From Anaerolineae bacterium (GTDB lineage Bacteria > Chloroflexota > Anaerolineae > Aggregatilineales > J027), in contig JAJTXY010000001.1 in NCBI GenBank assembly GCA_021463865.1, positions 1-64,000 on the forward strand: a DNA stretch of 64,000 nucleotides. Direction: 5' to 3'. A program made the position numbers and the translations under genes. Below, piece after piece: positions 1-64,000 of this stretch. Position 1 is the first letter of the stretch. Each line of letters opens with the position of its first letter. The notes below the pieces were generated by a model. The model did no database searches. It had not been told where the DNA came from and was given only the letters and a program-made list of their open reading frames with translations.

Positions 1-1
1 C

Positions 2-97
2 AAAATAACCCCATTCGTACCGGAAAATAACGAAATTTATATTCTTGCCATCAACCCAAAATTTTTGAAGTGCCCTCAGACTTTTTCAACAGGCTGA
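2..97 (+). pseudogene. 5' part of unknown gene, out of frame with 198-566
   Basis: A reading frame is open from the window edge and stops at TGA 95-97. The frame of the downstream gene is itself open from 69, without an ATG, GTG or TTG before 198. Removing one T from the five-T run at 82-86 joins the two frames into one plausible protein (Q-T-F followed by Q-Q-A-D-S). The gene therefore probably starts before the window and is broken here by a one-base insertion, which may be a real mutation or a base-calling error. No family is recognised. Confidence 0.45.
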
Positions 98-197
98 TTC
101 AAATGCCGACGAACTATCAAAACGCATTGAGCAGGCAAAATCACTGCCTAACTCCATAACTGTCCGCTCCGACCAGCTTCCACTAGAAAATTTACAG

Positions 198-566
198 ATG
201 GAGGTCTATTTAACTGCGCACATCTCTAGTTTAATCCACTTAACGGGTATGATTTTGCAGGAGCAAGGCTCTCCAGATTACTCACAAAAGAGTCTCGGTT
301 CCACCCTTCGCCGACTAGTCTATGAGTTTGACGGGATGTGTGATGCTTGTGTCTTTGCGCTTGAAGAAAATGCAAGCCTAGTTAACCTTAAAAGCAAGCT
401 CACTTGGTCAGAAAATTTCATAATTAAAAGCCTCGCCGAAAATCCACAAGGCAATATGTCTCCTTTAAATGCGACTCGTCAATATCGGGATGGTTACAAT
501 ATTGGACTAAGGGAATGTATCATGAAAATTGAGTCTATTTTTGCTGAACAAGATCAACAAAACTAA
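198..566 (+). CDS. hypothetical protein, 3' part of a longer gene
   Basis: This 122-residue mostly helical protein is of no family I recognise. It has no signal peptide or membrane segment. ATG 198 is the first ATG in frame, but there is no clear ribosome site before it. The frame remains open upstream to codon 69 with protein-like composition (charged helix, motif ELSKRIEQ), so 198 is probably not the true start. The gene more likely continues from the fragment at 2-97 across a one-base slip in a T run. The base composition is more AT-rich than the genes that follow. The function is unknown. Confidence 0.5.
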   Translation: MEVYLTAHISSLIHLTGMILQEQGSPDYSQKSLGSTLRRLVYEFDGMCDACVFALEENASLVNLKSKLTWSENFIIKSLAENPQGNMSPLNATRQYRDGYNIGLRECIMKIESIFAEQDQQN

Positions 567-596
567 CTCCAAATTCTCACTGTTTCAAAAATGAAC

Positions 597-621
597 GGGG
601 GATATAGAAGCTACGTCCCCC
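597..621. terminator. bidirectional hairpin between convergent genes
   Basis: A 6-bp GC-rich inverted repeat (GGGGGA / TCCCCC) with a 13-base loop lies between the gene ending at 566 and the reductase ending at 633. On the minus strand the stem is followed by a short T-rich stretch (GTTCATTTTT), so it probably ends the reductase transcript. Confidence 0.55.
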
Positions 622-632
622 ATTCAATTTAC

Positions 633-1604
633 TTACCAAGCATAGGCTTCGGGCGCAGCGCCACCCGGCCCCGGCCAAATTTCATCCAACGTGGTTAGTT
701 GTTCATCGGTCAACTTAATTTCCAACGCCCGCAGACTACCATCTAACTGCTCCATTGTGCGTGGGCCAATGATGGGGGCGGTCACCACCGGATTTTTCAG
801 CAGCCACGCCAGCGCGACATCGGCAGGTTTTTCGCCAATATCCTTACAAAATTGCTCATATTTTTCTAGTTGAGGGCGGTGCTTCTCGATATCCTTTTGG
901 ATGTTCTCCGAAGCGCGGCGACCTTGTTGTTCTTTTTCCAAGACTCCACCCAATAAACCACCCGCTAATGGACTCCAAGGAATCAGGCCCAAACCATAAT
1001 GTTGGCTGGCAGGAATGACTTCCAGTTCGATCATACGATCTTTGAGGTTATACAGGCTTTGTTCCGATACCAGTCCCATAAAGTGACGGGCTTTGGCGGC
1101 TTCATTGGCTTGCGCGATATGCCACCCGGCAAAATTGCTGCTGCCAACATATAAAATCTTGCCCTGCTGCACCAAAACTTCCATCGCCTGCCAAATTTCT
1201 TCCCACGGGGTGTCGCGGTCAATGTGGTGCATCTGGTACATATCAATGTAATCGGTCTGCATCCGGCGCAAACTTTCATCCACCGCCCGACGGATATGCA
1301 GGGCGGAGAGTTTATTTTCGTTGGGCCAATCCCCCATCGCGCCGTACACTTTGGTGGCGATCACCACCTTTTCACGCCGCTGGCCTCCTTGTGCAAACCA
1401 GCGCCCGATAATATTTTCGGTAATGCCTTCGCCGCGTTTCCAGCCATAAACATTGGCGGTATCAAAAAAGTTGATGCCAAGTTCAAGCGCCTTGTCCATA
1501 ATGGCAAAGCTGTCGGCTTCGGTGGTCAGAGGGCCAAAATTCATCGTGCCAAGACACAGGCGGCTGACTTTCAGCCCGGTTCTGCCAAGACGTGTATACT
1601 CCAT
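633..1604 (-). CDS. aldo/keto reductase
   Basis: NAD(P)H-dependent oxidoreductase of the aldo/keto reductase superfamily, a cytosolic TIM barrel. The physiological substrate cannot be read from sequence. The N-terminal motif YTRLGRTGLKVS and the catalytic tetrad are present: Asp and Tyr in FFDTANVYG, Lys in IATKVYG and His in YQMHH. The length of about 323 residues is normal. ATG 1604 is chosen over TTG 1613 because AAGGTG lies six bases before it. The gene is convergent with the gene at 198-566 and divergent from dprA. No catalytic residue is missing. Confidence 0.93.
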   Translation of the reverse strand: MEYTRLGRTGLKVSRLCLGTMNFGPLTTEADSFAIMDKALELGINFFDTANVYGWKRGEGITENIIGRWFAQGGQRREKVVIATKVYGAMGDWPNENKLSALHIRRAVDESLRRMQTDYIDMYQMHHIDRDTPWEEIWQAMEVLVQQGKILYVGSSNFAGWHIAQANEAAKARHFMGLVSEQSLYNLKDRMIELEVIPASQHYGLGLIPWSPLAGGLLGGVLEKEQQGRRASENIQKDIEKHRPQLEKYEQFCKDIGEKPADVALAWLLKNPVVTAPIIGPRTMEQLDGSLRALEIKLTDEQLTTLDEIWPGPGGAAPEAYAW

Positions 1605-1654
1605 CTTCAACACCTTTCAATAGGATTTATCTGGTACACCTTTGAGTAACGAGT

Positions 1655-2518
1655 ATGACGCAAGATTCAATATTTGTCGCGTGGGTAGGACTCAGTTTAG
1701 TGCCACGAGTCGGGGGGAAGTTAATGGCCCGTCTGCTCGATCACTTTCAGACACCCGAAAATGTCCTTGCTGCCTCGCCTGATGACTTACGGGCTGTGCC
1801 GGGGATTGGTTCACGGACGGTTGAATCCATCCGGAATGTTAATCTTGAGGAGGTCAGCACAAAAATCGAGGAATGGCAGACGGCAGGGATTGAAATTCTG
1901 CCCCGTTATGCCGCCGACTATCCGCCCATACTCAAAGCCACCCATGATGCTCCACCTCTCTTATTCAAGCGCGGCAATTGGTCGAATGCCTTAACCCAAA
2001 CCATCGCCATTGTCGGCACACGCGAACCCAGCCTCGCCGCGCATGATTTTGCTTATCTACTTGGCGAAAAATTGGGTGAGGCTGGCTGGACAATCGTCAG
2101 TGGTATGGCAGTCGGGATTGATACACAAGCACATCGCGGCGCATTAGAAAATGGGGCAACCGTCGCGGTGTTGGGTTGTGGAGTCCATAATCTCTACCCA
2201 CCCGAAAACAAATCGCTTGCCACACAGATTATCCAACAAGGCGCACTATTTTCGGAGGTCGCGCCGGAAGTCAGCCCCAACAGCAGTCAATTGGTCGCCC
2301 GCAACCGCATCATCGCAGGGTTAAGTCAGGCAATCATTTTGGTGGAATCAGAGGTAGATGGCGGCGCGATGCACACCGTTCGTTTTGCACGGGATCAGGG
2401 GCGACCTGTTTTCGGGGTAGATTTCGCGGCGAGTGGTAATCAGCAATTAATAGCAGATGGGGCAGGCATGATTGCGCCCACCCCATCCGGTATTGAAAGT
2501 TTTCTGGCCCTATTCTGA
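1655..2518 (+). CDS. dprA: DNA-processing protein DprA (Smf)
   Basis: DprA binds incoming single-stranded DNA and loads RecA during natural transformation. The first ~65 residues look like the helix-hairpin-helix/SAM-like region (VPGIGSRTVESI). The Rossmann-like DprA core follows: IVGTREPS, SGMAVGIDTQAH, VLGCGVHNLYPPEN, and the SEVAPE...LVARNRIIAGLS stretch. At 287 residues it is shorter than many family members, and the C-terminal winged-helix domain appears absent, as in several natural DprA proteins. Its last 9 bases overlap the end of the convergent gene 2510-4654. No obvious ribosome site precedes the ATG. Confidence 0.93.
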   Translation: MTQDSIFVAWVGLSLVPRVGGKLMARLLDHFQTPENVLAASPDDLRAVPGIGSRTVESIRNVNLEEVSTKIEEWQTAGIEILPRYAADYPPILKATHDAPPLLFKRGNWSNALTQTIAIVGTREPSLAAHDFAYLLGEKLGEAGWTIVSGMAVGIDTQAHRGALENGATVAVLGCGVHNLYPPENKSLATQIIQQGALFSEVAPEVSPNSSQLVARNRIIAGLSQAIILVESEVDGGAMHTVRFARDQGRPVFGVDFAASGNQQLIADGAGMIAPTPSGIESFLALF

Positions 2519-4654
2519 TTGCGGTGGAATCAAGAAGGTCAATTCCATATTCACATCGGTAAAGGCAACCCGCGCGAACAAAAATTCACCCGGCGGCACA
2601 CTGTTCAACAGCAGCCCTTCGCGCAGACGGAACAATAGATCGCGGATGGTGTCCATATCGCCCCAATCGCTGCCAATTGTGTAACTAATCGGGGTCAGTA
2701 CCAAGTTGCCTTCATCGGCCTCAATCTGCACCAGTAGCACCACACTTTCACCACGTTCGACCCAGCTATAACGTAACCGCCCTTCGACAAAATCCACCCC
2801 AATCGGCAAATCAGGTTCGGAGGCCAAAATCGAAAGTTCGGCGGGTGTCCAGCGCTCCACCGAGATCAACCAACCGTCGGGGGCTGAAACTGGCCCCACC
2901 GTATATTGGCCGGGAGGAGAGCTAGGCAAGCGTGCCGGAACCTGATAGGTAAAGGTGATGTTGATGTCAGTGATGTCCACCTGCGCCAAATAATAAGGGC
3001 CGGGGCGGATGCTGTTGTGTAGAATCCGATCCCGAATGATTACATCAAACCCTTCTACTGCGTCGGCAGGGGCAGGAAAATCATCAATGGTATACCCCAC
3101 AATGGTGGCTTCAAGGGCACCGCGAATCGCCTCGAGTGCAATGGTCAAAATATGCGTCCCCTGCTCATCGTCCCACGTCAAACTCAGCAAATTGTCCGAC
3201 AAGAAGCCAGAAATCGGCGCGGTGGTCAGGGTACTCGGCACGACAAAGGCAAATTCATCGGCAATCCATGTCTCGCTGGAGATAATCCACGAATCCTCCG
3301 GCTGTACGACAGCGGTATAGTCCGAATCACCGCCTGCTGCATTCGGGGCAGGCGTAGTGGGCAGTGGGGTGAAGGTGGGCAATGGGGGCGCGGCGGCCAA
3401 TCCATTAAACGCAGAGGTCGGGATATAACAAAAGCGCGGCCAGCGATTTTCGGAATAGGCGGTCAAAACAGTCGGGCGAGTCGCAGCCAAATCCACTTGT
3501 AAAATGGCTATCTGTTCATTCAAATCAGCCGAGACGAGTAATTCATTAGCACTCACCCAGAATGGCATCTCCACACGGCCCGCCGCTGTCACAACCGGAC
3601 GGGTGTCACGGGTGGTCATGTTCAACAGATAAACTGCCCCTGTTTCAGGACTCCCCGGCAAGGTTTCCGCTACATAGGCCAGCGTCACAAAATCCGGTGA
3701 TGGCGCAGGATAGAGTTCATCCACGTCGGGGGTATCGGTGATGCGTGTTTCTAGATCAGCAATCAAATCGTAGGCGAAAATATCAAAGTTGCCGTCGCGG
3801 TTGGAACTGTAATAGAGCGTCGTGCCCAAAACATCCCAATTGGGGAAGATCTCATCGCTGCCCTCAATGGTAATTCGCTCGGCATTGCCCCCACCAGAAT
3901 CCATCACCAAAATATCGGCGTCCCCATTGCGTGTTGAAACAAAGGCGATGCGGTCTGCGGAGGGCGACCAAACAGGATGATAGTTTTCTCCATCGGTATC
4001 GGTCAGGGGACGAATTTGGCCTGTGGCATATTCGCCTAAATAGAGTTCGCGGTCTCCGCCTTGATCCGAATCAAAAACATAACGCTGGCCCTGTGGGTCA
4101 CACGCCAGCACATATTCGTTACTTTCGGGTGCAAGGACAATTGGCTTGGCGTCTTTATCAAACTCCGGCATAGCCCAAATATCGTTCGTCTCGGCCCGAT
4201 TGGAATTAAAGACGATGTAATTAGGCTCTGGATTGGAGGGCAGTTCCGGCGTCGCAGTAAAGGTATTGGTCGGGGTCGGGGTGATGGTGGAAGTGGGCGG
4301 GGCGCTGGCGGTCATCCCGATTTCTGTTTGACGAGCATATACCGCTGTAGTGGTCAACTCAATCGGGTTAGGCGTAATGGTCGGCGTAATCGTCACGGTT
4401 GGAGTGTTGGTGGGAGTATTGGTGACAATCGTAGGGGGCGTTGGGGTATCGGTTGCAGTGGGGGCACGAGCGGTAAGGGTGGCATCAATGATCTGCTGCG
4501 GAGGAATACCAAGTGTCGCTGCCACCTCATTGACATTTGCCAACGTTGGCAACACGTCCACATCATTATCTTTTTTGCAGGCCGCTAATATACCCATTAA
4601 CCCGATCATCAGCAGGGCTATCATAAAAATGGCCCGATTTCGTTTTGACCGCAT
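2510..4654 (-). CDS. lipoprotein with TolB/PD40-type beta-propeller
   Basis: Predicted surface lipoprotein. The signal peptide ends in the lipobox LAAC with Cys26 as lipid anchor. A Thr/Pro-rich linker (TPTPTNT-like) follows, then several PD40/WD40-like repeats of the TolB type (motifs WSPSADRIAFVS and DGNFDIFAYD). Two related C-terminal modules begin near PEDSWIISSE and PDGWLISVE. ATG 4654 is preferred over 4759 because the signal peptide begins there and GAGAGGA precedes it. Propellers of this type usually mediate protein binding; the ligand is unknown. The 3' end overlaps dprA tail to tail. A second, shorter PD40 protein lies at 47735-48778. Confidence 0.8.
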   Translation of the reverse strand: MRSKRNRAIFMIALLMIGLMGILAACKKDNDVDVLPTLANVNEVAATLGIPPQQIIDATLTARAPTATDTPTPPTIVTNTPTNTPTVTITPTITPNPIELTTTAVYARQTEIGMTASAPPTSTITPTPTNTFTATPELPSNPEPNYIVFNSNRAETNDIWAMPEFDKDAKPIVLAPESNEYVLACDPQGQRYVFDSDQGGDRELYLGEYATGQIRPLTDTDGENYHPVWSPSADRIAFVSTRNGDADILVMDSGGGNAERITIEGSDEIFPNWDVLGTTLYYSSNRDGNFDIFAYDLIADLETRITDTPDVDELYPAPSPDFVTLAYVAETLPGSPETGAVYLLNMTTRDTRPVVTAAGRVEMPFWVSANELLVSADLNEQIAILQVDLAATRPTVLTAYSENRWPRFCYIPTSAFNGLAAAPPLPTFTPLPTTPAPNAAGGDSDYTAVVQPEDSWIISSETWIADEFAFVVPSTLTTAPISGFLSDNLLSLTWDDEQGTHILTIALEAIRGALEATIVGYTIDDFPAPADAVEGFDVIIRDRILHNSIRPGPYYLAQVDITDINITFTYQVPARLPSSPPGQYTVGPVSAPDGWLISVERWTPAELSILASEPDLPIGVDFVEGRLRYSWVERGESVVLLVQIEADEGNLVLTPISYTIGSDWGDMDTIRDLLFRLREGLLLNSVPPGEFLFARVAFTDVNMELTFLIPPQSE

Positions 4655-4727
4655 ACCCTTGCTATCCTCTCTAAATTCCTTCGCCAAAGCCTCCGCAATT
4701 TTAAAAGCGGTGGATGCGTGTTGCAAA

Positions 4728-4743
4728 TTAGTGTAAACTACGT
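4728..4743 (+). promoter_or_regulatory. promoter-like 16-mer shared with 50306-50321
   Basis: The 16 bases TTAGTGTAAACTACGT occur identically here, 38 bases before ATG 4782, and at 50306-50321, 31 bases before the cyclophilin ATG. TAAACT inside it could serve as a -10 hexamer. Assignment as a promoter is inference from position and conservation. Confidence 0.35.
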
Positions 4744-4781
4744 TCGCAATTTTTGTCACAAATCACATGGGTGGTGACACT

Positions 4782-5201
4782 ATGAATTTCAACGCTGATG
4801 ATCTGCTGCCGCAGCCCATCCCCGAATTACCTCCCCAGATGGTGGTCAAAATTCAGCTAGAGGCATTACAAAAAAATGATGATCCCGAACCGGATTACGG
4901 CATTCGGGTGGCATTTCAGTTCGCATCACCTGCCAACCGCGCCGTGACTGGCCCGATTGATCGTTTTATTCAACTCGTCCGAAACCCCATCTATGCCCCC
5001 ATGCTCAACTGGGTAGGGGTGGAGTATGGGCCTATCAACGTGATGGATGCCGAAGCGCAGCAAATCGTGGCAATTATGAGCGCCGAGGGCAAAACCATCC
5101 ACTATGTTTTTACTCTGTCCCGTCAAAAACTGCCGCCTTACATGGGCTGTTGGATGACGGATAATGTCTTGAGGATTGATCTTGATGAAGATGCGCTATA
5201 G
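4782..5201 (+). CDS. DUF4864-like protein
   Basis: A 139-residue protein resembling the DUF4864 family, whose biochemical role is unknown. The characteristic pattern is visible: an N-terminal helix (VKIQLEALQKNDD), then AFQFASPAN, then a strand-rich half ending in a hydrophobic pattern. No signal peptide is seen, whereas many relatives are exported. ATG 4782 is chosen over 4767 because GGTGGTGA precedes it. The 3' end overlaps the start of the cytochrome gene, suggesting translational coupling and a shared role in the envelope or electron-transfer system. Confidence 0.6.
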   Translation: MNFNADDLLPQPIPELPPQMVVKIQLEALQKNDDPEPDYGIRVAFQFASPANRAVTGPIDRFIQLVRNPIYAPMLNWVGVEYGPINVMDAEAQQIVAIMSAEGKTIHYVFTLSRQKLPPYMGCWMTDNVLRIDLDEDAL

Positions 5202-5604
5202 ATGGCCTATTCTGATCTTGATGGTCGTCGTCTTGGGGGTAACCGCCTGCGAAGATGACAGCAAAGAAGCGGCCTTTACCGTTGCCGATTTGCCTGCTGA
5301 ACGCGATGCTGATACGGGCAAGGAACTTTTTGAAAAAGGCGATGGCGATGCCCCCGCTTGTAAATCCTGCCACAATACAGGCAGTGAAGATGGCGCAACG
5401 GGGCCGGGGTTGGGTGGCATCGGCAGTGAGGCCGGGGAGCGCGTAGACGGTGAATCGGCGGAGGAATATCTGCTAAACAGCATTATCGCCCCCGGTAAAC
5501 ATGTGGTGGAAGGCTATCGAAACAATATGTTTTCCAAATATGACGACAAACTCTCGAAACAACAGATTGCGGATTTAATCGCGTATCTGCTGATCCTGAA
5601 TTAG
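5185..5604 (+). CDS. c-type cytochrome lipoprotein
   Basis: Small membrane-anchored electron carrier. A signal peptide ends in the lipobox VTAC (Cys22). The heme-binding motif CKSCH lies at residues 59-63, and a likely axial Met is in NNMFSKY. The C-terminal helix (KQQIADLIAYLLIL) is typical of class I cytochromes c. It has one heme and about 139 residues. ATG 5185 has GAGG ten bases upstream; the in-frame TTG 5176 is less likely. The start lies inside the preceding DUF4864-like gene. The redox partner is unknown. Confidence 0.85.
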   Translation: MKMRYRWPILILMVVVLGVTACEDDSKEAAFTVADLPAERDADTGKELFEKGDGDAPACKSCHNTGSEDGATGPGLGGIGSEAGERVDGESAEEYLLNSIIAPGKHVVEGYRNNMFSKYDDKLSKQQIADLIAYLLILN

Positions 5605-5693
5605 TGTAGAATTAGGAACATCACTCTGGGACTATAGAGAATTTATTGCTCAGATACTCCTTTTATCATTCTCTATATCAGCATAGGGTGACT

Positions 5694-6539
5694 ATGACAC
5701 ACTGGCAAGATTATCTGCTGAATAAAAACCCGGAACAACATACGGTTTCGGGCAATCTCCAAATCAAGACGAATATCTACAGTCCGCAGTTGCAAAATAC
5801 GCGGGATATTTTGGTTTATCTACCCCCTTCATACAACTGGCCCGAAATGAGTCAGCGGCGCTATCCCGTCCTTTATATGCAGGATGGGCAAAACCTGTTT
5901 GATGCCGCCATTAGCTATGCGGGCGAATGGCAGGTAGACGAAACCATTGAAACATTGTCCGCCGAGTATGGTTCAGACGTCGAGCTAATTGTGGTCGGTA
6001 TCCCTAACAACGAACAGCGGCAGCAAGAATACAACCCCTTTGACCACCCGCGTTTTGGTAAAGGGCGGGGTAATGATTATTTGCGGTTTGTCGTAGAAAC
6101 CGTCAAACCTGAGATAGATAGTCATTTTCGTACCCTGCCGGATCGCGCCAACACAGGTATTGCAGGATCATCAATGGGTGGCCTAATTAGCCTATATGGG
6201 TTTTTCCATCGCGCCGATGTTTTCGGTTCGACGGCTGTCTTCAGTCCAGCACTGTGGGCAGGAATGCCACGCATCCAAGAGTTTATCAGTGACCTCTCGT
6301 ATGTCCCCGGCAAGATTTATTTGGACGTGGGTACAAATGAAGGCAGCCGCCGCAAAACCAATATGAGCATCAGTTATCTGATGTATCATGCGCGTCAGGT
6401 CGTTGAATCACTAGTCAATAAGGGGTATTCATTAGGGGACGATCTGTTGTATTTTGAAGAAGACGGCGGGGCGCACAGTGAGGCGGATTGGGCACGGCGT
6501 TTCCCCGATGCCCTAAAATTTCTCCTGAAGCTGGGCTAA
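5694..6539 (+). CDS. esterase of the EstD/Fes family (alpha/beta hydrolase)
   Basis: Putative esterase (PF00756 type). The family pattern is clear: a strand-rich start (RDILVYLPPSY), YPVLYMQDGQNLFD, the nucleophile elbow GSSMGG with the catalytic Ser, and a late His in GGAHSEADW. No signal peptide is present, so it is probably cytosolic. ATG 5694 is chosen because GGGTG lies just upstream and homology begins after it; the upstream ATG 5646 would add an unconserved tail. Substrates in this family range from acyl-CoA-like esters to siderophores, so the exact substrate is left open. Confidence 0.85.
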   Translation: MTHWQDYLLNKNPEQHTVSGNLQIKTNIYSPQLQNTRDILVYLPPSYNWPEMSQRRYPVLYMQDGQNLFDAAISYAGEWQVDETIETLSAEYGSDVELIVVGIPNNEQRQQEYNPFDHPRFGKGRGNDYLRFVVETVKPEIDSHFRTLPDRANTGIAGSSMGGLISLYGFFHRADVFGSTAVFSPALWAGMPRIQEFISDLSYVPGKIYLDVGTNEGSRRKTNMSISYLMYHARQVVESLVNKGYSLGDDLLYFEEDGGAHSEADWARRFPDALKFLLKLG

Positions 6540-6675
6540 AATCTCGGTTTGAGAAATCGGCACGGATAGGCCAAATCTCACCCAATATCCATGTTCATTT
6601 TTCGGTGGAAGCGACAGCGGGTTAACCGTACAATTCAGGCCATGCAAGCTAATGCGGTGTATGGAGCAAATTCCC

Positions 6676-7752
6676 ATGATTAGCCTACTGCCTCCCGTTG
6701 AAGAAATGATACGGGCCTATCAGAATGGTGATGAGTCCTATGATGGCATCTTTTTTGTTGCTGTGCGGACGACGGGCATTGTGTGTCGGCCCTCATGTCC
6801 GGCCCGCAAGCCATATCCCCAGAATGTTGAGTTTTTTGCCACAGTACGGGAGGCGCTTTTTGCGGGGTATCGGCCATGTAAACGCTGCCACCCCCTTGAA
6901 ATCAAAGGGCACCTACCAGAGTGGGTCGCACCACTGGTCACTGAAATTGAAGGCAACCCTTCTATCCGAATTCAAGATGGGGATTTGCGGGCAAGGGGCG
7001 TTGACCCAACACGGGTACGGCGATTTTTCATCAAACGCTATGGCATGACCTTCCAAGCGTATTGTCGGGCGCGGCGGTTGGGGGTAGCATTTGAGGCCAT
7101 CCGCGAAGGGGCGACATTAGATCACGTCATCTTTGAGCATGGCTACGAATCATACAGTGGGTTTCGGGAGGCATTTAAGCGCATGTTTGGACAAGCACCG
7201 GGGCAAAGTCGAGAGGGTCAATGTATCTACACAGCATGGCTAGAAAGCCCAATCGGGCCATTGATTGCAGGGTCATCCGATGAGGGAATTTGCTTGTTGG
7301 AATTCACTGATCGCCGGATGTTGGAAACACAGTTTGAGACCCTTCAACGGATTTTTAAACAAGCGCTTATCCCCGGCTCCAATGAACATCTGACCCAGTT
7401 GCAGGAGGAACTGGCCGCCTATTTTGAGGGTACATTGCGTCAGTTTACGGTTCCGTTGGTCTACCCCGGCACGCCCTTTCAACAAAAAGTCTGGTCGGCA
7501 CTGCTGGAAATCCCCTATGGCAAAACATGGTCATATGAGGCACTGGCGAATCATATCGGCGCGGAAAAAGGCCAGCGAGCGGTGGGTCACGCCAATGGTC
7601 TTAACCGGATTTCGATTGTCATTCCCTGTCACCGCGTCGTCAACAAAGACGGCAAACTAGGGGGGTATGGCGGGGGTCTATGGCGCAAACAATGGCTGCT
7701 GGCGCTCGAAAATGGTCAACATCCAGCGGTGATAGATGACCCAACGCAGTAA
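6676..7752 (+). CDS. ada: Ada: DNA alkylation repair protein and transcription activator
   Basis: Full Ada architecture. The N-terminal zinc domain has Cys37, Cys41, Cys68 and Cys71 (GIVCRPSC and CKRCHP) and normally accepts methyl groups from phosphotriesters. An AraC-type helix-turn-helix follows (HGYESYSGFREAFKRMFG). The C-terminal O6-methylguanine methyltransferase carries the active-site PCHRV motif. No key residue is missing. ATG 6676 is chosen because GGAG lies nine bases before it; two more ATGs occur upstream at 6652 and 6661. Family members are self-inducing after methylation damage. It appears to be a single-gene unit. Confidence 0.96.
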   Translation: MISLLPPVEEMIRAYQNGDESYDGIFFVAVRTTGIVCRPSCPARKPYPQNVEFFATVREALFAGYRPCKRCHPLEIKGHLPEWVAPLVTEIEGNPSIRIQDGDLRARGVDPTRVRRFFIKRYGMTFQAYCRARRLGVAFEAIREGATLDHVIFEHGYESYSGFREAFKRMFGQAPGQSREGQCIYTAWLESPIGPLIAGSSDEGICLLEFTDRRMLETQFETLQRIFKQALIPGSNEHLTQLQEELAAYFEGTLRQFTVPLVYPGTPFQQKVWSALLEIPYGKTWSYEALANHIGAEKGQRAVGHANGLNRISIVIPCHRVVNKDGKLGGYGGGLWRKQWLLALENGQHPAVIDDPTQ

Positions 7753-7874
7753 GGCCAACTCTCTCTGTTTTAATGAGGCCATTGTGAGAAATTGCACAGG
7801 TGGGTTGACCCGCTAAGAACCCACCTTGTACAATCGGCGTATACCTCATAGCAAAAATCACTACAGGGTCCGCC

Positions 7875-8669
7875 GTGCCATCCCAAAAACCAATTGTCCA
7901 ACTCCATGCCCTCTCCAAAAGCTATACTGAAACCGATCACAAGCGAGTCATCCTTGATGAAGTAACCGTCAATTTTTACGAAGGTGAGTTTGCCGTTTTG
8001 CTCGGGCCATCCGGCAGCGGCAAAAGCACCATGCTGAATTTGATGAGCGGGATTGATGCCCCCGACAGCGGACAGGTAACAGTCAATGACACCGACATCA
8101 CAGCCCTGAGCGAACATGCCCGCACCATCTTTCGGCGCAATCACATCGGCATCATTTTTCAGTCGTTTAATCTCATCCCAACGCTGACGGTCTTGGAAAA
8201 TGTGACCTTGCCCTATGAATTGCAGAGAAATTCTCGCAAACAAGCCCAAGCAAAGGCCACTGAAGTTCTAGCCAAAGTCGGCTTGGCGGGGCGCGAAAAA
8301 AGTTATCCTGATCGGCTTTCAGGAGGACAGCAGCAGCGGGTTGCTATTGCACGGGCGATTGTCCATCAGCCGGATTTGATTGTGGCCGATGAACCCACCG
8401 GCAATCTCGACCACCACACGGGCGAAACCATCCTGAAATTGCTGCTCGATATGACACGCAATGCTGGCAAAACGCTGATTATGGCGACCCACAGCATGGA
8501 CATTATCCCCTATGCGGATCGGGTGTTTCGGATCGAAGATGGCAAATTGATTGAGGATACCGAACGATTGCGGGTAGGGGCGGAAATCAAAGCCGAACTC
8601 GAAAAGAAAATGCACGCCGAACTTGCCCACTCGATGGCCCGACTCGAAAGTAATGGGAGCGGCCTTTAA
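7875..8669 (+). CDS. ABC transporter ATP-binding protein (MacB/LolD type)
   Basis: ATPase subunit that powers the permease encoded directly downstream. The Walker A motif is GPSGSGKST, the Q-loop is [13 protein letters not shown], the signature is LSGGQQQR and the Walker B is [11 protein letters not shown], followed by the H-loop MATHSMD. The length of 264 residues is typical. Translation probably starts at GTG 7875. Only three bases separate it from the permease start, so the pair is an operon. The family handles lipoprotein extraction, peptide or macrolide export, or cell-division signalling; the cargo is unknown. Confidence 0.95.
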
Positions 8670-8672
8670 AAA

Positions 8673-11261
8673 ATGTCCTCCACATTGCTCCGCATTATGC
8701 TGCAATACATCCGGCGGCGCTCTATTCAAAGCGTACTGCTGATTATCGGGGTGATGATTGGCGTCGCCATGATGGTCGCTATTGACATCGCCAACAACAG
8801 CGCCAGCAAAGCCTTTGAACTCAGCACCGAATCCATCACTGGCAAAACAACCCATGAAATTACAGGTGGGCCAAATGGATTGGATGAGAACCTCTATACC
8901 CAAATTCGCACCGAGATTGGCTGGCAGAATTCCGCGCCAGTGGTGACGGATTATGTGGTCGCGCTGGAATTAGACAAACAACCCTTACGCCTGTTTGGAA
9001 TTGATCCGTTTGCGGAGCCACCGTTCCGCAATTACATCAACACCCAAAACGCGATAGACACGGGTACGGATGAACCAGATATGCTGGCATTGGGGCGATT
9101 TTTTATCCAGCCCAACACGATTTTGATGGGCGAGGATTTAGCCACACAGTACGACATTCGCCCCAATGACACGCTGACCCTGCAATATGGAGATAAAACC
9201 TATACGGTCACGGTGATTGGATTGCTGCGAACCTCCGATTCATTAGCCCGTCAAGCGTTGCAGGGCATGGTGATTGCCGACATCAGCACCGCCCAAGAAT
9301 TGTTGGGGATGCAGGGCAAATTGAGCCGGATTGACCTGATTATTGACCCCGAAACGCCGGAAGGCCGTGCCGTGATAACGGATATTAAAGCCATTCTGCC
9401 GCCGGGGGCATCGTTAATGACGGCCCGTGCGCGAAGTGAAGCGGTGGGGCAGTTGACAGATGCCTTCGAATTAAACCTAACCGCACTTAGTTTATTGGCG
9501 CTGGTGGTGGGTATGTTTTTGGTCTACAACACGGTCATGTTCAGTGTGGTGCAGCGCCGACCCGTCATCGGCATTTTACGCAGCATCGGGGTGACACGCC
9601 GCCAGATTTTTGCTCTGGTGATTAGCGAAGCCCTTTTATTAAGCAGCATCGGGGCATTGCTAGGCTTGGGATTAGGCATCATTTTGGGACGGGCGACGGT
9701 TGAAGTCGTCACCCAGAGCATCAATGATGTGTTCTTCACCGTGACGGTGCAATCACTGTATGTCTCGGCGTTTACGCTGATTAAAGGCTTTGTGATGGGA
9801 GTTGGGGCGGCACTATTTGCGGCATTTTTGCCTGCCTATGAGGCGACCAATACCCCGCCAATTAGCGCCAGCCGCCGCAGTGACCTTGAACAGCGCACCC
9901 TCAAAATCATCCCCTATATCACAATTGCGGGCATCGTCATGGCAATGATCGGGGTGGGATTGCTCCGATTTAAAGCCTTGATGATTAACTTCGCCGGGAT
10001 ATTTTCCATCATCAACGGCTTGGCACTGCTGACGGCGCTGGTGGTGCTGGGGATAATGCCCGTTTTGCCACCACTGACCGGGAAATTGGGTGGACTGGTG
10101 GGACGGATGGCCCCGCGCAGTATTTTACGCAACCTGAGCCGGACGAGTGTGGCGATTGCGGCTTTAATGCTGGCAGTGAGTGTGATTGTTGGCGTCACAA
10201 TTATGGTGGGGTCGTTTCGCATTACGGTGGAGGATTGGCTGGGTCAAACTTTACGAGCCGATGTATTTATCAGTCCCCCGAATGGTACAGCCAGTCAAAC
10301 TGACACACCCATCAGCCGCGACTTGATTGAACGGGTCGCCAATGTCGAGGGGGTTCGCCACGTCATCTATACCCGCCAGACGGAAGTGGCGGAAGTAGGG
10401 GATGATCGGCCTGTGCCCTTGAGCGCGATTATGAGCGATATTTCAGAGGATCGGCGGTATTTTGTCCATAAGGTGAATTTGAGCAACGCCGAAATTTATG
10501 AGCGGGTGGTGAATGGCGATGCCGTCCTGTTGACCGAGCCATTTGCCAACAGTCGGGGCATTGAATGGCGCAATGATTTGACCATTACCCTGCTGACTGA
10601 GCAAGGGCCGCATGAATTCACAGTATTGGGGATTTACCAAGACTACACCACCAGTCAGGGGCATGTCACGATGGGACTGGAAGCCTATCGTTCCTATTGG
10701 AAGGATGACAGCATCACCGCGATTGGGGCATATGTTGAGCCGGGGGCGGATATTGATGAGGTGGTGGCGCGGCTGCAAGATGAACTTTCGGGGTCGCAAC
10801 TGTTGATTCAATCCAACCGCGAACTGCGCCAGAGTGCGATGGAAGTATTTGACAGGACGTTTGCGATTACAGGGGCACTGAATTTGCTGGCGACGGTGGT
10901 GGCGTTTATCGGCATTTTGAGCGCGTTAATGGCCCTGCAATTGGAGCGGCGGCGCGAAATCGGGATTATGCGCTCGAATGGGCTGACCCAAAAACAAATG
11001 CTGCGGCTGACCCTATGGGAAACGGGGATTATGGGCACAGTGGCGGGGATTATGGCGATGCCAGTGGGTTTGGCGCTGGCAATGGCGCTGATTAAGGTCA
11101 TCAATCTGCGGAGTTTTGGCTGGTCAATGGAGATTTTTATTCGGTGGCAGTTTTTCGCGCAGGCCTTTGCTGTAGCCATTTTAGCGGCACTATTGGCGGG
11201 ATTGTATCCGGCGTGGCGCATCGGACGGATTCAGCCAGTGGAGGCGATACGGTCAGAATAA
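8673..11261 (+). CDS. ABC transporter permease, FtsX/MacB-like, two FtsX domains
   Basis: Membrane partner of the ATPase at 7875-8669. The protein has one N-terminal transmembrane helix followed by a large extracytoplasmic MacB-like domain, and three clustered helices with an FtsX domain near residues 260-400. A second block follows: a helix, a second extracytoplasmic domain and a C-terminal FtsX domain (VVAFIGILSALMAL to GLYPAWRIGRIQPVEAIR). This duplicated form, about 860 residues, is common for stand-alone MacB-type transporters that work by mechanotransmission. No cargo gene is adjacent. Confidence 0.92.
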   Translation: MSSTLLRIMLQYIRRRSIQSVLLIIGVMIGVAMMVAIDIANNSASKAFELSTESITGKTTHEITGGPNGLDENLYTQIRTEIGWQNSAPVVTDYVVALELDKQPLRLFGIDPFAEPPFRNYINTQNAIDTGTDEPDMLALGRFFIQPNTILMGEDLATQYDIRPNDTLTLQYGDKTYTVTVIGLLRTSDSLARQALQGMVIADISTAQELLGMQGKLSRIDLIIDPETPEGRAVITDIKAILPPGASLMTARARSEAVGQLTDAFELNLTALSLLALVVGMFLVYNTVMFSVVQRRPVIGILRSIGVTRRQIFALVISEALLLSSIGALLGLGLGIILGRATVEVVTQSINDVFFTVTVQSLYVSAFTLIKGFVMGVGAALFAAFLPAYEATNTPPISASRRSDLEQRTLKIIPYITIAGIVMAMIGVGLLRFKALMINFAGIFSIINGLALLTALVVLGIMPVLPPLTGKLGGLVGRMAPRSILRNLSRTSVAIAALMLAVSVIVGVTIMVGSFRITVEDWLGQTLRADVFISPPNGTASQTDTPISRDLIERVANVEGVRHVIYTRQTEVAEVGDDRPVPLSAIMSDISEDRRYFVHKVNLSNAEIYERVVNGDAVLLTEPFANSRGIEWRNDLTITLLTEQGPHEFTVLGIYQDYTTSQGHVTMGLEAYRSYWKDDSITAIGAYVEPGADIDEVVARLQDELSGSQLLIQSNRELRQSAMEVFDRTFAITGALNLLATVVAFIGILSALMALQLERRREIGIMRSNGLTQKQMLRLTLWETGIMGTVAGIMAMPVGLALAMALIKVINLRSFGWSMEIFIRWQFFAQAFAVAILAALLAGLYPAWRIGRIQPVEAIRSE

Positions 11262-11460
11262 TTATCCATTCCGTTTTATGTGGATATAGGGAAAAACATC
11301 GTTAGTATCACTAGTGAAACGGTATGCACTTGTCAAGTGGTGTCATCGGTTATGGGGGAGAGCCATAATTGACCGTTAAGATTTGGAATTTGTGAGAGGG
11401 AACTCCGGCGGCGACTTCGGGGTATAGTTTTAAAGAAAAACGGTGAAAGGTGAAGTCGTC

Positions 11461-12432
11461 ATGCAACGTTGTCTCATTGTCACGATATTGGCGCTGCTCA
11501 TTTTTGTACCAATGGCAGCGGCTAAGTCCGAAATCACTGAATTTCCCGTAGAAAGCGGTTCCCATCCTCACGATGTCGCGCCCGCCCCCGATGGCACGGT
11601 TTGGTATACAGCTCAACGCACCGGGGAGTTGGGGCGGCTTGATCCTGCGACAGGTGAATTTCATCATATCCCATTAGGTACTGGTTCACAGCCACACGGG
11701 GTTATTATCGGGCCGGATGATGCCGCTTGGGTGACGGATAGCGGTCTAAATGCGATTGTGCGAGTAGACCCCGAAACGGAAGCAGTTGAAGTATTCCCCC
11801 TACCCGATGACGCGCCAAATGCTAATTTAAACACGGCGACTTTTGATGGGAATGGCATCCTCTGGTTTACCGGGCAAAATGGGGTTTATGGTCGGGTTGA
11901 TCCAGAAACAGGTGAAGTTGAGGTGTTTGATGCGCCGCGTGGTCGTGGACCGTATGGGATTGCTACCACGCCGGACGGGGATGTGTATTATGCGTCACTG
12001 GCGGGCAACCATATCGCCAAAATTGATATTGAGACGGGCGAAGCAACCGTCATTGAGCCACCCACACCGAATCAAGGGGCACGCCGCATCTGGTCGGATT
12101 CAGAGGGGCGCTTGTGGGTCAGCGAGTGGAACGCGGGGCAGCTTGGGATGTATGACCCGGCGGATGAATCGTGGCAAGAATGGCGTCTGCCCGGTGACAA
12201 TCCCATGCCCTATGCAGTGTATGTGGATGAGCGAGATGATGTGTGGTTGAGCGATTTTGGCAATAACAGACTTGTGCGCTTTGACCCCGAAACCGAAACT
12301 TTTGAGACGTATGCTATCCCGAATCCGGGGGCGGCGGTGCGGCAAATTTTGGGACGGGAAGGCGAGGTTTGGGGTGCAGAATCGGGGGCGGATAGTTTGA
12401 TATTGGTCACGCTTGAGGTAGCCGAGGATTAG
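11461..12432 (+). CDS. secreted streptogramin-lyase-like (Vgb) beta-propeller
   Basis: A signal peptide (VTILALLIFVPMAAA) leads a seven-bladed NHL/Vgb-type propeller with repeated blocks of the form GxLWFTGQNGVYGRVDPETGEV. The blade pattern matches the virginiamycin B lyase superfamily. Most members outside true Vgb have no proven lyase activity, so an enzyme role is not assumed. ATG 11461 is chosen because AAGGTGA precedes it; GTG 11443 is upstream. The last four residues (VAED) and the stop codon lie inside repeat F3, copy A. Confidence 0.75.
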   Translation: MQRCLIVTILALLIFVPMAAAKSEITEFPVESGSHPHDVAPAPDGTVWYTAQRTGELGRLDPATGEFHHIPLGTGSQPHGVIIGPDDAAWVTDSGLNAIVRVDPETEAVEVFPLPDDAPNANLNTATFDGNGILWFTGQNGVYGRVDPETGEVEVFDAPRGRGPYGIATTPDGDVYYASLAGNHIAKIDIETGEATVIEPPTPNQGARRIWSDSEGRLWVSEWNAGQLGMYDPADESWQEWRLPGDNPMPYAVYVDERDDVWLSDFGNNRLVRFDPETETFETYAIPNPGAAVRQILGREGEVWGAESGADSLILVTLEVAED

Positions 12433-12472
12433 AAATCCCCGGCTACAAGATCAATGTTCTCTGGATGAGGAC
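12418..12472 (+). repeat. F3 palindromic repeat, copy A (two hairpins)
   Basis: Hairpin 1 pairs GTAGCCGAGGA with TCCCCGGCTAC, with an A/C mismatch at one internal position. Hairpin 2 pairs GTTCTC with GAGGAC around the loop TGGAT. The stop codon of the propeller gene lies in the loop of hairpin 1. Copies B and C are at 35201-35249 and 50878-50932. Confidence 0.8.
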
Positions 12473-12569
12473 GGGCTTTGGGTGTTGGGTATAAGAAGCT
12501 TTGCCGAATCAATTCGGGCGGCTGTGTGGCGAATTCGGCTCAATGCCGAATGGGGAGTTCATTTTATTG

Positions 12570-12611
12570 ACACGCGGGGATAAATCCGCCGCGCTGAAGC
12601 TAGGCTAAAAA
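12570..12611 (+). repeat. F2 palindromic repeat, copy A
   Basis: The stem is CGCGG / CCGCG with the inner pair GGA-TAAA-TCC. Compared with copies at 14807 and 44427 (CACGG / CCGTG and GGC-TAAA-GCC), both arms have changed together, so pairing is kept. The tail GCTGAAGCTAGGCTA also matches the family. Confidence 0.7.
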
Positions 12612-12712
12612 CATGGAGTAAAGTCGTTATGGCAATCAAGTTTATAGGTGGCTTGATTGTACTGCGCCCTCTACTATTTTACTGGCTAAGGCAAAATGGG
12701 GATGCACAAACA

Positions 12713-12733
12713 GGGCAGGTATTAGTCCTGCCC
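12713..12733. repeat. GGGCAGG hairpin
   Basis: Perfect 7-bp inverted repeat GGGCAGG / CCTGCCC with a 7-base loop. Similar GGCAGG / CCTGCC hairpins occur at 20891-20914 and 35281-35301, so this may be a fourth repeat type or a common terminator stem. Confidence 0.5.
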
Positions 12734-12770
12734 CTACGGAAAGGCGTAGTATTGGGGTGAGGCTGGTAAT

Positions 12771-13028
12771 TTACGGCTTTGGTTCAGGTGACAGTGATTT
12801 TTGCAGTTTGACACGCAGATCGGCGACCTCTTCGAGCAGTTTGCGTTCGCGTTTTTGGGTACGCAGCAGGGTCATGAGCACGATGAAGAACATTATCCCC
12901 AAGACGATGATGCCAATAGCCTCACGCACATCCACATCTACATCCACATCGTTATCAATCGGCGGGCTGGCGGGGCGTTGATTGGCGTTTTCGGTTTGGG
13001 TTTCCTCTTTTAAGATTGGGCTATTCAT
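12771..13028 (-). CDS. small single-pass membrane protein, twin of 13025-13258
   Basis: An 85-residue protein of unknown function. An acidic N-terminus carries the run DNDVDVDVDV, then a transmembrane helix (GIIVLGIMFFIVLMTLL), then a basic segment and a short coiled coil (KLLEEVADLRVKLQKSL). AAGGAG is well placed before ATG 13028. The start overlaps the stop of the upstream twin by four bases (ATGA), so the two are translationally coupled. The shared block I-x-VLGI-x-ALLRxQKR-x-RxLLE marks them as paralogues. Topology is likely N-out, C-in by the positive-inside rule. Confidence 0.75.
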   Translation of the reverse strand: MNSPILKEETQTENANQRPASPPIDNDVDVDVDVREAIGIIVLGIMFFIVLMTLLRTQKRERKLLEEVADLRVKLQKSLSPEPKP

Positions 13029-13258
13029 GCCTTCATCTCCTTTATTGTGGCTTTTTGTAATTCCTTCAGTTGGTGTTCCAATAATTGACGGGTGCGTTTT
13101 TGGGAACGGAGCAGGGCAAACAGTAGAACGATGCAGACAATCCCCAGCACAATCACCCCAACGGTGTCTTCAACTTCAATACTATTCTCTTGGCTAGAGG
13201 CTGGTTTTTCGCTCATCGTATAGGGCTGCTCCAAAATCTCATTCGTCGTGTAAGCCAT
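13025..13258 (-). CDS. small single-pass membrane protein, twin of 12771-13028
   Basis: A 77-residue paralogue of the next gene. An acidic segment (IEVEDTVG) precedes one transmembrane helix (VIVLGIVCIVLLFALL), then a basic stretch (RSQKRTRQ) and a coiled coil (LLEHQLKELQKATIKEMKA). A strong AGGAGGT site lies seven bases before ATG 13258. It follows the radical SAM gene by 22 bases on the same strand and may belong to its operon. The pair could form a heterodimer through the coiled coils; this is inference. Confidence 0.75.
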   Translation of the reverse strand: MAYTTNEILEQPYTMSEKPASSQENSIEVEDTVGVIVLGIVCIVLLFALLRSQKRTRQLLEHQLKELQKATIKEMKA

Positions 13259-13280
13259 TCTCAGACCTCCTATTGACTTC

Positions 13281-14789
13281 CTATTGGTTAATCAGTGGAA
13301 TCGTCGTTGAACGGTGGGACTGCTGCGCCTGTGCCAATGCCAACGAATCCAATTTGCGGCGGGCGGCCCCCAATGTCAATCTATGATACCCCATCGCACC
13401 AATTCGGCGCAGGTTTTGGGGTTTGATGGGGTTGATTTTACCGGATTTTAACGCACGCCATGTCTTGCGGGCACGATATTCCTTGTGGACGACGGTGTGT
13501 AGTTGGCGATAGAACTCGGTTGGAAATGGCCCTTGATAGAGCATGGCAAGGTCTTGTGAATCTGTCCAATTCGTTTTCTCATCGAGTTCCTGACGGACAC
13601 GCTCATAAAATTTTGTGCCGGGGAGGGGGTAGCTAACCGAGATGCCAATATCGTCCGGCATGAGTTCACGCACCATTTTTAGGGTGAGTTCAATATCCTC
13701 ACGGGTTTCGCCGGGGTAGCCAAATTGCAGGAAGAAACCAACCTCAATGCCTTCATGGGCCAATTTGCGGCGGCTTTCATAAATTTGCTCGACGGCAGTG
13801 CCCTTGTCCATCGCATCCAAGATTTTTTGGGAGCCACTTTCTGCCCCCATCCAAATGGTTTTGCAGCCAGCGCGGTGCATGGCCTGAATGGTGTCTTCAA
13901 CCAACAGCAGGTCGGCGCGGGACAGGCATTTGAAGGGGGTGCGGATGTTGAGGCGTTCGATTTCGTCGGCAAATTCTTGAATCCAGCGCGGTTTGAGGCC
14001 CATGATGTCATCAGCGAACCAGATGTGGTCGGGGTGAAAGTTTTCCTTTAACCACTTCAATTCTTGGGCGACATTTTGGGGGGAACGGACGTTGTAGCGT
14101 TGACCCCAAATCGGCTTGGCACACCAATTGCAGTGATAGGGGCAGCCGCGTGTCGTGACCATATTGATGCTGTAGTAACCGTGTCGTTCAACCCAGATGC
14201 GGCGGTATTTTTCGACATCCACCAATTCCCACGCCGGCATGGGGAGTTCGTCCAGATTTTTGATGACGGCACGCGGGAGGGTCGTTACAGGTTTGGCATC
14301 GGCGTCCAGATAGGCTAGGCCTTGAATATCAGCAAGGCTAGTGGATTTTTTGCCTGTCAGCGTGTCCATCAATTCATGCAGGGTGAGTTCGCCCTCACCA
14401 CGAATGACATAATCCGCGCCGTGCTGCAAATATTTTTCATAATGGTCGGTGGCATCCGCGCCGCAGATGATAACCGGAATACCGCGTTCTTTTGCCATAC
14501 GGGTCATGGTAAAAGCGGCTTCGCGCATATTCAGGAGGCACATTTTGCTGAGATAGTTAAAATTATCCTCGAACAAGACGGCGAAACGCGGTTGATAGCG
14601 ATCTAAAGCGACGGCCCATTCATTTTCGGATTCGGCTAACATCGCATCAAATAGAGCGACTTGATAGCCGGCCTCCCGCATGTAGCTGGCAGCAAATAAT
14701 GTCCCCAATGGCGGATAGGGCTGCATCGCCGCATAGAGTTTGGGGTCGAATCGGAGATAATAACTTTGCCCAAAAAGAATGTCTGTCAT
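13281..14789 (-). CDS. B12-binding-domain radical SAM protein
   Basis: Radical S-adenosylmethionine enzyme with an N-terminal cobalamin-binding-like domain (PYPPLGTLFAASYMREAGYQV, then VIICGADAT and YVIRGEGE). The 4Fe-4S cluster motif CPYHCNWC is near residue 215, followed by the radical SAM barrel (IWFADDIMG, GAESGSQ, GFFLQFGYPGE). The family includes BchE, anaerobic methylases and lipid-modifying enzymes; the substrate cannot be deduced here. ATG 14789 is preferred over GTG 14810 because GAAAGGG precedes it at good distance. The flippase and the two small membrane proteins nearby may hint at an envelope substrate. Confidence 0.9.
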   Translation of the reverse strand: MTDILFGQSYYLRFDPKLYAAMQPYPPLGTLFAASYMREAGYQVALFDAMLAESENEWAVALDRYQPRFAVLFEDNFNYLSKMCLLNMREAAFTMTRMAKERGIPVIICGADATDHYEKYLQHGADYVIRGEGELTLHELMDTLTGKKSTSLADIQGLAYLDADAKPVTTLPRAVIKNLDELPMPAWELVDVEKYRRIWVERHGYYSINMVTTRGCPYHCNWCAKPIWGQRYNVRSPQNVAQELKWLKENFHPDHIWFADDIMGLKPRWIQEFADEIERLNIRTPFKCLSRADLLLVEDTIQAMHRAGCKTIWMGAESGSQKILDAMDKGTAVEQIYESRRKLAHEGIEVGFFLQFGYPGETREDIELTLKMVRELMPDDIGISVSYPLPGTKFYERVRQELDEKTNWTDSQDLAMLYQGPFPTEFYRQLHTVVHKEYRARKTWRALKSGKINPIKPQNLRRIGAMGYHRLTLGAARRKLDSLALAQAQQSHRSTTIPLINQ

Positions 14790-14806
14790 GCAAAATGCCC
14801 TTTCAA

Positions 14807-14842
14807 ACACGGGGCTAAAGCCGCCGTGCTGAATCTAAACTA
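14807..14842 (+). repeat. F2 palindromic repeat, copy B
   Basis: The CACGG / CCGTG stem encloses GGC-TAAA-GCC, followed by GCTGAATCTAAACTA. It lies between the divergent radical SAM and flippase genes. The last bases of the ribosome-binding region of the radical SAM gene lie next to it. Confidence 0.75.
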
Positions 14843-14896
14843 AAAAATACCATGCGACCCGCTTATTTCATCATAACAAAAATTGGCTAACCCTGC

Positions 14897-16189
14897 TTGA
14901 TTACATTATCAGAGCGCCGCCTTTCACATAATACCCTCATTTTGTTCGCCAACAATGGCCTGACTGCCCTATTGGCATTTGGCCTAACTGTCCTTATCGC
15001 ACGCGGACTGGGCGACGCGGCGTTGGGACGATACGCGGCGATTATGGCGTGGGTGCTGCCTTTGTCGCTGCTGACCGAATTTGGCATCGGTACATTGATT
15101 ACGCGGAACGTGGCACGACAGCGGGATGAAGCACGGCACTATCTGAAAATGACCCATCCCTTACGCTGGATGATTGGCGGGGGAGTGATTGTGGCGGTAT
15201 GGATTTTTGCACCCCTGTTGAGTGATGATGCCCAAATTATCGCGGGGTTACGCATTGGGATATTTTTGGCGCTGATTGATGCCTTATTCGCCAGTTATAC
15301 AGCCGTGTTTCGGGCGTGGGAAATGATGTGGCCGATTTTGATTTTGAATGTGGGCTATCTGGCGTTGCAGGTGGTCGGGGCGGTCATCGTGGTGGCGATG
15401 GATGGGTCGGTGGTGGCGTTGATGGCAGTGATCGTCGCGGCGGATGGGGTGCAGTTGGCGGCGACGTGGGGGATATGGAGAAAAATCAACCTCACCCCCC
15501 AACCCCCTCTCCAAGGTAGCGAGGGGGAAGAAATACCCGCCAAAGCAATCAAGGAGTCCATTGATACCATCGCCATTTTGAAAAAGGCGTGGCCGTTTAT
15601 GATAGCGGGGGTGTTGGCGACATTGCAACTGCGGATGGTGATCTTGATTTTGCAGGGGCAGGGCGGGAATGAGGCGGTGGGATGGTATGCGGCGGCGAAT
15701 CGCGTGGTGGAGGCAGGGCGGATGCTGCCTAATGCGGCATTTGGGGCATTGTTTCCCATGCTGGCGGCACTGGTGGATAATCCCCCAAAAACGCGGCGGG
15801 TATTTCGACAGGCTACACTATTCTTGGTGATTTATGGAGTAGGGGTCGGGGGGATAGCATTGATTGGGGGCAAGCCATTTGTCCGGTTCGTATTTGGTGA
15901 GCATTTTGAGCAGGCAGGTGCGGCGCTGGTCATTTTGGCATGGGCGATTTTGCCGGGGGGATTGCGCGGACTCATCACACTGCGGTTGTATGCCTATCAC
16001 CGCGAATGGTGGGTGAATAGGGTGACGGGGGTGGCGCTCATCATCCAGTTGATCGTGGGATTGTGGCTGATTGGGGAATATGGTATTACGGGGGCGGCGT
16101 GGACGATTGTTATAGCGGAAATTGTGTTGGCGGGGTTACTATTTGGCACTGCATGGCGCAGTGGTGATACAATGTTGCGGGGGCATTAA
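14897..16189 (+). CDS. polysaccharide flippase (Wzx/MATE-like) with in-frame F1 repeat
   Basis: Integral membrane protein with about 12 hydrophobic helices. Its start (LFANNGLTALLAFGLTVLIARGLG) is typical of Wzx/RfbX exporters, which move lipid-linked oligosaccharides across the membrane. Translation probably starts at TTG 14897. Residues 197-211 (INLTPQPPLQGSEGE) are encoded by a copy of repeat F1 lying in the loop between the sixth and seventh helices. The reading frame continues normally after it, so the gene seems intact. The repeat-derived peptide is hydrophilic and would sit in a loop, where it is probably tolerated. Confidence 0.85.
   Translation: MITLSERRLSHNTLILFANNGLTALLAFGLTVLIARGLGDAALGRYAAIMAWVLPLSLLTEFGIGTLITRNVARQRDEARHYLKMTHPLRWMIGGGVIVAVWIFAPLLSDDAQIIAGLRIGIFLALIDALFASYTAVFRAWEMMWPILILNVGYLALQVVGAVIVVAMDGSVVALMAVIVAADGVQLAATWGIWRKINLTPQPPLQGSEGEEIPAKAIKESIDTIAILKKAWPFMIAGVLATLQLRMVILILQGQGGNEAVGWYAAANRVVEAGRMLPNAAFGALFPMLAALVDNPPKTRRVFRQATLFLVIYGVGVGGIALIGGKPFVRFVFGEHFEQAGAALVILAWAILPGGLRGLITLRLYAYHREWWVNRVTGVALIIQLIVGLWLIGEYGITGAAWTIVIAEIVLAGLLFGTAWRSGDTMLRGH
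15485..15530 (+). repeat. F1 palindromic repeat, copy A, inside the flippase gene
   Basis: The stem CCCCCTC / GAGGGGG (15503-15509 and 15521-15527) is preceded by ATCAACCTCACCCCCC. The same leading sequence occurs at 18675. In this copy the repeat is translated as residues 197-211 of the flippase without breaking the frame. Confidence 0.85.
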
Positions 16190-16221
16190 ATTTTTGATTA
16201 GAAGAGGTTTTGGAAGAGAAA

Positions 16222-17259
16222 ATGCCGTTTAAGCAACTTCGTTGGGTGTTGGTAACAGGGCTGATTGTCGTTATCGGGCTGATTTTAGCTGCCTGTGACC
16301 CTGAACCCGAAGAAGCACCCCCCACCGTTCCCGAAGTGGTTGAAAACACCTTACAGCCGCCCTTTATTACACAGACCCCTCAATACACGGCCACTTTGAC
16401 GCCGAGTATGACCTTTACGCCAAGCACCACCCCAACCGCCAGTGATACCCCCACACCGACGACACCCACCGCAACCGTCACCAGCACACCCACCGCACCG
16501 CCCAAAGGGACGGTTTCTTCGAGTGAATCGCGGGTGATTGTGCGTGAAGGGCCGGGGCGTGAATATCCCGAGGTGACGCGGGTAGATTCCGGCACGGTGG
16601 TAGATGTTTTGGAATCTGATGAAAGCGCGGCACGTGAGGAATGGTATCGCGTGCGGCTGGTGGAAGAAGATGGCACCATTCAAGAGGGCTGGATATTGGG
16701 TCGGCTGATTCAAACCGATGCGGCGATTCCTACCGCTGGCCCAACACCTACCGTCGGCGTCACCATTGGCAGCCCACCCCCACTGACAACGGCGGAAGTA
16801 TCTGGCACGCCGATTGTGTTTAATACCGGGACACCGCCTGCCGAAATTAGTGAGGTCAATATTTGGGCCTACTGCGAAGAATACAACGGTAAGGTGATGA
16901 ACCTGTCGCCGCGCAGTGCCCGAAGCGACCAAACCGTGAGCATTTATTGGAGTTGGTTTGTCACACGGCCTGAATTGATGGCGGATCACATCGCGGCGGT
17001 GGACTATAATGTGACGGTCAATGGGTCACGCTTGCAGAATTGGCAGCAATACGCGACCCAGATGCGGCGCGATGCCCGCAATAATAACAATTGGACGGTC
17101 TATTGGTATATACCACTAGGTCAACTTGAACCCGGTGAGTATACGGTTGACTATCGGGCCACATGGTCAAAGGTTGTGAACGACGGCCTGACGGATTATG
17201 GGCCGGATACCACCAATACGGAAGATGTTGGGACTTGTACGTTTACGGTTACAGAGTAA
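16222..17259 (+). CDS. lipoprotein with SH3-like domain
   Basis: The signal peptide ends in the lipobox LAAC (Cys25). A long Thr/Pro linker (residues ~50-100) leads to a bacterial SH3-like module (VIVREGPGREYPEVTRVDSGTVVDVL to GWILGRLI), then a second Thr/Pro linker and a beta-rich C-terminal domain with two Cys (WAYCEEY and GTCTFTV) that could pair. SH3b modules often bind cell-wall peptides. ATG 16222 is chosen because the signal peptide starts there; TTG 16210 is upstream. The gene follows the flippase by 32 bases and may be cotranscribed. Confidence 0.8.
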   Translation: MPFKQLRWVLVTGLIVVIGLILAACDPEPEEAPPTVPEVVENTLQPPFITQTPQYTATLTPSMTFTPSTTPTASDTPTPTTPTATVTSTPTAPPKGTVSSSESRVIVREGPGREYPEVTRVDSGTVVDVLESDESAAREEWYRVRLVEEDGTIQEGWILGRLIQTDAAIPTAGPTPTVGVTIGSPPPLTTAEVSGTPIVFNTGTPPAEISEVNIWAYCEEYNGKVMNLSPRSARSDQTVSIYWSWFVTRPELMADHIAAVDYNVTVNGSRLQNWQQYATQMRRDARNNNNWTVYWYIPLGQLEPGEYTVDYRATWSKVVNDGLTDYGPDTTNTEDVGTCTFTVTE

Positions 17260-17281
17260 TGACGTTTGACAATTTGACTAT

Positions 17282-17358
17282 TCCCACCCCCTCCCCATTG
17301 CATGGAGAGGGACTTCAGGAGGGTGTTTTGCTCCCCCTCTCCACTGCGTAGTGAGAGG
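17282..17358 (+). repeat. F1 palindromic repeat, copy C (double hairpin)
   Basis: First hairpin: CTCCCCAT / ATGGAGAG with a preserved C/A mismatch. Second hairpin: CCCTCT-C-CACT / AGTGAGAGGG with one bulged C (17335-17359). The spacer GAGAGGGACTTCA is shared with the copy at 24193. It lies in the gap between the SH3 lipoprotein and the HEAT gene. Confidence 0.7.
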
Positions 17359-17429
17359 GCGGCGTATGAGGCGACTCTCTACTTGAACGCTCGTTTGTTT
17401 TTTATGGTCATTTGTAGGATACGGGGGCG

Positions 17430-18674
17430 ATGGCGAATCCTTCTTTACAAGAACTGCTCAATCAACTAAAAGACGAAAAGGCCAAGAATCGTCAAAAGGC
17501 TGTTCAAGGGTTGGCACAACTTGGCAATCCGGCAGCCATTCCGACCCTAGCGAAAGTCTATGAGCTTGATAAAGACAAGCGGGTCAAAGAAGAGGCGAAG
17601 AAGGCGCTTACCCAATTTCGGGCTTATGAGATGATGGCAAAAGCCGCCCCAACCAGTGGCAGCAACCCGCTCAAAACTGTTCGTCTCCTTCTGATTATTT
17701 CATTGATTGGATTGATCGCAGGAAATGTGGCCCTCCAAGCTGGGATTCTAGGCGGTGACGAAGAAAAAACTGTCTATACCCCTTCCAATCGCCAAGCCCT
17801 TATTCAGCAGGTAACAGCCAGCTTTTTTGAAATTCGCCAAGACGCCGATGCCCTTAAGGAAGAATGGGGCAAAATTGGTACAGAAGGCGGCACGCTGGAT
17901 TGCAACCGCACGTTTAATCGGCCTGAGGCGATGACGTTAGGAACAGTGGATCGCTACACCTATCCCGATATTGCCACCCTTTTAAGCGAACGCTACCAGT
18001 TTGCATTGAGTGTTTTGGACATTAGCTTTAACCAATGGGATGAATTTTGCCGACCCAATAATCCGCTACCCCCCGGCGTAAGCGATTCGATCACCAATTC
18101 TGAGCGCCTCAATACTATCCTCGCTAGTTTAGACGCGCTGCAAGATTCGATGAATACCGTTACCAATAATCCTGTGCCGACCCGCGACCCGGAATTTTGC
18201 TGCACCATTCCATCCGATGGGCAAGGCGGAGAGACAGGATCATCCGGGAATACGCCCTTGCCTCTCGTCACTACGACACCGGACCTCAACGCAACCCCGC
18301 TACCCAATATAGACTATGCGACCCATATTGCGGCTTTGGAGGCCCTGCTCACGAACGGGGAATTTAGGTTAAATGATCTGCTGGCACGTTATAGCAGCAT
18401 CCAGACAACAGGGTTTGCTGATTGTACCAATCCTCCGGGAGTGGATGCGCCATATGCCTTACCCCCCGACCAGAGCGGCGACCCGCTTTTGAATCAGGCG
18501 GTTTTGATGGTCAACAGTGCTTTAGGTTCGTTAAAGCAGTCGGTTGATATATTTAATAACAACTGCACCCGCAACCCACAAACGGCACTGCAACAAGGGG
18601 TGGCTCCGGCGAACATCGCCAGTGAGCAATTTACGCAGGCCCGCGAACAGATCAATATTTTAAAGGCGAGATAG
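17430..18674 (+). CDS. HEAT-repeat membrane protein with Cys-rich outer domain
   Basis: The N-terminal ~75 residues form two HEAT-like repeats (LLNQLKDEKAKNRQKAVQGL and AAIPTLAKVYELDKDKRVKEEA). One transmembrane helix follows (LLLIISLIGLIAGNVALQAG, about residues 87-106) and then a ~300-residue outer region. This contains several Cys residues (DCNRTF, FCRPNN, EFCCTIP, DCTNPPG, NCTRNPQ) and a Thr/Pro linker between two similar helical halves. The HEAT part probably binds a cytosolic partner while the outer half is stabilised by disulfides. Function unknown. A GGGGG-type ribosome site precedes ATG 17430. F1 copy B begins immediately after the stop codon. Confidence 0.7.
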   Translation: MANPSLQELLNQLKDEKAKNRQKAVQGLAQLGNPAAIPTLAKVYELDKDKRVKEEAKKALTQFRAYEMMAKAAPTSGSNPLKTVRLLLIISLIGLIAGNVALQAGILGGDEEKTVYTPSNRQALIQQVTASFFEIRQDADALKEEWGKIGTEGGTLDCNRTFNRPEAMTLGTVDRYTYPDIATLLSERYQFALSVLDISFNQWDEFCRPNNPLPPGVSDSITNSERLNTILASLDALQDSMNTVTNNPVPTRDPEFCCTIPSDGQGGETGSSGNTPLPLVTTTPDLNATPLPNIDYATHIAALEALLTNGEFRLNDLLARYSSIQTTGFADCTNPPGVDAPYALPPDQSGDPLLNQAVLMVNSALGSLKQSVDIFNNNCTRNPQTALQQGVAPANIASEQFTQAREQINILKAR

Positions 18675-18727
18675 ATCAACCTCACCCCCCGGCCCCCTCT
18701 CCGAATCGGCGAGGGGGAGCAGGGCTA
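18675..18727 (+). repeat. F1 palindromic repeat, copy B
   Basis: It starts at the base after the stop codon of the HEAT gene. The first 28 bases match the in-gene copy at 15485 except for two positions. Stem: CCCCCTC (18693-18699) / GAGGGGG (18711-18717). Confidence 0.85.
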
Positions 18728-18750
18728 GGGATAAGCCATCTTGCAAAAAA

Positions 18751-20799
18751 CTACAAATGATCACGCACAGGGAGTAGAATTCTAAAAATACTACCCTTGT
18801 TGATGGTACTTTCGACCTCAATAAATCCCTTATGGGCTTGGATGATTTTTCGAGCAATGGATAGCCCCAAACCAATACCACCCCGGTCGGTTGGGCGTTC
18901 CTTATCTACACGATAGAAGCGTTCAAAAATGAGGGGGATTTCGTCAGAGGGAATACCTACCCCAGTATCCTCGATCTCCAAAATGACCGATTCTTGCCAA
19001 AGCGCAGTCCGGAGAGTAATCATCCCTTCCGGCGGAGTGAATTGAACTGCATTTTCGAGCATCTCGGTCAGGGCATTACTGAGTTCAATAGGGTCAGCCC
19101 AAATCATAGGCAGTGCTGATTGCAGGTCTAAATTGACCTTGTGCTCCATCTTTTCGAGGTGGGTCTTCACTCGATCAAGCGTTTCGGTGACAACTTGATT
19201 GAAATTTACGAGATGAAAATCAAAGGCTACATCGGTATCCAAACGGGTCATCTTCAATAAACCCTCAATGAGTCGGCCCAAACGCTCCACCTGCTTTTCG
19301 ACCATGTTCAGTCGGTCAAGGCGTTTGCTGGGGATATCATTATGGCGCAGTAGATAAAGATGGGTGTTGATAACGGAGAGCGGGGTGCGGAAATCGTGTG
19401 AGACATTGCGGATAAATTCCGCCAATAATTGAACCCGCAGTTTTTCCACCGCGATTTCAAAAGACAGCGTTTCAGCTTTTTTACGTTCGGTAATGTCTAT
19501 GATTTGACTGATAAAATGCTGGGGCCGATTTTCGGCATCCCGAATCAAGCCAACGTCCAACAAAACGTGAACGACATGACCCGATTTATGGATATAGCGT
19601 TTTTCCATTTGAAAATGAGGGATTTCGCCGCGTAGTAGCTGGTCATCGAGTTCGACATTGGGCTTAAGATCATCGGGGTGGGTAATTTCTTGAAAGGTCA
19701 TATGCAGCATTTCGTTTTGGCTATAGCCCACCGCATCGCAAAATGCCTGATTAATACGCACAAAACGGCCTGCGGGGGTTAATAGTGCCATGCCGATGGG
19801 AGCATATTCAAATAATAAGCGAAAAAGCTCTTCGCGCTGGCGTAAGATGTCTTCATTCTGTTTACGCTCGGTGATGTCACGGTAATTGCCTACAATAGCC
19901 TTGACACCGGGGATATGCAGCGCGTTGCTCCCGGTTGCTTCCACCCACCGATAGCTGCCATCTTTATGACGAAAGCGTACCTCTGTTCGCGCAATAAAAT
20001 CGGGCGAATTTAATAAATTTCGGAACAGTTGCTTGGAAGATTCCACATCTTCCGGATGTAGGTAGTCAAAAACACTATCGCCAATCACTTCGGCAGGTTG
20101 ATACCCAAGTGTCCGAGTGATGGCCTGATTTTGATAGATGATCTTGCCCTTTATATCCAACAAAACAATCAAATCAAGGCTGTTTTCGAGGAGGGCGCTG
20201 AGGCGTTTTTCGTTTTCATCTACGATGGTGTACAACTGTGCTCGATAAATCGCCATGCTGACATGATCGCTTAAGGCCAGCGTGATTTTGAGATCGTCTT
20301 CGGATAGATGGGTGGTGGTGCTTTCGATAGATAGTGTGCCGACCACTTGGCCTTGATTAAACAAAGGAACAACTAGATTGGAAACAAGGCCCTCGACAGC
20401 GGCGAGAAATTCGGGGTCTTGCGAAACATCTTCGACCAAAAGGGGCTGGCCTGTGCGCACCACACGCCCTGAAACACCCACATTGATGGGGATATGGGAG
20501 ATTACACTGACGTAGCCGATTTGATGTTGGAGGATTAAAACATCGCCTTCAAGGAGGTAGATGCTCACATGGGTATACCCAAACGTGTCAGCAATTGCCT
20601 CCACCACCCTGCGAAAGATGTGGGACAAATCCAGTTCTAAAGCGAGGGCCGTCCGAACCCGATCTAACAGCAATAATTCCAATACTTGACGCTGCGACTT
20701 TTGAACTAGAGCCTGATAACGAGCCTCATTTTCTTGTAACTCAGCCTCAAGCTGCTGTCTTAGATGGCGTTCGCGTTCTAAATCGTCTGATAAGGGCAC
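18751..20799 (-). CDS. sensor histidine kinase, GAF-PAS-PAS, no membrane segment
   Basis: Soluble sensor kinase. A short coiled coil is followed by a GAF domain (about residues 45-200), two PAS/PAC modules (around 210-325 and 335-450, both ending in DITERK), a HisKA domain with the phospho-accepting His in NVSHDFRTPLSV, and a HATPase domain (N box EMLENAVQF, G1 DTGVGIP, G2 GGIGLGLSIA). No receiver domain and no adjacent response-regulator gene are seen, so it is an orphan here. GTG 20799 is preferred because AAAGG lies about ten bases upstream; TTG 20808 is the alternative. Signal unknown. Confidence 0.92.
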   Translation of the reverse strand: MPLSDDLERERHLRQQLEAELQENEARYQALVQKSQRQVLELLLLDRVRTALALELDLSHIFRRVVEAIADTFGYTHVSIYLLEGDVLILQHQIGYVSVISHIPINVGVSGRVVRTGQPLLVEDVSQDPEFLAAVEGLVSNLVVPLFNQGQVVGTLSIESTTTHLSEDDLKITLALSDHVSMAIYRAQLYTIVDENEKRLSALLENSLDLIVLLDIKGKIIYQNQAITRTLGYQPAEVIGDSVFDYLHPEDVESSKQLFRNLLNSPDFIARTEVRFRHKDGSYRWVEATGSNALHIPGVKAIVGNYRDITERKQNEDILRQREELFRLLFEYAPIGMALLTPAGRFVRINQAFCDAVGYSQNEMLHMTFQEITHPDDLKPNVELDDQLLRGEIPHFQMEKRYIHKSGHVVHVLLDVGLIRDAENRPQHFISQIIDITERKKAETLSFEIAVEKLRVQLLAEFIRNVSHDFRTPLSVINTHLYLLRHNDIPSKRLDRLNMVEKQVERLGRLIEGLLKMTRLDTDVAFDFHLVNFNQVVTETLDRVKTHLEKMEHKVNLDLQSALPMIWADPIELSNALTEMLENAVQFTPPEGMITLRTALWQESVILEIEDTGVGIPSDEIPLIFERFYRVDKERPTDRGGIGLGLSIARKIIQAHKGFIEVESTINKGSIFRILLPVRDHL

Positions 20800-20890
20800 G
20801 CGAAGCAAACCTTTAGTATCAAAATGAAATACTCATTTAGAGCATACTCTATTTTTGGGGTTAATTGGCGTAGGTGTTTGGTTTGTGTGG

Positions 20891-20914
20891 GGCAGGCTGC
20901 TTGGACAACCTGCC
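20891..20914. terminator. hairpin downstream of clpB
   Basis: A 6-bp stem GGCAGG / CCTGCC with a 12-base loop lies just beyond the clpB stop, between clpB and the histidine kinase start. No T run follows on either strand, so it may be a weak terminator or a repeat remnant of the GGGCAGG type. Confidence 0.35.
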
Positions 20915-20926
20915 TTCACTGTGTTT

Positions 20927-23524
20927 TTAGAGGGTATCGCCTTCGATTACGGCGTCAAACAAAATGCCCTGCTCATCGGCGTCTACCATGACATGCTCGC
21001 CTTCACGCACCCGCCCTTCCAAGATGGCACGGGCCAGCGGGTCTTGGATTTCACGCTGAATGACACGCTTGAGGGGTCGCGCCCCAAACACCGGGTCATA
21101 ACCAATCTCGGCCAGATATTCTTTGGCATTTTCGGTGAGGGCGATAGTAATGCGACGTTCGGCCAACAACTTTTGTAGACGACGCAGTTGAATGTCCACA
21201 ATCTGCTTGATGTGCTCACGCTCCAAACTGTGGAACAGAATCACCTCGTCTATGCGGTTCAAAAATTCGGGCCGCAGGGTGCGATCTAGTTCACTCATGA
21301 CGGCATGACGAATTTCTTCCTCATCACGTCCCGCCATTTGTTTGATAATCGGGCTGCCGACATTGCTGGTCATGATAATCACGGTGTTTTTGAAATTGAC
21401 CGTGCGCCCTTGCCCATCGGTGAGGCGGCCATCATCCAACACTTGCAGCAGAATATCAAAAACTTCGTGGTGAGCTTTTTCGATTTCATCAAACAGCACC
21501 ACCGCATAGGGGCGACGACGCACGGCCTCGGTTAGCTGACCGCCCTCGTCATAGCCGATATAGCCGGGGGGAGCGCCGATGAGACGGGCAGTGCTGTGTT
21601 TTTCTTGGTACTCGCTCATGTCAATGCGGACGACGGCTTCTTCAGTGTCAAACAGAAATTCGGCTAATGCCCGCGCTAATTCCGTTTTACCCACGCCGGT
21701 TGGCCCCAAGAACAAAAATGTGCCGATGGGGCGATTGGGGTCTTGCAAACCTGCGCGACTGCGGCGGACGGCATTGCTGACACTACGCAGGGCGTCATCT
21801 TGCCCGACCACACGCTGTTGTAAACGGTCTTCCATGCGGAGTAGCTTTTCAACTTCGCCTTCCAGCAATTTACTGACCGGGATACCCGTCCATTGACCAA
21901 CCACTGCGGCAATTTCGTCGGCATCTACTTCTTCTTTGAGCATCGCGCCGCCTTCCTGCTGCATTTGTTGGAGATCGGCTTCGGCGTCGGCAAGCTGCTG
22001 CTCGAAACGCGGAATATCGCCATATTGCAAACGGGCGGCTGCTTCTAGTTCGCCACGACGTTCGGCTTTTTCGAGGGCAATACGCGCTTCATCTAATTGA
22101 CTCTTGGCTTGGCGGATGGCTGCGATAGCATCTTTTTCGCGCTGCCAACGGGCTTGTAAGGCGCGGGCTTCTTCTTTGGCATTGGCGAGTTCTTCCTCGA
22201 TTTTGCCGAGGCGTTCCTTGCTGGCCTTATCGCGTTCTTTGCGGAGGGCCTCGCGCTCAATTTCCAACTGCATGAGGGCGCGTTCAATGGCATCAAGGGG
22301 GGCAGGGCGGGAATCAATTTCCATGCGCAAACGCGAGGCTGCTTCGTCAATCAGGTCAATCGCTTTGTCGGGTAATTGGCGATCCGGGATGTAGCGATTG
22401 CTTAAGACCGCCGCTGCGATCACGGCATTATCTTGGATACGCACGCCATGATGGACTTCATAACGTTCCTTTAGGCCACGCAAAATGCTAATGGTATCCT
22501 CAACGGAGGGCTGATCTACATAGACGGGCTGGAAACGACGTTCGAGGGCGGCATCTTTTTCGATATATTTTCGATACTCATCCAGCGTGGTCGCGCCAAT
22601 GGCCCGGAGTTCGCCGCGTGCCAACATCGGCTTGAGGATGTTGCCTGCATCCATCGCACCTTCTGCCGCACCCGCGCCGACAATCGTGTGCAGTTCATCT
22701 AGAAACATAATGACTTCGCCGTTGGAGTCGCTGACTTCTTTCAAAACGGCTTTGAGGCGTTCCTCAAATTCGCCACGATATTTAGCGCCAGCCACCAATG
22801 CAGCCATATCGAGTTGAATGACCCGTTTGTCTTTGAGGCCCTCCGGCACATCGCCTTTGATGATGCGCTGGGCCAAGCCTTCAACAATCGCGGTCTTGCC
22901 AACCCCGGCCTCGCCAATCAGCACTGGATTATTTTTGGTGCGGCGTGAAAGGACATGCACCACACGGCGGATTTCATCATCGCGCCCGATTACGGGGTCA
23001 AGTTTGCCCTGTGCGGCGTCTTTGGTCAGATCACGCCCATATTTTTCCAGACTGGCATAGGTGCTTTCGGGGTCTTGGGATGTGACCCGCTGGCCGCCGC
23101 GAATTTCGCTGAGCGCCTTGAGGGTGGCTTTTTCATCAATGCCATGCCGTGAAAGCAGATCACCGATGACTTTGTTGGTCATCAGGGCTAACAATAGGTG
23201 TTCGGTGCTGACATAATCATCACGCAGCTTGCCTGCTTGTTTTTCGGCGTCGCGTAAAGCTTCGACGGCGGCTTTGCTCAAATGGACTTCGGCTGCGCCA
23301 TAGACTTTGGGTTTGCTGGCGAGCAGATTTTTGGCATCATTGAGGACGACAGTGGGCCGTGCGCCAACTTTGCTAATGAGTTGGGGCACAACTCCATCGG
23401 ACTGCTGTAAAAGGGCCGCCAGTAGATGAGGCACATCCATTTCAGCATGGTTTTCTTGTTCGGCAAGGCGCTGGGCAGCGATGACTGCTTCTTGCGCTTT
23501 GGTGGTAAAACGATTTAGATTCAT
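20927..23524 (-). CDS. clpB: disaggregase ClpB
   Basis: Hsp100 AAA+ chaperone that pulls proteins out of aggregates with DnaK. All parts are present in 865 residues: the N domain ([12 protein letters not shown]), NBD1 with Walker A GEAGVGKT, a long coiled-coil middle domain ([18 protein letters not shown] onward) that separates ClpB from ClpA/ClpC, and NBD2 with Walker A GPTGVGKT and Walker [12 protein letters not shown]. No ClpP-binding IGF/IGL loop is seen, as expected. ATG 23524 is preceded by GGGAG. No CIRCE element is seen upstream. It is divergent from the gene at 23599. Confidence 0.97.
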
Positions 23525-23598
23525 ATTTAATAAACTCCCAGACTCAAATTTTTGTCGGTTGCCCCGACCATTATCAGTTTAATGGGGATTCATCGGAA

Positions 23599-24090
23599 AT
23601 GTATATGAAGCGCCTATACAGTCTGTCAGAGAATCGCAGAAAGCCCATGCCCTTGATACTATTTTGGTGCGGCCTGCTGATAGCAACTTTTGCATGTGGC
23701 TTCCTTGATTCCAAAGAGGAAACCAAGCTGCGAGATCGTATGGGGGGACAGATTAGCCAAGCGCAACAGGCCCAACAACACGCCGCCGATGTGTGGGATC
23801 GGGTGTTGTTTGGTGAGGCAGTCAACTGTGGGGAAATTATCACCGTGCCTGAGCCATTTTTCCTAACGAAAAAAGAAGCCGATGAATATCCGCAAAGTGT
23901 GGCTATCCGAGATTCTCTCAATAATGCCCTTGCGGAACTCACTGTTGTGGCGAATTTATGGGAACAGGAATGCTCGCTTGAGCGTGAAATGGTGCCGCTG
24001 GATGTGGTGCGTCAGGCAGAAGACGCTTTACAAATGGCGCGTGACCTGTTAAACCAGTCGGCATCCTTGTGGGCTGTGTGGCAAGCGTAG
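23599..24090 (+). CDS. hypothetical membrane-anchored or lipoprotein
   Basis: A 163-residue protein of unknown function. A hydrophobic segment (LILFWCGLLIATFACGF) includes the lipobox-like end TFAC, so it is probably exported and lipid-anchored. The rest is helical and charged, with two more Cys (VNCGE and QECSL) that could form a disulfide. Start candidates are ATG 23599, 23605 and 23647; the last would place the signal peptide at the very N-terminus. It is divergent from clpB with a 74-base gap, and its partner is unknown. Confidence 0.6.
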   Translation: MYMKRLYSLSENRRKPMPLILFWCGLLIATFACGFLDSKEETKLRDRMGGQISQAQQAQQHAADVWDRVLFGEAVNCGEIITVPEPFFLTKKEADEYPQSVAIRDSLNNALAELTVVANLWEQECSLEREMVPLDVVRQAEDALQMARDLLNQSASLWAVWQA

Positions 24091-24192
24091 GTGAGACGGC
24101 GCTGGAAAGCGACCTTGCCCCGCGCTAGACTTCGCCCCGACTCTATTGGAGATAGGGGTTAATCGCTGTGTCTCGTAATTGATACAGTAGGC

Positions 24193-24252
24193 TATCCCCA
24201 CCCCCAACCCCTCCCCACTGAGTGGAGAGGGACTTCAAATAGGTGTTTTAAA
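24193..24252 (+). repeat. F1 palindromic repeat, copy D
   Basis: CTCCCCACT / AGTGGAGAG stem with the same C/A mismatch as copy C (CCCCAT / ATGG). The inner pairs differ but remain complementary, so pairing is conserved. It is followed by GGGACTTCA and an AGGTGTTTTA tail, and lies just before the first M23 gene. Confidence 0.75.
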
Positions 24253-24274
24253 GTAGTAGGGAAATTTTACTGTT

Positions 24275-25576
24275 ATGACTGACCAAAACCATCTGCCCGA
24301 AGATCACGTCACAGACTCGCAACGGCTGTTTCAGCAATTGGCATCCGAAGAACCGCCCGTAAATTTGGGGGATACTTCACCTTCCGCCACCGCACCGCAT
24401 CCAACAAACCAGTATGATGCGGGTTGGCAACGGTATCTGGGAGGGTCTATTTTGTTAGCGGCGCTGCTGTTGACGATGGCCGCCGGATTAATTATCTTTC
24501 TCGGCAATCAAGATGAGAACACTGATGAAGTCACCCAAAATTCGACCAAAGATGCACCACTGGTGATTATTCGGCCCTCGCTGACCCCCGATGTTGAAAA
24601 TCCACCCGTGCAAAATGTGGGCAACCCAATTCGCTCGACAGCCGCACCGGACGAGCAGGCGGTTTCACTGTTGACCCCCGTCCCAAGTTCGGCGGATTCC
24701 GGGCCAGCGATTGGACGGGATAATGACCCGTTTACTATCCGAGTGGGGTCGGGCGAACGTGGTTTTACCAGCTACGTGATTCAACAGGGCGATACGCTAG
24801 ACAGCATTACCAAAAAATTTAATCTGGAGGATGTTTGCACGATTATCTGGTCAAATGACCGCAACAAGGTCAGTCCGCCGCGTGTGAATGCGGAAATTCT
24901 CATCCCGCCCACCGACGGGGTATTTGCGAAGGTACGCGAACCTATCACGATTAAAGAACTGGCGGAGGCTACCCAAGTAGACCCTTCGGTCATCATTGAT
25001 TCGGCCTATAACACGCAATTGTTGGGAGCGACGGCTGACAGTATGTTGATAGAGGGAGTCAGTGTGCTTGTGCCCGGTGGCAATGGGGGTGATTGCAATG
25101 TGTGGCAACCCGCCCCAATCGTGGCAGGCGATGGTACAGGTAGTTCCGTCTCCGGTGGGGTCGCCAACAGTGGCTTGTGGGGATGTAATACCCAAGTCAC
25201 CACAACAGGCTTTCCGGTGCAAGTACCGGTGAGCGGACGGTATGAATTTTGGCAGGGGTTCTCAGGCTCCCATACGGCGGTTGACCTTGCCGCTCCGGTT
25301 GGAACAACCATCGTGGCAGCGGGTAATGGCACCGTCATCTATGCGGGGTGGAATCAATATGGTTATGGCAAAGTTGTGGTCATCGCGCATGGCAGCAGCT
25401 ACAGCCTGTATGCTCACATGGACAGCATCGCGGTAAGCTGTGGACAGTCCGTATCTCAGGGGCAAGCCATTGGCACCATTGGCATGACCGGACGTACCAG
25501 CGGCCCGCATCTGCATTTTGAGATCCGTGATAGCAACTTCCAAGCGATGGACCCGGTGTACACGATTAGTCTGTAA
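24275..25576 (+). CDS. membrane-anchored LysM-M23 metallopeptidase
   Basis: Cell-wall hydrolase with a short cytosolic N-terminus and one transmembrane helix (SILLAALLLTMAAGLIIFL, about residues 52-71). A Pro-rich linker, a LysM peptidoglycan-binding module (YVIQQGDTLDSITKKFNL) and a second LysM-like segment follow, then a C-terminal M23 lysostaphin-type peptidase domain. Zinc ligands are visible: H and D in HTAVDL, and the H-x-H of GPHLHFE; YAHMDS adds the active-site His. It is followed after three bases by a paralogue, so the two form an operon. They probably trim peptide cross-links during growth or division. Confidence 0.92.
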   Translation: MTDQNHLPEDHVTDSQRLFQQLASEEPPVNLGDTSPSATAPHPTNQYDAGWQRYLGGSILLAALLLTMAAGLIIFLGNQDENTDEVTQNSTKDAPLVIIRPSLTPDVENPPVQNVGNPIRSTAAPDEQAVSLLTPVPSSADSGPAIGRDNDPFTIRVGSGERGFTSYVIQQGDTLDSITKKFNLEDVCTIIWSNDRNKVSPPRVNAEILIPPTDGVFAKVREPITIKELAEATQVDPSVIIDSAYNTQLLGATADSMLIEGVSVLVPGGNGGDCNVWQPAPIVAGDGTGSSVSGGVANSGLWGCNTQVTTTGFPVQVPVSGRYEFWQGFSGSHTAVDLAAPVGTTIVAAGNGTVIYAGWNQYGYGKVVVIAHGSSYSLYAHMDSIAVSCGQSVSQGQAIGTIGMTGRTSGPHLHFEIRDSNFQAMDPVYTISL

Positions 25577-25579
25577 GCT

Positions 25580-26785
25580 ATGAACACAAGCAAGACAAGC
25601 AGCACCGCGAAAAACAAACTGGGTGGGGGCATCCTGTTGGTGGCAGCGGCGGTAATGGTCATTGCCGCCTTTATGGTCATCACCCAAATGGGCAAAAACG
25701 ACCCACAGCGGATTGGGGATCGCCCGACAAGCACCCCTACGACTACGGCGACATTGGAATTGCCCACCGCGACGCCCTCACCAACACCTTCAATTACCCC
25801 TTCGCCGACACTGACCCAGCTACCCACCGCCGATTCGGAATTGGTAGCGACCTCGGTGGCACAGGGGGTGGATGTATCGGTCAATGCGAATGTAGGGAAT
25901 GGCGGAATCGGACTTGAACCGGAAGCCTATACTATTAACCGTGACCTTGAGCGTGCCGGGATTATCCAACATGTGGTACAACGCGGCGACAGTTTACAAG
26001 GCATCGCTGACCAATATCATATCAGCATTGAAACGATTATCTGGTCGAATGATCGGTTTTACGTGAATGCCATGCAGCCGGGTTTGGTGTTGAATATTTT
26101 GCCTGTCGAGGGCGCGATTGAACGCATTCAAGAACCGATCAGCATTCAAGACCTCGCTGAAAAATATCAAGTTGACCCCTATGCCATCATTGACTCCGAC
26201 TATAACCAACTGCGGGGGTCACTGCCGGAAAATGTACTGCCGGAAGGATTAGAAGTAGCCATTCCGGGGGGGATTGGTTCTAAGGAGCCGATTTACTGGA
26301 CACCGATGGGTGGGGCTTCCACCAGTGGCGAACTGACGGCAGGTGGGGTCTATATGGGCACGGCAAAATTTGGCGTGGGGCAGTCGGGATCGTGCGGCGT
26401 GCAAGAAGTTTACAATGGCACCGCACCACTCTTTAAGCCCGTCGCTGGTTATGTGCTGACTACCGATTTTTCGTGGGCACATCGCGGACTTGACCTCTCT
26501 GCTGTGACAGGTACACCCGTCAAAGCGGTTGGCGGCGGGGTGGTGATTTTTGCCGGATGGAGTGATTGGGGTTATGGCTGGAGCGTGGTCATTTCGCATG
26601 GGGCGGTCATGAGTCTGTATGCCCATCTCACGGCAGATTTTGTGTACTGTGGGCAGGTGGTAGAGGCAGGGCAGCATATCGGGAATGTGGGAAGCAGCGG
26701 GAATTCGTCCGGCCCACACCTGCACTTTGAAATTCGGGATGCCGCCGGGGTGCCGCAAAATCCGCGTGATTATCTGCCGTTTTGA
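25580..26785 (+). CDS. membrane-anchored LysM-M23 metallopeptidase, paralogue
   Basis: Same design as the preceding gene: N-terminal transmembrane helix (GILLVAAAVMVIAAFMVI), Thr/Pro linker (about 60 residues), LysM (HVVQRGDSLQGIADQYHI), a second LysM-like part, and an M23 domain with HRGLDL, YAHLTAD and GPHLHFE. All metal ligands are kept. The two proteins differ in the linker and in part of the middle region, so they are an old duplication rather than a recent copy. An F1-type hairpin terminator follows at 26833-26865. Confidence 0.92.
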   Translation: MNTSKTSSTAKNKLGGGILLVAAAVMVIAAFMVITQMGKNDPQRIGDRPTSTPTTTATLELPTATPSPTPSITPSPTLTQLPTADSELVATSVAQGVDVSVNANVGNGGIGLEPEAYTINRDLERAGIIQHVVQRGDSLQGIADQYHISIETIIWSNDRFYVNAMQPGLVLNILPVEGAIERIQEPISIQDLAEKYQVDPYAIIDSDYNQLRGSLPENVLPEGLEVAIPGGIGSKEPIYWTPMGGASTSGELTAGGVYMGTAKFGVGQSGSCGVQEVYNGTAPLFKPVAGYVLTTDFSWAHRGLDLSAVTGTPVKAVGGGVVIFAGWSDWGYGWSVVISHGAVMSLYAHLTADFVYCGQVVEAGQHIGNVGSSGNSSGPHLHFEIRDAAGVPQNPRDYLPF

Positions 26786-26819
26786 GAAAGTAAATTAGAT
26801 ACACGGGGATAAATTCAGA

Positions 26820-26865
26820 ATCCCCACCCCAACCCCTCCCCAAAGCATTAGGGAGGGGCTTTTTT
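26820..26865 (+). repeat. F1 palindromic repeat, copy E
   Basis: CCCACCCCAACCCCTCCCC followed by a palindrome and GGGAGGGG. It is preceded at 26799-26817 by a partial F2 sequence (ACACGGGGATAAATTCAG). The 3' part serves as the terminator at 26833-26865. Confidence 0.65.
26833..26865 (+). terminator. rho-independent terminator of the M23 operon
   Basis: Perfect 8-bp GC-rich stem CCCCTCCC / GGGAGGGG with a 10-base loop, then C and a run of six T. This is the strongest terminator in the window. It is formed by a copy of repeat F1. Confidence 0.85.
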
Positions 26866-26875
26866 ACACTATTTT

Positions 26876-27790
26876 CTAGGGAGCAAGCGGGCCGTCGAAG
26901 CTACCGCCATTGCCATCGGTAGGCACAAAGGCATAGACCTGACCATCGCCGCCGACAATCATGAAACCGCGTTCAAAATCCTGCCAATAACTGGAATAGG
27001 CCGTCTCGCCCTGTGTGGCCCAACCGATGGAAGTACGGAGGGGTTCATTGGAGCGCCAAGCCAAGCCAAACCCACGAATGGGCTGACGTAAATTTTCGGC
27101 GGGGGGTGTAAAGGCGGGGTCACTTTCGGGTTGACCATCGGCCCATGTATCGGCAATGCGATAGTAGCGACGGTCTTGGGTTTGCAAGGCATAGATTTCT
27201 TTGGAATCACGCCAGAACATGATGCCTCGCTCGAAGGGTTCATAGACCAGCGAGAGTTGATAGCCGGCATCACGTGGACAGCCGAGACGCTGTTGCAAAT
27301 TGGGATCGCGCCCATAGGCATTGATGAACGAGGCATTGGGTTGAATAGGACAGTTCACGGGGCCAGCCACAGCGAGGGTCGGGGTGGTCAAAATCGGGCC
27401 AATCGGGATGGTTTGGGCAGTGGGAGCACCTAAAAATACAGGAATCGTCGCCCCCGGCAAACTCCCCGGCGCAATCGGCGTGACATTGCCCGCCAACGGG
27501 GTGCCACTGGACTGCGGCCCGACATAGACCCCAACATAGGGCGTGGGGGTCAAGGTGGGTTCAGGTGGCTCTGGGGTTTCGGTGGGGAATGAGAGATCAA
27601 TGGTCGCGGTGGGTAGTTGATCGGCGACGGGGGACGTGGCCGTAAACTGCACGGTTATTAACATCTTGGGCATGTCATTCACACCCGCCAGAATCGGGCC
27701 ATCGGCTTCGGGAGTGGGGTTATTGTTGTCAGTACAAGCGGCTAAGGCCAATACTGCCGCAATCATAGTTAAGGCAAATTTTTTCATCAT
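26876..27790 (-). CDS. lipoprotein with repeated beta-rich modules
   Basis: A signal peptide with lipobox LAAC (Cys19) is followed by a Thr/Pro linker (about residues 75-90) and a C-terminal part with two matching modules. One contains GRDPNLQQRLGCPRDAGYQLSLVYEPFERG and the other PIRGFGLAWRSNEPLRTSIGWATQGETAY...FERGFM. The repeated pattern of a Gly-rich entry and FERG is seen in several Chloroflexota lipoproteins, but I cannot name the family. Its start overlaps the stop of the TrpC-like gene (ATG codons 27790 and 27787), indicating translational coupling. Confidence 0.7.
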   Translation of the reverse strand: MMKKFALTMIAAVLALAACTDNNNPTPEADGPILAGVNDMPKMLITVQFTATSPVADQLPTATIDLSFPTETPEPPEPTLTPTPYVGVYVGPQSSGTPLAGNVTPIAPGSLPGATIPVFLGAPTAQTIPIGPILTTPTLAVAGPVNCPIQPNASFINAYGRDPNLQQRLGCPRDAGYQLSLVYEPFERGIMFWRDSKEIYALQTQDRRYYRIADTWADGQPESDPAFTPPAENLRQPIRGFGLAWRSNEPLRTSIGWATQGETAYSSYWQDFERGFMIVGGDGQVYAFVPTDGNGGSFDGPLAP

Positions 27791-28647
27791 CGAACAGCCC
27801 TGTTGTCAGGATTTACCAGCGAAAAAAGTGTATGGATGGTTTCTTCGGGATTCGGCATACCGAGCAGCCCTTCGCCCACAACCACCCCATCAATCCCAGA
27901 TTCAGCCACCATCGCCATGTCTTCGGGGGTGCGTATGCCGCCCATGCTGACGACGACAATGTGGCGCGGAATCTGCGGACACAGGCGGGTGGTGCGGCTT
28001 AAATCAACGTCAAAAGTGCGCCAATCTACATTGCTGATGGCGATCACCAGCGGGTCGGATTTTAAGGTGCGGGCCAGTTCCTGCTCATCTTGCACCTGTA
28101 CGACGGCGGTCATGCGGAGGCGCTGGGTAATTGAAACCAAATCCCATAAACGATACTCACCCAAGAGGGCCGCAATCAAAATCACCGCATCAGCTCCGGC
28201 AGCACGCGCTTCATGCACCTGATAACGATCAAACACAAAGTCGTTACGAATAACCGGGATGCGCGTTTCCTGTGAGACTAAGGTTAAGTGATGGATTTCG
28301 CCCTGATAGTAGAGAGGATTGGTGGCTACCGAGAGGGCTTGGACGCCCAAATTTTCAAACAGGTGGGCCTGCTCAACGGGGTCGTAGCGATCTACCAAAA
28401 TCCTGCCACGATGGGATTGGCGTTTTAGTTCGACGATCAGCGAGAGGCCCCGGTCATAACGCAGAACACTGGAGAGGGCCAGCGGGCGGCGTTGAATACT
28501 GGCCAAGGCGTGAAGACCCGACAGCGAGATTTCGTGTTTATTGATCTCAAGCTGCTGTCGGATATTTTCCATGATCTCCGCCAAGAAACCGCTGATTTCA
28601 AGCTCATCCAGCGCATCGGGGTCTCGAAGATTTTGTGGTTGATCCAT
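27787..28647 (-). CDS. TrpC-like barrel protein with lost catalytic residues
   Basis: It aligns along its length with indole-3-glycerol-phosphate synthase (trpC product): ELK at 73-75, ALSV, QGEIHHL, EARAAGADAVILI, TFDVDL and the C-terminal phosphate-site motif VVVGEGLL. Essential residues are changed. The general-acid Lys of R-K-D-F is Asn135 (RNDF). The general-base Glu of V-E-V is Gln184 (VQV). The Asn-x-Arg loop reads SNV. The S-E-S loop is S-M-G (234-236). It is therefore probably not a working tryptophan enzyme; binding of an anthranilate or phosphosugar ligand is possible. No other trp gene is nearby. It overlaps the lipoprotein gene and is divergent from the TIR gene. Confidence 0.85.
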   Translation of the reverse strand: MDQPQNLRDPDALDELEISGFLAEIMENIRQQLEINKHEISLSGLHALASIQRRPLALSSVLRYDRGLSLIVELKRQSHRGRILVDRYDPVEQAHLFENLGVQALSVATNPLYYQGEIHHLTLVSQETRIPVIRNDFVFDRYQVHEARAAGADAVILIAALLGEYRLWDLVSITQRLRMTAVVQVQDEQELARTLKSDPLVIAISNVDWRTFDVDLSRTTRLCPQIPRHIVVVSMGGIRTPEDMAMVAESGIDGVVVGEGLLGMPNPEETIHTLFSLVNPDNRAVR

Positions 28648-28700
28648 CGCACATCACCCATCTATCTATCGTTACTGAGGGCGATTGTATGCACAAAACG

Positions 28701-28726
28701 ATACAAAACGCAAGTTTGTTTTGTAT
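28701..28726. promoter_or_regulatory. 9-bp inverted repeat between divergent genes
   Basis: Perfect ATACAAAAC / GTTTTGTAT arms with an 8-base gap lie between the TrpC-like and TIR genes. The position suits an operator for either gene. The centre also forms an alternative GCAA-loop hairpin. Regulatory use is inference. Confidence 0.35.
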
Positions 28727-28821
28727 GTTGTTTATTAATATAAAATTAAAATTTTTAATGACTTTCTGGAAATGAGATAGAATTAATTAAATGTTAGATA
28801 TTTCTACTGATTTGGAGATAC

Positions 28822-31614
28822 ATGATGTTGACTGTTTTTGAGGAGATTATTGTTGCCATTAAGCCTATTTTTTATATAGATGTATTTATATCATACCACC
28901 ATAATGAGAAGAACTTAGCAGAGAAAATTTGGCTTAAGCTTAAAGAGCAAAACTACCGCGCATTTTATGATAAAGATGATATTGGTGTCAGACTTAATTA
29001 TAATCAAGAATGGGAGGAAAAAGCCTTCAGAGGTATTAAGCGATCTGCTATTTTTATCTTCATAGATAGCAAATATTCGCGGGGATCAACACCTTGTAGA
29101 ACTGAGTATAACTGTGCCGAGAAATATAAAAAGCATTTTATAGCATTAGTATGTGAATCTTTAGATGATGATGGGAATTGGGATCAGCTTAAAAAGAATA
29201 GGCTATTTTTAAAGGAAAGAGAGATTTCAGATAGCGATTTAAATGAAATTATTAAGGCAATTCACGCTAAAAGTGCATATAGAAACTTGCGAATATCATT
29301 ATTATTTATATCATTATTATTGATATTATTATTATTTTCAGCTTATCTTATTACTACAGGTCAAAAGACAAACTCGGAATTACAGAAGAGTAGATCTCTA
29401 GCAAAGGCTAATGAAGCGACAGCTATTTATTTGCAAAGAGAAGCTGAGGCACAAGCAGCTACAGCCACTTATGCTCTTGGAGAACTAGATAGACAGAGAC
29501 TTATTGCTGAAGCCAATAGAATTAGTCTACAAGGTGCTTCTGGGCAAAATGCAGATATAGCCGCTTTGTTAGCAATATACGTTCTAAATCAGGAATATAA
29601 CAGACAGGCTGATGAGGCGCTTATCCAATCTTTGGAAATTGCAACAACAAGGGAAATTTTTGAGGCAACACCGGGGCATCTTAGCGTTGCATTTGCGCCG
29701 GATATTGACGTCGCAGTTATTGGAAGCAGCGGCGGAAGAATAGAAGTCTGGCCCACTGGCAAGATTTTCCAAAATAACGGAAGTTCTATAGAATGCCTTG
29801 CTTTTTCACCGGACAATTCTTCAATTGCGATTGGAAGTAAGGACGGCTCTATTCGTATCTGGGATACGGGGAGAGTCAGCCTGTACGTTCAGATAACTAC
29901 CCTAAACAAAAGCCCAGTAAGTTCAGTCGCCTTTTCTCTTGATGGCTCCCTCATCGCCAGTGGAAGTCAAGATGGGTCTGTTCGCATTTGGGATACGAAA
30001 GGCGCCTTTGTTCGTGAATTTACTGAGAATACAAGCCCCACAAATTCAATTGCATTTTCTCCTGATGGTTCTCTCATCGTCAGTGGACATGATGACGCTT
30101 TAGTTCGTTTTTGGGATGTCCAAAATGGCAATCCAGTAGAGATTGCTTATCCATCGGAGTACGAACATAAAGAACCTGTCAGTGTCGTAGAATTCTTTGT
30201 TTCTAGTGACGGTATTGTATTCCTGTTAACTGGTAGCCAAGATGGAACAATCAGGCTTTGGAAATTAGAAAACAGTTCCATGATATTCATAAGGGAATTC
30301 GTTGGACATAATGACTGGATAACTGACGCTACATTTTCTCCTGATGGTAAGTACATTCTTTCGAGCAGTCGTGATTTAACGGTCAGACTTTGGGATACTC
30401 AAAATGGTCGAGAGATTAGAACATTCAGTGGGCATAAGGAATATGTTACTAGCATTGCATTTTCTCCTGATGGAAGGACTATTATAACTGGTAGCATTGA
30501 TGGTACTGCTCGTTCTTGGAATGTTTTCAATCAATCGCCGTTGCCTATTTATGATGGGGATGGAGAGGAATACATCAATTCAGTGGCAATATCGCCTGAC
30601 GGAAAAGAAGTCTTGACAGGTGGAACTGATTATATGGCTAGACTATGGGGAATTGACAATACAACTTCCCCAACAGAATTTAGAGGGCATAGCAATTATG
30701 TTCATACAGTGGCCTTTTCACCAAACGAAGACTTTGTGCTTACAACGAGTTGGGATAATTCCGCAATTCTATGGGACAAAAGTGGTAACCAAATATGTGA
30801 ATTCCCAAACATAAATCCGAACTATGATCCGGAACAATGGGATTCTGGTATTCAACCAGATGTTATTGGGAGTTTGTCAGATAAACACATCCTCATAATA
30901 GGTTCTATAGACAGAACAGCCACTATATATGATTATCAGTGTAAGAAAGTAAACGGCTTTAGCCTTCTTGTTGGGCATTCAGATATCATTCACGCAGTAG
31001 CCTATTCTCCTGATGGGAAATACTTCGTAACCGGGGGTCGTGATACTAACGCAATTATTTGGGATTCAGCAGGAGGAACGATCCACAAAATTTTGCATGA
31101 TCATGCAGAAGGAATTATCTCCATTGACTACTCCAAGGATGGGAACTACATTGTTACGGGGAGTGAAGATGGGACTGCCCGTCTATGGGAGACAAATACA
31201 AATAGTCTCTATGCGCGAGAAATGTATATATTTGAAGCCAATGGGGGTACAGTTACTGGCGTGGCAATCTCTGAAGATGGAAGGTATGTGGTGACAGGTC
31301 ACCAAGATGGGGTAGGACGTATTTGGGAAGGTGTGCTTGATAATCAAGGACGATTAGCTTATAACAGCCAAGACCTGTTTGATTATCACATTATAAGGCA
31401 TTTGACAGGTCATCTAAGCCCAATCACAGATGTCGCAATGTCAGATGACGGTCAAAACGTTGTTACCTCAAGTCGAGATGGAACAGCACGAAAATGGGAC
31501 ACGGATTACCGACAACTAATTAGTTCTGTTTGTAAAGAGATACTAAAAGACCAGTATCCGATATACCAAGACGACCTTCGGGACTATGGGATTAGCGAAT
31601 CCCCATGCAAGTGA
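28822..31614 (+). CDS. TIR-TM-WD40 protein: TIR domain joined to two 7-bladed propellers
   Basis: A TIR domain occupies residues ~15-150 (YIDVFISYHHNEKNLA; DKDDIG; SKYSRGSTPCRTE). Glu95 sits in the C-x-x-E position of the NAD-cleaving Glu of active TIR domains. One transmembrane helix (~158-178) and a helical linker (~185-280) follow, then 14 WD40-like repeats (FSPDGx...GSxDGxVRxWD), which would make two seven-bladed propellers. No NTPase domain is present, unlike STAND sensors. GGAG precedes ATG 28822. The gene is visibly AT-rich compared with its neighbours, which suggests transfer. Roles such as signalling or phage defence are possible but unproven. Confidence 0.88.
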   Translation: MMLTVFEEIIVAIKPIFYIDVFISYHHNEKNLAEKIWLKLKEQNYRAFYDKDDIGVRLNYNQEWEEKAFRGIKRSAIFIFIDSKYSRGSTPCRTEYNCAEKYKKHFIALVCESLDDDGNWDQLKKNRLFLKEREISDSDLNEIIKAIHAKSAYRNLRISLLFISLLLILLLFSAYLITTGQKTNSELQKSRSLAKANEATAIYLQREAEAQAATATYALGELDRQRLIAEANRISLQGASGQNADIAALLAIYVLNQEYNRQADEALIQSLEIATTREIFEATPGHLSVAFAPDIDVAVIGSSGGRIEVWPTGKIFQNNGSSIECLAFSPDNSSIAIGSKDGSIRIWDTGRVSLYVQITTLNKSPVSSVAFSLDGSLIASGSQDGSVRIWDTKGAFVREFTENTSPTNSIAFSPDGSLIVSGHDDALVRFWDVQNGNPVEIAYPSEYEHKEPVSVVEFFVSSDGIVFLLTGSQDGTIRLWKLENSSMIFIREFVGHNDWITDATFSPDGKYILSSSRDLTVRLWDTQNGREIRTFSGHKEYVTSIAFSPDGRTIITGSIDGTARSWNVFNQSPLPIYDGDGEEYINSVAISPDGKEVLTGGTDYMARLWGIDNTTSPTEFRGHSNYVHTVAFSPNEDFVLTTSWDNSAILWDKSGNQICEFPNINPNYDPEQWDSGIQPDVIGSLSDKHILIIGSIDRTATIYDYQCKKVNGFSLLVGHSDIIHAVAYSPDGKYFVTGGRDTNAIIWDSAGGTIHKILHDHAEGIISIDYSKDGNYIVTGSEDGTARLWETNTNSLYAREMYIFEANGGTVTGVAISEDGRYVVTGHQDGVGRIWEGVLDNQGRLAYNSQDLFDYHIIRHLTGHLSPITDVAMSDDGQNVVTSSRDGTARKWDTDYRQLISSVCKEILKDQYPIYQDDLRDYGISESPCK

Positions 31615-31624
31615 AATTCCCCTC

Positions 31625-34174
31625 TCACTCGGCAGGGCCAGAGGAGGGGCGTTCGTCTGGCGGCACATAGGAATCTACTCGAAACGCGATGGGTTGGCTT
31701 TCCAAACTGCTGCCATCGGCGAGTTGGGCAGTTGACCAAACTAGATGATCGCCCGGCTGCAAAGACCACCAAACATCGAAAGGCGCTTGTTCTATGGATT
31801 GGACGATATTACCATCAATCCAATAGGTAATGCTGGCCGTTTCGGGTGGGGTGATGACCGATAGACGAATGCGTTGCGTTTCTAATGGCAAGAGCGGCGT
31901 CAGGGCAAAAACGGTATAGGGGTCGGGGGAGATCATGCGTAACGGACGTTCTGGTTCTTCACCCACCCGGACAGCAGAATCCGGTGGGGGTGGGATGTTT
32001 TGACGGGCGGCCCAATCACGCGCTTCGGGGGGCAGCACCAGATAGACCTTTTCCTGTTGAAATTCGGTGGGGGTTTCGTCGGTTGCCAGCAGTCCGGTGC
32101 GGCTGTCTACTAGGAAGGGTTGATAAAAATTATCGGACTCGGTGGGGACAGTGCCCTCAATAAACCATTCCCATTTGCGGACGGGGCAATATTCAGTCGG
32201 CAGTAAGCCGGAGGTCGCGCAAACTTCGGCCCGTACAAGCCCCTCAGGTCGCTCAAATTGTAATTCAGGCTGACCATAGAGCACTTCCCGCATGAATTGA
32301 TTCCAAATTGGCCCTGCCCCCGTTATACCCGTCACATTGGTCATAGGGGTGTTGTCGGCATTGCCCACCCAAACCCCCACGACTAAATTCGGGGTGTAGC
32401 CCATTGTCCAGTTATCGCGGAAATCGGTGGTCGTGCCTGTTTTGGCAGCGGCGGGTCGGCCAATATTGAGCGAACTGACCGCCCCAAACGCCGGAATACG
32501 CGCTTCATTGTCCGAAAGAATGTCGGTAATCAGATAGGCAACACGCGGATCGAGTTCGGGTTTACCGAGGGCAGGGGTTTGGGCCTCATAGATCGTCTCC
32601 CCTGCACTGTTACGAATTTCCAAAATATAGTTCGGCTCCACACGCTGCCCCCCATTGGCAAAAGCGCTATAGGCGGCGGTCAGTTCAACCAAGCGCACCT
32701 CCCCGCCACCCAACGTCAGCGATAAATCAAAGCGGCTGGTGTCAGTCAGGGTTGAAATGCCCAAACGAGTGACCAACGTCACCAACGATTGCACACCGAT
32801 TTCATTGAGGGTCTCTACCGCTGGGATGTTGTAAGACGAGGCCAATGCCTCACGCACCAGAACCGGGCCATGTTCCGCTAGGCCAAAATTCAGCGGGGTA
32901 TAACTTTCGAGGCGGCGGGTGACAAAGGGCGTTTTGACATCGAGCAGCATGGTGGCTGGGGTGAAAGGTTCTTCATAGGCCGGATTAAAGGCGGCGGCAT
33001 AGGTAAAGGGTTTCAAGGCTGACCCCGGCTGGCGTGGAGCAAGGGCGGCGTTGACATTGCCGTCTATGCTTTCGTCAAAATAATCGGGGCTGCCCAACAT
33101 GGCTAAAATCTGGCCGGTATAGGGGTCTATGGCGACTAAGGCGGCGTTATGTACATCTTTGGGCGGCGATCCATCCGGCGGATTATTGAGTTCGGCGAGA
33201 TGCTGACGGGCAATACGTTCGGCGGCATTCTGCCAATTGAGATCAAGGGTGGTGTAAACTTCCAAACCCCCTGTATAAAGTTCGTCGGGGTAATCGCGTT
33301 CCAATTGTGTCCAGACGGCGGCGACAAAATGGGGGGCTAAAATTTCAAATGTGCCTGCGCTGTAATCGAGCGGTTCTTTTTTGGCCTGTTCTGCTTCAGA
33401 CTCGGAAATATAGCCGTGTTTAACCATCAAATCCAAGACAATCGTCTGGCGGTCTTTGGCAATGGTTGGATTTTCGAGAGGGTTATAGATAGCAGGTGAT
33501 TGGGGCAGACCCGCCAGCATCGCACACTCGGCTAGGCTCAACGAGGCCGGCGACTTGCCAAAATAGATGCGCGAGGCAGCCTCGACCCCATAGGCCAAAT
33601 TGCCATAATAGGTCTGATTGAGATAAAGCGTTAGGATTTCTTCGCGGGAATAGGCCATATTCAAACGAATGGCAAGGATGCTCTCGCGCAGTTTGCGGCG
33701 GACGGTGCGATCTTGGCTGGGTTGTTTGGTTAGCAGCAGATTGCGGGCGACCTGCTGGGTAATAGTGCTGCCACCAGCGCGAACTTCCCCGCCGCGCACA
33801 TTAATCCACAGGGCACGGGCAATGCCTTCGATGTCTACGCCGGGGTGGTGATAAAAATTGGCATCCTCGGTGGCAATGGTCGCGTCGGGCAGGCAGCTAG
33901 CCATTTCATCAAGGGTAACGGCTTTGTGGCTGCCCCCATACAAATCCACAATTTCATACAACAATTTGCCATTGCGGTCATAAATGCGTGTACTGGGGAG
34001 CGCCAGCCCAGCTTCCAAATTATCAATATCGGGGAGATCAACAAACAGCCATTGATAGAGATAGGCGATGCCAGAAATACCCAGAACAAGCAAAACCAAG
34101 AGGGCACGCTGCCAACGTCTGCGCCGTTTCCAAAATCGCTGGTAAAGATCTTTGGGGAAAGATTTTTTCATCAC
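31625..34174 (-). CDS. class A penicillin-binding protein (transglycosylase/transpeptidase)
   Basis: Peptidoglycan synthase. A cytosolic basic N-terminus and one transmembrane helix (RALLVLLVLGISGIAYLYQ) precede the GT51 glycosyltransferase (EDANFYHHPGVD with the catalytic Glu, then RAGGSTITQQVARNL). The transpeptidase follows: SALKP (SxxK), SSYNIP (SxN) and KTGTTTDF (KTG). A C-terminal beta-rich extension after residue ~740 has two Cys earlier in CATSGLLPTEYCP. It looks fully functional, of PBP1A/1C type. It ends 10 bases beyond the convergent TIR gene, and the intervening bases show no clear terminator. Confidence 0.95.
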   Translation of the reverse strand: MMKKSFPKDLYQRFWKRRRRWQRALLVLLVLGISGIAYLYQWLFVDLPDIDNLEAGLALPSTRIYDRNGKLLYEIVDLYGGSHKAVTLDEMASCLPDATIATEDANFYHHPGVDIEGIARALWINVRGGEVRAGGSTITQQVARNLLLTKQPSQDRTVRRKLRESILAIRLNMAYSREEILTLYLNQTYYGNLAYGVEAASRIYFGKSPASLSLAECAMLAGLPQSPAIYNPLENPTIAKDRQTIVLDLMVKHGYISESEAEQAKKEPLDYSAGTFEILAPHFVAAVWTQLERDYPDELYTGGLEVYTTLDLNWQNAAERIARQHLAELNNPPDGSPPKDVHNAALVAIDPYTGQILAMLGSPDYFDESIDGNVNAALAPRQPGSALKPFTYAAAFNPAYEEPFTPATMLLDVKTPFVTRRLESYTPLNFGLAEHGPVLVREALASSYNIPAVETLNEIGVQSLVTLVTRLGISTLTDTSRFDLSLTLGGGEVRLVELTAAYSAFANGGQRVEPNYILEIRNSAGETIYEAQTPALGKPELDPRVAYLITDILSDNEARIPAFGAVSSLNIGRPAAAKTGTTTDFRDNWTMGYTPNLVVGVWVGNADNTPMTNVTGITGAGPIWNQFMREVLYGQPELQFERPEGLVRAEVCATSGLLPTEYCPVRKWEWFIEGTVPTESDNFYQPFLVDSRTGLLATDETPTEFQQEKVYLVLPPEARDWAARQNIPPPPDSAVRVGEEPERPLRMISPDPYTVFALTPLLPLETQRIRLSVITPPETASITYWIDGNIVQSIEQAPFDVWWSLQPGDHLVWSTAQLADGSSLESQPIAFRVDSYVPPDERPSSGPAE

Positions 34175-34382
34175 GACCTGCCAAATTCATCATCATAATC
34201 TCATTTGATTTTACAGAAAGTCAGGATGGAAAAGGCGCTGAGGCATGAAAGCGAAAAGCAACCATAGGTCAAGCGGTGAGGTACATGAAGTTTCAAAAAA
34301 TTCGGTCTCAAGAGGGGAAATTTGTTATACACTAAAACTGGTGGAAGCTAATGGAAACGAATGGAAGCAAATAAGTAAAGGT

Positions 34383-34411
34383 TTTGCATTTGTTCGTCCC
34401 GGTGCTATACT
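34383..34411 (+). promoter_or_regulatory. sigma-70-like promoter of the leader region
   Basis: TTTGCA (34383-34388), a 17-base spacer, and TATACT (34406-34411, 5 of 6 to consensus). Transcription would begin near 34418 and give a leader of about 260 bases before ATG 34679. Confidence 0.5.
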
Positions 34412-34574
34412 ACAGCATACGCTTTTACCGACATCTCGGTTAGGGCAGTGGAAATCAGCAGTCATCGAAACCTATCTCCAATGCCTGCTGGTGATTAGGA
34501 GTCTGGCGTTTTCAAGTGCAGGGGATTTGCCAACTCCGCTTTTCATTTCGCACTTGTCCGAAATGTCACCGGCC

Positions 34575-34609
34575 TTTGGGGGAGCCTTTCAATTGAAGAA
34601 TCCCCCAAA
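34575..34609 (+). other. hairpin in leader of 34679 gene
   Basis: Perfect 9-bp arms TTTGGGGGA / TCCCCCAAA; the loop contains the 10-base palindrome TTCAATTGAA, so a long two-part hairpin can form. Only a short A-rich, not T-rich, tail follows, so it is not a classical terminator on the plus strand. Confidence 0.5.
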
Positions 34610-34678
34610 ATACAATCCCAATGACAACACGAGGCCTATCACATAATAAGGCTAGGGATCGGATGAGGAAGTAGAGGT

Positions 34679-35203
34679 ATGGTAGAGGTCAAAATTGATT
34701 GTATTAGAATGAGCTTGATGACCCAAAACCGGGTGGTCATTCTAAAAGAAGAAGGCAGCGAACGGTATCTGGCAATCTGGATTGGGCCATACGAAGCGGA
34801 AGCCATTACCACCGAGCTTCAAGATGTTCAACACAAACGCCCTTTGACCCACGACCTATTGAAATCACTGATTGTCGAAATGGGAGCGGAAGTTCAATAT
34901 GTTGTGGTCACTGAACTGCGCCGCCCCGATGATATTTTCTTCGCCAAGATTGTGATTGAATTGGATGGACGTGAACTCGAAGTAGATTCTCGCCCCAGTG
35001 ATGCCATTGCGTTAGCCGTCCGTGCCCGTGTGCCGATTTATGTTGAACCTGAAGTGATGGATGCCGCCGCTGTTACCCCCGAAGAAGATGTTGAACACGA
35101 ACCCGATATTCCGACTGAAAAAGGCGCGGCGTTGGATGACAAACTAGGTTTGTTCAAAGACTTTGTGGAAACACTCGATCTGGATAATCTGGACGAAGAA
35201 TAG
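34679..35203 (+). CDS. bifunctional nuclease family protein (DUF151/BFN)
   Basis: The BFN domain spans residues 1-130 (RMSLMTQNRVVILKE, YLAIWIGPYEAEAI, then VDSRPSDAIALAVRARVPIYV). Family members have been reported as nucleases with DNase and RNase activity; many are simply annotated DUF151. The C-terminal 45 residues are acidic and likely disordered. AGGAAG and AGAGG precede ATG 34679. A long structured leader lies upstream. F3 copy B overlaps the stop codon, and a hairpin terminator follows at 35280-35306. Enzymatic activity is inferred from family only. Confidence 0.85.
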   Translation: MVEVKIDCIRMSLMTQNRVVILKEEGSERYLAIWIGPYEAEAITTELQDVQHKRPLTHDLLKSLIVEMGAEVQYVVVTELRRPDDIFFAKIVIELDGRELEVDSRPSDAIALAVRARVPIYVEPEVMDAAAVTPEEDVEHEPDIPTEKGAALDDKLGLFKDFVETLDLDNLDEE

Positions 35204-35249
35204 TCAAGAATTCCCCGGCTACAAAAATAATGTCCACGAGATGTGGACA
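35201..35249 (+). repeat. F3 palindromic repeat, copy B
   Basis: The stop codon TAG (35201-35203) of the nuclease-family gene is at the start of the copy. Hairpin 1 is degraded on the left side, but its right arm TTCCCCGGCTAC is intact. Hairpin 2 is perfect: TGTCCAC / GTGGACA around GAGAT. Confidence 0.7.
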
Positions 35250-35279
35250 AGTCTCCATCACGATCAGATAAATTTTAAA

Positions 35280-35306
35280 GGGCAGGATTCAATACCCTGC
35301 CTTTTT
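35280..35306 (+). terminator. terminator of 34679 gene
   Basis: GGCAGG / CCTGCC stem with a 9-base loop followed by TTTTT. It overlaps the last codons of the convergent PHP gene. Confidence 0.7.
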
Positions 35307-36422
35307 GATTGATTCGCCCCCCGTGACTCCAATTGGCGCGATATTGGGTTCGACATAAATCGGATTGCTGAGAATCCAGCAGCGTTCAATCCCCTTATAT
35401 TCACGCCAAACCTCGACGCGATAGGCCCCCGGTTGAGAGGCGACATAGGTCAGATTTTCGACATTGGTTTCATCTGCGACAACCTGCCCCCGAAAAATCA
35501 TTTTGATGTGGGTGCGGACTGGCATCAACACTTGCAAGGTAACACCATGCCCTAAACGGATGCTGTCACCCATTTGAGCGGTTGCGCCCTGTGCCCCCTG
35601 TGCCGAATATCGAAACCCTTTGGCCTCGCCGGGGATACGATAGCTCATAAATGTACTGCCCCGTGCCAATGCGCGATAAATGATGTCGGCGTCGTGTTCC
35701 ATTTCACCAATTAGGGGGTGCTGGGTCAAGATATGGGTGTTGACACAGTTAAACAAGAAATCGTAAGGGAACACAATATGGGTAATCGGGCCAATTTTCA
35801 TAGGCGTGCCGTGCGCATCAGAATTGCCGATACCCACGACCCGCTTGCCCTGTGCCAATAATTGATCCCATTTGGCGAGGGTTTCTTCGTCCGGGCCAAT
35901 AATCGCGTCTTCGGGTGAAAACAAACGCCGCACACTCTTCAGCGGGTTTTCGAGGACGGCCTTAAAAGAACTCATGTAGTTCCAGACTTCGAGACCTGTA
36001 TAACCCTCAATATCCCAATCTACCCAAGGGATGCCTTCAATATCTTCGCGCCAATCTATCCCTTTATCAAAGGGGTGGGCCAAAAAAGTCATACCACCTG
36101 CGCGATTGACCGCTTTGATAAGGGCCTGCGGGTCGGGGGCATACCGATTCATTTCGGTTTTGGCGTTGTAGACCAAGCAGTGATTGACTTGGGGCAGGCG
36201 GGTGCGGTCATGAATTTCTTGCCCGGTCAATAACAGAACGTAGCCACGTTTTTCATCGCCATAATAACCCTGTACTCCATCAATCCAAATATTGTGATCG
36301 GTTACGACCACAAAGTCGAGTTGGGTGGCAATAGCAGCATCGGCGATTTCGGAATGCCATGCTTCGCCATCGGAGTAGGGGGTGTGCATATGAAGGTTGC
36401 CAATATATTCGTGATAGGCCAT
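35289..36422 (-). CDS. PHP-domain metal-dependent phosphoesterase (CehA/McbA-like)
   Basis: A PHP catalytic domain with the metal-ligand motifs H-x-H (NLHMHTPYSD), VTDHN, HPFD and GNSDAHG, followed by a C-terminal beta-sandwich-like part (residues ~270-377). The family hydrolyses phosphodiesters or related esters; members resemble CehA. The substrate is unknown. No signal peptide is present. The start ATG 36422 lies at the left border of the candidate origin. It is separate from the PHP-AlbA protein at 41449, which shares only the PHP core. Confidence 0.85.
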   Translation of the reverse strand: MAYHEYIGNLHMHTPYSDGEAWHSEIADAAIATQLDFVVVTDHNIWIDGVQGYYGDEKRGYVLLLTGQEIHDRTRLPQVNHCLVYNAKTEMNRYAPDPQALIKAVNRAGGMTFLAHPFDKGIDWREDIEGIPWVDWDIEGYTGLEVWNYMSSFKAVLENPLKSVRRLFSPEDAIIGPDEETLAKWDQLLAQGKRVVGIGNSDAHGTPMKIGPITHIVFPYDFLFNCVNTHILTQHPLIGEMEHDADIIYRALARGSTFMSYRIPGEAKGFRYSAQGAQGATAQMGDSIRLGHGVTLQVLMPVRTHIKMIFRGQVVADETNVENLTYVASQPGAYRVEVWREYKGIERCWILSNPIYVEPNIAPIGVTGGESIKKAGY

Positions 36423-36525
36423 GTAGTCCTGAAAGTGATGGAGTTAAAAAACAAAATAAAAAAGTGCCGCTCAGAAATTGTACTGTACTTTTGATGTTCT
36501 CGGAGGTAGAGGTTTGGTAGGAAAG

Positions 36526-36909
36526 TTATCAACACCTTTTCCACTATTTTTTATTTTTAAATAGTCGTAGTAGTAGAGAAGGGGTAACCTGTTGATAACT
36601 TTTTGTTCGCCTATAACATCTCTATTAGAATGGCTTAGTGGGGCGATTTTTGATATGTTGATTGATGAATCAGCATGTTGATAACTTGTTGATAACCTGT
36701 TCATAACTTTTTGAGTTATCAACAGGTTATCAACAGTTAAGGTTTGTGTAAGAGACCGAAAAGCGAGTTATCAACAGGTTATCAACAGGTTTGAAAAAGT
36801 TATGAACAGGCAACTTCCTCAATACTTCATGATATGGCTTGTGGAAGCGGCTAAAAGTTATCAACAGATAATTTGTTCTGTTGATAACTTGTTGATAACC
36901 TGTTGATAA
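36526..36909. other. candidate replication origin: 12 perfect DnaA boxes
   Basis: Perfect TTATCAACA copies start at 36526, 36716, 36727, 36768, 36779 and 36858 on plus. On minus, copies are at 36590, 36676, 36687, 36879, 36890 and 36901. Two TTATGAACA variants are at 36698 (minus) and 36800 (plus). Many boxes are exactly 11 bp apart (36676/36687/36698, 36716/36727, 36768/36779, 36879/36890/36901), i.e. about one helical turn. Flanking AT-rich stretches lie at 36541-36570 and 36940-36970. It sits in a 610-base gene-free gap between divergently oriented neighbours. dnaA is not in the window. Confidence 0.75.
36551..36598 (-). promoter_or_regulatory. DnaA-box, GC-rich link and DnaA-trio-like tract
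   Basis: Read on the minus strand: TTATCAACA, then GGTTACCCCTTCTC, then TAC-TAC-TAC-GAC-TAT and an A/T-rich run. This matches the basal unwinding layout described for Bacillus subtilis (box, GC-rich spacer, trinucleotide repeats, AT-rich DNA). It is the only such tract I see in the box cluster. Confidence 0.55.
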
Positions 36910-36938
36910 CTCCTCTTTGGAGGTAAGTCGGAAAACTA

Positions 36939-36966
36939 CCTTAATTCTAACTTAATTCTAACATAA
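36939..36966 (+). repeat. AT-rich 11-base direct repeat
   Basis: CTTAATTCTAA occurs twice in tandem (36940-36961) next to the origin boxes. The 11-base period equals the box spacing. It could be part of the unwinding region. Confidence 0.4.
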
Positions 36967-37032
36967 GGAGGTGGTGTGTGGAAAAAGTATAGTTGAGTTA
37001 TAGTAGAAAATTATATCCCCCGAAGCGCGGTA

Positions 37033-37242
37033 CTATTTTTTCTTCGATTTTCCGACCTGCTTGACGGTAGCATGTAAAAAGGCAAAATCGCCGCGTGCGG
37101 GCATTAGTTCATTGACCTCAACAATTTCAAAGGTGTTTTTGCCAATTTTGACGTGCCCCCCCACTTTCGGTTGCTCAAATTGATTGATAATTGCACCGGG
37201 GTGTGCGCCGCCGAGGACGACGTAACTCACTTTATAGACCAT
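37033..37242 (-). CDS. conserved small protein, unknown function
   Basis: A 69-residue protein with a beta-rich pattern (YKVSYVVLGGAHPGAIINQ, VGGHVKIGKNTFEIVEV) ending in a basic tail (KQVGKSKKK). It may be a small SH3-like barrel, but I know no named family. AAGGAG lies just before ATG 37242. It follows the CNMP gene by 18 bases and may be cotranscribed with it. It sits at the right border of the candidate origin. Confidence 0.7.
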   Translation of the reverse strand: MVYKVSYVVLGGAHPGAIINQFEQPKVGGHVKIGKNTFEIVEVNELMPARGDFAFLHATVKQVGKSKKK

Positions 37243-37260
37243 CTGATCCGCTCCTTGTGC

Positions 37261-37713
37261 CTAGCGCTTCGTGCTTCGTAGATTCTGGTGGCGCAGCTTG
37301 TAGGATAGGTCAATTGCTAGATTACGCATGACCACAAACCCAATTGCGGTACTCGATTGACACAGTTGATTAAAACTGTCTCGATGAATGGCATCTACGA
37401 TAGTTTCGTCGTTCATCGCTCGCACTGTCGCCGAGCGTGTGCCATAGTCAATAAGGGCGATCTCCCCAAAAATTTGACCCTGCCCCAAAAAAATCTTCGT
37501 TTCGGCGGGTGCTTGTCGGTTGGCTTGGACGCTGATTTCGACCTGCCCACTGCGGATGATATACATTTTCTCGCCTTCGTCATCCTGCGAGAAAATCACT
37601 TGGTCTTCCTGATAGACCTCTTCTTGGCTGATGGTAATGAGTGCCTCGATTTGTTCATTGGTTAGGCCATTGAACAATTCGACTGCTTTGTAGAGTTGTA
37701 ATTGATTGGTCAC
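37261..37713 (-). CDS. cyclic-nucleotide-binding domain protein
   Basis: A single CNMP-binding beta-roll of about 120 residues with the phosphate-binding cassette GQIFGEIALIDYGTRSATVRA (FGE.AL, R, SA), followed by a short helix. No helix-turn-helix or channel domain follows, so it is not a Crp-type regulator. It may sense cAMP or c-di-GMP and bind a partner protein. A ribosome site GAAGG precedes the ATG. The next gene downstream is the small protein at 37033. Confidence 0.85.
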   Translation of the reverse strand: MTNQLQLYKAVELFNGLTNEQIEALITISQEEVYQEDQVIFSQDDEGEKMYIIRSGQVEISVQANRQAPAETKIFLGQGQIFGEIALIDYGTRSATVRAMNDETIVDAIHRDSFNQLCQSSTAIGFVVMRNLAIDLSYKLRHQNLRSTKR

Positions 37714-37812
37714 TGGAGCCTTCTCCTATGGCACTACAACATAATCTATTCTTTATTATAACGCCGCAATTTATTCCGAGTGTGTAGGCACTTTTTCTTG
37801 TGCAACTCTTAT

Positions 37813-37841
37813 TTGAGTACACTATATCGGTGTGGTATGAT
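37813..37841 (+). promoter_or_regulatory. sigma-70-like promoter of hsp20
   Basis: TTGAGT (37813-37818), an exact 17-base spacer and TATGAT (37836-37841). The start point would be about 30 bases before ATG 37881. Confidence 0.55.
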
Positions 37842-37880
37842 GAGTTTAATGCCTTTTACCAAAGTCAAGTAGGGATAAGC

Positions 37881-38327
37881 ATGTTTTTTGGTCAACCAGA
37901 TGATGAGTTTTCAAAACTGCTTTCCACATTAGAGGCGGTTTATACCCACAGCTTGGTACAACGGCGCGGTGGTAAACCTGCCGCTTGGCGTCCCCCAACC
38001 GATGTATATGAAGCCGATGATCGTTTGATTGTCTGCGTTGAAATCGCGGGTATGCGGGATGGCGAATTTCATATTACGATTGATGAACGGCTTTTGATTA
38101 TCAGTGGGGTGCGGATACGGGACTATGAACACCCCCAGCCATCATTGCACCAATTAGAAATTCGACATGGTGAGTTTCGGGTGGAATTGATGCTGCCATG
38201 GGCCGTAGATCGCAGCCGGATTGAAGCAAATTATCGGGATGGTTTTTTGCAGGTAGAACTTCCCCGTCGTCAAGATCGTCAAATTCACATCATCAATGTC
38301 CGCATTGATGAAACCGACGAAGAATAG
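37881..38327 (+). CDS. small heat-shock protein (Hsp20/alpha-crystallin)
   Basis: ATP-independent holdase. The alpha-crystallin domain (about residues 40-140) starts at [21 protein letters not shown], includes ISGVR and the characteristic late motif [17 protein letters not shown]. The C-terminal IxI-like motif (HIINVRI) is visible. ATG 37881 is preferred over 37800 because GGGAT precedes it, the upstream promoter lies before it, and the extra 27 residues are not conserved-looking. It lies just before lon, making a proteostasis pair. Confidence 0.9.
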
Positions 38328-38383
38328 TTGTCTGGCATGACAACAACCGTGCGTTAAAGCACTACAAGGATAGTAAAAATTCT

Positions 38384-40975
38384 ATGGATAATATGACTTG
38401 GCAAGATGGCCTTGTTGAAATTGAGCTAACAGACTCGCCACTTGCCGCATGGTTTGCAGGCAAGTCGGGTAAGTCAGAAGAAACCAAACGTCAGATTAGC
38501 GTCATAACACCTGAAGACAACGGCGAAACCTCTGACGAAGATACCGAAATTCCCCCTATTCCTAGTGAGCTGCCCATTTTGCCCTTACGTGGCATTGTGG
38601 TATTTCCGCAAACGGCGATTCCCCTAACAGTGGGACAGCCGCGTTCGATTCGGTTGGTAGATGAAGTCGCCACGACGGGTCGGATCATTGGGCTGTTTGC
38701 GGCCAAAGACCCGATGCAAGAAACACCGGGGCCGGATGAGATTTATAAGATCGGTACGCTCGCCCAAATTCATCGGTTGTTCCGTGCGCCGGATGGCACG
38801 ATTCGACTGCTAGTGCAGGGTTTGTCGCGTATTCGGATTGAAGAATACACCACGCAAGAACCCTACCTTAAAGCCAAAGTTGATCTTGCCCCCGAATCAT
38901 TGGAAGAAACCATCGAAGTTGAAGCCCTGATGCGTAATATCGTTGAGCAGTTTGGCCGCTTGGCTGATCTTGTGCCGAGTATCCCCGGCGAACTGATTTC
39001 ATCGGCGCTGAATTTGGATGACCCACTGCAATTGGTTTATACGGTGGCAACCTATATTCGCATTGACCTTGAAGACCAACAGCGCTTGCTGGAACTGGAC
39101 AGCGTGATCGAAAAACTGCACAGTCTCATGCAGATTATGAGCAAGGAACTTGAAGTCCTTGAACTCGGTCACAAAATTCAGACCGAAGCTCAATCTGAGA
39201 TGGAAAAAGTGCAGCGTGAGTATTTCCTGCGAGAGCAACTCAAGGCCATCCAACGCGAATTGGGAGAAGGCGACGAACAGACCCTTGAAATTGAGGAGTT
39301 CCGCCAAAAAATTGCTGAAATTCACATGTCGGAAGAGGCCGAAAGGGAGGCTCGACGAGAGCTAGACCGTCTGGCGAAATTGCCCACCGCTGCTGCTGAA
39401 TATGGGGTGATTCGCACCTATCTGGATTGGCTGGTGAATCTGCCGTGGGACAAGCGTACTGCCGATAATCTCGATATTGCCCATGCACGCACGATTTTGG
39501 ATGAAGATCATTACGACCTCGAAGACATCAAAGAGCGTATTTTGGAATATCTGGCTGTGCGTAAAATCCGCTTAGAACGGGCCGATCAACTTGCCAAACT
39601 GACCGGGGATGACAAAATCCGGCGGCGGCGGGAGGGCGCGATTTTATGCTTTATTGGCCCGCCCGGTGTGGGTAAGACTTCGCTAGGGGCTTCGATTGCG
39701 CGGGCGATGGGGCGCAAATTTGTCCGTATGAGTCTGGGTGGGGTACGTGACGAAGCCGAAATTCGTGGTTTCCGCCGTACCTATGTGGGGGCGATGCCGG
39801 GGCGGATTATTCAAACCCTGCGTCGGGCCGAAACGCGCAACCCGATTATGATGCTGGACGAGATTGATAAACTTGGTCACGATTTCCGGGGTGACCCAGC
39901 GGCGGCTTTGTTGGAAGTGCTTGACCCCGAACAGAACAACGAATTCCGTGACCACTATTTGGATGTGGCGTTCGATTTGTCTGAAACGATTTTCGTCACA
40001 ACTGCCAACGAACTTGATACGATTCCGCCACCCCTGCTTGACCGTATGGAGATTATTGAACTCAGCGGCTATACTGAGCGGGAGAAGGTACAGATCGCCA
40101 AGCAATATCTTGTGCCGCGCCAGATTCAAGAAAACGGCCTGTTCCCTGAAGAAATCAGCTTCAATGACGAAGCGATTGTGGAGATTATTCAAGACTATAC
40201 CCGTGAAGCTGGGGTACGTAATTTGGAGCGGCAAATCGGCAAGGCGGCCCGTAAGGTGGTGACACGCATCGCCGAGGGCAAAGATAAGCGGGTAGTGGTG
40301 ACACGCGAAAAAGTCCATGAATTATTAGGACATCCGCCGTTTGGGTATCGCACCGAGATTGAACAACGGGTCATGCGTCCGGGGGTTGCAACGGGACTTG
40401 CCGTTACCTCGGTCGGCGGGGACGTGTTGTTTATTGAGGCCACCGAGATGGCGGGACGAAGCGGTTTCCAATTGACGGGACATTTGGGTGAGGTTATGCA
40501 AGAAAGTGCGCGGGCAGCTTTTAGTTATCTGCGTTCGAGGGCAGATGAGTTGGGGGTCAAAGCCAATTATTTTGAGGGGCATGACATCCACCTGCATGTA
40601 CCAGCTGGGGCACAACCTAAAGATGGCCCATCGGCTGGGGTAGCCATTACCGCGGCACTGGCATCATTGGCAACAGGCCGATTGACCCGCAGCAATGTAG
40701 CGATGACGGGGGAGATTACATTACATGGTTTGGTGCTGCCCGTTGGAGGCATCAAAGATAAAGTCTTGGCAGCGCACCGACTTGGCTTAGATACGGTGAT
40801 TCTTCCGGCCCGGAATAAGCCTGAACTAGAAAAACTACCGGATGAAGTGCGTAATGCCATGAAGTTTGTGTTGGCAAAGACAGTGGATGAAGCGCTCCAA
40901 GCGGCCCTTGAGCCAATCGGCAGTGATGCAGGTGCCCACCGTCAGTATGTCCAACATACTGATTTATACGCCTAG
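38384..40975 (+). CDS. lon: ATP-dependent protease Lon
   Basis: LonA protease of about 863 residues. The N-terminal LAN substrate-binding domain ([13 protein letters not shown]), a long helical linker, an AAA+ module with Walker A GPPGVGKT and Walker B MLDEIDK, sensor region and arginine finger follow. The C-terminal P domain carries the Ser-Lys dyad: Ser in PKDGPSAG (about 750) and Lys in GGIKDK (about 791). No catalytic residue is missing. It precedes the response regulator at 41011 by 35 bases. The N-terminus has an extra ~60-residue low-complexity extension compared with E. coli. Confidence 0.97.
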
Positions 40976-41010
40976 AGCTTTTTGGAGCCGGGGAAAGCGA
41001 GAGGATAGCG

Positions 41011-41364
41011 TTGCCCAAAGTAATGATTGTGGATGATGACCGAACGACGACATCGCTCCTAAAACAATTGTTGGAGATGGATGATTTTGAGGTCATGGTC
41101 GTTCCACGCGGATTAGATGCTTTTCAAAAAGCCCAAGAATTCCGCCCGGACGTGTTTCTAGTAGATTACTACCTCGCGGATATTGCCGGGGTAGATTTTG
41201 TGCGCCAGCTAAGGGCCTCCAAAGATTTCTTGACAACACCGGTGGTCATGGCCTCCGGACGGGATGTGGAGCGCGAGGCCAAAGAAGCGGGTGCCAACCT
41301 ATTTTTGGTGAAACCGTTTGAACCGGATCAACTTGCCGTTCATTTCAATAAATTGATTGGGTAA
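41011..41364 (+). CDS. stand-alone response regulator
   Basis: A single receiver domain of 117 residues: acidic pocket DDD (8-10), phosphoacceptor Asp52 in FLVDYY, Thr in the VVMAS stretch and Lys in LVKPF. There is no output domain, so it acts through protein contact. Start is TTG 41011, with GAGAGGA directly upstream. It lies between lon and the PHP-AlbA gene; no paired kinase is adjacent. The orphan kinase at 18751 could be a partner only by inference. Confidence 0.9.
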   Translation: MPKVMIVDDDRTTTSLLKQLLEMDDFEVMVVPRGLDAFQKAQEFRPDVFLVDYYLADIAGVDFVRQLRASKDFLTTPVVMASGRDVEREAKEAGANLFLVKPFEPDQLAVHFNKLIG

Positions 41365-41448
41365 TGCTTTCCGCAAATGAATTCTAACATTGGGCCTCGC
41401 ATATTGTTTGCGTGGCCTAGCTGAGATTATTGATGCGGAGAGAATGTA

Positions 41449-43230
41449 GTGTCATCAGGAAGATCGAAACAAACCAAGTGGTATCGGATGGATTTGCATC
41501 TGCATACCCCCGGCTCGGTAGATTACCAAGAGTCGAATGTTACCTATCTGGATATATTGCGCAAAGCCGAACTGCGCGGCCTCGACATCATCGCCTTCAC
41601 CGATCACAACACGGTGCGGGGTTATGCCGAGATGATGCAGGAAATTGAACAACTCGAATTTTTGGAGAGGTTGGGACGGGCCGAACCCGATGAAATACGC
41701 CGTCTCAACGAATATCACCGTCTATTGGATAAGGTACTTGTCCTGCCCGGCTTTGAATTTACCGCGACCTTTGGCTTTCATATCATCGGCGTGTTTTCGC
41801 CCAAGACCCCCATTCGCAAACTGGAACATATTCTGTTGAGCCTGCGTGTCCCACCGGATGCGATGGATGAAGGCAACCCGGCGACGGGGGCATCTTCGGA
41901 TGTGCTGACAGCCTATCGCTTGATTAATGAGGGAGGTGGGATTGTCATTGCGGCGCATGTTAATTCGACCAATGGGGTCGCCATGCGCGGCTTTGATTTT
42001 GGGGGACAAACCAAAATCGCCTATACCCAAGACCCCTATCTGCACGCACTGGAAGTGACCGACCTTGAAAAACGGTCACGTATGACGACAGCGCGTTTTT
42101 TTGATGGGTCGAAGCCGGAATATCCACGTCGAATGCGCTGTATTCAGGGTTCAGATGCCCATCGCCTGAACGCCGACCCGCGCAGCATGGGTAAAAATTT
42201 GGGTATCGGGGATCGCATTACGGAAATCGCCCTAACGGAGCGCAGTTTCGCCGCACTGGTGCAGGTATTCCAAAGTACGGATTTTGCCAGCACCCGGCCC
42301 TATCGCAGTACCCGTGACCCGTATGACCATATACAGGCGGCGCGTGAAGAAGGCCCCAGCATCGTGCAGTCGTTCCATGAATTTATGGCGAAGCGCAATG
42401 GCTATTTGTATAACATCGTGGCGGATGTTTGCGCGATGGCGAATACCAACGGTGGCACCATCTACATCGGGTGCAATGAAAATCCCAAAAAGAAGCCCAT
42501 CGGGGTTGAAAAGATCGCCCAAGAAATTGACCGCCTCTACGACGAGATTGACAGCAAAATCACGCCCAAGTTAGAAGTCGAAATAGACGCGCAAGAAAGT
42601 CAGGGCATCCCGATTATACGTATCCGGGTGCTCCGTGGCCCGGATGTGCCATATGCAATTGATGAAAACAAGATTTATGTGCGGGATGAAACTGAAACGT
42701 CGTTAGCGGTGCGAGATGAGATAGTTCAATTGGTGCAGCGAGCCATGCTGTCGAATATGCCTGTGCCTGCGATGCCGATTCTGCCACCCTCCAACGAAAC
42801 GATGGTATTGCCTCAAGTGACTGCCCATGAGACAGGTGAGTTTACGGTAGTGGAAGTGCCGGAGGGTGGGGCTACACCCCCACTGACAGGGGTTGAAATT
42901 GCCAGCACCGAGGAGCGCAATGGCAAGTTTTATCACACCATGCACGACCTACGAAATGGCAGCGTAGTGCGGAATGTGACCCGCGCTTCGGCCCGCCGTT
43001 TGTGGCATTATGCTATCACGGAACATGAAAACCAGACCTTTGACCCGCGTGCCGTGTATTGGATCGGCGATATTGGCCTGATTAAACGTTATGAACGCGG
43101 CAACGAAATTCGTTACGATTTGGCCCAGCGCCAAAATGGGCAAACCCGCATCTATTATGGTGTCACGGTTGAAGGGCTGCATGGGGCGTGGCAGGTCTTC
43201 GCAGAAGCTGATGACGAACATCATGAATAA
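41449..43230 (+). CDS. PHP phosphoesterase fused to AlbA/Schlafen-like domain
   Basis: The N-terminal PHP domain (about residues 12-270) has RMDLHLHTPG, FTDHN, LPGFEFT, AAHVN and GSDAHR. A second domain (about 310-430) resembles the AlbA_2/Schlafen N-terminal fold (SFHEFMAKRNGYLYNIVADV, ANTNGGTIYIGC, and an ending IYVRD). The C-terminal 130 residues are unassigned. AlbA_2 domains bind nucleic acid, so the whole may be a nucleic-acid- or nucleotide-targeted phosphoesterase. Translation likely starts at GTG 41449 with GGAGAGA upstream. No mobile element is nearby. Confidence 0.75.
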   Translation: MSSGRSKQTKWYRMDLHLHTPGSVDYQESNVTYLDILRKAELRGLDIIAFTDHNTVRGYAEMMQEIEQLEFLERLGRAEPDEIRRLNEYHRLLDKVLVLPGFEFTATFGFHIIGVFSPKTPIRKLEHILLSLRVPPDAMDEGNPATGASSDVLTAYRLINEGGGIVIAAHVNSTNGVAMRGFDFGGQTKIAYTQDPYLHALEVTDLEKRSRMTTARFFDGSKPEYPRRMRCIQGSDAHRLNADPRSMGKNLGIGDRITEIALTERSFAALVQVFQSTDFASTRPYRSTRDPYDHIQAAREEGPSIVQSFHEFMAKRNGYLYNIVADVCAMANTNGGTIYIGCNENPKKKPIGVEKIAQEIDRLYDEIDSKITPKLEVEIDAQESQGIPIIRIRVLRGPDVPYAIDENKIYVRDETETSLAVRDEIVQLVQRAMLSNMPVPAMPILPPSNETMVLPQVTAHETGEFTVVEVPEGGATPPLTGVEIASTEERNGKFYHTMHDLRNGSVVRNVTRASARRLWHYAITEHENQTFDPRAVYWIGDIGLIKRYERGNEIRYDLAQRQNGQTRIYYGVTVEGLHGAWQVFAEADDEHHE

Positions 43231-43245
43231 CAGGCGGGAAATCGT

Positions 43246-45324
43246 TTGGTAAATTACTCCCCCCTGCGCCGTTGGGAATGGATTACCGCCGTTGGCATCC
43301 TATTGCTGGCGGCGTTTTTGCGTCTCCATGCGCCCGGTATCACTGAATTTAAACGAGATGAAGCCACCCTGTCACGTTTGTCGCTCGATTTGGCACAGGG
43401 CAAAGATTTACCCATGTTAGGGATTGGGTCGTCGGTGGGGTTTCCTAATTCGCCGATGAATGTTTATCTGTTGGCTATCCCCTATGCCGCTGGTAATAAC
43501 CCGATTTTGGCGACCCTATTTGTCGGATTTCTCAATGTGCTGGCGGTGGCGCTGACATGGCGGGTGGCGCGGCGCTATTTCGGGCCAGAGGCGGCGTTGG
43601 TGGCGGGTTTTTTGTATGCCGTCAGTCCGTGGGCGGTGATTTATTCACGCAAGATTTGGGCACAGGATATGCTGCCGCCGTTTGTGGTCGCTACGCTGCT
43701 GACGGGTCTGGTGGGATTGGTCGAAGTCAAAGCCAAGCGATGGGCGCAACTGTGGCATTTACCCCTGCTGGCGATCACGGCTCAAATCCATTTTGCGGCG
43801 GTGATTCTCGCCCTGATTTCGCTGGTCATGGTCGGGTTGGGGTGGCGCAGGATTCGGCGGGAATTTTGGTTCGGGTTGGTGGGGGCGATATTGCTGTGTG
43901 TGCCGTTTGCGTATGGCCTGTATCAAGATGATTGGTTGAGTATCGGCAAAATCCAAGACAGCCTTGAACGCAGCCGAGAGAGCAATACTGCTGATACCAA
44001 CAACAGCGGCCCGATTTCGATTGTTGAGAATCCGCGCGAAGTCCGCAGTACGGCGCTTGATTATGCGTGGTTCACCGTCGCAGGCAAAAATATCCATTCG
44101 TTGGCGGGATCAAATCAATTTCAGCATTATTTGGATGCCATGCCGCCTGCCTATGGGGTGTTTAATCTAGTGCCGATTGGGGTGGTGCTGGCGGCGGTTG
44201 TCTTGGGAATGATGGCATGGCGCAAATCAGCCCAACGAGCCATTTTGCTGGTGCTGCTGATGTGGTTGATTGTTCCGGTGGTGGCCTATCTTTATACATG
44301 GACAGCCGTGCAACCGCATTATTTTATCGCCATGATGCCTGCCGCGTTTATTGTGGTGGGAGCGGGGGTTGCCCAATTAAAAAAAATCCGTGCCTATCTG
44401 GTTGTTGATGCTGCTGGCATCTTGGGACACGGGGCTAAAGCCACCGTGCTGAATTTAGACAATAGACAAGCATTAGCAAGCCGATATTGGAGACAGTCTT
44501 TGAAATTCGCCACCAGCATCCTTGTTTGGGTGGCTTTAGGTGTCATCGGCGTTTTGCAGATTTGGCTCACTTTGGGACTGTTTAATTTTCTGAATACCCA
44601 TGACACGACAGGGGCGTTTGGCACACCACTGGGCTATTTGTTGGACGTGCGCCAAACGATTCTGGATGCGGATGCGGATGGGGTGCTGGTTGTCAGTGAG
44701 GGCGATTCAGTGGTGTATGACAATGAGCCAGCGGTGTGGGATGTGCTGCTGGATGGAGCGGGGGAAGTGCGTTTTGTGCGGCCCGATCATTTATGGGTCG
44801 TGCCTGTTGAACCAACCCTGTTCTTGGTCGCGCCAACGATTGAGGCCGATTTGATGCCGATTACGCCAGAGGTACAACCCTATAAAACGCTGGCCCTGCG
44901 TCCGGGTGAAGGGGTATATCAAATTTGGCAGAATCCATTGCCGAGTGTGGCGGGGACACGAACCGCAATCGAAGCCCGTTTTGCGAATGGCGTGGTGTTG
45001 GAATCCATCTGGCGTGATACGAATGAATTATGGTTGGTGTGGCGTGCGCCGGATGCTCAAGCCAGAATGCAATATATCACATTTGTGCATGGCTTGGATG
45101 CCAATGACCAAAAATTGGCACAGACCGACTTACCCTTCTGGCCGGGGGAGTATTGGCAGGACGGCGATAAGGTACTGGTACATGCCCAATTAAATTTGGA
45201 TGGGGTGCAAAAACTGAGCATTGGCATGTATCGGTTTTTGGCGGATGGGAACTATCAAAACAGCGAATTGCTGGATGCAGAAGGGCGCTATCTAGCCCAA
45301 TCGCTGGTAATCGAGAACAAATAA
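43246..45324 (+). CDS. GT39-like membrane glycosyltransferase with in-frame F2 repeat
   Basis: Multi-pass membrane protein of the Glycosyltransferase-39/ArnT/PMT-like type. An N-terminal helix and a luminal acidic loop (FKRDEATLSRL with Asp-Glu) are followed by about 10 helices and a C-terminal ~230-residue beta-rich part. Polyprenol-linked sugar donors are usual. Residues 394-406 (GHGAKATVLNLDN) are encoded by a copy of repeat F2, in a loop after the helix at ~365-380 and before the helix near 420. The frame continues normally. TTG 43246 is the likely start. Convergent with the DUF4013 gene. Confidence 0.75.
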   Translation: MVNYSPLRRWEWITAVGILLLAAFLRLHAPGITEFKRDEATLSRLSLDLAQGKDLPMLGIGSSVGFPNSPMNVYLLAIPYAAGNNPILATLFVGFLNVLAVALTWRVARRYFGPEAALVAGFLYAVSPWAVIYSRKIWAQDMLPPFVVATLLTGLVGLVEVKAKRWAQLWHLPLLAITAQIHFAAVILALISLVMVGLGWRRIRREFWFGLVGAILLCVPFAYGLYQDDWLSIGKIQDSLERSRESNTADTNNSGPISIVENPREVRSTALDYAWFTVAGKNIHSLAGSNQFQHYLDAMPPAYGVFNLVPIGVVLAAVVLGMMAWRKSAQRAILLVLLMWLIVPVVAYLYTWTAVQPHYFIAMMPAAFIVVGAGVAQLKKIRAYLVVDAAGILGHGAKATVLNLDNRQALASRYWRQSLKFATSILVWVALGVIGVLQIWLTLGLFNFLNTHDTTGAFGTPLGYLLDVRQTILDADADGVLVVSEGDSVVYDNEPAVWDVLLDGAGEVRFVRPDHLWVVPVEPTLFLVAPTIEADLMPITPEVQPYKTLALRPGEGVYQIWQNPLPSVAGTRTAIEARFANGVVLESIWRDTNELWLVWRAPDAQARMQYITFVHGLDANDQKLAQTDLPFWPGEYWQDGDKVLVHAQLNLDGVQKLSIGMYRFLADGNYQNSELLDAEGRYLAQSLVIENK
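44427..44460 (+). repeat. F2 palindromic repeat, copy C, inside a gene
   Basis: The CACGG / CCGTG stem with inner GGC-TAAA-GCC is identical to copy B apart from a few bases. It is translated in frame as residues 394-406 of the membrane glycosyltransferase. Confidence 0.85.
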
Positions 45325-45325
45325 A

Positions 45326-45367
45326 ATCGTCCACCCCCTGCCATCCATGCAGCAAAAGGTGGACGAT
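45326..45367. terminator. bidirectional terminator between convergent genes
   Basis: Perfect 10-bp stem ATCGTCCACC / GGTGGACGAT with an inner CTGC / GCAG pair in the loop. It lies just after the glycosyltransferase stop and before the convergent DUF4013 stop. Confidence 0.7.
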
Positions 45368-45390
45368 GATAGACGAAAAATCTCAACAAC

Positions 45391-46074
45391 CTAGAATGAG
45401 AAACCCTGTTGGGGAGGTGGCCCCATGTATTGTGGGCCAGCACCGCCCGCCGCCCCAATTTGAATACCCCATTGGGCGATAATGTAATAGACGGCGAGAC
45501 TTGAAGCGGCAATTGCCAACAATCCCGGGATGCAGCATAAGAGAATGCCGATGGCAATAATGATCCACGCGATAATGTAGAAGATGATTAGATCAACATA
45601 CAGCATGAGCGTGTTGCTCAGATTGCCCGTTGCATCTTGGATACGAGCCGAAATATTGGTAAAGGCGCTGAAATCTTCAGTCGCGGCATAATGCGCGATG
45701 GCAGAGAAGACAAGCGGGGTAATCAGCAGCGAATAGCCTAAACTGATGAAATTCAATAGACAGGATAGAGCAGCTGCGCCACCACTATCGCTTTGACCAA
45801 GACCCGCATTGCAGCAGGCAATAATGATGTTTGGAATGGAATAGATCAGGCCGCCCACAAACGCCATAAACCCGCGAGTCAAATCGCCACCCCAATCATC
45901 CCATTCGGGTAAACCGGGTTCACGCCGATAGATTCGCTGGATCAGACGTAGTTCATAGCCCCCAATGATGAACCAACCGATGATTGGAATAAACAACAAT
46001 ACGACCAATATCGCCAGTTTACCCAGCCAGCCTTTATCCTGCATTGGGTATTGAAGGGCATCCATGAAGTGCAT
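45391..46074 (-). CDS. DUF4013 family membrane protein
   Basis: Integral membrane protein of 227 residues, with about six hydrophobic helices in pairs (LAILVVLLFIPIIGWFIIGG; FMAFVGGLIYSIPNIIIACC; LIIFYIIAWIIIAIGILLCC) and a Gly/Pro-rich cytosolic or outer tail. The start of the protein and the first two helices with the GYELRLI motif fit DUF4013, whose role is unknown. GGAGG precedes ATG 46074. Downstream, convergent, is the GT39-like gene. Confidence 0.75.
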   Translation of the reverse strand: MHFMDALQYPMQDKGWLGKLAILVVLLFIPIIGWFIIGGYELRLIQRIYRREPGLPEWDDWGGDLTRGFMAFVGGLIYSIPNIIIACCNAGLGQSDSGGAAALSCLLNFISLGYSLLITPLVFSAIAHYAATEDFSAFTNISARIQDATGNLSNTLMLYVDLIIFYIIAWIIIAIGILLCCIPGLLAIAASSLAVYYIIAQWGIQIGAAGGAGPQYMGPPPQQGFSF

Positions 46075-46152
46075 TTTTCCCCACCTCCAAGTTGCATGAC
46101 CGAATTGATAGAATCACTAATTTTATTATCGGTAGATTTACAGAATGTGCAA

Positions 46153-46707
46153 TTAACCTCGACTTGTCCAAACCCGATGCACGGTCAGGGTATCCGCCGA
46201 AAACGGCACTTTGACTTCACGCCGGACGATTTCAACGACTTCCAGATCACCGGGGTCGCCCAAAGTGGTAATGTAGCGCTGCAAGGATAAACCAGTTGGC
46301 TGCGCAACGATAATCGCCATGATGGAGAGCAAAATGATACTGGGCAGGCGGCTCAATTTTTCTTGCCAGCGTTCACCGACCCCGGCTGTACCGATAAGGG
46401 TTGCCATGCTGGTCAGAAAACCCGCCGTGACCAAACCCGTGCCACAGTTGGGGTGGACGGCAAGATGGTGTTCACCGCCTTGCATTCGTTTGAGGGCCTC
46501 ATTGACGGCTGATTCGACTTGTTCGGTATCGGCATTGCCATAGAGGAAAAAGCCATCTACGACAGAGCGACCCGCCATACTCAAATTTTGAATTTTACGA
46601 CTCAGCAGATGAATCGTCGCATGTTCCAATCCGTGATTACGCCGTACACGCCGGATGGGGCGCAAATTGATAATGGGCGTCAACAATGTTCCAAGACTTT
46701 CGACCAT
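46153..46707 (-). CDS. DUF6391-like small membrane protein
   Basis: A 184-residue protein with an N-terminal conserved part (RRVRRNHGLEHATIHLLSRK), a Cys-containing motif (HPNCGTGLVTAGFLTSMATL), and one or two membrane-spanning segments (SIILLSIMAIIVAQPTG). It resembles DUF6391 proteins of phototrophs and Chloroflexota. The role is unknown. GGAG lies before ATG 46707. It is the 5' neighbour of the DUF4013 gene on the same strand. Confidence 0.65.
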   Translation of the reverse strand: MVESLGTLLTPIINLRPIRRVRRNHGLEHATIHLLSRKIQNLSMAGRSVVDGFFLYGNADTEQVESAVNEALKRMQGGEHHLAVHPNCGTGLVTAGFLTSMATLIGTAGVGERWQEKLSRLPSIILLSIMAIIVAQPTGLSLQRYITTLGDPGDLEVVEIVRREVKVPFSADTLTVHRVWTSRG

Positions 46708-46779
46708 TCGTAGCTCCAGCTAACTTCAAAACTCGCAACTTTATCAGCGTAACACTTTCGAGGCAGGAGAGCAATTGTT

Positions 46780-47757
46780 TTACGTCATCAAACCCAAGAA
46801 TGTATCGGCATCAATGTTCCCACCAGAAATAATGACGGCTGTTTCTTTGCCATCCTCAATTTCGACATGCTTTTGGGCAAGGGCCGCCAAGCCCACCGCC
46901 GCCGCACCCTCGATCACCCACCCGTGTTTATAAAACATCCAGCGAATGGCTTCTTCAATCGCGGCTTCTTCGACGAGTACAATTTTATCTACGTACTGCT
47001 GGCAGATGGGTAGCGTTACGGAGTTTTCTTCGATACCCCCGGAGAGGGCATCGGCAATCGTTTCTTCTTCGGCCAATTCTAGGCGGTAGAAAAAATTGTA
47101 CATAGCAGGCGTGGCAATGGATTGCACCCCAATGACCTCGACATCAGGGCGGATGGTTTTGGCGGCAAGGGCAATCCCACTCAATAACCCCCCGCCGCTG
47201 ACAGGGACTAATATGCGCTGAATCGAAGGGTGCTGTTCAAAGATTTCGAGGGCAATGGTGCCTTGACCCGCCATTACATCAAAATCGTTATAGGGCGAAA
47301 TAAACAGTCGTCCGGTTTCACGCTCCAATTCACGGGCGTGCTGCTCGGCTTCATCATAGGTGTCGCCATGCAAGAGGGCTGTTGCGCCAGATCGTTCGAC
47401 CCCATCAACTTTGCGGCGTGGGGCTTGTTTGGGCATGACCACGATGGCATCCGCACCGACCATCGCTGCGCCATAGGCCACCCCCTGCCCATGATTGCCT
47501 GCTGAGGCCGTGATGATGCCACGCTGGAGGGCTTGCTCTTGATTTAGCAACACAGCGTTGAGCGCCCCACGAATTTTAAAGGATCGGGTGGGATTGATGT
47601 TTTCTAGCTTACAATAAATCGGCGTTTCGTAATCAGCAGCCCGTTCCAGCGGGGTCGGATAGAGATAGGGCTGAATCCGCTGTCTGGCGGCCTTTACGTC
47701 AGAAAAGTCGAGTGGTTTCTTCATTTTTTCTGGTTTACCAATCGGCAGAACGGTCAT
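46780..47757 (-). CDS. PLP-dependent threonine/serine dehydratase-like enzyme
   Basis: Fold type II pyridoxal-phosphate enzyme. The PLP lysine is in SFKIRGA, the phosphate loop is SGGGLLSG, and ASAGNHGQGVAYGA is the substrate loop. At about 325 residues it lacks the C-terminal ACT-type regulatory domain of IlvA, so it resembles the catabolic TdcB or serine-racemase-like group. ATG 47757 overlaps the upstream gene by 23 bases; ATG 47724 is an alternative start close to homology. The reaction would give 2-oxobutanoate or pyruvate and ammonia; which substrate is preferred is not visible. Confidence 0.85.
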   Translation of the reverse strand: MTVLPIGKPEKMKKPLDFSDVKAARQRIQPYLYPTPLERAADYETPIYCKLENINPTRSFKIRGALNAVLLNQEQALQRGIITASAGNHGQGVAYGAAMVGADAIVVMPKQAPRRKVDGVERSGATALLHGDTYDEAEQHARELERETGRLFISPYNDFDVMAGQGTIALEIFEQHPSIQRILVPVSGGGLLSGIALAAKTIRPDVEVIGVQSIATPAMYNFFYRLELAEEETIADALSGGIEENSVTLPICQQYVDKIVLVEEAAIEEAIRWMFYKHGWVIEGAAAVGLAALAQKHVEIEDGKETAVIISGGNIDADTFLGLMT

Positions 47758-48778
47758 CTACATGATTGTCGGTTAGGCATTCAAGATTACCCCCGTCGGC
47801 GCGAATCATACAAATTTCAAAGTCCCCACCCGCGTTCGATTCAAATAAAATATGTTCCCCGTCGGGCGACCATTTGGGGTCGGTTTCCACACTGTCGGGC
47901 AAATTGGTCAAACGCCGCACATTGCTGCCATCCACATTCATGATATACAGTTCTTCTTTTTCCTCATCACGAGATGAAGCAAACACGATTTGTGTGCCAT
48001 CGGGCGACCAATCGGGCATACCGTCAAAGCGATCATTATCTGTGAGTTGAATGAGGTTGTTGCCCGTAACATCTATGATGCAAATCTCGCGCCCTTCGTT
48101 GATGGTGCATTGATAGACCAACTGCGTGCCATCCGGTGACCAAGCGGCATAAGCATCGGGTTCAGAACTGGTGGTCACTTGTACCACCTCGTAGGTCTCC
48201 GGATTCATGATGAAAATATCCGAATTGCCATACTGATCTGAATGTAAGGCAAGTTGTGTGCCGTCCGGTGACCATACTGGCCCCCATTGGCTGTATTCCA
48301 GAAAGTCAATCACTTCCCATGACAGGTCCCGCTGATAGGTCGCGCTCATGTTAGCCATCACCAAAAAAGATTCATGGAGTAATTCCTCGTACACGACCCA
48401 TACTCGATCTGGGGAGAGCGAGGGAGCATCTACCGATAACCCGAAATTATTGGTTAGCTGACGCTCAACCCCAGTATCCAAATCGTGTAGATAGATTTCA
48501 CGATAGCCACTTCGGTCTGAGACGTAAACGAAAAGCTGATGATCTTCGGGAAATGGCGTTAGTGTGGGCGTCCAAGTGGGCGTCGGAGTGCTGGTTGGCG
48601 TAACCGAAGGTGTCAGGGTGATGGTCGAGGTTGGCGGGAGTACCGTGAGTGAATTGGCGGGTGTGATTTGGGCCGCGCTCATGAAGGCTATCTGGTGGGT
48701 GGTCGCCACATCTAATCCTATCAACACAAGCACTAGCCCGATGCTTAGAACCGTCAAAACAGCGAATTGCTTAGACAT
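47735..48778 (-). CDS. PD40/TolB-like beta-propeller, membrane-anchored
   Basis: An N-terminal hydrophobic helix (LTVLSIGLVLVLIGLDVA) acts as anchor or signal. A Thr/Pro linker (about residues 50-75) leads to six or seven TolB-type repeats of the form WSPDGTQLxxxSxxxGxxDIFI. It probably binds another envelope protein. GGGGAGG precedes ATG 48778. Its 3' end overlaps the dehydratase gene. Similar in design to the lipoprotein at 2510-4654, but without a lipobox Cys. Confidence 0.8.
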   Translation of the reverse strand: MSKQFAVLTVLSIGLVLVLIGLDVATTHQIAFMSAAQITPANSLTVLPPTSTITLTPSVTPTSTPTPTWTPTLTPFPEDHQLFVYVSDRSGYREIYLHDLDTGVERQLTNNFGLSVDAPSLSPDRVWVVYEELLHESFLVMANMSATYQRDLSWEVIDFLEYSQWGPVWSPDGTQLALHSDQYGNSDIFIMNPETYEVVQVTTSSEPDAYAAWSPDGTQLVYQCTINEGREICIIDVTGNNLIQLTDNDRFDGMPDWSPDGTQIVFASSRDEEKEELYIMNVDGSNVRRLTNLPDSVETDPKWSPDGEHILFESNAGGDFEICMIRADGGNLECLTDNHVDDRSADW

Positions 48779-48904
48779 GAAGATTTCCTCCCCTGATGAT
48801 TCCCCCTATTCCATTTTAAGGCTTTGAATATCTGCCCTGCAAATCCATTGGCGCGTTATAATTTTAATCTACCACTCTATCCAGTCAGAAAGGCCCTTTA
48901 AGCA

Positions 48905-50272
48905 ATGGTCTATAACCAGAACGCATTCCAGACCTACCTCGATACCCATCGTGAACGGTTTCTGGATGAACTTAGGCAAATCATCGCGTTTCCCAGCGTG
49001 GCGGCTCAAAAACGCGGCATTCATGAATGTGCCGATTGGGTGGTGGCCCGATTGGAAAAAATCGGTGCGGCGGTGCAAAAATTCGAGCTTCCCAATGGAA
49101 GTAGCCCGGTGGTTTTTGGGGAAATCGGCACGGGCGAACGGACGCTACTGGTTTATAACCATTATGATGTGCAACCAGAAGAACCGCTGGATCAATGGGA
49201 GACATCTCCTTTTGAACTGACCCTACGTGATGATACGCTGTTTGGGCGCGGGGTAGTGGATGACAAGGGCGAATTGTTGGCCCGTATTCAAGCCATTGAG
49301 ACATGGCAAGCTACACAGGGGGAACTGCCCGTCAAAGTCAAGTTTGTGTTTGAGGGCGAGGAAGAAATCGGCAGTATCAACCTCCCGGCGTGGGTTGAAG
49401 CACACCGCAGCATTTTGGGGGCGGATGGCCTGCTGTGGGAAGGCGGCGGACGTGACGAGACAGGCAAAAATTCAATGGCGGAGGGTTGCAAAGGCATCGC
49501 GTATTTTGAACTGCGCTGCAAGGGTGCGGCCTATGACCAACATTCCTCGATTGCCCCGATTATCCCCAATCCGGCATGGCGGTTGGTGTGGGCACTCAGC
49601 ACGATGAAAAATGAGCGTGACGAAATCACGATTGACGGCTATATGGAACATGTGCGACAGATGCCCGCTTGGGTGATTGAGCGCATTGACAACCTGCCGT
49701 TTGAAAGCGAAAAAATCCGCCAGCGAGTTGGCCTTGAGCATTGGCTAAATGATATAGACGATAAAACCGCCCTGCGCCGTTATATGCTTGAACCCACTTT
49801 GACGATTTGCGGGTTTGACAGCGGCTATAAGGGCGAGGGAACCAAGACGGTACTCCCCGCCGAAGCTATGGTGAAGCTCGACTGCCGCCTCGTGCCGAAT
49901 CTCACGCCCCATTTGGCGCAAGACCTCATTCGCAAACATTTGGATGCACGTGGATTTCATGATATATCCTTGACCCTGCTGGGTGGGGAAGAACCGGCGA
50001 TGGAACCACAAGACAGCTTGGTACGCCGTGCCGCGATTGCCGCTTGCCAAGATGTGTTTGGGCATGAACCGATTATTTCCCCTTGGTTTGCGGGCAGTGG
50101 GCCGATGTATCCGTTGAGTGTAATGCTGGGGATTCCGGTGATTTCAGCAGGGGCGACGTGGCATCCTCATGCACGTGCTCATGCCCCGAATGAAAACATT
50201 TTTGTGCAGGATTATTTTGATGCCATGCACCTGACCGCCGCGCTGATGGGGCATTTCGCGGCAGGGCAGTAA
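48905..50272 (+). CDS. M20 family metallopeptidase
   Basis: Di-zinc peptidase of the M20 (ArgE/DapE/carnosinase-like) family, 455 residues. Motifs: YNHYDVQP with a metal-ligand His and catalytic Asp, RGVVDDKGE with bridging Asp, EGEEEIGS with catalytic and metal Glu, and a late metal His in HAHAPNE. The dimerisation lid (about residues 190-320) is present. No signal peptide, so it is cytosolic. Substrates may be dipeptides or acylated amino acids; the sequence does not tell. Confidence 0.93.
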   Translation: MVYNQNAFQTYLDTHRERFLDELRQIIAFPSVAAQKRGIHECADWVVARLEKIGAAVQKFELPNGSSPVVFGEIGTGERTLLVYNHYDVQPEEPLDQWETSPFELTLRDDTLFGRGVVDDKGELLARIQAIETWQATQGELPVKVKFVFEGEEEIGSINLPAWVEAHRSILGADGLLWEGGGRDETGKNSMAEGCKGIAYFELRCKGAAYDQHSSIAPIIPNPAWRLVWALSTMKNERDEITIDGYMEHVRQMPAWVIERIDNLPFESEKIRQRVGLEHWLNDIDDKTALRRYMLEPTLTICGFDSGYKGEGTKTVLPAEAMVKLDCRLVPNLTPHLAQDLIRKHLDARGFHDISLTLLGGEEPAMEPQDSLVRRAAIAACQDVFGHEPIISPWFAGSGPMYPLSVMLGIPVISAGATWHPHARAHAPNENIFVQDYFDAMHLTAALMGHFAAGQ

Positions 50273-50305
50273 AGTAAAAGGGTAAGGGTATACGCCCTCA
50301 TTGGT

Positions 50306-50321
50306 TTAGTGTAAACTACGT
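50306..50321 (+). promoter_or_regulatory. promoter-like 16-mer shared with 4728-4743
   Basis: Identical 16 bases to 4728-4743, 31 bases before the cyclophilin ATG at 50353. The -10 hexamer could be TAAACT. Confidence 0.35.
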
Positions 50322-50352
50322 GCATCTGCAAGAACCATATAAGGAGAACAAC

Positions 50353-50871
50353 ATGGCTGCGAAACAATATTCCGCACCACCTGCAATGCAGATTGACCCC
50401 GAAAAAAAATATACCGCCACTTTCAAAACTGAACGTGGGGATATTGTGGTGGAATTGTTTGCTAAAGAAGCGCCGATTACGGTGAATAACTTTGTCTTTT
50501 TGGCCCGCGAAGGCTATTACAATGACACCACCTTCCACCGCGTCATCAAGAAATTTATGGTGCAGGGTGGCGATCCAACGGGCACAGGTCGGGGCGGCCC
50601 CGGCTATAAATTTAACGACGAACCGGGTGCGCTTCGTCTGAAGCACGAAGGGCCGGGAACTCTTAGCATGGCAAACGCTGGCCCCAACACCAACGGCAGC
50701 CAATTTTTCATCACCCATGTGGCGACCCCGCATTTGGATGGCAAACACGGCGTATTTGGTCGTGTGGTCGGCAGCAGCATGGATGTGGTGAATGCCATTC
50801 GTGAACGTGACCCCATGAGTGACCGCAACCCCGGCGATAAAATCATCTCGATTGAAATCACCGAAGCGTAA
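50353..50871 (+). CDS. peptidyl-prolyl isomerase (cyclophilin)
   Basis: Cyclophilin-type prolyl isomerase of about 172 residues, cytosolic. Motifs: [22 protein letters not shown] with the active Arg, NGSQFFIT, and the late H in [12 protein letters not shown]. The Trp of human cyclophilins is replaced by His (HLDGKHG), as in most bacterial forms. ATG 50353 is preferred over 50320 because AGGAG is seven bases before it. F3 copy C follows immediately. Confidence 0.95.
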
Positions 50872-50877
50872 ATATCA

Positions 50878-50932
50878 GTAGCCGAGGAATCGAATTCCCC
50901 GGCTACTAGAACAATGTTCACGAGATGTGGAC
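50878..50932 (+). repeat. F3 palindromic repeat, copy C
   Basis: Hairpin 1: GTAGCCGAGGAAT / ATTCCCCGGCTAC with the same A/C mismatch as copy A. Hairpin 2: GTTCAC / GTGGAC (one G-T pair) around GAGAT. Confidence 0.8.
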
Positions 50933-51020
50933 TGATTTTGCTTGACACGAATAAGCAGCGCTCAATTAGTCAAGACAAATCCTGTTATCGTCCATCTAGT
51001 TTTGCAAGGTTGTATCCTCT

Positions 51021-52397
51021 TTGGAAACCCCCTATTTTCAACTCCATCGTCACACACTCGCCAATGGAATGCGGGTTTGGTGTATTCCACGCCCCAACAC
51101 GGGCACAGTGGCGATGATGGCCCAACTGCCTGTCGGATCACGCACCGAAAATAAACACAACAACGGCATCAGTCATTTTCTGGAACATATGGTGTTTACT
51201 GGCACGGAACGGTGGGCGGAAGCTGAGGTGACGGATGTGGTGCGGCGGCGGGGTGGGGAAGTCAATGCCCATACGTCGCGTGAATCCACCAATTTTCACA
51301 TCCATGTCGCGGCACAGGACGTTGCCTTTGGTATGGATTGGCTGCATCAATTGGTTTTTAAGCCAACCCTCCTGCCGGAAAAATTTGAAAAAGAACGGCA
51401 GGTGATTATCAATGAAAAAGGCGGCGAATTTGACCTGCTGCAAACGGTATGGGAATGGATTGAAGATCATAATTGGGGCTGGCACGTTGCACGGGCGATT
51501 CGGCGGCGTATCTATCCCGATTCATCGCTGCTGCTGTCTATCATCGGGCGGGATAAGACGCTTAATGCGATTACCCATCAGGAATTGGTAGATTATTATC
51601 GGCGCTATTATGCCCCCAATAATGTCACACTGATTGTGGTAGGGGATATTGAACCCCACGCCGCTTTCGAGTTGGCAGAAAAAACGTTTGGCAATATTCC
51701 GGCGCGATCCTTCCCGCCGACCCATCCCCCGGTGCGGGTGGTGCCCAATACGTTTGATGTCCGGCTGCATGGCCCATCGCCGAATGAGCAGGGGCAGTTG
51801 TTGGTCGGGGTGCTGTTGGATTATGCCGAGCACCCGGATCGTTTTGGCTGGTGGATTATCGAAGAAATCCTCGAAAACGCCTGTATGCGCGACATCCGCT
51901 TTGAACTTGGCCTGACGTATGGGGTGAATGTGTTTACCGTACTGTATACCGATACAGGCTATTGTTGTGTGTACACCTCGGCCAACATTGAGGATTTTGA
52001 GCGGATTCGCCAGATTATCGAAAAACACCTTAATCGCCTAGTGAATGGAGAGTTCACGGCGGAAGAATTGGCAGAGGCCCAAGCCTCGCTCCGGGGACGG
52101 GCACTGCTGAATTTGCAGGACAATATGGAATTGGCGTGGTGGCTTTCAACGGATGCCCTTGCCTCACGTGATGATTCGACGCCTATCCCCGATTATTTTG
52201 CCGAAATTTCGCGTTTAACACCGGATGAGGTCAAACGCATCGCAGAGCACTATTTCGCGCCACCAAAACGCTTCTATGTTGAACACCGTCCGGTTGTCAC
52301 CCCGCGCCGACTTAAACCACTGGCGGCGGTGGTGGCTTTTGGGATGTTGAGTGCGGCGGTACGATTGTCGTTTCGCCCCCGGCATCGCGCCAGATAG
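51021..52397 (+). CDS. M16 family zinc metallopeptidase
   Basis: Insulinase-type peptidase of about 458 residues. The inverted zinc motif HFLEH and the downstream Glu (in VIINEKGGEFD) are intact, with the N-terminal strand NGMRVWCIPRP and the second-half inactive lobe. A hydrophobic helix near the end (LAAVVAFGMLSAAVRLSF) may anchor it. Start is probably TTG 51021. It may process peptides or signal peptides; no partner gene for a two-chain M16 complex is seen, so it probably acts as a homodimer. F2 copy D lies just after the stop. Confidence 0.92.
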   Translation: METPYFQLHRHTLANGMRVWCIPRPNTGTVAMMAQLPVGSRTENKHNNGISHFLEHMVFTGTERWAEAEVTDVVRRRGGEVNAHTSRESTNFHIHVAAQDVAFGMDWLHQLVFKPTLLPEKFEKERQVIINEKGGEFDLLQTVWEWIEDHNWGWHVARAIRRRIYPDSSLLLSIIGRDKTLNAITHQELVDYYRRYYAPNNVTLIVVGDIEPHAAFELAEKTFGNIPARSFPPTHPPVRVVPNTFDVRLHGPSPNEQGQLLVGVLLDYAEHPDRFGWWIIEEILENACMRDIRFELGLTYGVNVFTVLYTDTGYCCVYTSANIEDFERIRQIIEKHLNRLVNGEFTAEELAEAQASLRGRALLNLQDNMELAWWLSTDALASRDDSTPIPDYFAEISRLTPDEVKRIAEHYFAPPKRFYVEHRPVVTPRRLKPLAAVVAFGMLSAAVRLSFRPRHRAR

Positions 52398-52420
52398 ACC
52401 CTACAGTGGTTTTCAATCTC

Positions 52421-52457
52421 ACACGGGGCTAAAGACACCGTGCTGAACTTGGTCTGA
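52421..52457 (+). repeat. F2 palindromic repeat, copy D
   Basis: Same CACGG / CCGTG outer stem, with the inner stem weakened (GGC-TAAA-GAC). It lies 24 bases after the M16 gene. Confidence 0.7.
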
Positions 52458-52490
52458 AATACGAGGTTGATCAACGCGGGAAACGCTGTA

Positions 52491-52520
52491 ATAAAATAAA
52501 CCCCTCTGGTGGGGAGGGGT
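52491..52520 (-). terminator. terminator of 52560 gene
   Basis: On the minus strand: ACCCCTC / GAGGGGT stem with a 7-base loop, followed by TTTATTTTATT. It ends the minus-strand hypothetical gene. Confidence 0.6.
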
Positions 52521-52559
52521 CGGATTGAGGGTTTTGGAGAGGTAATCTTCTCAGCCTGT

Positions 52560-53027
52560 TTAACGCCGGGACTCAAAGGTATAGGTGATGTCGGTGTCGG
52601 TAATGACCACACTGGTCACACGGCCTGTACCTGCCTGACTTTTGATGAAATTGCGCCATGACGAGGCTATTGAGGCGTTAATTTGGGCCAGCAAATCCGC
52701 TGAGACGGGTTCGCCGTTGGTGGTCGCCGACAGTACCGACCATGTAACACGACCATTGTTCACCTTCGGGGTGATGGTCGTCACGGTGTTAATGCTGGCA
52801 TTGCGGAAATTATGGGTTGAGCTAATGACGACCTGCCCTGCTTGTAAATCCACCGATATATTGCTGACTCGACTACGATAGGGGTTGCTCACGCGGTAGG
52901 ATGCATTGATGGTTTCTTCGGTGACGGTCTTGGTGCGCGTGCCAGATTGAGCAAATGCTGGGAAAGCCATTACTGCGAGTACACCTATCATCGTGAGCAT
53001 AATCATCATCTTGCGGGTGAGTTTCAT
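52560..53027 (-). CDS. hypothetical secreted protein
   Basis: A 155-residue protein with a clear signal peptide (MIMLTMIGVLAVMAFPAFAQ, cleavage after AFA). The mature part is beta-rich with repeated Ser/Thr/Asn stretches and no Cys. No family is recognised. ATG 53027 has AGAGGA about nine bases upstream; 53054 is an upstream alternative. It ends with the terminator at 52491-52520. The neighbour upstream is the divergent ATPase gene. Confidence 0.7.
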   Translation of the reverse strand: MKLTRKMMIMLTMIGVLAVMAFPAFAQSGTRTKTVTEETINASYRVSNPYRSRVSNISVDLQAGQVVISSTHNFRNASINTVTTITPKVNNGRVTWSVLSATTNGEPVSADLLAQINASIASSWRNFIKSQAGTGRVTSVVITDTDITYTFESRR

Positions 53028-53171
53028 GGTAGGGTATCCTCTGTTTTGCTTCATTACATTCCGATGCTTTTATACTAATGGGCGAATGTAACCAAAGCGT
53101 CAAGCGCTGTAAAAAGTGTGTAACCTGACCGTAAAATTTTGGGCGTATTTCTTAAACTTTAGGACTTCTCG

Positions 53172-54620
53172 ATGAGTGAAAATCCCTATAATCCGCTGCA
53201 ACCCACCAGCGATCCCCTGTTATTTTATGGGCGTGAAGAAACACTGGCAGCGATTCAACTTCATCTGGTCAGCGGGACGAATCGCCATGCCGTCACGATT
53301 TTTGGACAGCGCGGCATGGGCAAAAGCTCACTGCTATCCCAAGTTCCCCTCAATATTGATGAACGCTTTGTGTGTGTCTATATTGATCTGAATCAAGTGG
53401 AACTGGATGATGTCAGCGGGTTTATCGCCGCCGTCGTAGATCAAATCCGCGCTATGTTGGAAGTGATCGAAGCCAGCACCTTGCGTCTGCCCTCTTTTCC
53501 TGATGCGACGGATGTGGATTTATTGGATTGGCTGGCAGGGGAATATCTGGAAGTGGTGTTGGCGGCTATCCGACGTTCGCGCCATCTGGTGCTGATGTTT
53601 GATGATGTGCATTTGCTGTTTGATGCGATGGACACTGGGAATGTACCTGCCCATTTGATGACGTTCTTGTCGGTGCTGCTGGATCGTTATGACCGTCTCA
53701 ATATGATTGCCGCGCTCGACATCACCTATGAAACCCGTGCTTTGCAAACTGCCCCTTTTGATAATGCCCAATTTCATCACCGCCTGACCAATCTCGCACC
53801 CGAAATTGCGGAGGCGGTTGTCACCGAACCTGTTAAAGAATTCTACGCATTTGAGCCGCCTGCATTGCGCCGGGTATTGGAATTGGCGGGGGGCCATCCC
53901 TTCCATTTACATTCCATCTGCCGTTTGATCTATCGCCTGTACGAGCAGGAACGGCGGGTCTCGACGATTGCGATGGTAGATATTGAGGCGGTCTATCCGG
54001 CGGCGTTGGAACAGGCGGGGGATATTGTCCGCCCTTTATGGGAGCATATTCGGCCAAATGAACGATTAGCGCTGACGGCGTTACTGGATTTACGCAAACA
54101 TAACCCCCATGAGCATTTTGCGGCGGATGCCCTGCGCGAATGGCTCAGTAAAACCGACTACCACCTTAACACGGTTCAATTGGCAGCGGCGCTACGCGGA
54201 TTGGAATATTTGGGAATTGTGCAGACCAATGAGCAGGGGGAATATGCTTTTTCAGCCGGGATTCAGGCGGATTGGCTCACGGCGTATATTGTGGATGCGC
54301 CAGCGGAGACCGTGCGGCGTCCACCCGCTTTATTGCCCAAACCACGCTTCTCGCGGCGCACATTGGTGATGATTGCACTTGGGCCGATTGTAGCGGTCAT
54401 CCTGTTGGGTTTGGTGTTCCTGTTGAATGGTGATGACGAGGTTGACAACCCATCGGCCTCAACCGCCACCTTACAGTTGGATATTGAAGCGACGCGCCAA
54501 GCTGATTTTGTGACCCAAACGGCCGCTGCCGCGACCCATACCCCAACCCCAAGTGCCACTTGGACGGCGCAGCCCTCGTTTACGCCCACTCTAGAGCCAC
54601 CGCGTCGTTTTGGGGGTTAG
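53172..54620 (+). CDS. membrane-anchored P-loop ATPase (ORC/STAND-like)
   Basis: An AAA+-type NTPase domain with Walker A GQRGMGKSS (about residue 45) and Walker B LVLMFDDVH; it continues through a lid-like helical region and an alpha-helical winged region near 285-370. One transmembrane helix (LVMIALGPIVAVILLGLVFLL, about residues 400-420) and a Thr/Pro-rich short outer tail end the protein. The family resembles ATPases next to signalling proteins in Chloroflexota. The role is unknown. It is convergent with the FHA gene, with only 9 bases between. Confidence 0.8.
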   Translation: MSENPYNPLQPTSDPLLFYGREETLAAIQLHLVSGTNRHAVTIFGQRGMGKSSLLSQVPLNIDERFVCVYIDLNQVELDDVSGFIAAVVDQIRAMLEVIEASTLRLPSFPDATDVDLLDWLAGEYLEVVLAAIRRSRHLVLMFDDVHLLFDAMDTGNVPAHLMTFLSVLLDRYDRLNMIAALDITYETRALQTAPFDNAQFHHRLTNLAPEIAEAVVTEPVKEFYAFEPPALRRVLELAGGHPFHLHSICRLIYRLYEQERRVSTIAMVDIEAVYPAALEQAGDIVRPLWEHIRPNERLALTALLDLRKHNPHEHFAADALREWLSKTDYHLNTVQLAAALRGLEYLGIVQTNEQGEYAFSAGIQADWLTAYIVDAPAETVRRPPALLPKPRFSRRTLVMIALGPIVAVILLGLVFLLNGDDEVDNPSASTATLQLDIEATRQADFVTQTAAAATHTPTPSATWTAQPSFTPTLEPPRRFGG

Positions 54621-54629
54621 TGCATTCGC

Positions 54630-55019
54630 CTAAAATAATGTCCCGTCATCGGGATTGATGGGGTCAGCGGGGGCGGTGACATCGGTAGGTAGGGGGTCGA
54701 GCCGCATCCATGTACGTCCTACGCGAAACATCATGTCGGGCAAAACAGGTCGGCGTTCATTGGCCGGGAGGCGTTCTTCGCCAATAAACGTGCCATTGCG
54801 ACTGCCGGTATCTTCGAGCCAAAATTGTTCACCATCAAACATTAAATGGGCGTGCAGGCGGGAGACCTGACTGTCATATTCCAAGCTGATGTCTAGCCCT
54901 TCTCGTCGTCCAATGGTCAACACCAAAGAACTCATCGGGAAATCTTTTGGGAGCGGAAAGGCCAAAATCGTGCCATCACGCGGCCCACTCATCAGGGTCA
55001 CGGTCACTTGTTTGAACAT
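54630..55019 (-). CDS. FHA-domain protein
   Basis: A 129-residue protein consisting of one FHA domain (ISLEYDSQVSRLHAHLMFDGE, then DTGSRNGTFIGEERL), a phosphothreonine-binding module. The key residues Arg and Ser in VSRLHA and Asn in SRNGTF are present. It follows the large kinase gene by 11 bases, so it likely reads the phosphorylation made by that kinase. AAGGA precedes ATG 55019. No transmembrane segment. Confidence 0.92.
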   Translation of the reverse strand: MFKQVTVTLMSGPRDGTILAFPLPKDFPMSSLVLTIGRREGLDISLEYDSQVSRLHAHLMFDGEQFWLEDTGSRNGTFIGEERLPANERRPVLPDMMFRVGRTWMRLDPLPTDVTAPADPINPDDGTLF

Positions 55020-55030
55020 AGGATTTTCCT

Positions 55031-58000
55031 TTATTCCAAATCATCATCACCCAATTTTTGGCGGGCTTCGGCACGTTTGCGGCGCGAGGCTTCGTGGGAG
55101 GCATCCACCTCCAAAGCCCGGTTAAAGGCTTTGATGGCATCACGATAGCGGCCTTGCGTCATGACCATTTCCCCCAAGTCGTGCCAGAACCATGCGTCAT
55201 TGGGGGTGACAGAGGTTGCCATTTCATAACATTCGATGGCGCGGGCCGTGTCTTCGATTGCCGCAAACGCTGCCCCCATGCCATTCCACGCCCAGCCATA
55301 ATTGGGCGTAAGTTCAACCGCTTTTTGATAGGCTTCAATCGCTTCTTCAAAACGGTCTAGCCGGCGCAAAATTTGCCCACGTCTGGCCCATGCGGATTCA
55401 TTTTTGGCGTCAATCTTCAGCGCCTCATCCACCACATGCAGCGCCTGTTCACTGCGCCCCAAGTTGAGTAGCGGATGGACTTGATTAATCCAGTACCACA
55501 CACTGTGGGGTTCTTCTTGGGCGGCACGTTCATAGCTGGCAAGAGCTTCTTCCAATCGTGCCATGCTTTCTAAGGCAAGGCCGCGTCCGTTCCATGCCCA
55601 ACCGTAATTGTTGTCAATGGCAAGGGCTTGGTCATAGGCTTGCACGGCATCTTTAAAACGACCCAAGCGTCGCAAAATTTGCCCACGTTTGGCCCAACTT
55701 TCGACATGGTTGGGGTTGATTTCAATAGCTCTGGCAAGGGGTTCAAGCGCCTCGACGTAACGGCCCAATGCCAGATATTCATCGGCTTGGTTGTACCAGA
55801 ACCAGATGTCATCGGGCAGGATTTCCGCTGCCTTTTGGAAACATTGCAAGGCTTCATGGTGGCGATTGAGGGCGCTTAAGGCCAAGCCACGTCCGTTTAA
55901 GGCCCATCCATAATCCGGGGCGAGTTCAACGGCACGGGTATAAGAGGCAAGGGCTTCTTCCAAACGATTGAGCCGACGCAAGACCTGTCCGTGTTTGCCC
56001 CATGCCCGATAAAAACGAGGGTCGGCTTGCAGAGAGCGGTTGAGGGGGGTGAGGGCTTCATTAAACTGATTGAGGCGTACCAGCACATCGGCTTGGTTAT
56101 ACCAGTAGAGCGCGTTTTCTGGCTCGTTCATGGCGGCGCGTTTATAGGCTTCAAGGGCTTCCTGTAATTTACCTGCGCTTTCAAAGGCCACACCTTTTTC
56201 GTTCCACGCCCACGCATAGGCCGGATCGAGTTTGAGGGCGCGATCCAGATAAACAAGAGCGGTTTTGTCGTCGCCTAATCGTCGGTGGGCATTGCCGAGC
56301 CTTGCCCATGAACGGGCGTGCTGGGGGTTGACCTTGACGGCCCGCTCTAAGACGGTAATCGCTTCTTGGAAACGCTCTTGCAGCACCAACAAATTGCCCT
56401 GATTGTACCAGTGCCATACATCGTCGGGATACAGTTCGGCGGCTTGGCGATAGGCTTGTTGGGCTTCATCAAACCGCCGCAGTCGCTCTAAGACGATGCC
56501 TTTACCGTTAATGGCCCATGCGTAGGTGGGGTTTAATTCAATGGCGCGGTCATAGGCTTTGAGGCTGTCCTCATAGCGTTCGAGATAACGAAACACCTGC
56601 GCCAATTTTGCCCAACTATACGAGTGATCGGCCTGCACTTTGATGGCTTGTTGGGCCACCTCCATCGCATCTTTATAGCGCCCCAAATCCACCAACGTCT
56701 CGGCTTGGTTATACCAGTGCCATACATCGTCGGGTTGATAGACGGCAGCCTGCTGGAAGGCTTCAAAGGCTTCGTCCAAACGGCCCAGTGCTTTAAGGCA
56801 TAGCCCTTTGCCATTCCATGCCCATGCGAAATTGGGGGTGAGTTCAAGTGCCCGATTGTAAGCGTTTAGCCCCTGCAAATATTGCCCCTGTGCCCGCAGC
56901 ACTTGACCGCGTTTGGCCCATGAGGATTCGTGCAGGGGGTCAATATTGAGAGCATTATCCAGCCGATTGAGAGCGTCCTGCCAGCGACCCAGTGTAAATA
57001 ATACGATGGCTTGGTTATACCAGACATGCACATCACCGGGTTTGATTTCTGCCGCTGTTTCATGCGCCGCCAATGCTCGTTCCAATTGGCCCAGACGCTC
57101 CAAAATTTGGCCTTTGACCATCCACGCCCAGCCGAAACGCGGATTAATCTCTAGGGCGCGATTGACTGCTTCTAGGGCCTCTTCATTGCGGTTGGCGATA
57201 CGGAGAGCACGGGCCTTGCGTGACCATGTATGCGGGCTGTTGGAATCGAGGGCAAGGGCGCGGTCATAGGTTGCCAATGCCTCGTTTAAATAGCCCAATT
57301 CCGTCAGGCTGTAGGCTTTGTCCAACAAATCATTGACCTCAAGGGCGGGGCCACTGATTTCGATTTCCGGCGGTTTGCCCGTAATCTGTTCAACCAAGCG
57401 GGCTAGGGAATTCGCTAGTTCCCCCCATGTCTGAGGACGATTATCGGGCGATTTTTCCAAACAACTCATCAAAAGTGCCTGCACGGAGCGGGGAATCACA
57501 AAGGGCAGATCGTCAGGCAGCTTGGGTTTTTGCTGGTTATGGGCGCGTGCCCATTCCGGGAAAGAGGCCGCCGTAAAAACGGTCTGGCGAGTCAGCATTT
57601 CATATAACACACATCCGAAGGCATAAATATCGGAGCGCAAATCTAGCTCAACCGACCGGCATTGTTCGGGCGACATATAGGGGGCTGTGCCGACGACTGC
57701 GCCGACCCGCGTTAGGCGTTGATGTCCGTCAGCGGCATCGGAGTTATCGTCAGGGAGGTCATCAAAATCGAGCGAGCGTACTAGACCAAAATCGGTGACT
57801 TTGGCAATCATGTCGTGATGCACGAGAATGTTACCCGGTTTTAAATCTCGATGCACCATATCCGGCATTTTTTGGGTAGCGTGCTGCATCCCCAAAGCAA
57901 TTTGCAGCCCAAACGTGATCGCGGTTTCCAGATCAAGACGGTTGTGGTCAATCCATGAGCGCAAATCTGGCCCCAAGCCCTCTGGCCCGGAAATATGTTC

Positions 58001-59128
58001 CAAGATGATATAGGGGCGGCCATTCCATTTTTGGACTTTGAGCGCTTGCACGATATGGCGGTGTTTTTCCAAGCGAATCCATGTCAGGGCTTCATGAGTA
58101 AAGCGTGTCACAGCCCGTTCATTGTTCAAAAACTTGCTTTGGAAAGTTTTAATCGCCACTGGGATACGGTCTTTGGGGTCGTAACACAAATAGACACTAC
58201 CCATCCCGCCGGAAAATTTTTGCTTGACCTCAAAACGATCAGCGATGCGCCCATTATTCACAAAATCGTCGTGCTCATCCGGTTTCTGGCGCATAATAAT
58301 GGGTGGGGCTTCCATAGATTGATGGGCATCGGAAGGCTCAATATCTATGCTGACCGATTCGCCGGAACGGGTTTCATCGGGGGGCAGATGCACTTGCATG
58401 TTGCTCAACATGGACATGGCAGGTTCATCAAGATTACCCTGCGTCTCGTCCTCAAATTTGCCTTGACCCATAGGGGCTTGAGCTTGCGGTGGACGTGGGG
58501 TAAATGGGCTAGGCCAAACCTCAGATTCAAATGATTCACCCAGTGCATCTTGGGTCAAACCCATGCGCAAATCCGGACTGGGGGTGGTGTCTGGCGCGGG
58601 GGTCGGATTTTTGGCGGTAGGAGGATTGACATACCACACCAGCAGGCGTTCGAGTTCGGCGGGGGTAAAGACCGTACTGCCGCCGGGGACGTCTTCTGCC
58701 GCTGCCCACAACGCCGTCGCAATATTGCGCTGGGTAGGCAGGTTGCGAGCTACCCGCATGAGCCATTGTAGGTAGCGGCTAAGGGATTCCCCAATGGCAG
58801 GATTGGTGGCATCGAGCGTCAATGCTTTGCGATAGGCTTGGATGGTCTTGCCGACATAAAAAATCATCAACTGGGGGTCACTGCCATTGCCAACCTTTTG
58901 GAGTGACAGCCGCGCACACACATCGGCCAATTCCATATAGTCACCAACATAGGGCAGATCACGCCGCAAAATCAGCCGTCCCAATTCGCGTACATCGGGG
59001 TTGGGGTCGGTGGCAAAGAGATCGGTGTAATCGGCATCGCGCCGCCGCCGCAGCAGACGAGAAGATTCCTCGTCGGGTAAAGTCAGCCGCTTGTATCCAT
59101 TTTGTGGAACAGAGGGTAGCTCAATCAT
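55031..59128 (-). CDS. Ser/Thr protein kinase with 22 TPRs
   Basis: A 1365-residue protein. The N-terminal ~295 residues are poorly conserved and partly Pro/Asp-rich. The Pkn2-type kinase domain (about 298-570) has the Gly loop FSGGMGSVYL, Lys in VAIKTF, HRDLKPGNILV and DFGLV. The C-terminal ~770 residues hold 22 TPR repeats, mostly arranged as repeating triplets of three (period ~102 residues): WNGKG-type, YNQA-type and WAKRG-type units. No transmembrane helix, so it is cytosolic. It forms an operon with ClpC/A (9-base gap) and the FHA protein. Kinase substrates are unknown, but the TPR array suggests a scaffold. Confidence 0.95.
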   Translation of the reverse strand: MIELPSVPQNGYKRLTLPDEESSRLLRRRRDADYTDLFATDPNPDVRELGRLILRRDLPYVGDYMELADVCARLSLQKVGNGSDPQLMIFYVGKTIQAYRKALTLDATNPAIGESLSRYLQWLMRVARNLPTQRNIATALWAAAEDVPGGSTVFTPAELERLLVWYVNPPTAKNPTPAPDTTPSPDLRMGLTQDALGESFESEVWPSPFTPRPPQAQAPMGQGKFEDETQGNLDEPAMSMLSNMQVHLPPDETRSGESVSIDIEPSDAHQSMEAPPIIMRQKPDEHDDFVNNGRIADRFEVKQKFSGGMGSVYLCYDPKDRIPVAIKTFQSKFLNNERAVTRFTHEALTWIRLEKHRHIVQALKVQKWNGRPYIILEHISGPEGLGPDLRSWIDHNRLDLETAITFGLQIALGMQHATQKMPDMVHRDLKPGNILVHHDMIAKVTDFGLVRSLDFDDLPDDNSDAADGHQRLTRVGAVVGTAPYMSPEQCRSVELDLRSDIYAFGCVLYEMLTRQTVFTAASFPEWARAHNQQKPKLPDDLPFVIPRSVQALLMSCLEKSPDNRPQTWGELANSLARLVEQITGKPPEIEISGPALEVNDLLDKAYSLTELGYLNEALATYDRALALDSNSPHTWSRKARALRIANRNEEALEAVNRALEINPRFGWAWMVKGQILERLGQLERALAAHETAAEIKPGDVHVWYNQAIVLFTLGRWQDALNRLDNALNIDPLHESSWAKRGQVLRAQGQYLQGLNAYNRALELTPNFAWAWNGKGLCLKALGRLDEAFEAFQQAAVYQPDDVWHWYNQAETLVDLGRYKDAMEVAQQAIKVQADHSYSWAKLAQVFRYLERYEDSLKAYDRAIELNPTYAWAINGKGIVLERLRRFDEAQQAYRQAAELYPDDVWHWYNQGNLLVLQERFQEAITVLERAVKVNPQHARSWARLGNAHRRLGDDKTALVYLDRALKLDPAYAWAWNEKGVAFESAGKLQEALEAYKRAAMNEPENALYWYNQADVLVRLNQFNEALTPLNRSLQADPRFYRAWGKHGQVLRRLNRLEEALASYTRAVELAPDYGWALNGRGLALSALNRHHEALQCFQKAAEILPDDIWFWYNQADEYLALGRYVEALEPLARAIEINPNHVESWAKRGQILRRLGRFKDAVQAYDQALAIDNNYGWAWNGRGLALESMARLEEALASYERAAQEEPHSVWYWINQVHPLLNLGRSEQALHVVDEALKIDAKNESAWARRGQILRRLDRFEEAIEAYQKAVELTPNYGWAWNGMGAAFAAIEDTARAIECYEMATSVTPNDAWFWHDLGEMVMTQGRYRDAIKAFNRALEVDASHEASRRKRAEARQKLGDDDLE

Positions 59129-59137
59129 AGTCCGTCA

Positions 59138-61507
59138 TTAGTCTTTAGCAGCAGGTTCCGCCCGACTGATATGCTCCAATTTTATGCTGTCCCCTTTTGC
59201 CGTCACCAGTATTCTGTCTCCCGGCATATAGGTGTTTTCGATCAGGGCGGAAGAGAGGGGGCGGGTTAGGAGACGTTCGATAGCGCGACGCAGCGGGCGG
59301 GCACCATTCGCCGGACTATAGCCCTCATTCACAATGAGTTCACGCACCGTGCTGTCAAGTTCCAACGTGATTTCCTGTGCGTCCATACGTTCCATGACCT
59401 CTGCCAATTGAAGGTCTAGGATTTCATTCAAGGTATCTCGATCTAAGGGATTAAAAACGATAACCTCGTCGAGCCGATTCAGGAATTCGGGCCGGAAGAA
59501 TTTTTTCAGATGAAAGCTGTAATCGGGCAAACCATCGGCCTTGTTGATAAAGCCAATACCTTTGCCTACATCTCCCGTGCCAATATTGCTGGTCATAATC
59601 CAGAGGGCATGGCGGGCATCTACCGTCGCACCCAACGAATCGGTTAGACGGCCTTCATCAAACACCTGTAGAAACACATCAAAGACCTGTGGGGCGGCTT
59701 TTTCGACCTCATCCAGCAGCACGACTGAATAGGGTTTGCGGCGCAGGGCCTCGGTCAATTGACCCCCGCGCTCCGTACCTTTGTAGCCGGGGGGCGCACC
59801 AATCAGGCGGGAAACGGTGTGTTCATCATGAAATTCCGACATATCAAGCCGAATCATGGATTTTTCGTTGCCAAATAGGAAATCGGCTAGGGCACGGGCC
59901 AATTCTGTTTTTCCGACGCCGCTTGGCCCGACAAATAGAAAGACACCAACAGGCCGACGTGGATCACTGAGGCCAGCGCGGTGAGTCTTGATGGCATCCG
60001 ATACCACCTTAATGGCATATGTTTGCCCACGCACCCGTTTGGCGAGGGTTTCATGGAGGTGTGAGAATTTTTCACGCTCGGTTGCGCCTAGCTCTACAAC
60101 CGGAATCCCTGTCCACTCGCTGAGAACTTCGTGAATGGTATACCACGTTACTTCAAGCGGTGTGCCCGGTTCTACATCTGGGGATTGCGTCTGGATGACC
60201 ATACGGGCGCAGGCTTCATCCAACAAATCAAGGGCTTTGTCGGGCAGCCGCCGATCTGTTAAATATTTTGCGGAAAGTTTCACTGCCTGTTCACGGGCTT
60301 CCGGCAAAATTGTGACATGGTGGTGTTCTTCGTAACGCTTGTAGACATTTTCAATGATGATCAGAGTGTCTTCGATGGTGGGTTCGCCAATATCAATGGT
60401 GCGGAAACGGCGATCTAGCGCAGGGTCTTTGGCGATGGCCTTGCGATATTCTTCAAAGGTAGTCGCGCCGATGCACGAGATGTCACCACGTGCCAAAGCA
60501 GGTTTGAGGATGTTGGCAGCGTCCAAATTGCTGTCAATGGTGTCACCTGCCCCAACAATGGTGTGAATTTCATCAATAAATAAAATGACATCTTTGGAAC
60601 TGCGGGCTTCTTCGACAATGCCCCCCAGACGTTCCTCAAATTGACCGCGCAGGCTGGTACCTGCCACCAACATGCCGACTTCGATTTGCACGATGCGTTT
60701 ATTTTTGAGTGGGCCGGGGGCGGTATCGTTAGCGATTTGCCATGCCAACCCTTCGATGATGGCGGTTTTCCCAACGCCAGCATCGCCCACCAACAACGGG
60801 TTGTTTTTCTTGCTGCGGGTCAAGGTACGGGCGACGGCGCGGATTTCGGTATCACGCCCGACGGCTGGCCCCAATTTGCCGAGACGGGCTTGTTCGGTCA
60901 GGTCGCGGCCATATTTGTCCAATAATGGGGTGGGCATGGCGCGGCCCGGTACCCGTTCATTGTCCGGTTCCATCAAATCCCCAAAATCCCGATGATCCAT
61001 CAGGTCGCCGAACAGGTCTTTTTCGTTGCTAGAATCGTCCGATTTGCCTTCAATATCCAAAAAGCGCATTAGATATTCAACCCAACGCTGAATCGCTACG
61101 CCCATTTGTTTGAGTTTGCGAATCGGCACGCCTTCGCCCTCTTGCAGCATTGCCAGCAAGACATGTTCTTCTTCGACCAGAATACTGCCCACATCATCGG
61201 CCAAATAGATGCTTTCGGCTAGTACATGACGGGCGCGGGGGGTCAAGATGGGGACACGGGTTTCCTCATCATCACCGCCGCCGACTTCTTTACGAATCGA
61301 ATTGCGGACTTCACGGGGGTCAAGGCCGCTTTCGGTCAAGATCAAGTTGGTAATACCGCTGGGGTTGCGGGTTAGGGCGTTGAAGATATGCTCGGTCCCA
61401 ATATATCCATGCTTCAGACGAGTGGCTTCTTCCTGCGCTTTTTGCAGTAGTTCACCGCATCGCTGGCGGATTTCCATTTCGCTCATATCGTGGGATGAAT
61501 CTCGCAT
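59138..61507 (-). CDS. Hsp100 ATPase, ClpC/ClpA-like, without middle domain
   Basis: AAA+ unfoldase of about 789 residues. N domain (CGELLQKAQEEATRLKHGYIGTEHI), NBD1 with Walker A GDAGVGKT, NBD2 with GPSGVGKT and LLDEVEKA. The middle domain of ClpC is missing: only about 30 residues separate LLDEACARMV from EWTGIP. The ClpP-docking motif IGF is present (KGIGFINKADG), so it should feed ClpP. The ATG at 61507 is preferred over GTG 61642 because GAGG precedes it and homology starts there. It heads the operon with the kinase and the FHA protein. The missing middle domain resembles ClpA. Confidence 0.92.
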   Translation of the reverse strand: MRDSSHDMSEMEIRQRCGELLQKAQEEATRLKHGYIGTEHIFNALTRNPSGITNLILTESGLDPREVRNSIRKEVGGGDDEETRVPILTPRARHVLAESIYLADDVGSILVEEEHVLLAMLQEGEGVPIRKLKQMGVAIQRWVEYLMRFLDIEGKSDDSSNEKDLFGDLMDHRDFGDLMEPDNERVPGRAMPTPLLDKYGRDLTEQARLGKLGPAVGRDTEIRAVARTLTRSKKNNPLLVGDAGVGKTAIIEGLAWQIANDTAPGPLKNKRIVQIEVGMLVAGTSLRGQFEERLGGIVEEARSSKDVILFIDEIHTIVGAGDTIDSNLDAANILKPALARGDISCIGATTFEEYRKAIAKDPALDRRFRTIDIGEPTIEDTLIIIENVYKRYEEHHHVTILPEAREQAVKLSAKYLTDRRLPDKALDLLDEACARMVIQTQSPDVEPGTPLEVTWYTIHEVLSEWTGIPVVELGATEREKFSHLHETLAKRVRGQTYAIKVVSDAIKTHRAGLSDPRRPVGVFLFVGPSGVGKTELARALADFLFGNEKSMIRLDMSEFHDEHTVSRLIGAPPGYKGTERGGQLTEALRRKPYSVVLLDEVEKAAPQVFDVFLQVFDEGRLTDSLGATVDARHALWIMTSNIGTGDVGKGIGFINKADGLPDYSFHLKKFFRPEFLNRLDEVIVFNPLDRDTLNEILDLQLAEVMERMDAQEITLELDSTVRELIVNEGYSPANGARPLRRAIERLLTRPLSSALIENTYMPGDRILVTAKGDSIKLEHISRAEPAAKD

Positions 61508-61669
61508 GACGGCCTCATAAGTCCTCAGCCAAAACGGTTGGATGAACCCATTATAGCGATTTTTGCCAAGTATCCTAGACACCGATTTCGCTTTTGGTAC
61601 GTAAATTGTGATGGATGACTGATACACCTCTTTCTCTAGCACCCTATAATTGGATGGTGGGAGGAACGA

Positions 61670-63139
61670 ATGCTAGAAGAATTGAAGTACCAATCTTGGC
61701 TTCAGCGGGGTTCGATACATTACCCTCTCAAGGCGCTGATTCGTTTCGAGCAAACAATCAATTCGCTACAAGGCGTCCGCAAATTTTTTTGGATGATTTC
61801 CTTTCTGCTCGTAGTCTTGGCCCTGCACAGCTATGGCGCGTATCAACACCTGCATGAACGCAATATTGGCGAACGACGCACGGGGTATCAGAAAAACGAC
61901 CAAGAAGATTACATGCTTTATGCCAAAGCGCTCTATTTTTCGGATTATCAGTATGCCGGGGATGGCAACCGGATGCCGCTGTATCCCGCCCTCCAATCGC
62001 TCCATTACAGCCCTACCATCTCGATGGAAGATTATTTTGTGCAGGGCAAGTATCTGAACGTGGGTTTATCCATTCTCCTGCTAATCGGCCTATTCGGGAT
62101 TTTCTTACGATATTTCCCAACCCTTGCCGCTATGAATTTGATGCTGGTCACGACCTTTCAACTCTATATGTTTCGGGCGGCCTATTTTCAAGCTGAGTTG
62201 CTTTATTACACGCTGAGTTTTGGGGCGTTTGTGTTGATACTGCGGTTGTTGCGACAGCCTGAATGGAAATCTGCCATCTTAACGGGGGTCATGGCAGGAT
62301 TAGCGCATTTAACCAAAGCGTCCTTTTTACCAGCCTTGTTCGCATTCGGTTTTGTGATAGGCCTCAAAATGGTCTTGACGGTGCGGCGGGAAAAACGATG
62401 GAAGCCATTGCTAAGTAATGCCCTGTCGCTGGGATTGGTGCTGGGGGTGTTTTTGCTAGTGCTATATCCCCAGATCAGCCGGGTGAAGGACACCTTTGGA
62501 CATTATTTTTATAACGTTAACACGACCTTCTACATCTGGTATGACAACAAGGCCGAGGTCGAAGCGGCGACCAGTACCAAAGCTCATGGCGACAGTGTAG
62601 GGTGGCCCGATTTGCCAGACGATGAACTACCGAGTTTGCAGAAATATCTGCGCGAAACCTCGCCCCGCGAATTTTGGGAGCGGATGGTGTTTGGGGCGAG
62701 ATTATCCTTTCGCCGTCATATCCTGCCCGGTTCGTATGGCTATTCACCGTATATCGTGGGGTATCCGTTGATCGTACTGCTATTGATTCTGATGGTCTCG
62801 TTTGACAAATCGCGGCCGGCCGAGTTCCTGCGACCCATAAACAGGCATTGTTATCTATTGCTGTATGTGGCGCTTTATCTGGTGGGCTATAGCTTGCTGT
62901 ATATCTTTTACATGCGGATTAGCGGCGGGCAGCGATTTATGCTGGCGCTGTTCCTGCCCTTAATGTTTTCCGCGACGATGGCAATGAATTTGCCCCTTTT
63001 CCAAGCGCTGCGTGTCAACATGGGCGGGGAGAGGGTGCGTTGGGTTTCGCTGGCAAACGTGATCCTCTTTTTCATGTTAATCGTCCATGCCCTTTATAAT
63101 GTGCTGTGGGTGGTGGATGATTTTTATGCGGGGGACTAA
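61670..63139 (+). CDS. GT39-like membrane glycosyltransferase (ArnT/PMT type)
   Basis: Integral membrane protein with about 10 helices. After the first helix (MISFLLVVLALHSYGAYQ) comes an acidic luminal loop (QKNDQEDYMLYAKAL), the place of the catalytic Asp/Glu in this superfamily. Like relatives, it would move a sugar from a polyprenyl-phosphate donor; donor and acceptor are unknown. The ATG at 61670 is preceded by GGGAGGA. Separate from the GT39-like protein at 43246, with little similarity beyond the fold. Confidence 0.75.
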   Translation: MLEELKYQSWLQRGSIHYPLKALIRFEQTINSLQGVRKFFWMISFLLVVLALHSYGAYQHLHERNIGERRTGYQKNDQEDYMLYAKALYFSDYQYAGDGNRMPLYPALQSLHYSPTISMEDYFVQGKYLNVGLSILLLIGLFGIFLRYFPTLAAMNLMLVTTFQLYMFRAAYFQAELLYYTLSFGAFVLILRLLRQPEWKSAILTGVMAGLAHLTKASFLPALFAFGFVIGLKMVLTVRREKRWKPLLSNALSLGLVLGVFLLVLYPQISRVKDTFGHYFYNVNTTFYIWYDNKAEVEAATSTKAHGDSVGWPDLPDDELPSLQKYLRETSPREFWERMVFGARLSFRRHILPGSYGYSPYIVGYPLIVLLLILMVSFDKSRPAEFLRPINRHCYLLLYVALYLVGYSLLYIFYMRISGGQRFMLALFLPLMFSATMAMNLPLFQALRVNMGGERVRWVSLANVILFFMLIVHALYNVLWVVDDFYAGD

Positions 63140-63245
63140 GGGGCTATTATGGTTATGCAATGGGGTGGGGTATACTTGAAACAATTTTTCAACCATCAGA
63201 ACACCCTTCTGAATGCCAATTTAAAAAACAAAGAGTTGAGTGATT

Positions 63246-64000
63246 ATGGTTCTGCCTGACCCCCTGATTGGTCGAAAACTAGGCGATTACAAGATTGTTG
63301 CTTTATTGGGCAAAGGTGGCATGGCCCGTGTCTACAAGGGTTTTGATGAAGCCCTGCAACGCTATGCCGCCGTAAAAGTCATCACGGGTGAATTTGCTAC
63401 CGCCGATGAAGCTGAATATACGGCCCGCTTTCAACGCGAAGCGCGTGCGATTGCCCGCCTGCATCATCCCAACATCGTCAGTATCTACCAATTTGGTCAG
63501 GTCGAAGGCATGTATTACATGGCGATGGTCTTTTTGGATGGCAAAGACCTGCGCGTGATGTTGAAAGAAGCGGCAACACGCGGCGAACGCATCCCACCGC
63601 TCATCATCCTCAAAATGGCGCGTGAAATTTGCAGTGCGCTCGATTACGCCCATACGCAGGGGGTCATTCACCGCGACATCAAGCCCTCCAATATCATGAT
63701 GACCACCAACGGAGCCGTGCTGACCGATTTCGGGCTGGCATTGACGACGATGGAAGGCACACTGGGGGATACTTTTGGGAGTGCCCATTACATCGCCCCT
63801 GAACAAGCGGTATCTTCGGCAAGGGCTGTTCCCCAAAGTGACCTCTATTCATTTGGCGTCGTTTTGTATGAGGCACTAACGGGCAAAGTGCCGTTTGATG
63901 ATCCGTCGGCGATGACAGTGGCGCTTAAACATCTCAATGAAGAACCGCCACCGCCCACTTTTTATAATCCGGACTTGCCGTCCGAGGTTGAAAAAGTGCT
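63246..64000 (+). CDS. Ser/Thr protein kinase, 5' part, cut by the window end
   Basis: The frame from ATG 63246 is open to the window end (251 full codons). The Pkn2-type kinase domain begins almost at residue 1: IGRKLGDYKIVALLGKGGMARVYKG, Lys in AVKVI, the catalytic loop VIHRDIKPSNI, DFGLAL, APEQA, and SDLYSFGVVLYE. The domain is nearly complete, and regulatory or extracytoplasmic parts would follow beyond the window. It is a second kinase near the kinase/FHA operon, but on the other strand. Confidence 0.93.
   Translation, partial: MVLPDPLIGRKLGDYKIVALLGKGGMARVYKGFDEALQRYAAVKVITGEFATADEAEYTARFQREARAIARLHHPNIVSIYQFGQVEGMYYMAMVFLDGKDLRVMLKEAATRGERIPPLIILKMAREICSALDYAHTQGVIHRDIKPSNIMMTTNGAVLTDFGLALTTMEGTLGDTFGSAHYIAPEQAVSSARAVPQSDLYSFGVVLYEALTGKVPFDDPSAMTVALKHLNEEPPPPTFYNPDLPSEVEKV

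What the first reader, a model, noticed from the sequence alone, without database searches (positions are those of the whole stretch)
36526..36909. Dense cluster of TTATCAACA boxes in 11-bp phase: candidate replication origin
Twelve perfect copies of TTATCAACA (6 on each strand) and two TTATGAACA variants lie within 385 bases of a gene-free gap. This is far above chance. Many copies are spaced exactly 11 bp, about one helical turn. The sequence is one base from the E. coli consensus TTATCCACA, so it is a good DnaA-box candidate. dnaA and dnaN are not nearby, unlike many bacteria, so a chromosome origin not marked by dnaA is implied; a DnaA-titrating site is the alternative.
Basis: partly seen in the sequence, partly recalled or inferred. 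Interest (0 to 1): 0.85.

Follow-up and report, generated by a model that had tools for sequence, protein, structure and literature searches.

The report
Probable replication origin far from dnaA
This stretch of bacterial DNA carries the docking sites and melting motif of a bacterial replication origin, sitting away from the gene for the initiator protein, and it probably is where this bacterium starts copying its chromosome, although strand-composition evidence in its own genus disagrees.

Summary
Boxes (125 of 126 columns) and trios (17 of 17) are invariant in the five genomes of the genus examined. Relatives carry equivalent arrays with drifted boxes (TTTTGCACA, TTTTGAACA, TTATCCACA). One sits against dnaA. 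In a closed relative the largest box cluster listed lies 845 kb from dnaA, inside the sampled skew-origin interval. So this is most likely oriC, unlinked from dnaA. Against it: in the window's own genus GC skew does not switch at the array but does switch 4-8 kb from dnaA, where no box cluster was found. A DnaA-binding control locus or an origin move therefore remains possible; marker-frequency mapping would decide. Verdict: probable new member of a known kind (oriC), with an unresolved skew conflict and an order-wide drift of box sequence and DnaA recognition helix.

The parts
36526..36909 (.). DnaA-box array: 12 TTATCAACA + 2 TTATGAACA, blocks in 11-bp phase
   Evidence: 125 of 126 box columns invariant in 5 genomes of the genus
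36590..36598 (-). BUS-anchoring DnaA box TTATCAACA
   Evidence: 1 mismatch to TTATCCACA
36577..36589 (-). 13-nt G+C-containing spacer between box and trios
   Evidence: sequence; 13 bp is the most common spacer in PMC8287927
36562..36576 (+). DnaA-trio run, 3'-GAT GAT GAT GCT GAT-5' (TAGTCGTAGTAGTAG on +)
   Evidence: sequence; 36561-36577 invariant at 17 of 17 columns in 5 genomes
36540..36562 (.). AT-rich tract (GC 0.13), probable unwinding element
36676..36706 (-). three boxes in 11-bp phase (third is TTATGAACA)
36716..36735 (+). two boxes in 11-bp phase
36768..36808 (+). two boxes in 11-bp phase plus TTATGAACA 21 bp on
36858..36866 (+). single box
36879..36909 (-). three boxes in 11-bp phase
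36526..36534 (+). outer box on the far side of the AT tract
   Evidence: present in all five genus genomes
36423..37032 (.). gene-free gap holding the array (GC 0.35)
35289..36422 (-). flanking CehA/McbA-family PHP metallohydrolase gene; its linkage to the array is kept in two genera

Best explanation
The array is the chromosome's oriC. DnaA binds the 14 boxes, whose 11-bp phase puts neighbouring protomers on the same face of the helix; from the box at 36590 it extends across the 13-nt spacer onto the single-stranded trios at 36562-36576 and melts the AT tract towards the PHP gene, where helicase is loaded. dnaA lies on another contig, so origin and initiator gene are unlinked in this lineage. 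Shown: box cluster, BUS anatomy, its conservation, its recurrence in relatives. Inferred: DnaA binding, melting, and that it is the active origin in this species.
For: Cluster unique in the assembly. BUS criteria of PMC8287927 (box with at most 2 mismatches, spacer at most 16, at least 3 NAN trios; passages) are met: 1 mismatch, 13 nt, 4 NAN trios plus one GCT. Boxes 125/126 and trios 17/17 columns invariant against 150/216 elsewhere in the array and 96/226 in the rest of the gap. Same place, upstream of the PHP gene, in 7 of 30 loci read: five of genus g1, G029 (TTATCAACA) and G028 (9 TTTTGCACA). Box+trio pattern in 39 of 154 genomes of the order, in 28 of them within 312 bp of a tandem box pair. 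In G006 the array lies directly between dnaA and a GAF gene with six trios. A gene of the same BLAST cluster as that GAF gene flanks the array in 18 of 27 loci. In G090 its only parS-like palindrome is 72 bp from the BUS. Closed genome G094: 7 boxes at 844515-844807 within the 0.62-1.00 Mb interval where both GC4 and TA4 skew turn from - to +, dnaA at position 19. In other phyla, 28 of 85 comparable loci carry dnaA within the same 8-kb or shorter locus.
Against: In the genus itself gene-strand-corrected GC skew has the same sign on both sides of the array (G000 C1 +0.118/+0.113; G027 C21 +0.082/+0.117) and turns from - to + near dnaA in three species (minimum 4.1, 4.1 and 7.2 kb from it). TA4 skew at that dnaA switch runs the opposite way to GC4, unlike G094, so this skew is not a clean replication signal, but it does not favour the array. 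No parS in the genus and no dnaN or convincing parB on the array contig (one weak parB hit on G027 C21, 130 kb away). G094 has no match to the box+trio pattern, its list showed 100 of 130 sites, and a random site falls in its 0.38-Mb interval with about 7% chance. The box+trio pattern read backwards hits 23 of 154 genomes, so single hits without an array mean little.
Confidence: 0.64

Rival explanations
1. DnaA-titrating or DnaA-regulating locus, like datA of E. coli or the DnaA-box clusters of Bacillus; the working origin lies near dnaA on C58 and uses weak boxes.
For: GC skew switches at dnaA in G000, G024 and G027 and not at the array. Many high-quality boxes away from dnaA. The 692-bp gap upstream of dnaA is AT-rich (GC 0.40) and has long conserved blocks.
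Against: A titration site has no known use for DnaA-trios, yet these are invariant and recur beside arrays in relatives. No box cluster, repeated 8-mer cluster or trio-flanked boxes near dnaA on the three dnaA contigs. In G006 the equivalent array is beside dnaA, and in G094 it lies in the skew-origin interval.
Confidence: 0.21
2. Origin switch or two initiation regions: the array is a working oriC, and the dnaA skew switch records a second or former origin.
For: Both signals exist in the same genomes. In G027 strand-corrected skew steps from +0.007 to +0.161 about 20 kb from the array, a half-switch.
Against: Array and PHP gene are linked in two genera, so the location is old and skew should have adjusted. 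Nothing shows two active origins.
Confidence: 0.1
3. Binding sites of another protein (an array-specific regulator, or iterons of an integrated replicon).
For: Box sequence changes between genera (TTATCAACA to TTTTGCACA), as for a regulator with changing specificity.
Against: Relatives in family f7 have canonical TTATCCACA in the same 11-bp arrays; trios and dnaA linkage elsewhere. The contig carries housekeeping genes such as lon and a penicillin-binding protein; no replication-protein search of the contig was made.
Confidence: 0.05

Closest known systems
Basal unwinding system (BUS) of bacterial oriC, Bacillus subtilis type (PMC8287927, part 1 of 5 and passages; PMC6669920, one passage)
   Same: DnaA box, short spacer, trios of 3'-GAT-5' type, AT tract beyond; further boxes behind
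   Different: Box is TTATCAACA; in this genome the module is not beside dnaA; chloroflex- is not found in the main text of PMC8287927
E. coli oriC
   Same: oriC away from dnaA (stated for E. coli in PMC8287927, passage)
   Different: Here there are strong trios and many near-identical boxes in 11-bp phase; E. coli scores weakly for BUS according to the same passage
datA / DARS of E. coli (abstracts in listing)
   Same: Box cluster away from dnaA
   Different: Here a BUS is attached; I recall no trios at datA
TTATCAACA arrays beside dnaA in Poribacteria, Melioribacteraceae, Lachnospiraceae and others
   Same: Same box, same 11-bp pairs, often several more boxes nearby
   Different: There dnaA is within the locus; here it is on another contig

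Membership tests
bacterial oriC | cluster of DnaA boxes in a non-coding gap | tested here: met
bacterial oriC | BUS: box (at most 2 mismatches), spacer at most 16 bp, at least 3 NAN trios | tested here: met
   1 mismatch, 13 nt, GAT GAT GAT GCT GAT
bacterial oriC | AT-rich unwinding element beside the boxes | tested here: met
   36540-36562 GC 0.13
bacterial oriC | nucleotide-skew switch at the site in this genome | tested here: not met
   GC skew keeps its sign across the array. Skew is an indirect marker, not part of oriC itself
bacterial oriC | equivalent array at the skew origin in a closed relative | tested here: inconclusive
   within a 0.38-Mb interval from 20 samples; supportive, about 7% by chance
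bacterial oriC | neighbouring origin genes (dnaA, dnaN, parB) | tested here: not met
   in this genome; met for dnaA in relative G006
bacterial oriC | replication starts here in cells | not testable with these tools
   needs marker frequency or plasmid assay
datA-like titration locus | binds DnaA but does not initiate; initiation elsewhere | tested here: inconclusive
   skew favours dnaA, anatomy favours oriC

The most novel reading that the evidence does not exclude
Across one order of Anaerolineae the initiator and its binding sites have drifted together (box middle CC, CA, GA or GC; DnaA residue matching E. coli 433 D, N, T, S, K or R) while the trio element stayed fixed, and in this genus the chromosome starts from an array unlinked from dnaA while the dnaA region still carries the skew of a second or former origin.
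Probability: 0.15. Interest if true: 0.75.

Novelty: new member of a known kind. Interest (0 to 1): 0.5.

Why it matters
It would place an oriC in a group for which my searches found no oriC paper (0 papers with anaerolineae, oriC and DnaA box; listing only). It gives a natural series in which box sequence varies widely around an almost fixed melting motif, so initiator-origin co-change can be tested. It also warns that starting genomes at dnaA, as the closed relative G094 does, can be off by hundreds of kilobases.

Tried and rejected
Contigs are unordered; no genome-wide curve for the genus was possible.

G143 (5 contigs) as a skew test: skew too weak around both array and dnaA to say anything.

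G094 176.7-kb run of three TTTTGAACA as its origin: no trio seen in the stretch printed, and skew does not switch there; the 844.5-kb cluster came later.

parS and parB as origin marks: no parS in the seven f1 genomes searched; of 20 genomes 4 had a site and only G090's is at the array. parB hits in the genus are below the family cut-off.

DnaA residue 433 against box: D in 6 of 6 f7 DnaAs with a readable helix, not D in 30 of 30 others; two fragments were unreadable and a second G136 dnaA (D; on a contig I take for contamination, not tested) was set aside. It follows family lines, so it counts as one or few events, and G143 (D) has 7 TTTTCAACA beside 2 TTATCCACA, so the match is not strict. 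The numbering is by the R-x-H motif; the E. coli motif is recalled, its positions are in a passage of PMC5043019.

GAF kinase orthologue near array or dnaA in the genus: only generic kinase matches on the contigs held.

Controls: tandem pattern read backwards hits 9 of 154 genomes against 50 forward; box+trio backwards 23 of 154 against 39.

Full report
Observation. The box count, strands and 11-bp phase are as reported. The tandem arrangement occurs nowhere else in the 4.9-Mb, 59-contig assembly. The window is the first 64 kb of a 433,895-bp contig, C1.

On the strand of the box at 36590-36598 the sequence reads TTATCAACA - GGTTACCCCTTCT - CTA CTA CTA CGA CTA - TTTAAAAATAAAAAATAG. The complementary strand is a run of DnaA-trios, 3'-GAT GAT GAT GCT GAT-5'. 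Published BUS criteria are a box with at most two mismatches, a spacer of at most 16 bp with 13 the most common, and at least three NAN trios (PMC8287927, passages seen). All are met. The next 23 bp have GC 0.13.

Conservation. In the five genomes of the genus held (the window's and four more) the array is present with near-identical geometry. Box columns are invariant at 125 of 126 and trio columns at 17 of 17, against 150 of 216 other columns inside the array and 96 of 226 in the rest of the gap; Fisher P for boxes against other array columns is 3e-14. Columns are not independent, so the P value is only indicative.

Relatives. The PHP gene next to the array was found in 45 of 61 genomes of the order; 30 of those loci were read. 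Seven have a box cluster upstream: five of the genus, G029 with eight TTATCAACA and G028 with nine TTTTGCACA. In G028 and G029 the trio run is kept (CTACTACGGCTACTA and CTACTACGACTACTAC). Across 154 genomes a tandem-box pattern hits 50 (9 by the reversed control) and a box+trio pattern hits 39 (23 by the reversed control); 28 of the 39 lie within 312 bp of a tandem pair. Boxes differ by lineage: TTATCAACA, TTATGAACA, TTTTGAACA, TTATGCACA, TTTTGCACA, and canonical TTATCCACA in family f7.

Context elsewhere. In G006 the array fills the gap between the 3' end of a full-length dnaA and a GAF-domain gene, with six trios. A neighbour of the same BLAST cluster flanks the array in 18 of 27 loci; Pfam was run on two members only: G090 shows GAF, HisKA and HATPase_c, the G006 fragment shows GAF. 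Three near-duplicate loci of the genus and one contig-end locus were left out of the 27. In G090 the single parS-like palindrome of the genome is 72 bp from the BUS. In other phyla a capped scan gave 115 loci with the tandem pair; 26 are copies of one repeat in a single assembly and 4 belong to the genomes discussed here; of the other 85, 28 contain a DnaA match. Several of those are related species, so they are not independent.

Closed genome. G094 is one 5.63-Mb contig with dnaA at position 19. From 20 samples of 20 kb, TA4 skew at fourfold sites is negative or zero in all 15 samples from 4.0 Mb round to 0.62 Mb and positive in all 5 from 1.0 to 3.2 Mb... counted by sample start: 1.0, 1.6, 2.4 and 3.2 Mb are the four positive samples and the other 16 are negative or zero; GC4 agrees broadly, with three small exceptions (140, 260, 320 kb). 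The largest cluster of box sites among the 100 listed of 130 is seven within 844515-844807; sites beyond 4.04 Mb were not listed. This fits an origin near 0.84 Mb and a terminus between 3.2 and 4.0 Mb. About 7% of random positions would fall in the interval. The box+trio pattern has no match in G094.

The contrary evidence. In the window's genus, GC skew corrected for gene strand is positive on both sides of the array in G000, and likewise in G027 once turned to the same orientation. It turns from negative to positive near dnaA, with the minimum 4.1, 4.1 and 7.2 kb from it in G000, G027 and G024, or 7.7, 5.6 and 7.2 kb by fourfold sites. The contigs of dnaA hold no box cluster. TA4 skew at this dnaA switch moves opposite to GC4, while in G094 the two move together; either the leading-strand bias differs between families or the dnaA switch is not a plain origin signal. 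In G027 the skew steps from +0.007 to +0.161 about 20 kb from the array. I could not resolve this.

DnaA. The residue after the conserved R of the recognition helix (E. coli 433 by motif) is D in 6 of 6 readable f7 proteins and N, T, S, K or R in 30 of 30 others. PMC5043019 (passages) lists positions 432-435 among the base-contacting ones and highly conserved. This links the arrays to DnaA but follows family lines, and G143 breaks a strict rule.

Mechanism. Shown: anatomy, conservation, recurrence. From established knowledge: DnaA on the BUS box extends onto trios and melts DNA (PMC8287927). Inferred: that it does so here and that replication starts here. A DnaD-domain gene next to a DnaI/DnaC-like double AAA+ gene exists in the genome and may supply helicase loading.

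Verdict. Most likely oriC unlinked from dnaA (0.64), next a DnaA-regulating locus (0.21), then an origin switch or two origins (0.10), then another protein (0.05).

Noticed in passing
G000 contig C56, L002 681-1328 and 1291-2709: A DnaD-domain protein followed, overlapping, by a 472-aa protein with two DnaI/DnaC-like AAA+ domains in one chain; secondary DnaA-family hits of this kind appear in each of the 10 family genomes (only G000's was examined). A double helicase loader would be unusual.
   Followed up: partly
L069-L170, assembly JAFYWN01 (Kiritimatiellae bacterium RGIG7486): 26 loci with the tandem TTATCAACA pair are copies of one dispersed repeat (about 75-89% alike over up to some 490 bp); two further loci are not, and one of those (L146) contains dnaA.
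   Followed up: partly
G072: Array with 11 TTTTGAACA and a BUS (L355) but no DnaA at E 1e-60; probably an assembly gap (93% complete).
   Followed up: no
G000 C58 124683-125374 (upstream of dnaA): 692-bp AT-rich gap between dnaA and a SpoVS-like gene (name by eye; NCBIfam gave no hit) with long blocks identical in five genomes and no box cluster.
   Followed up: partly
window 28822-31614 +: 930-aa protein of low GC (0.40-0.42) that reads by eye as a TIR-like head with WD40-type repeats; no family search was made.
   Followed up: no
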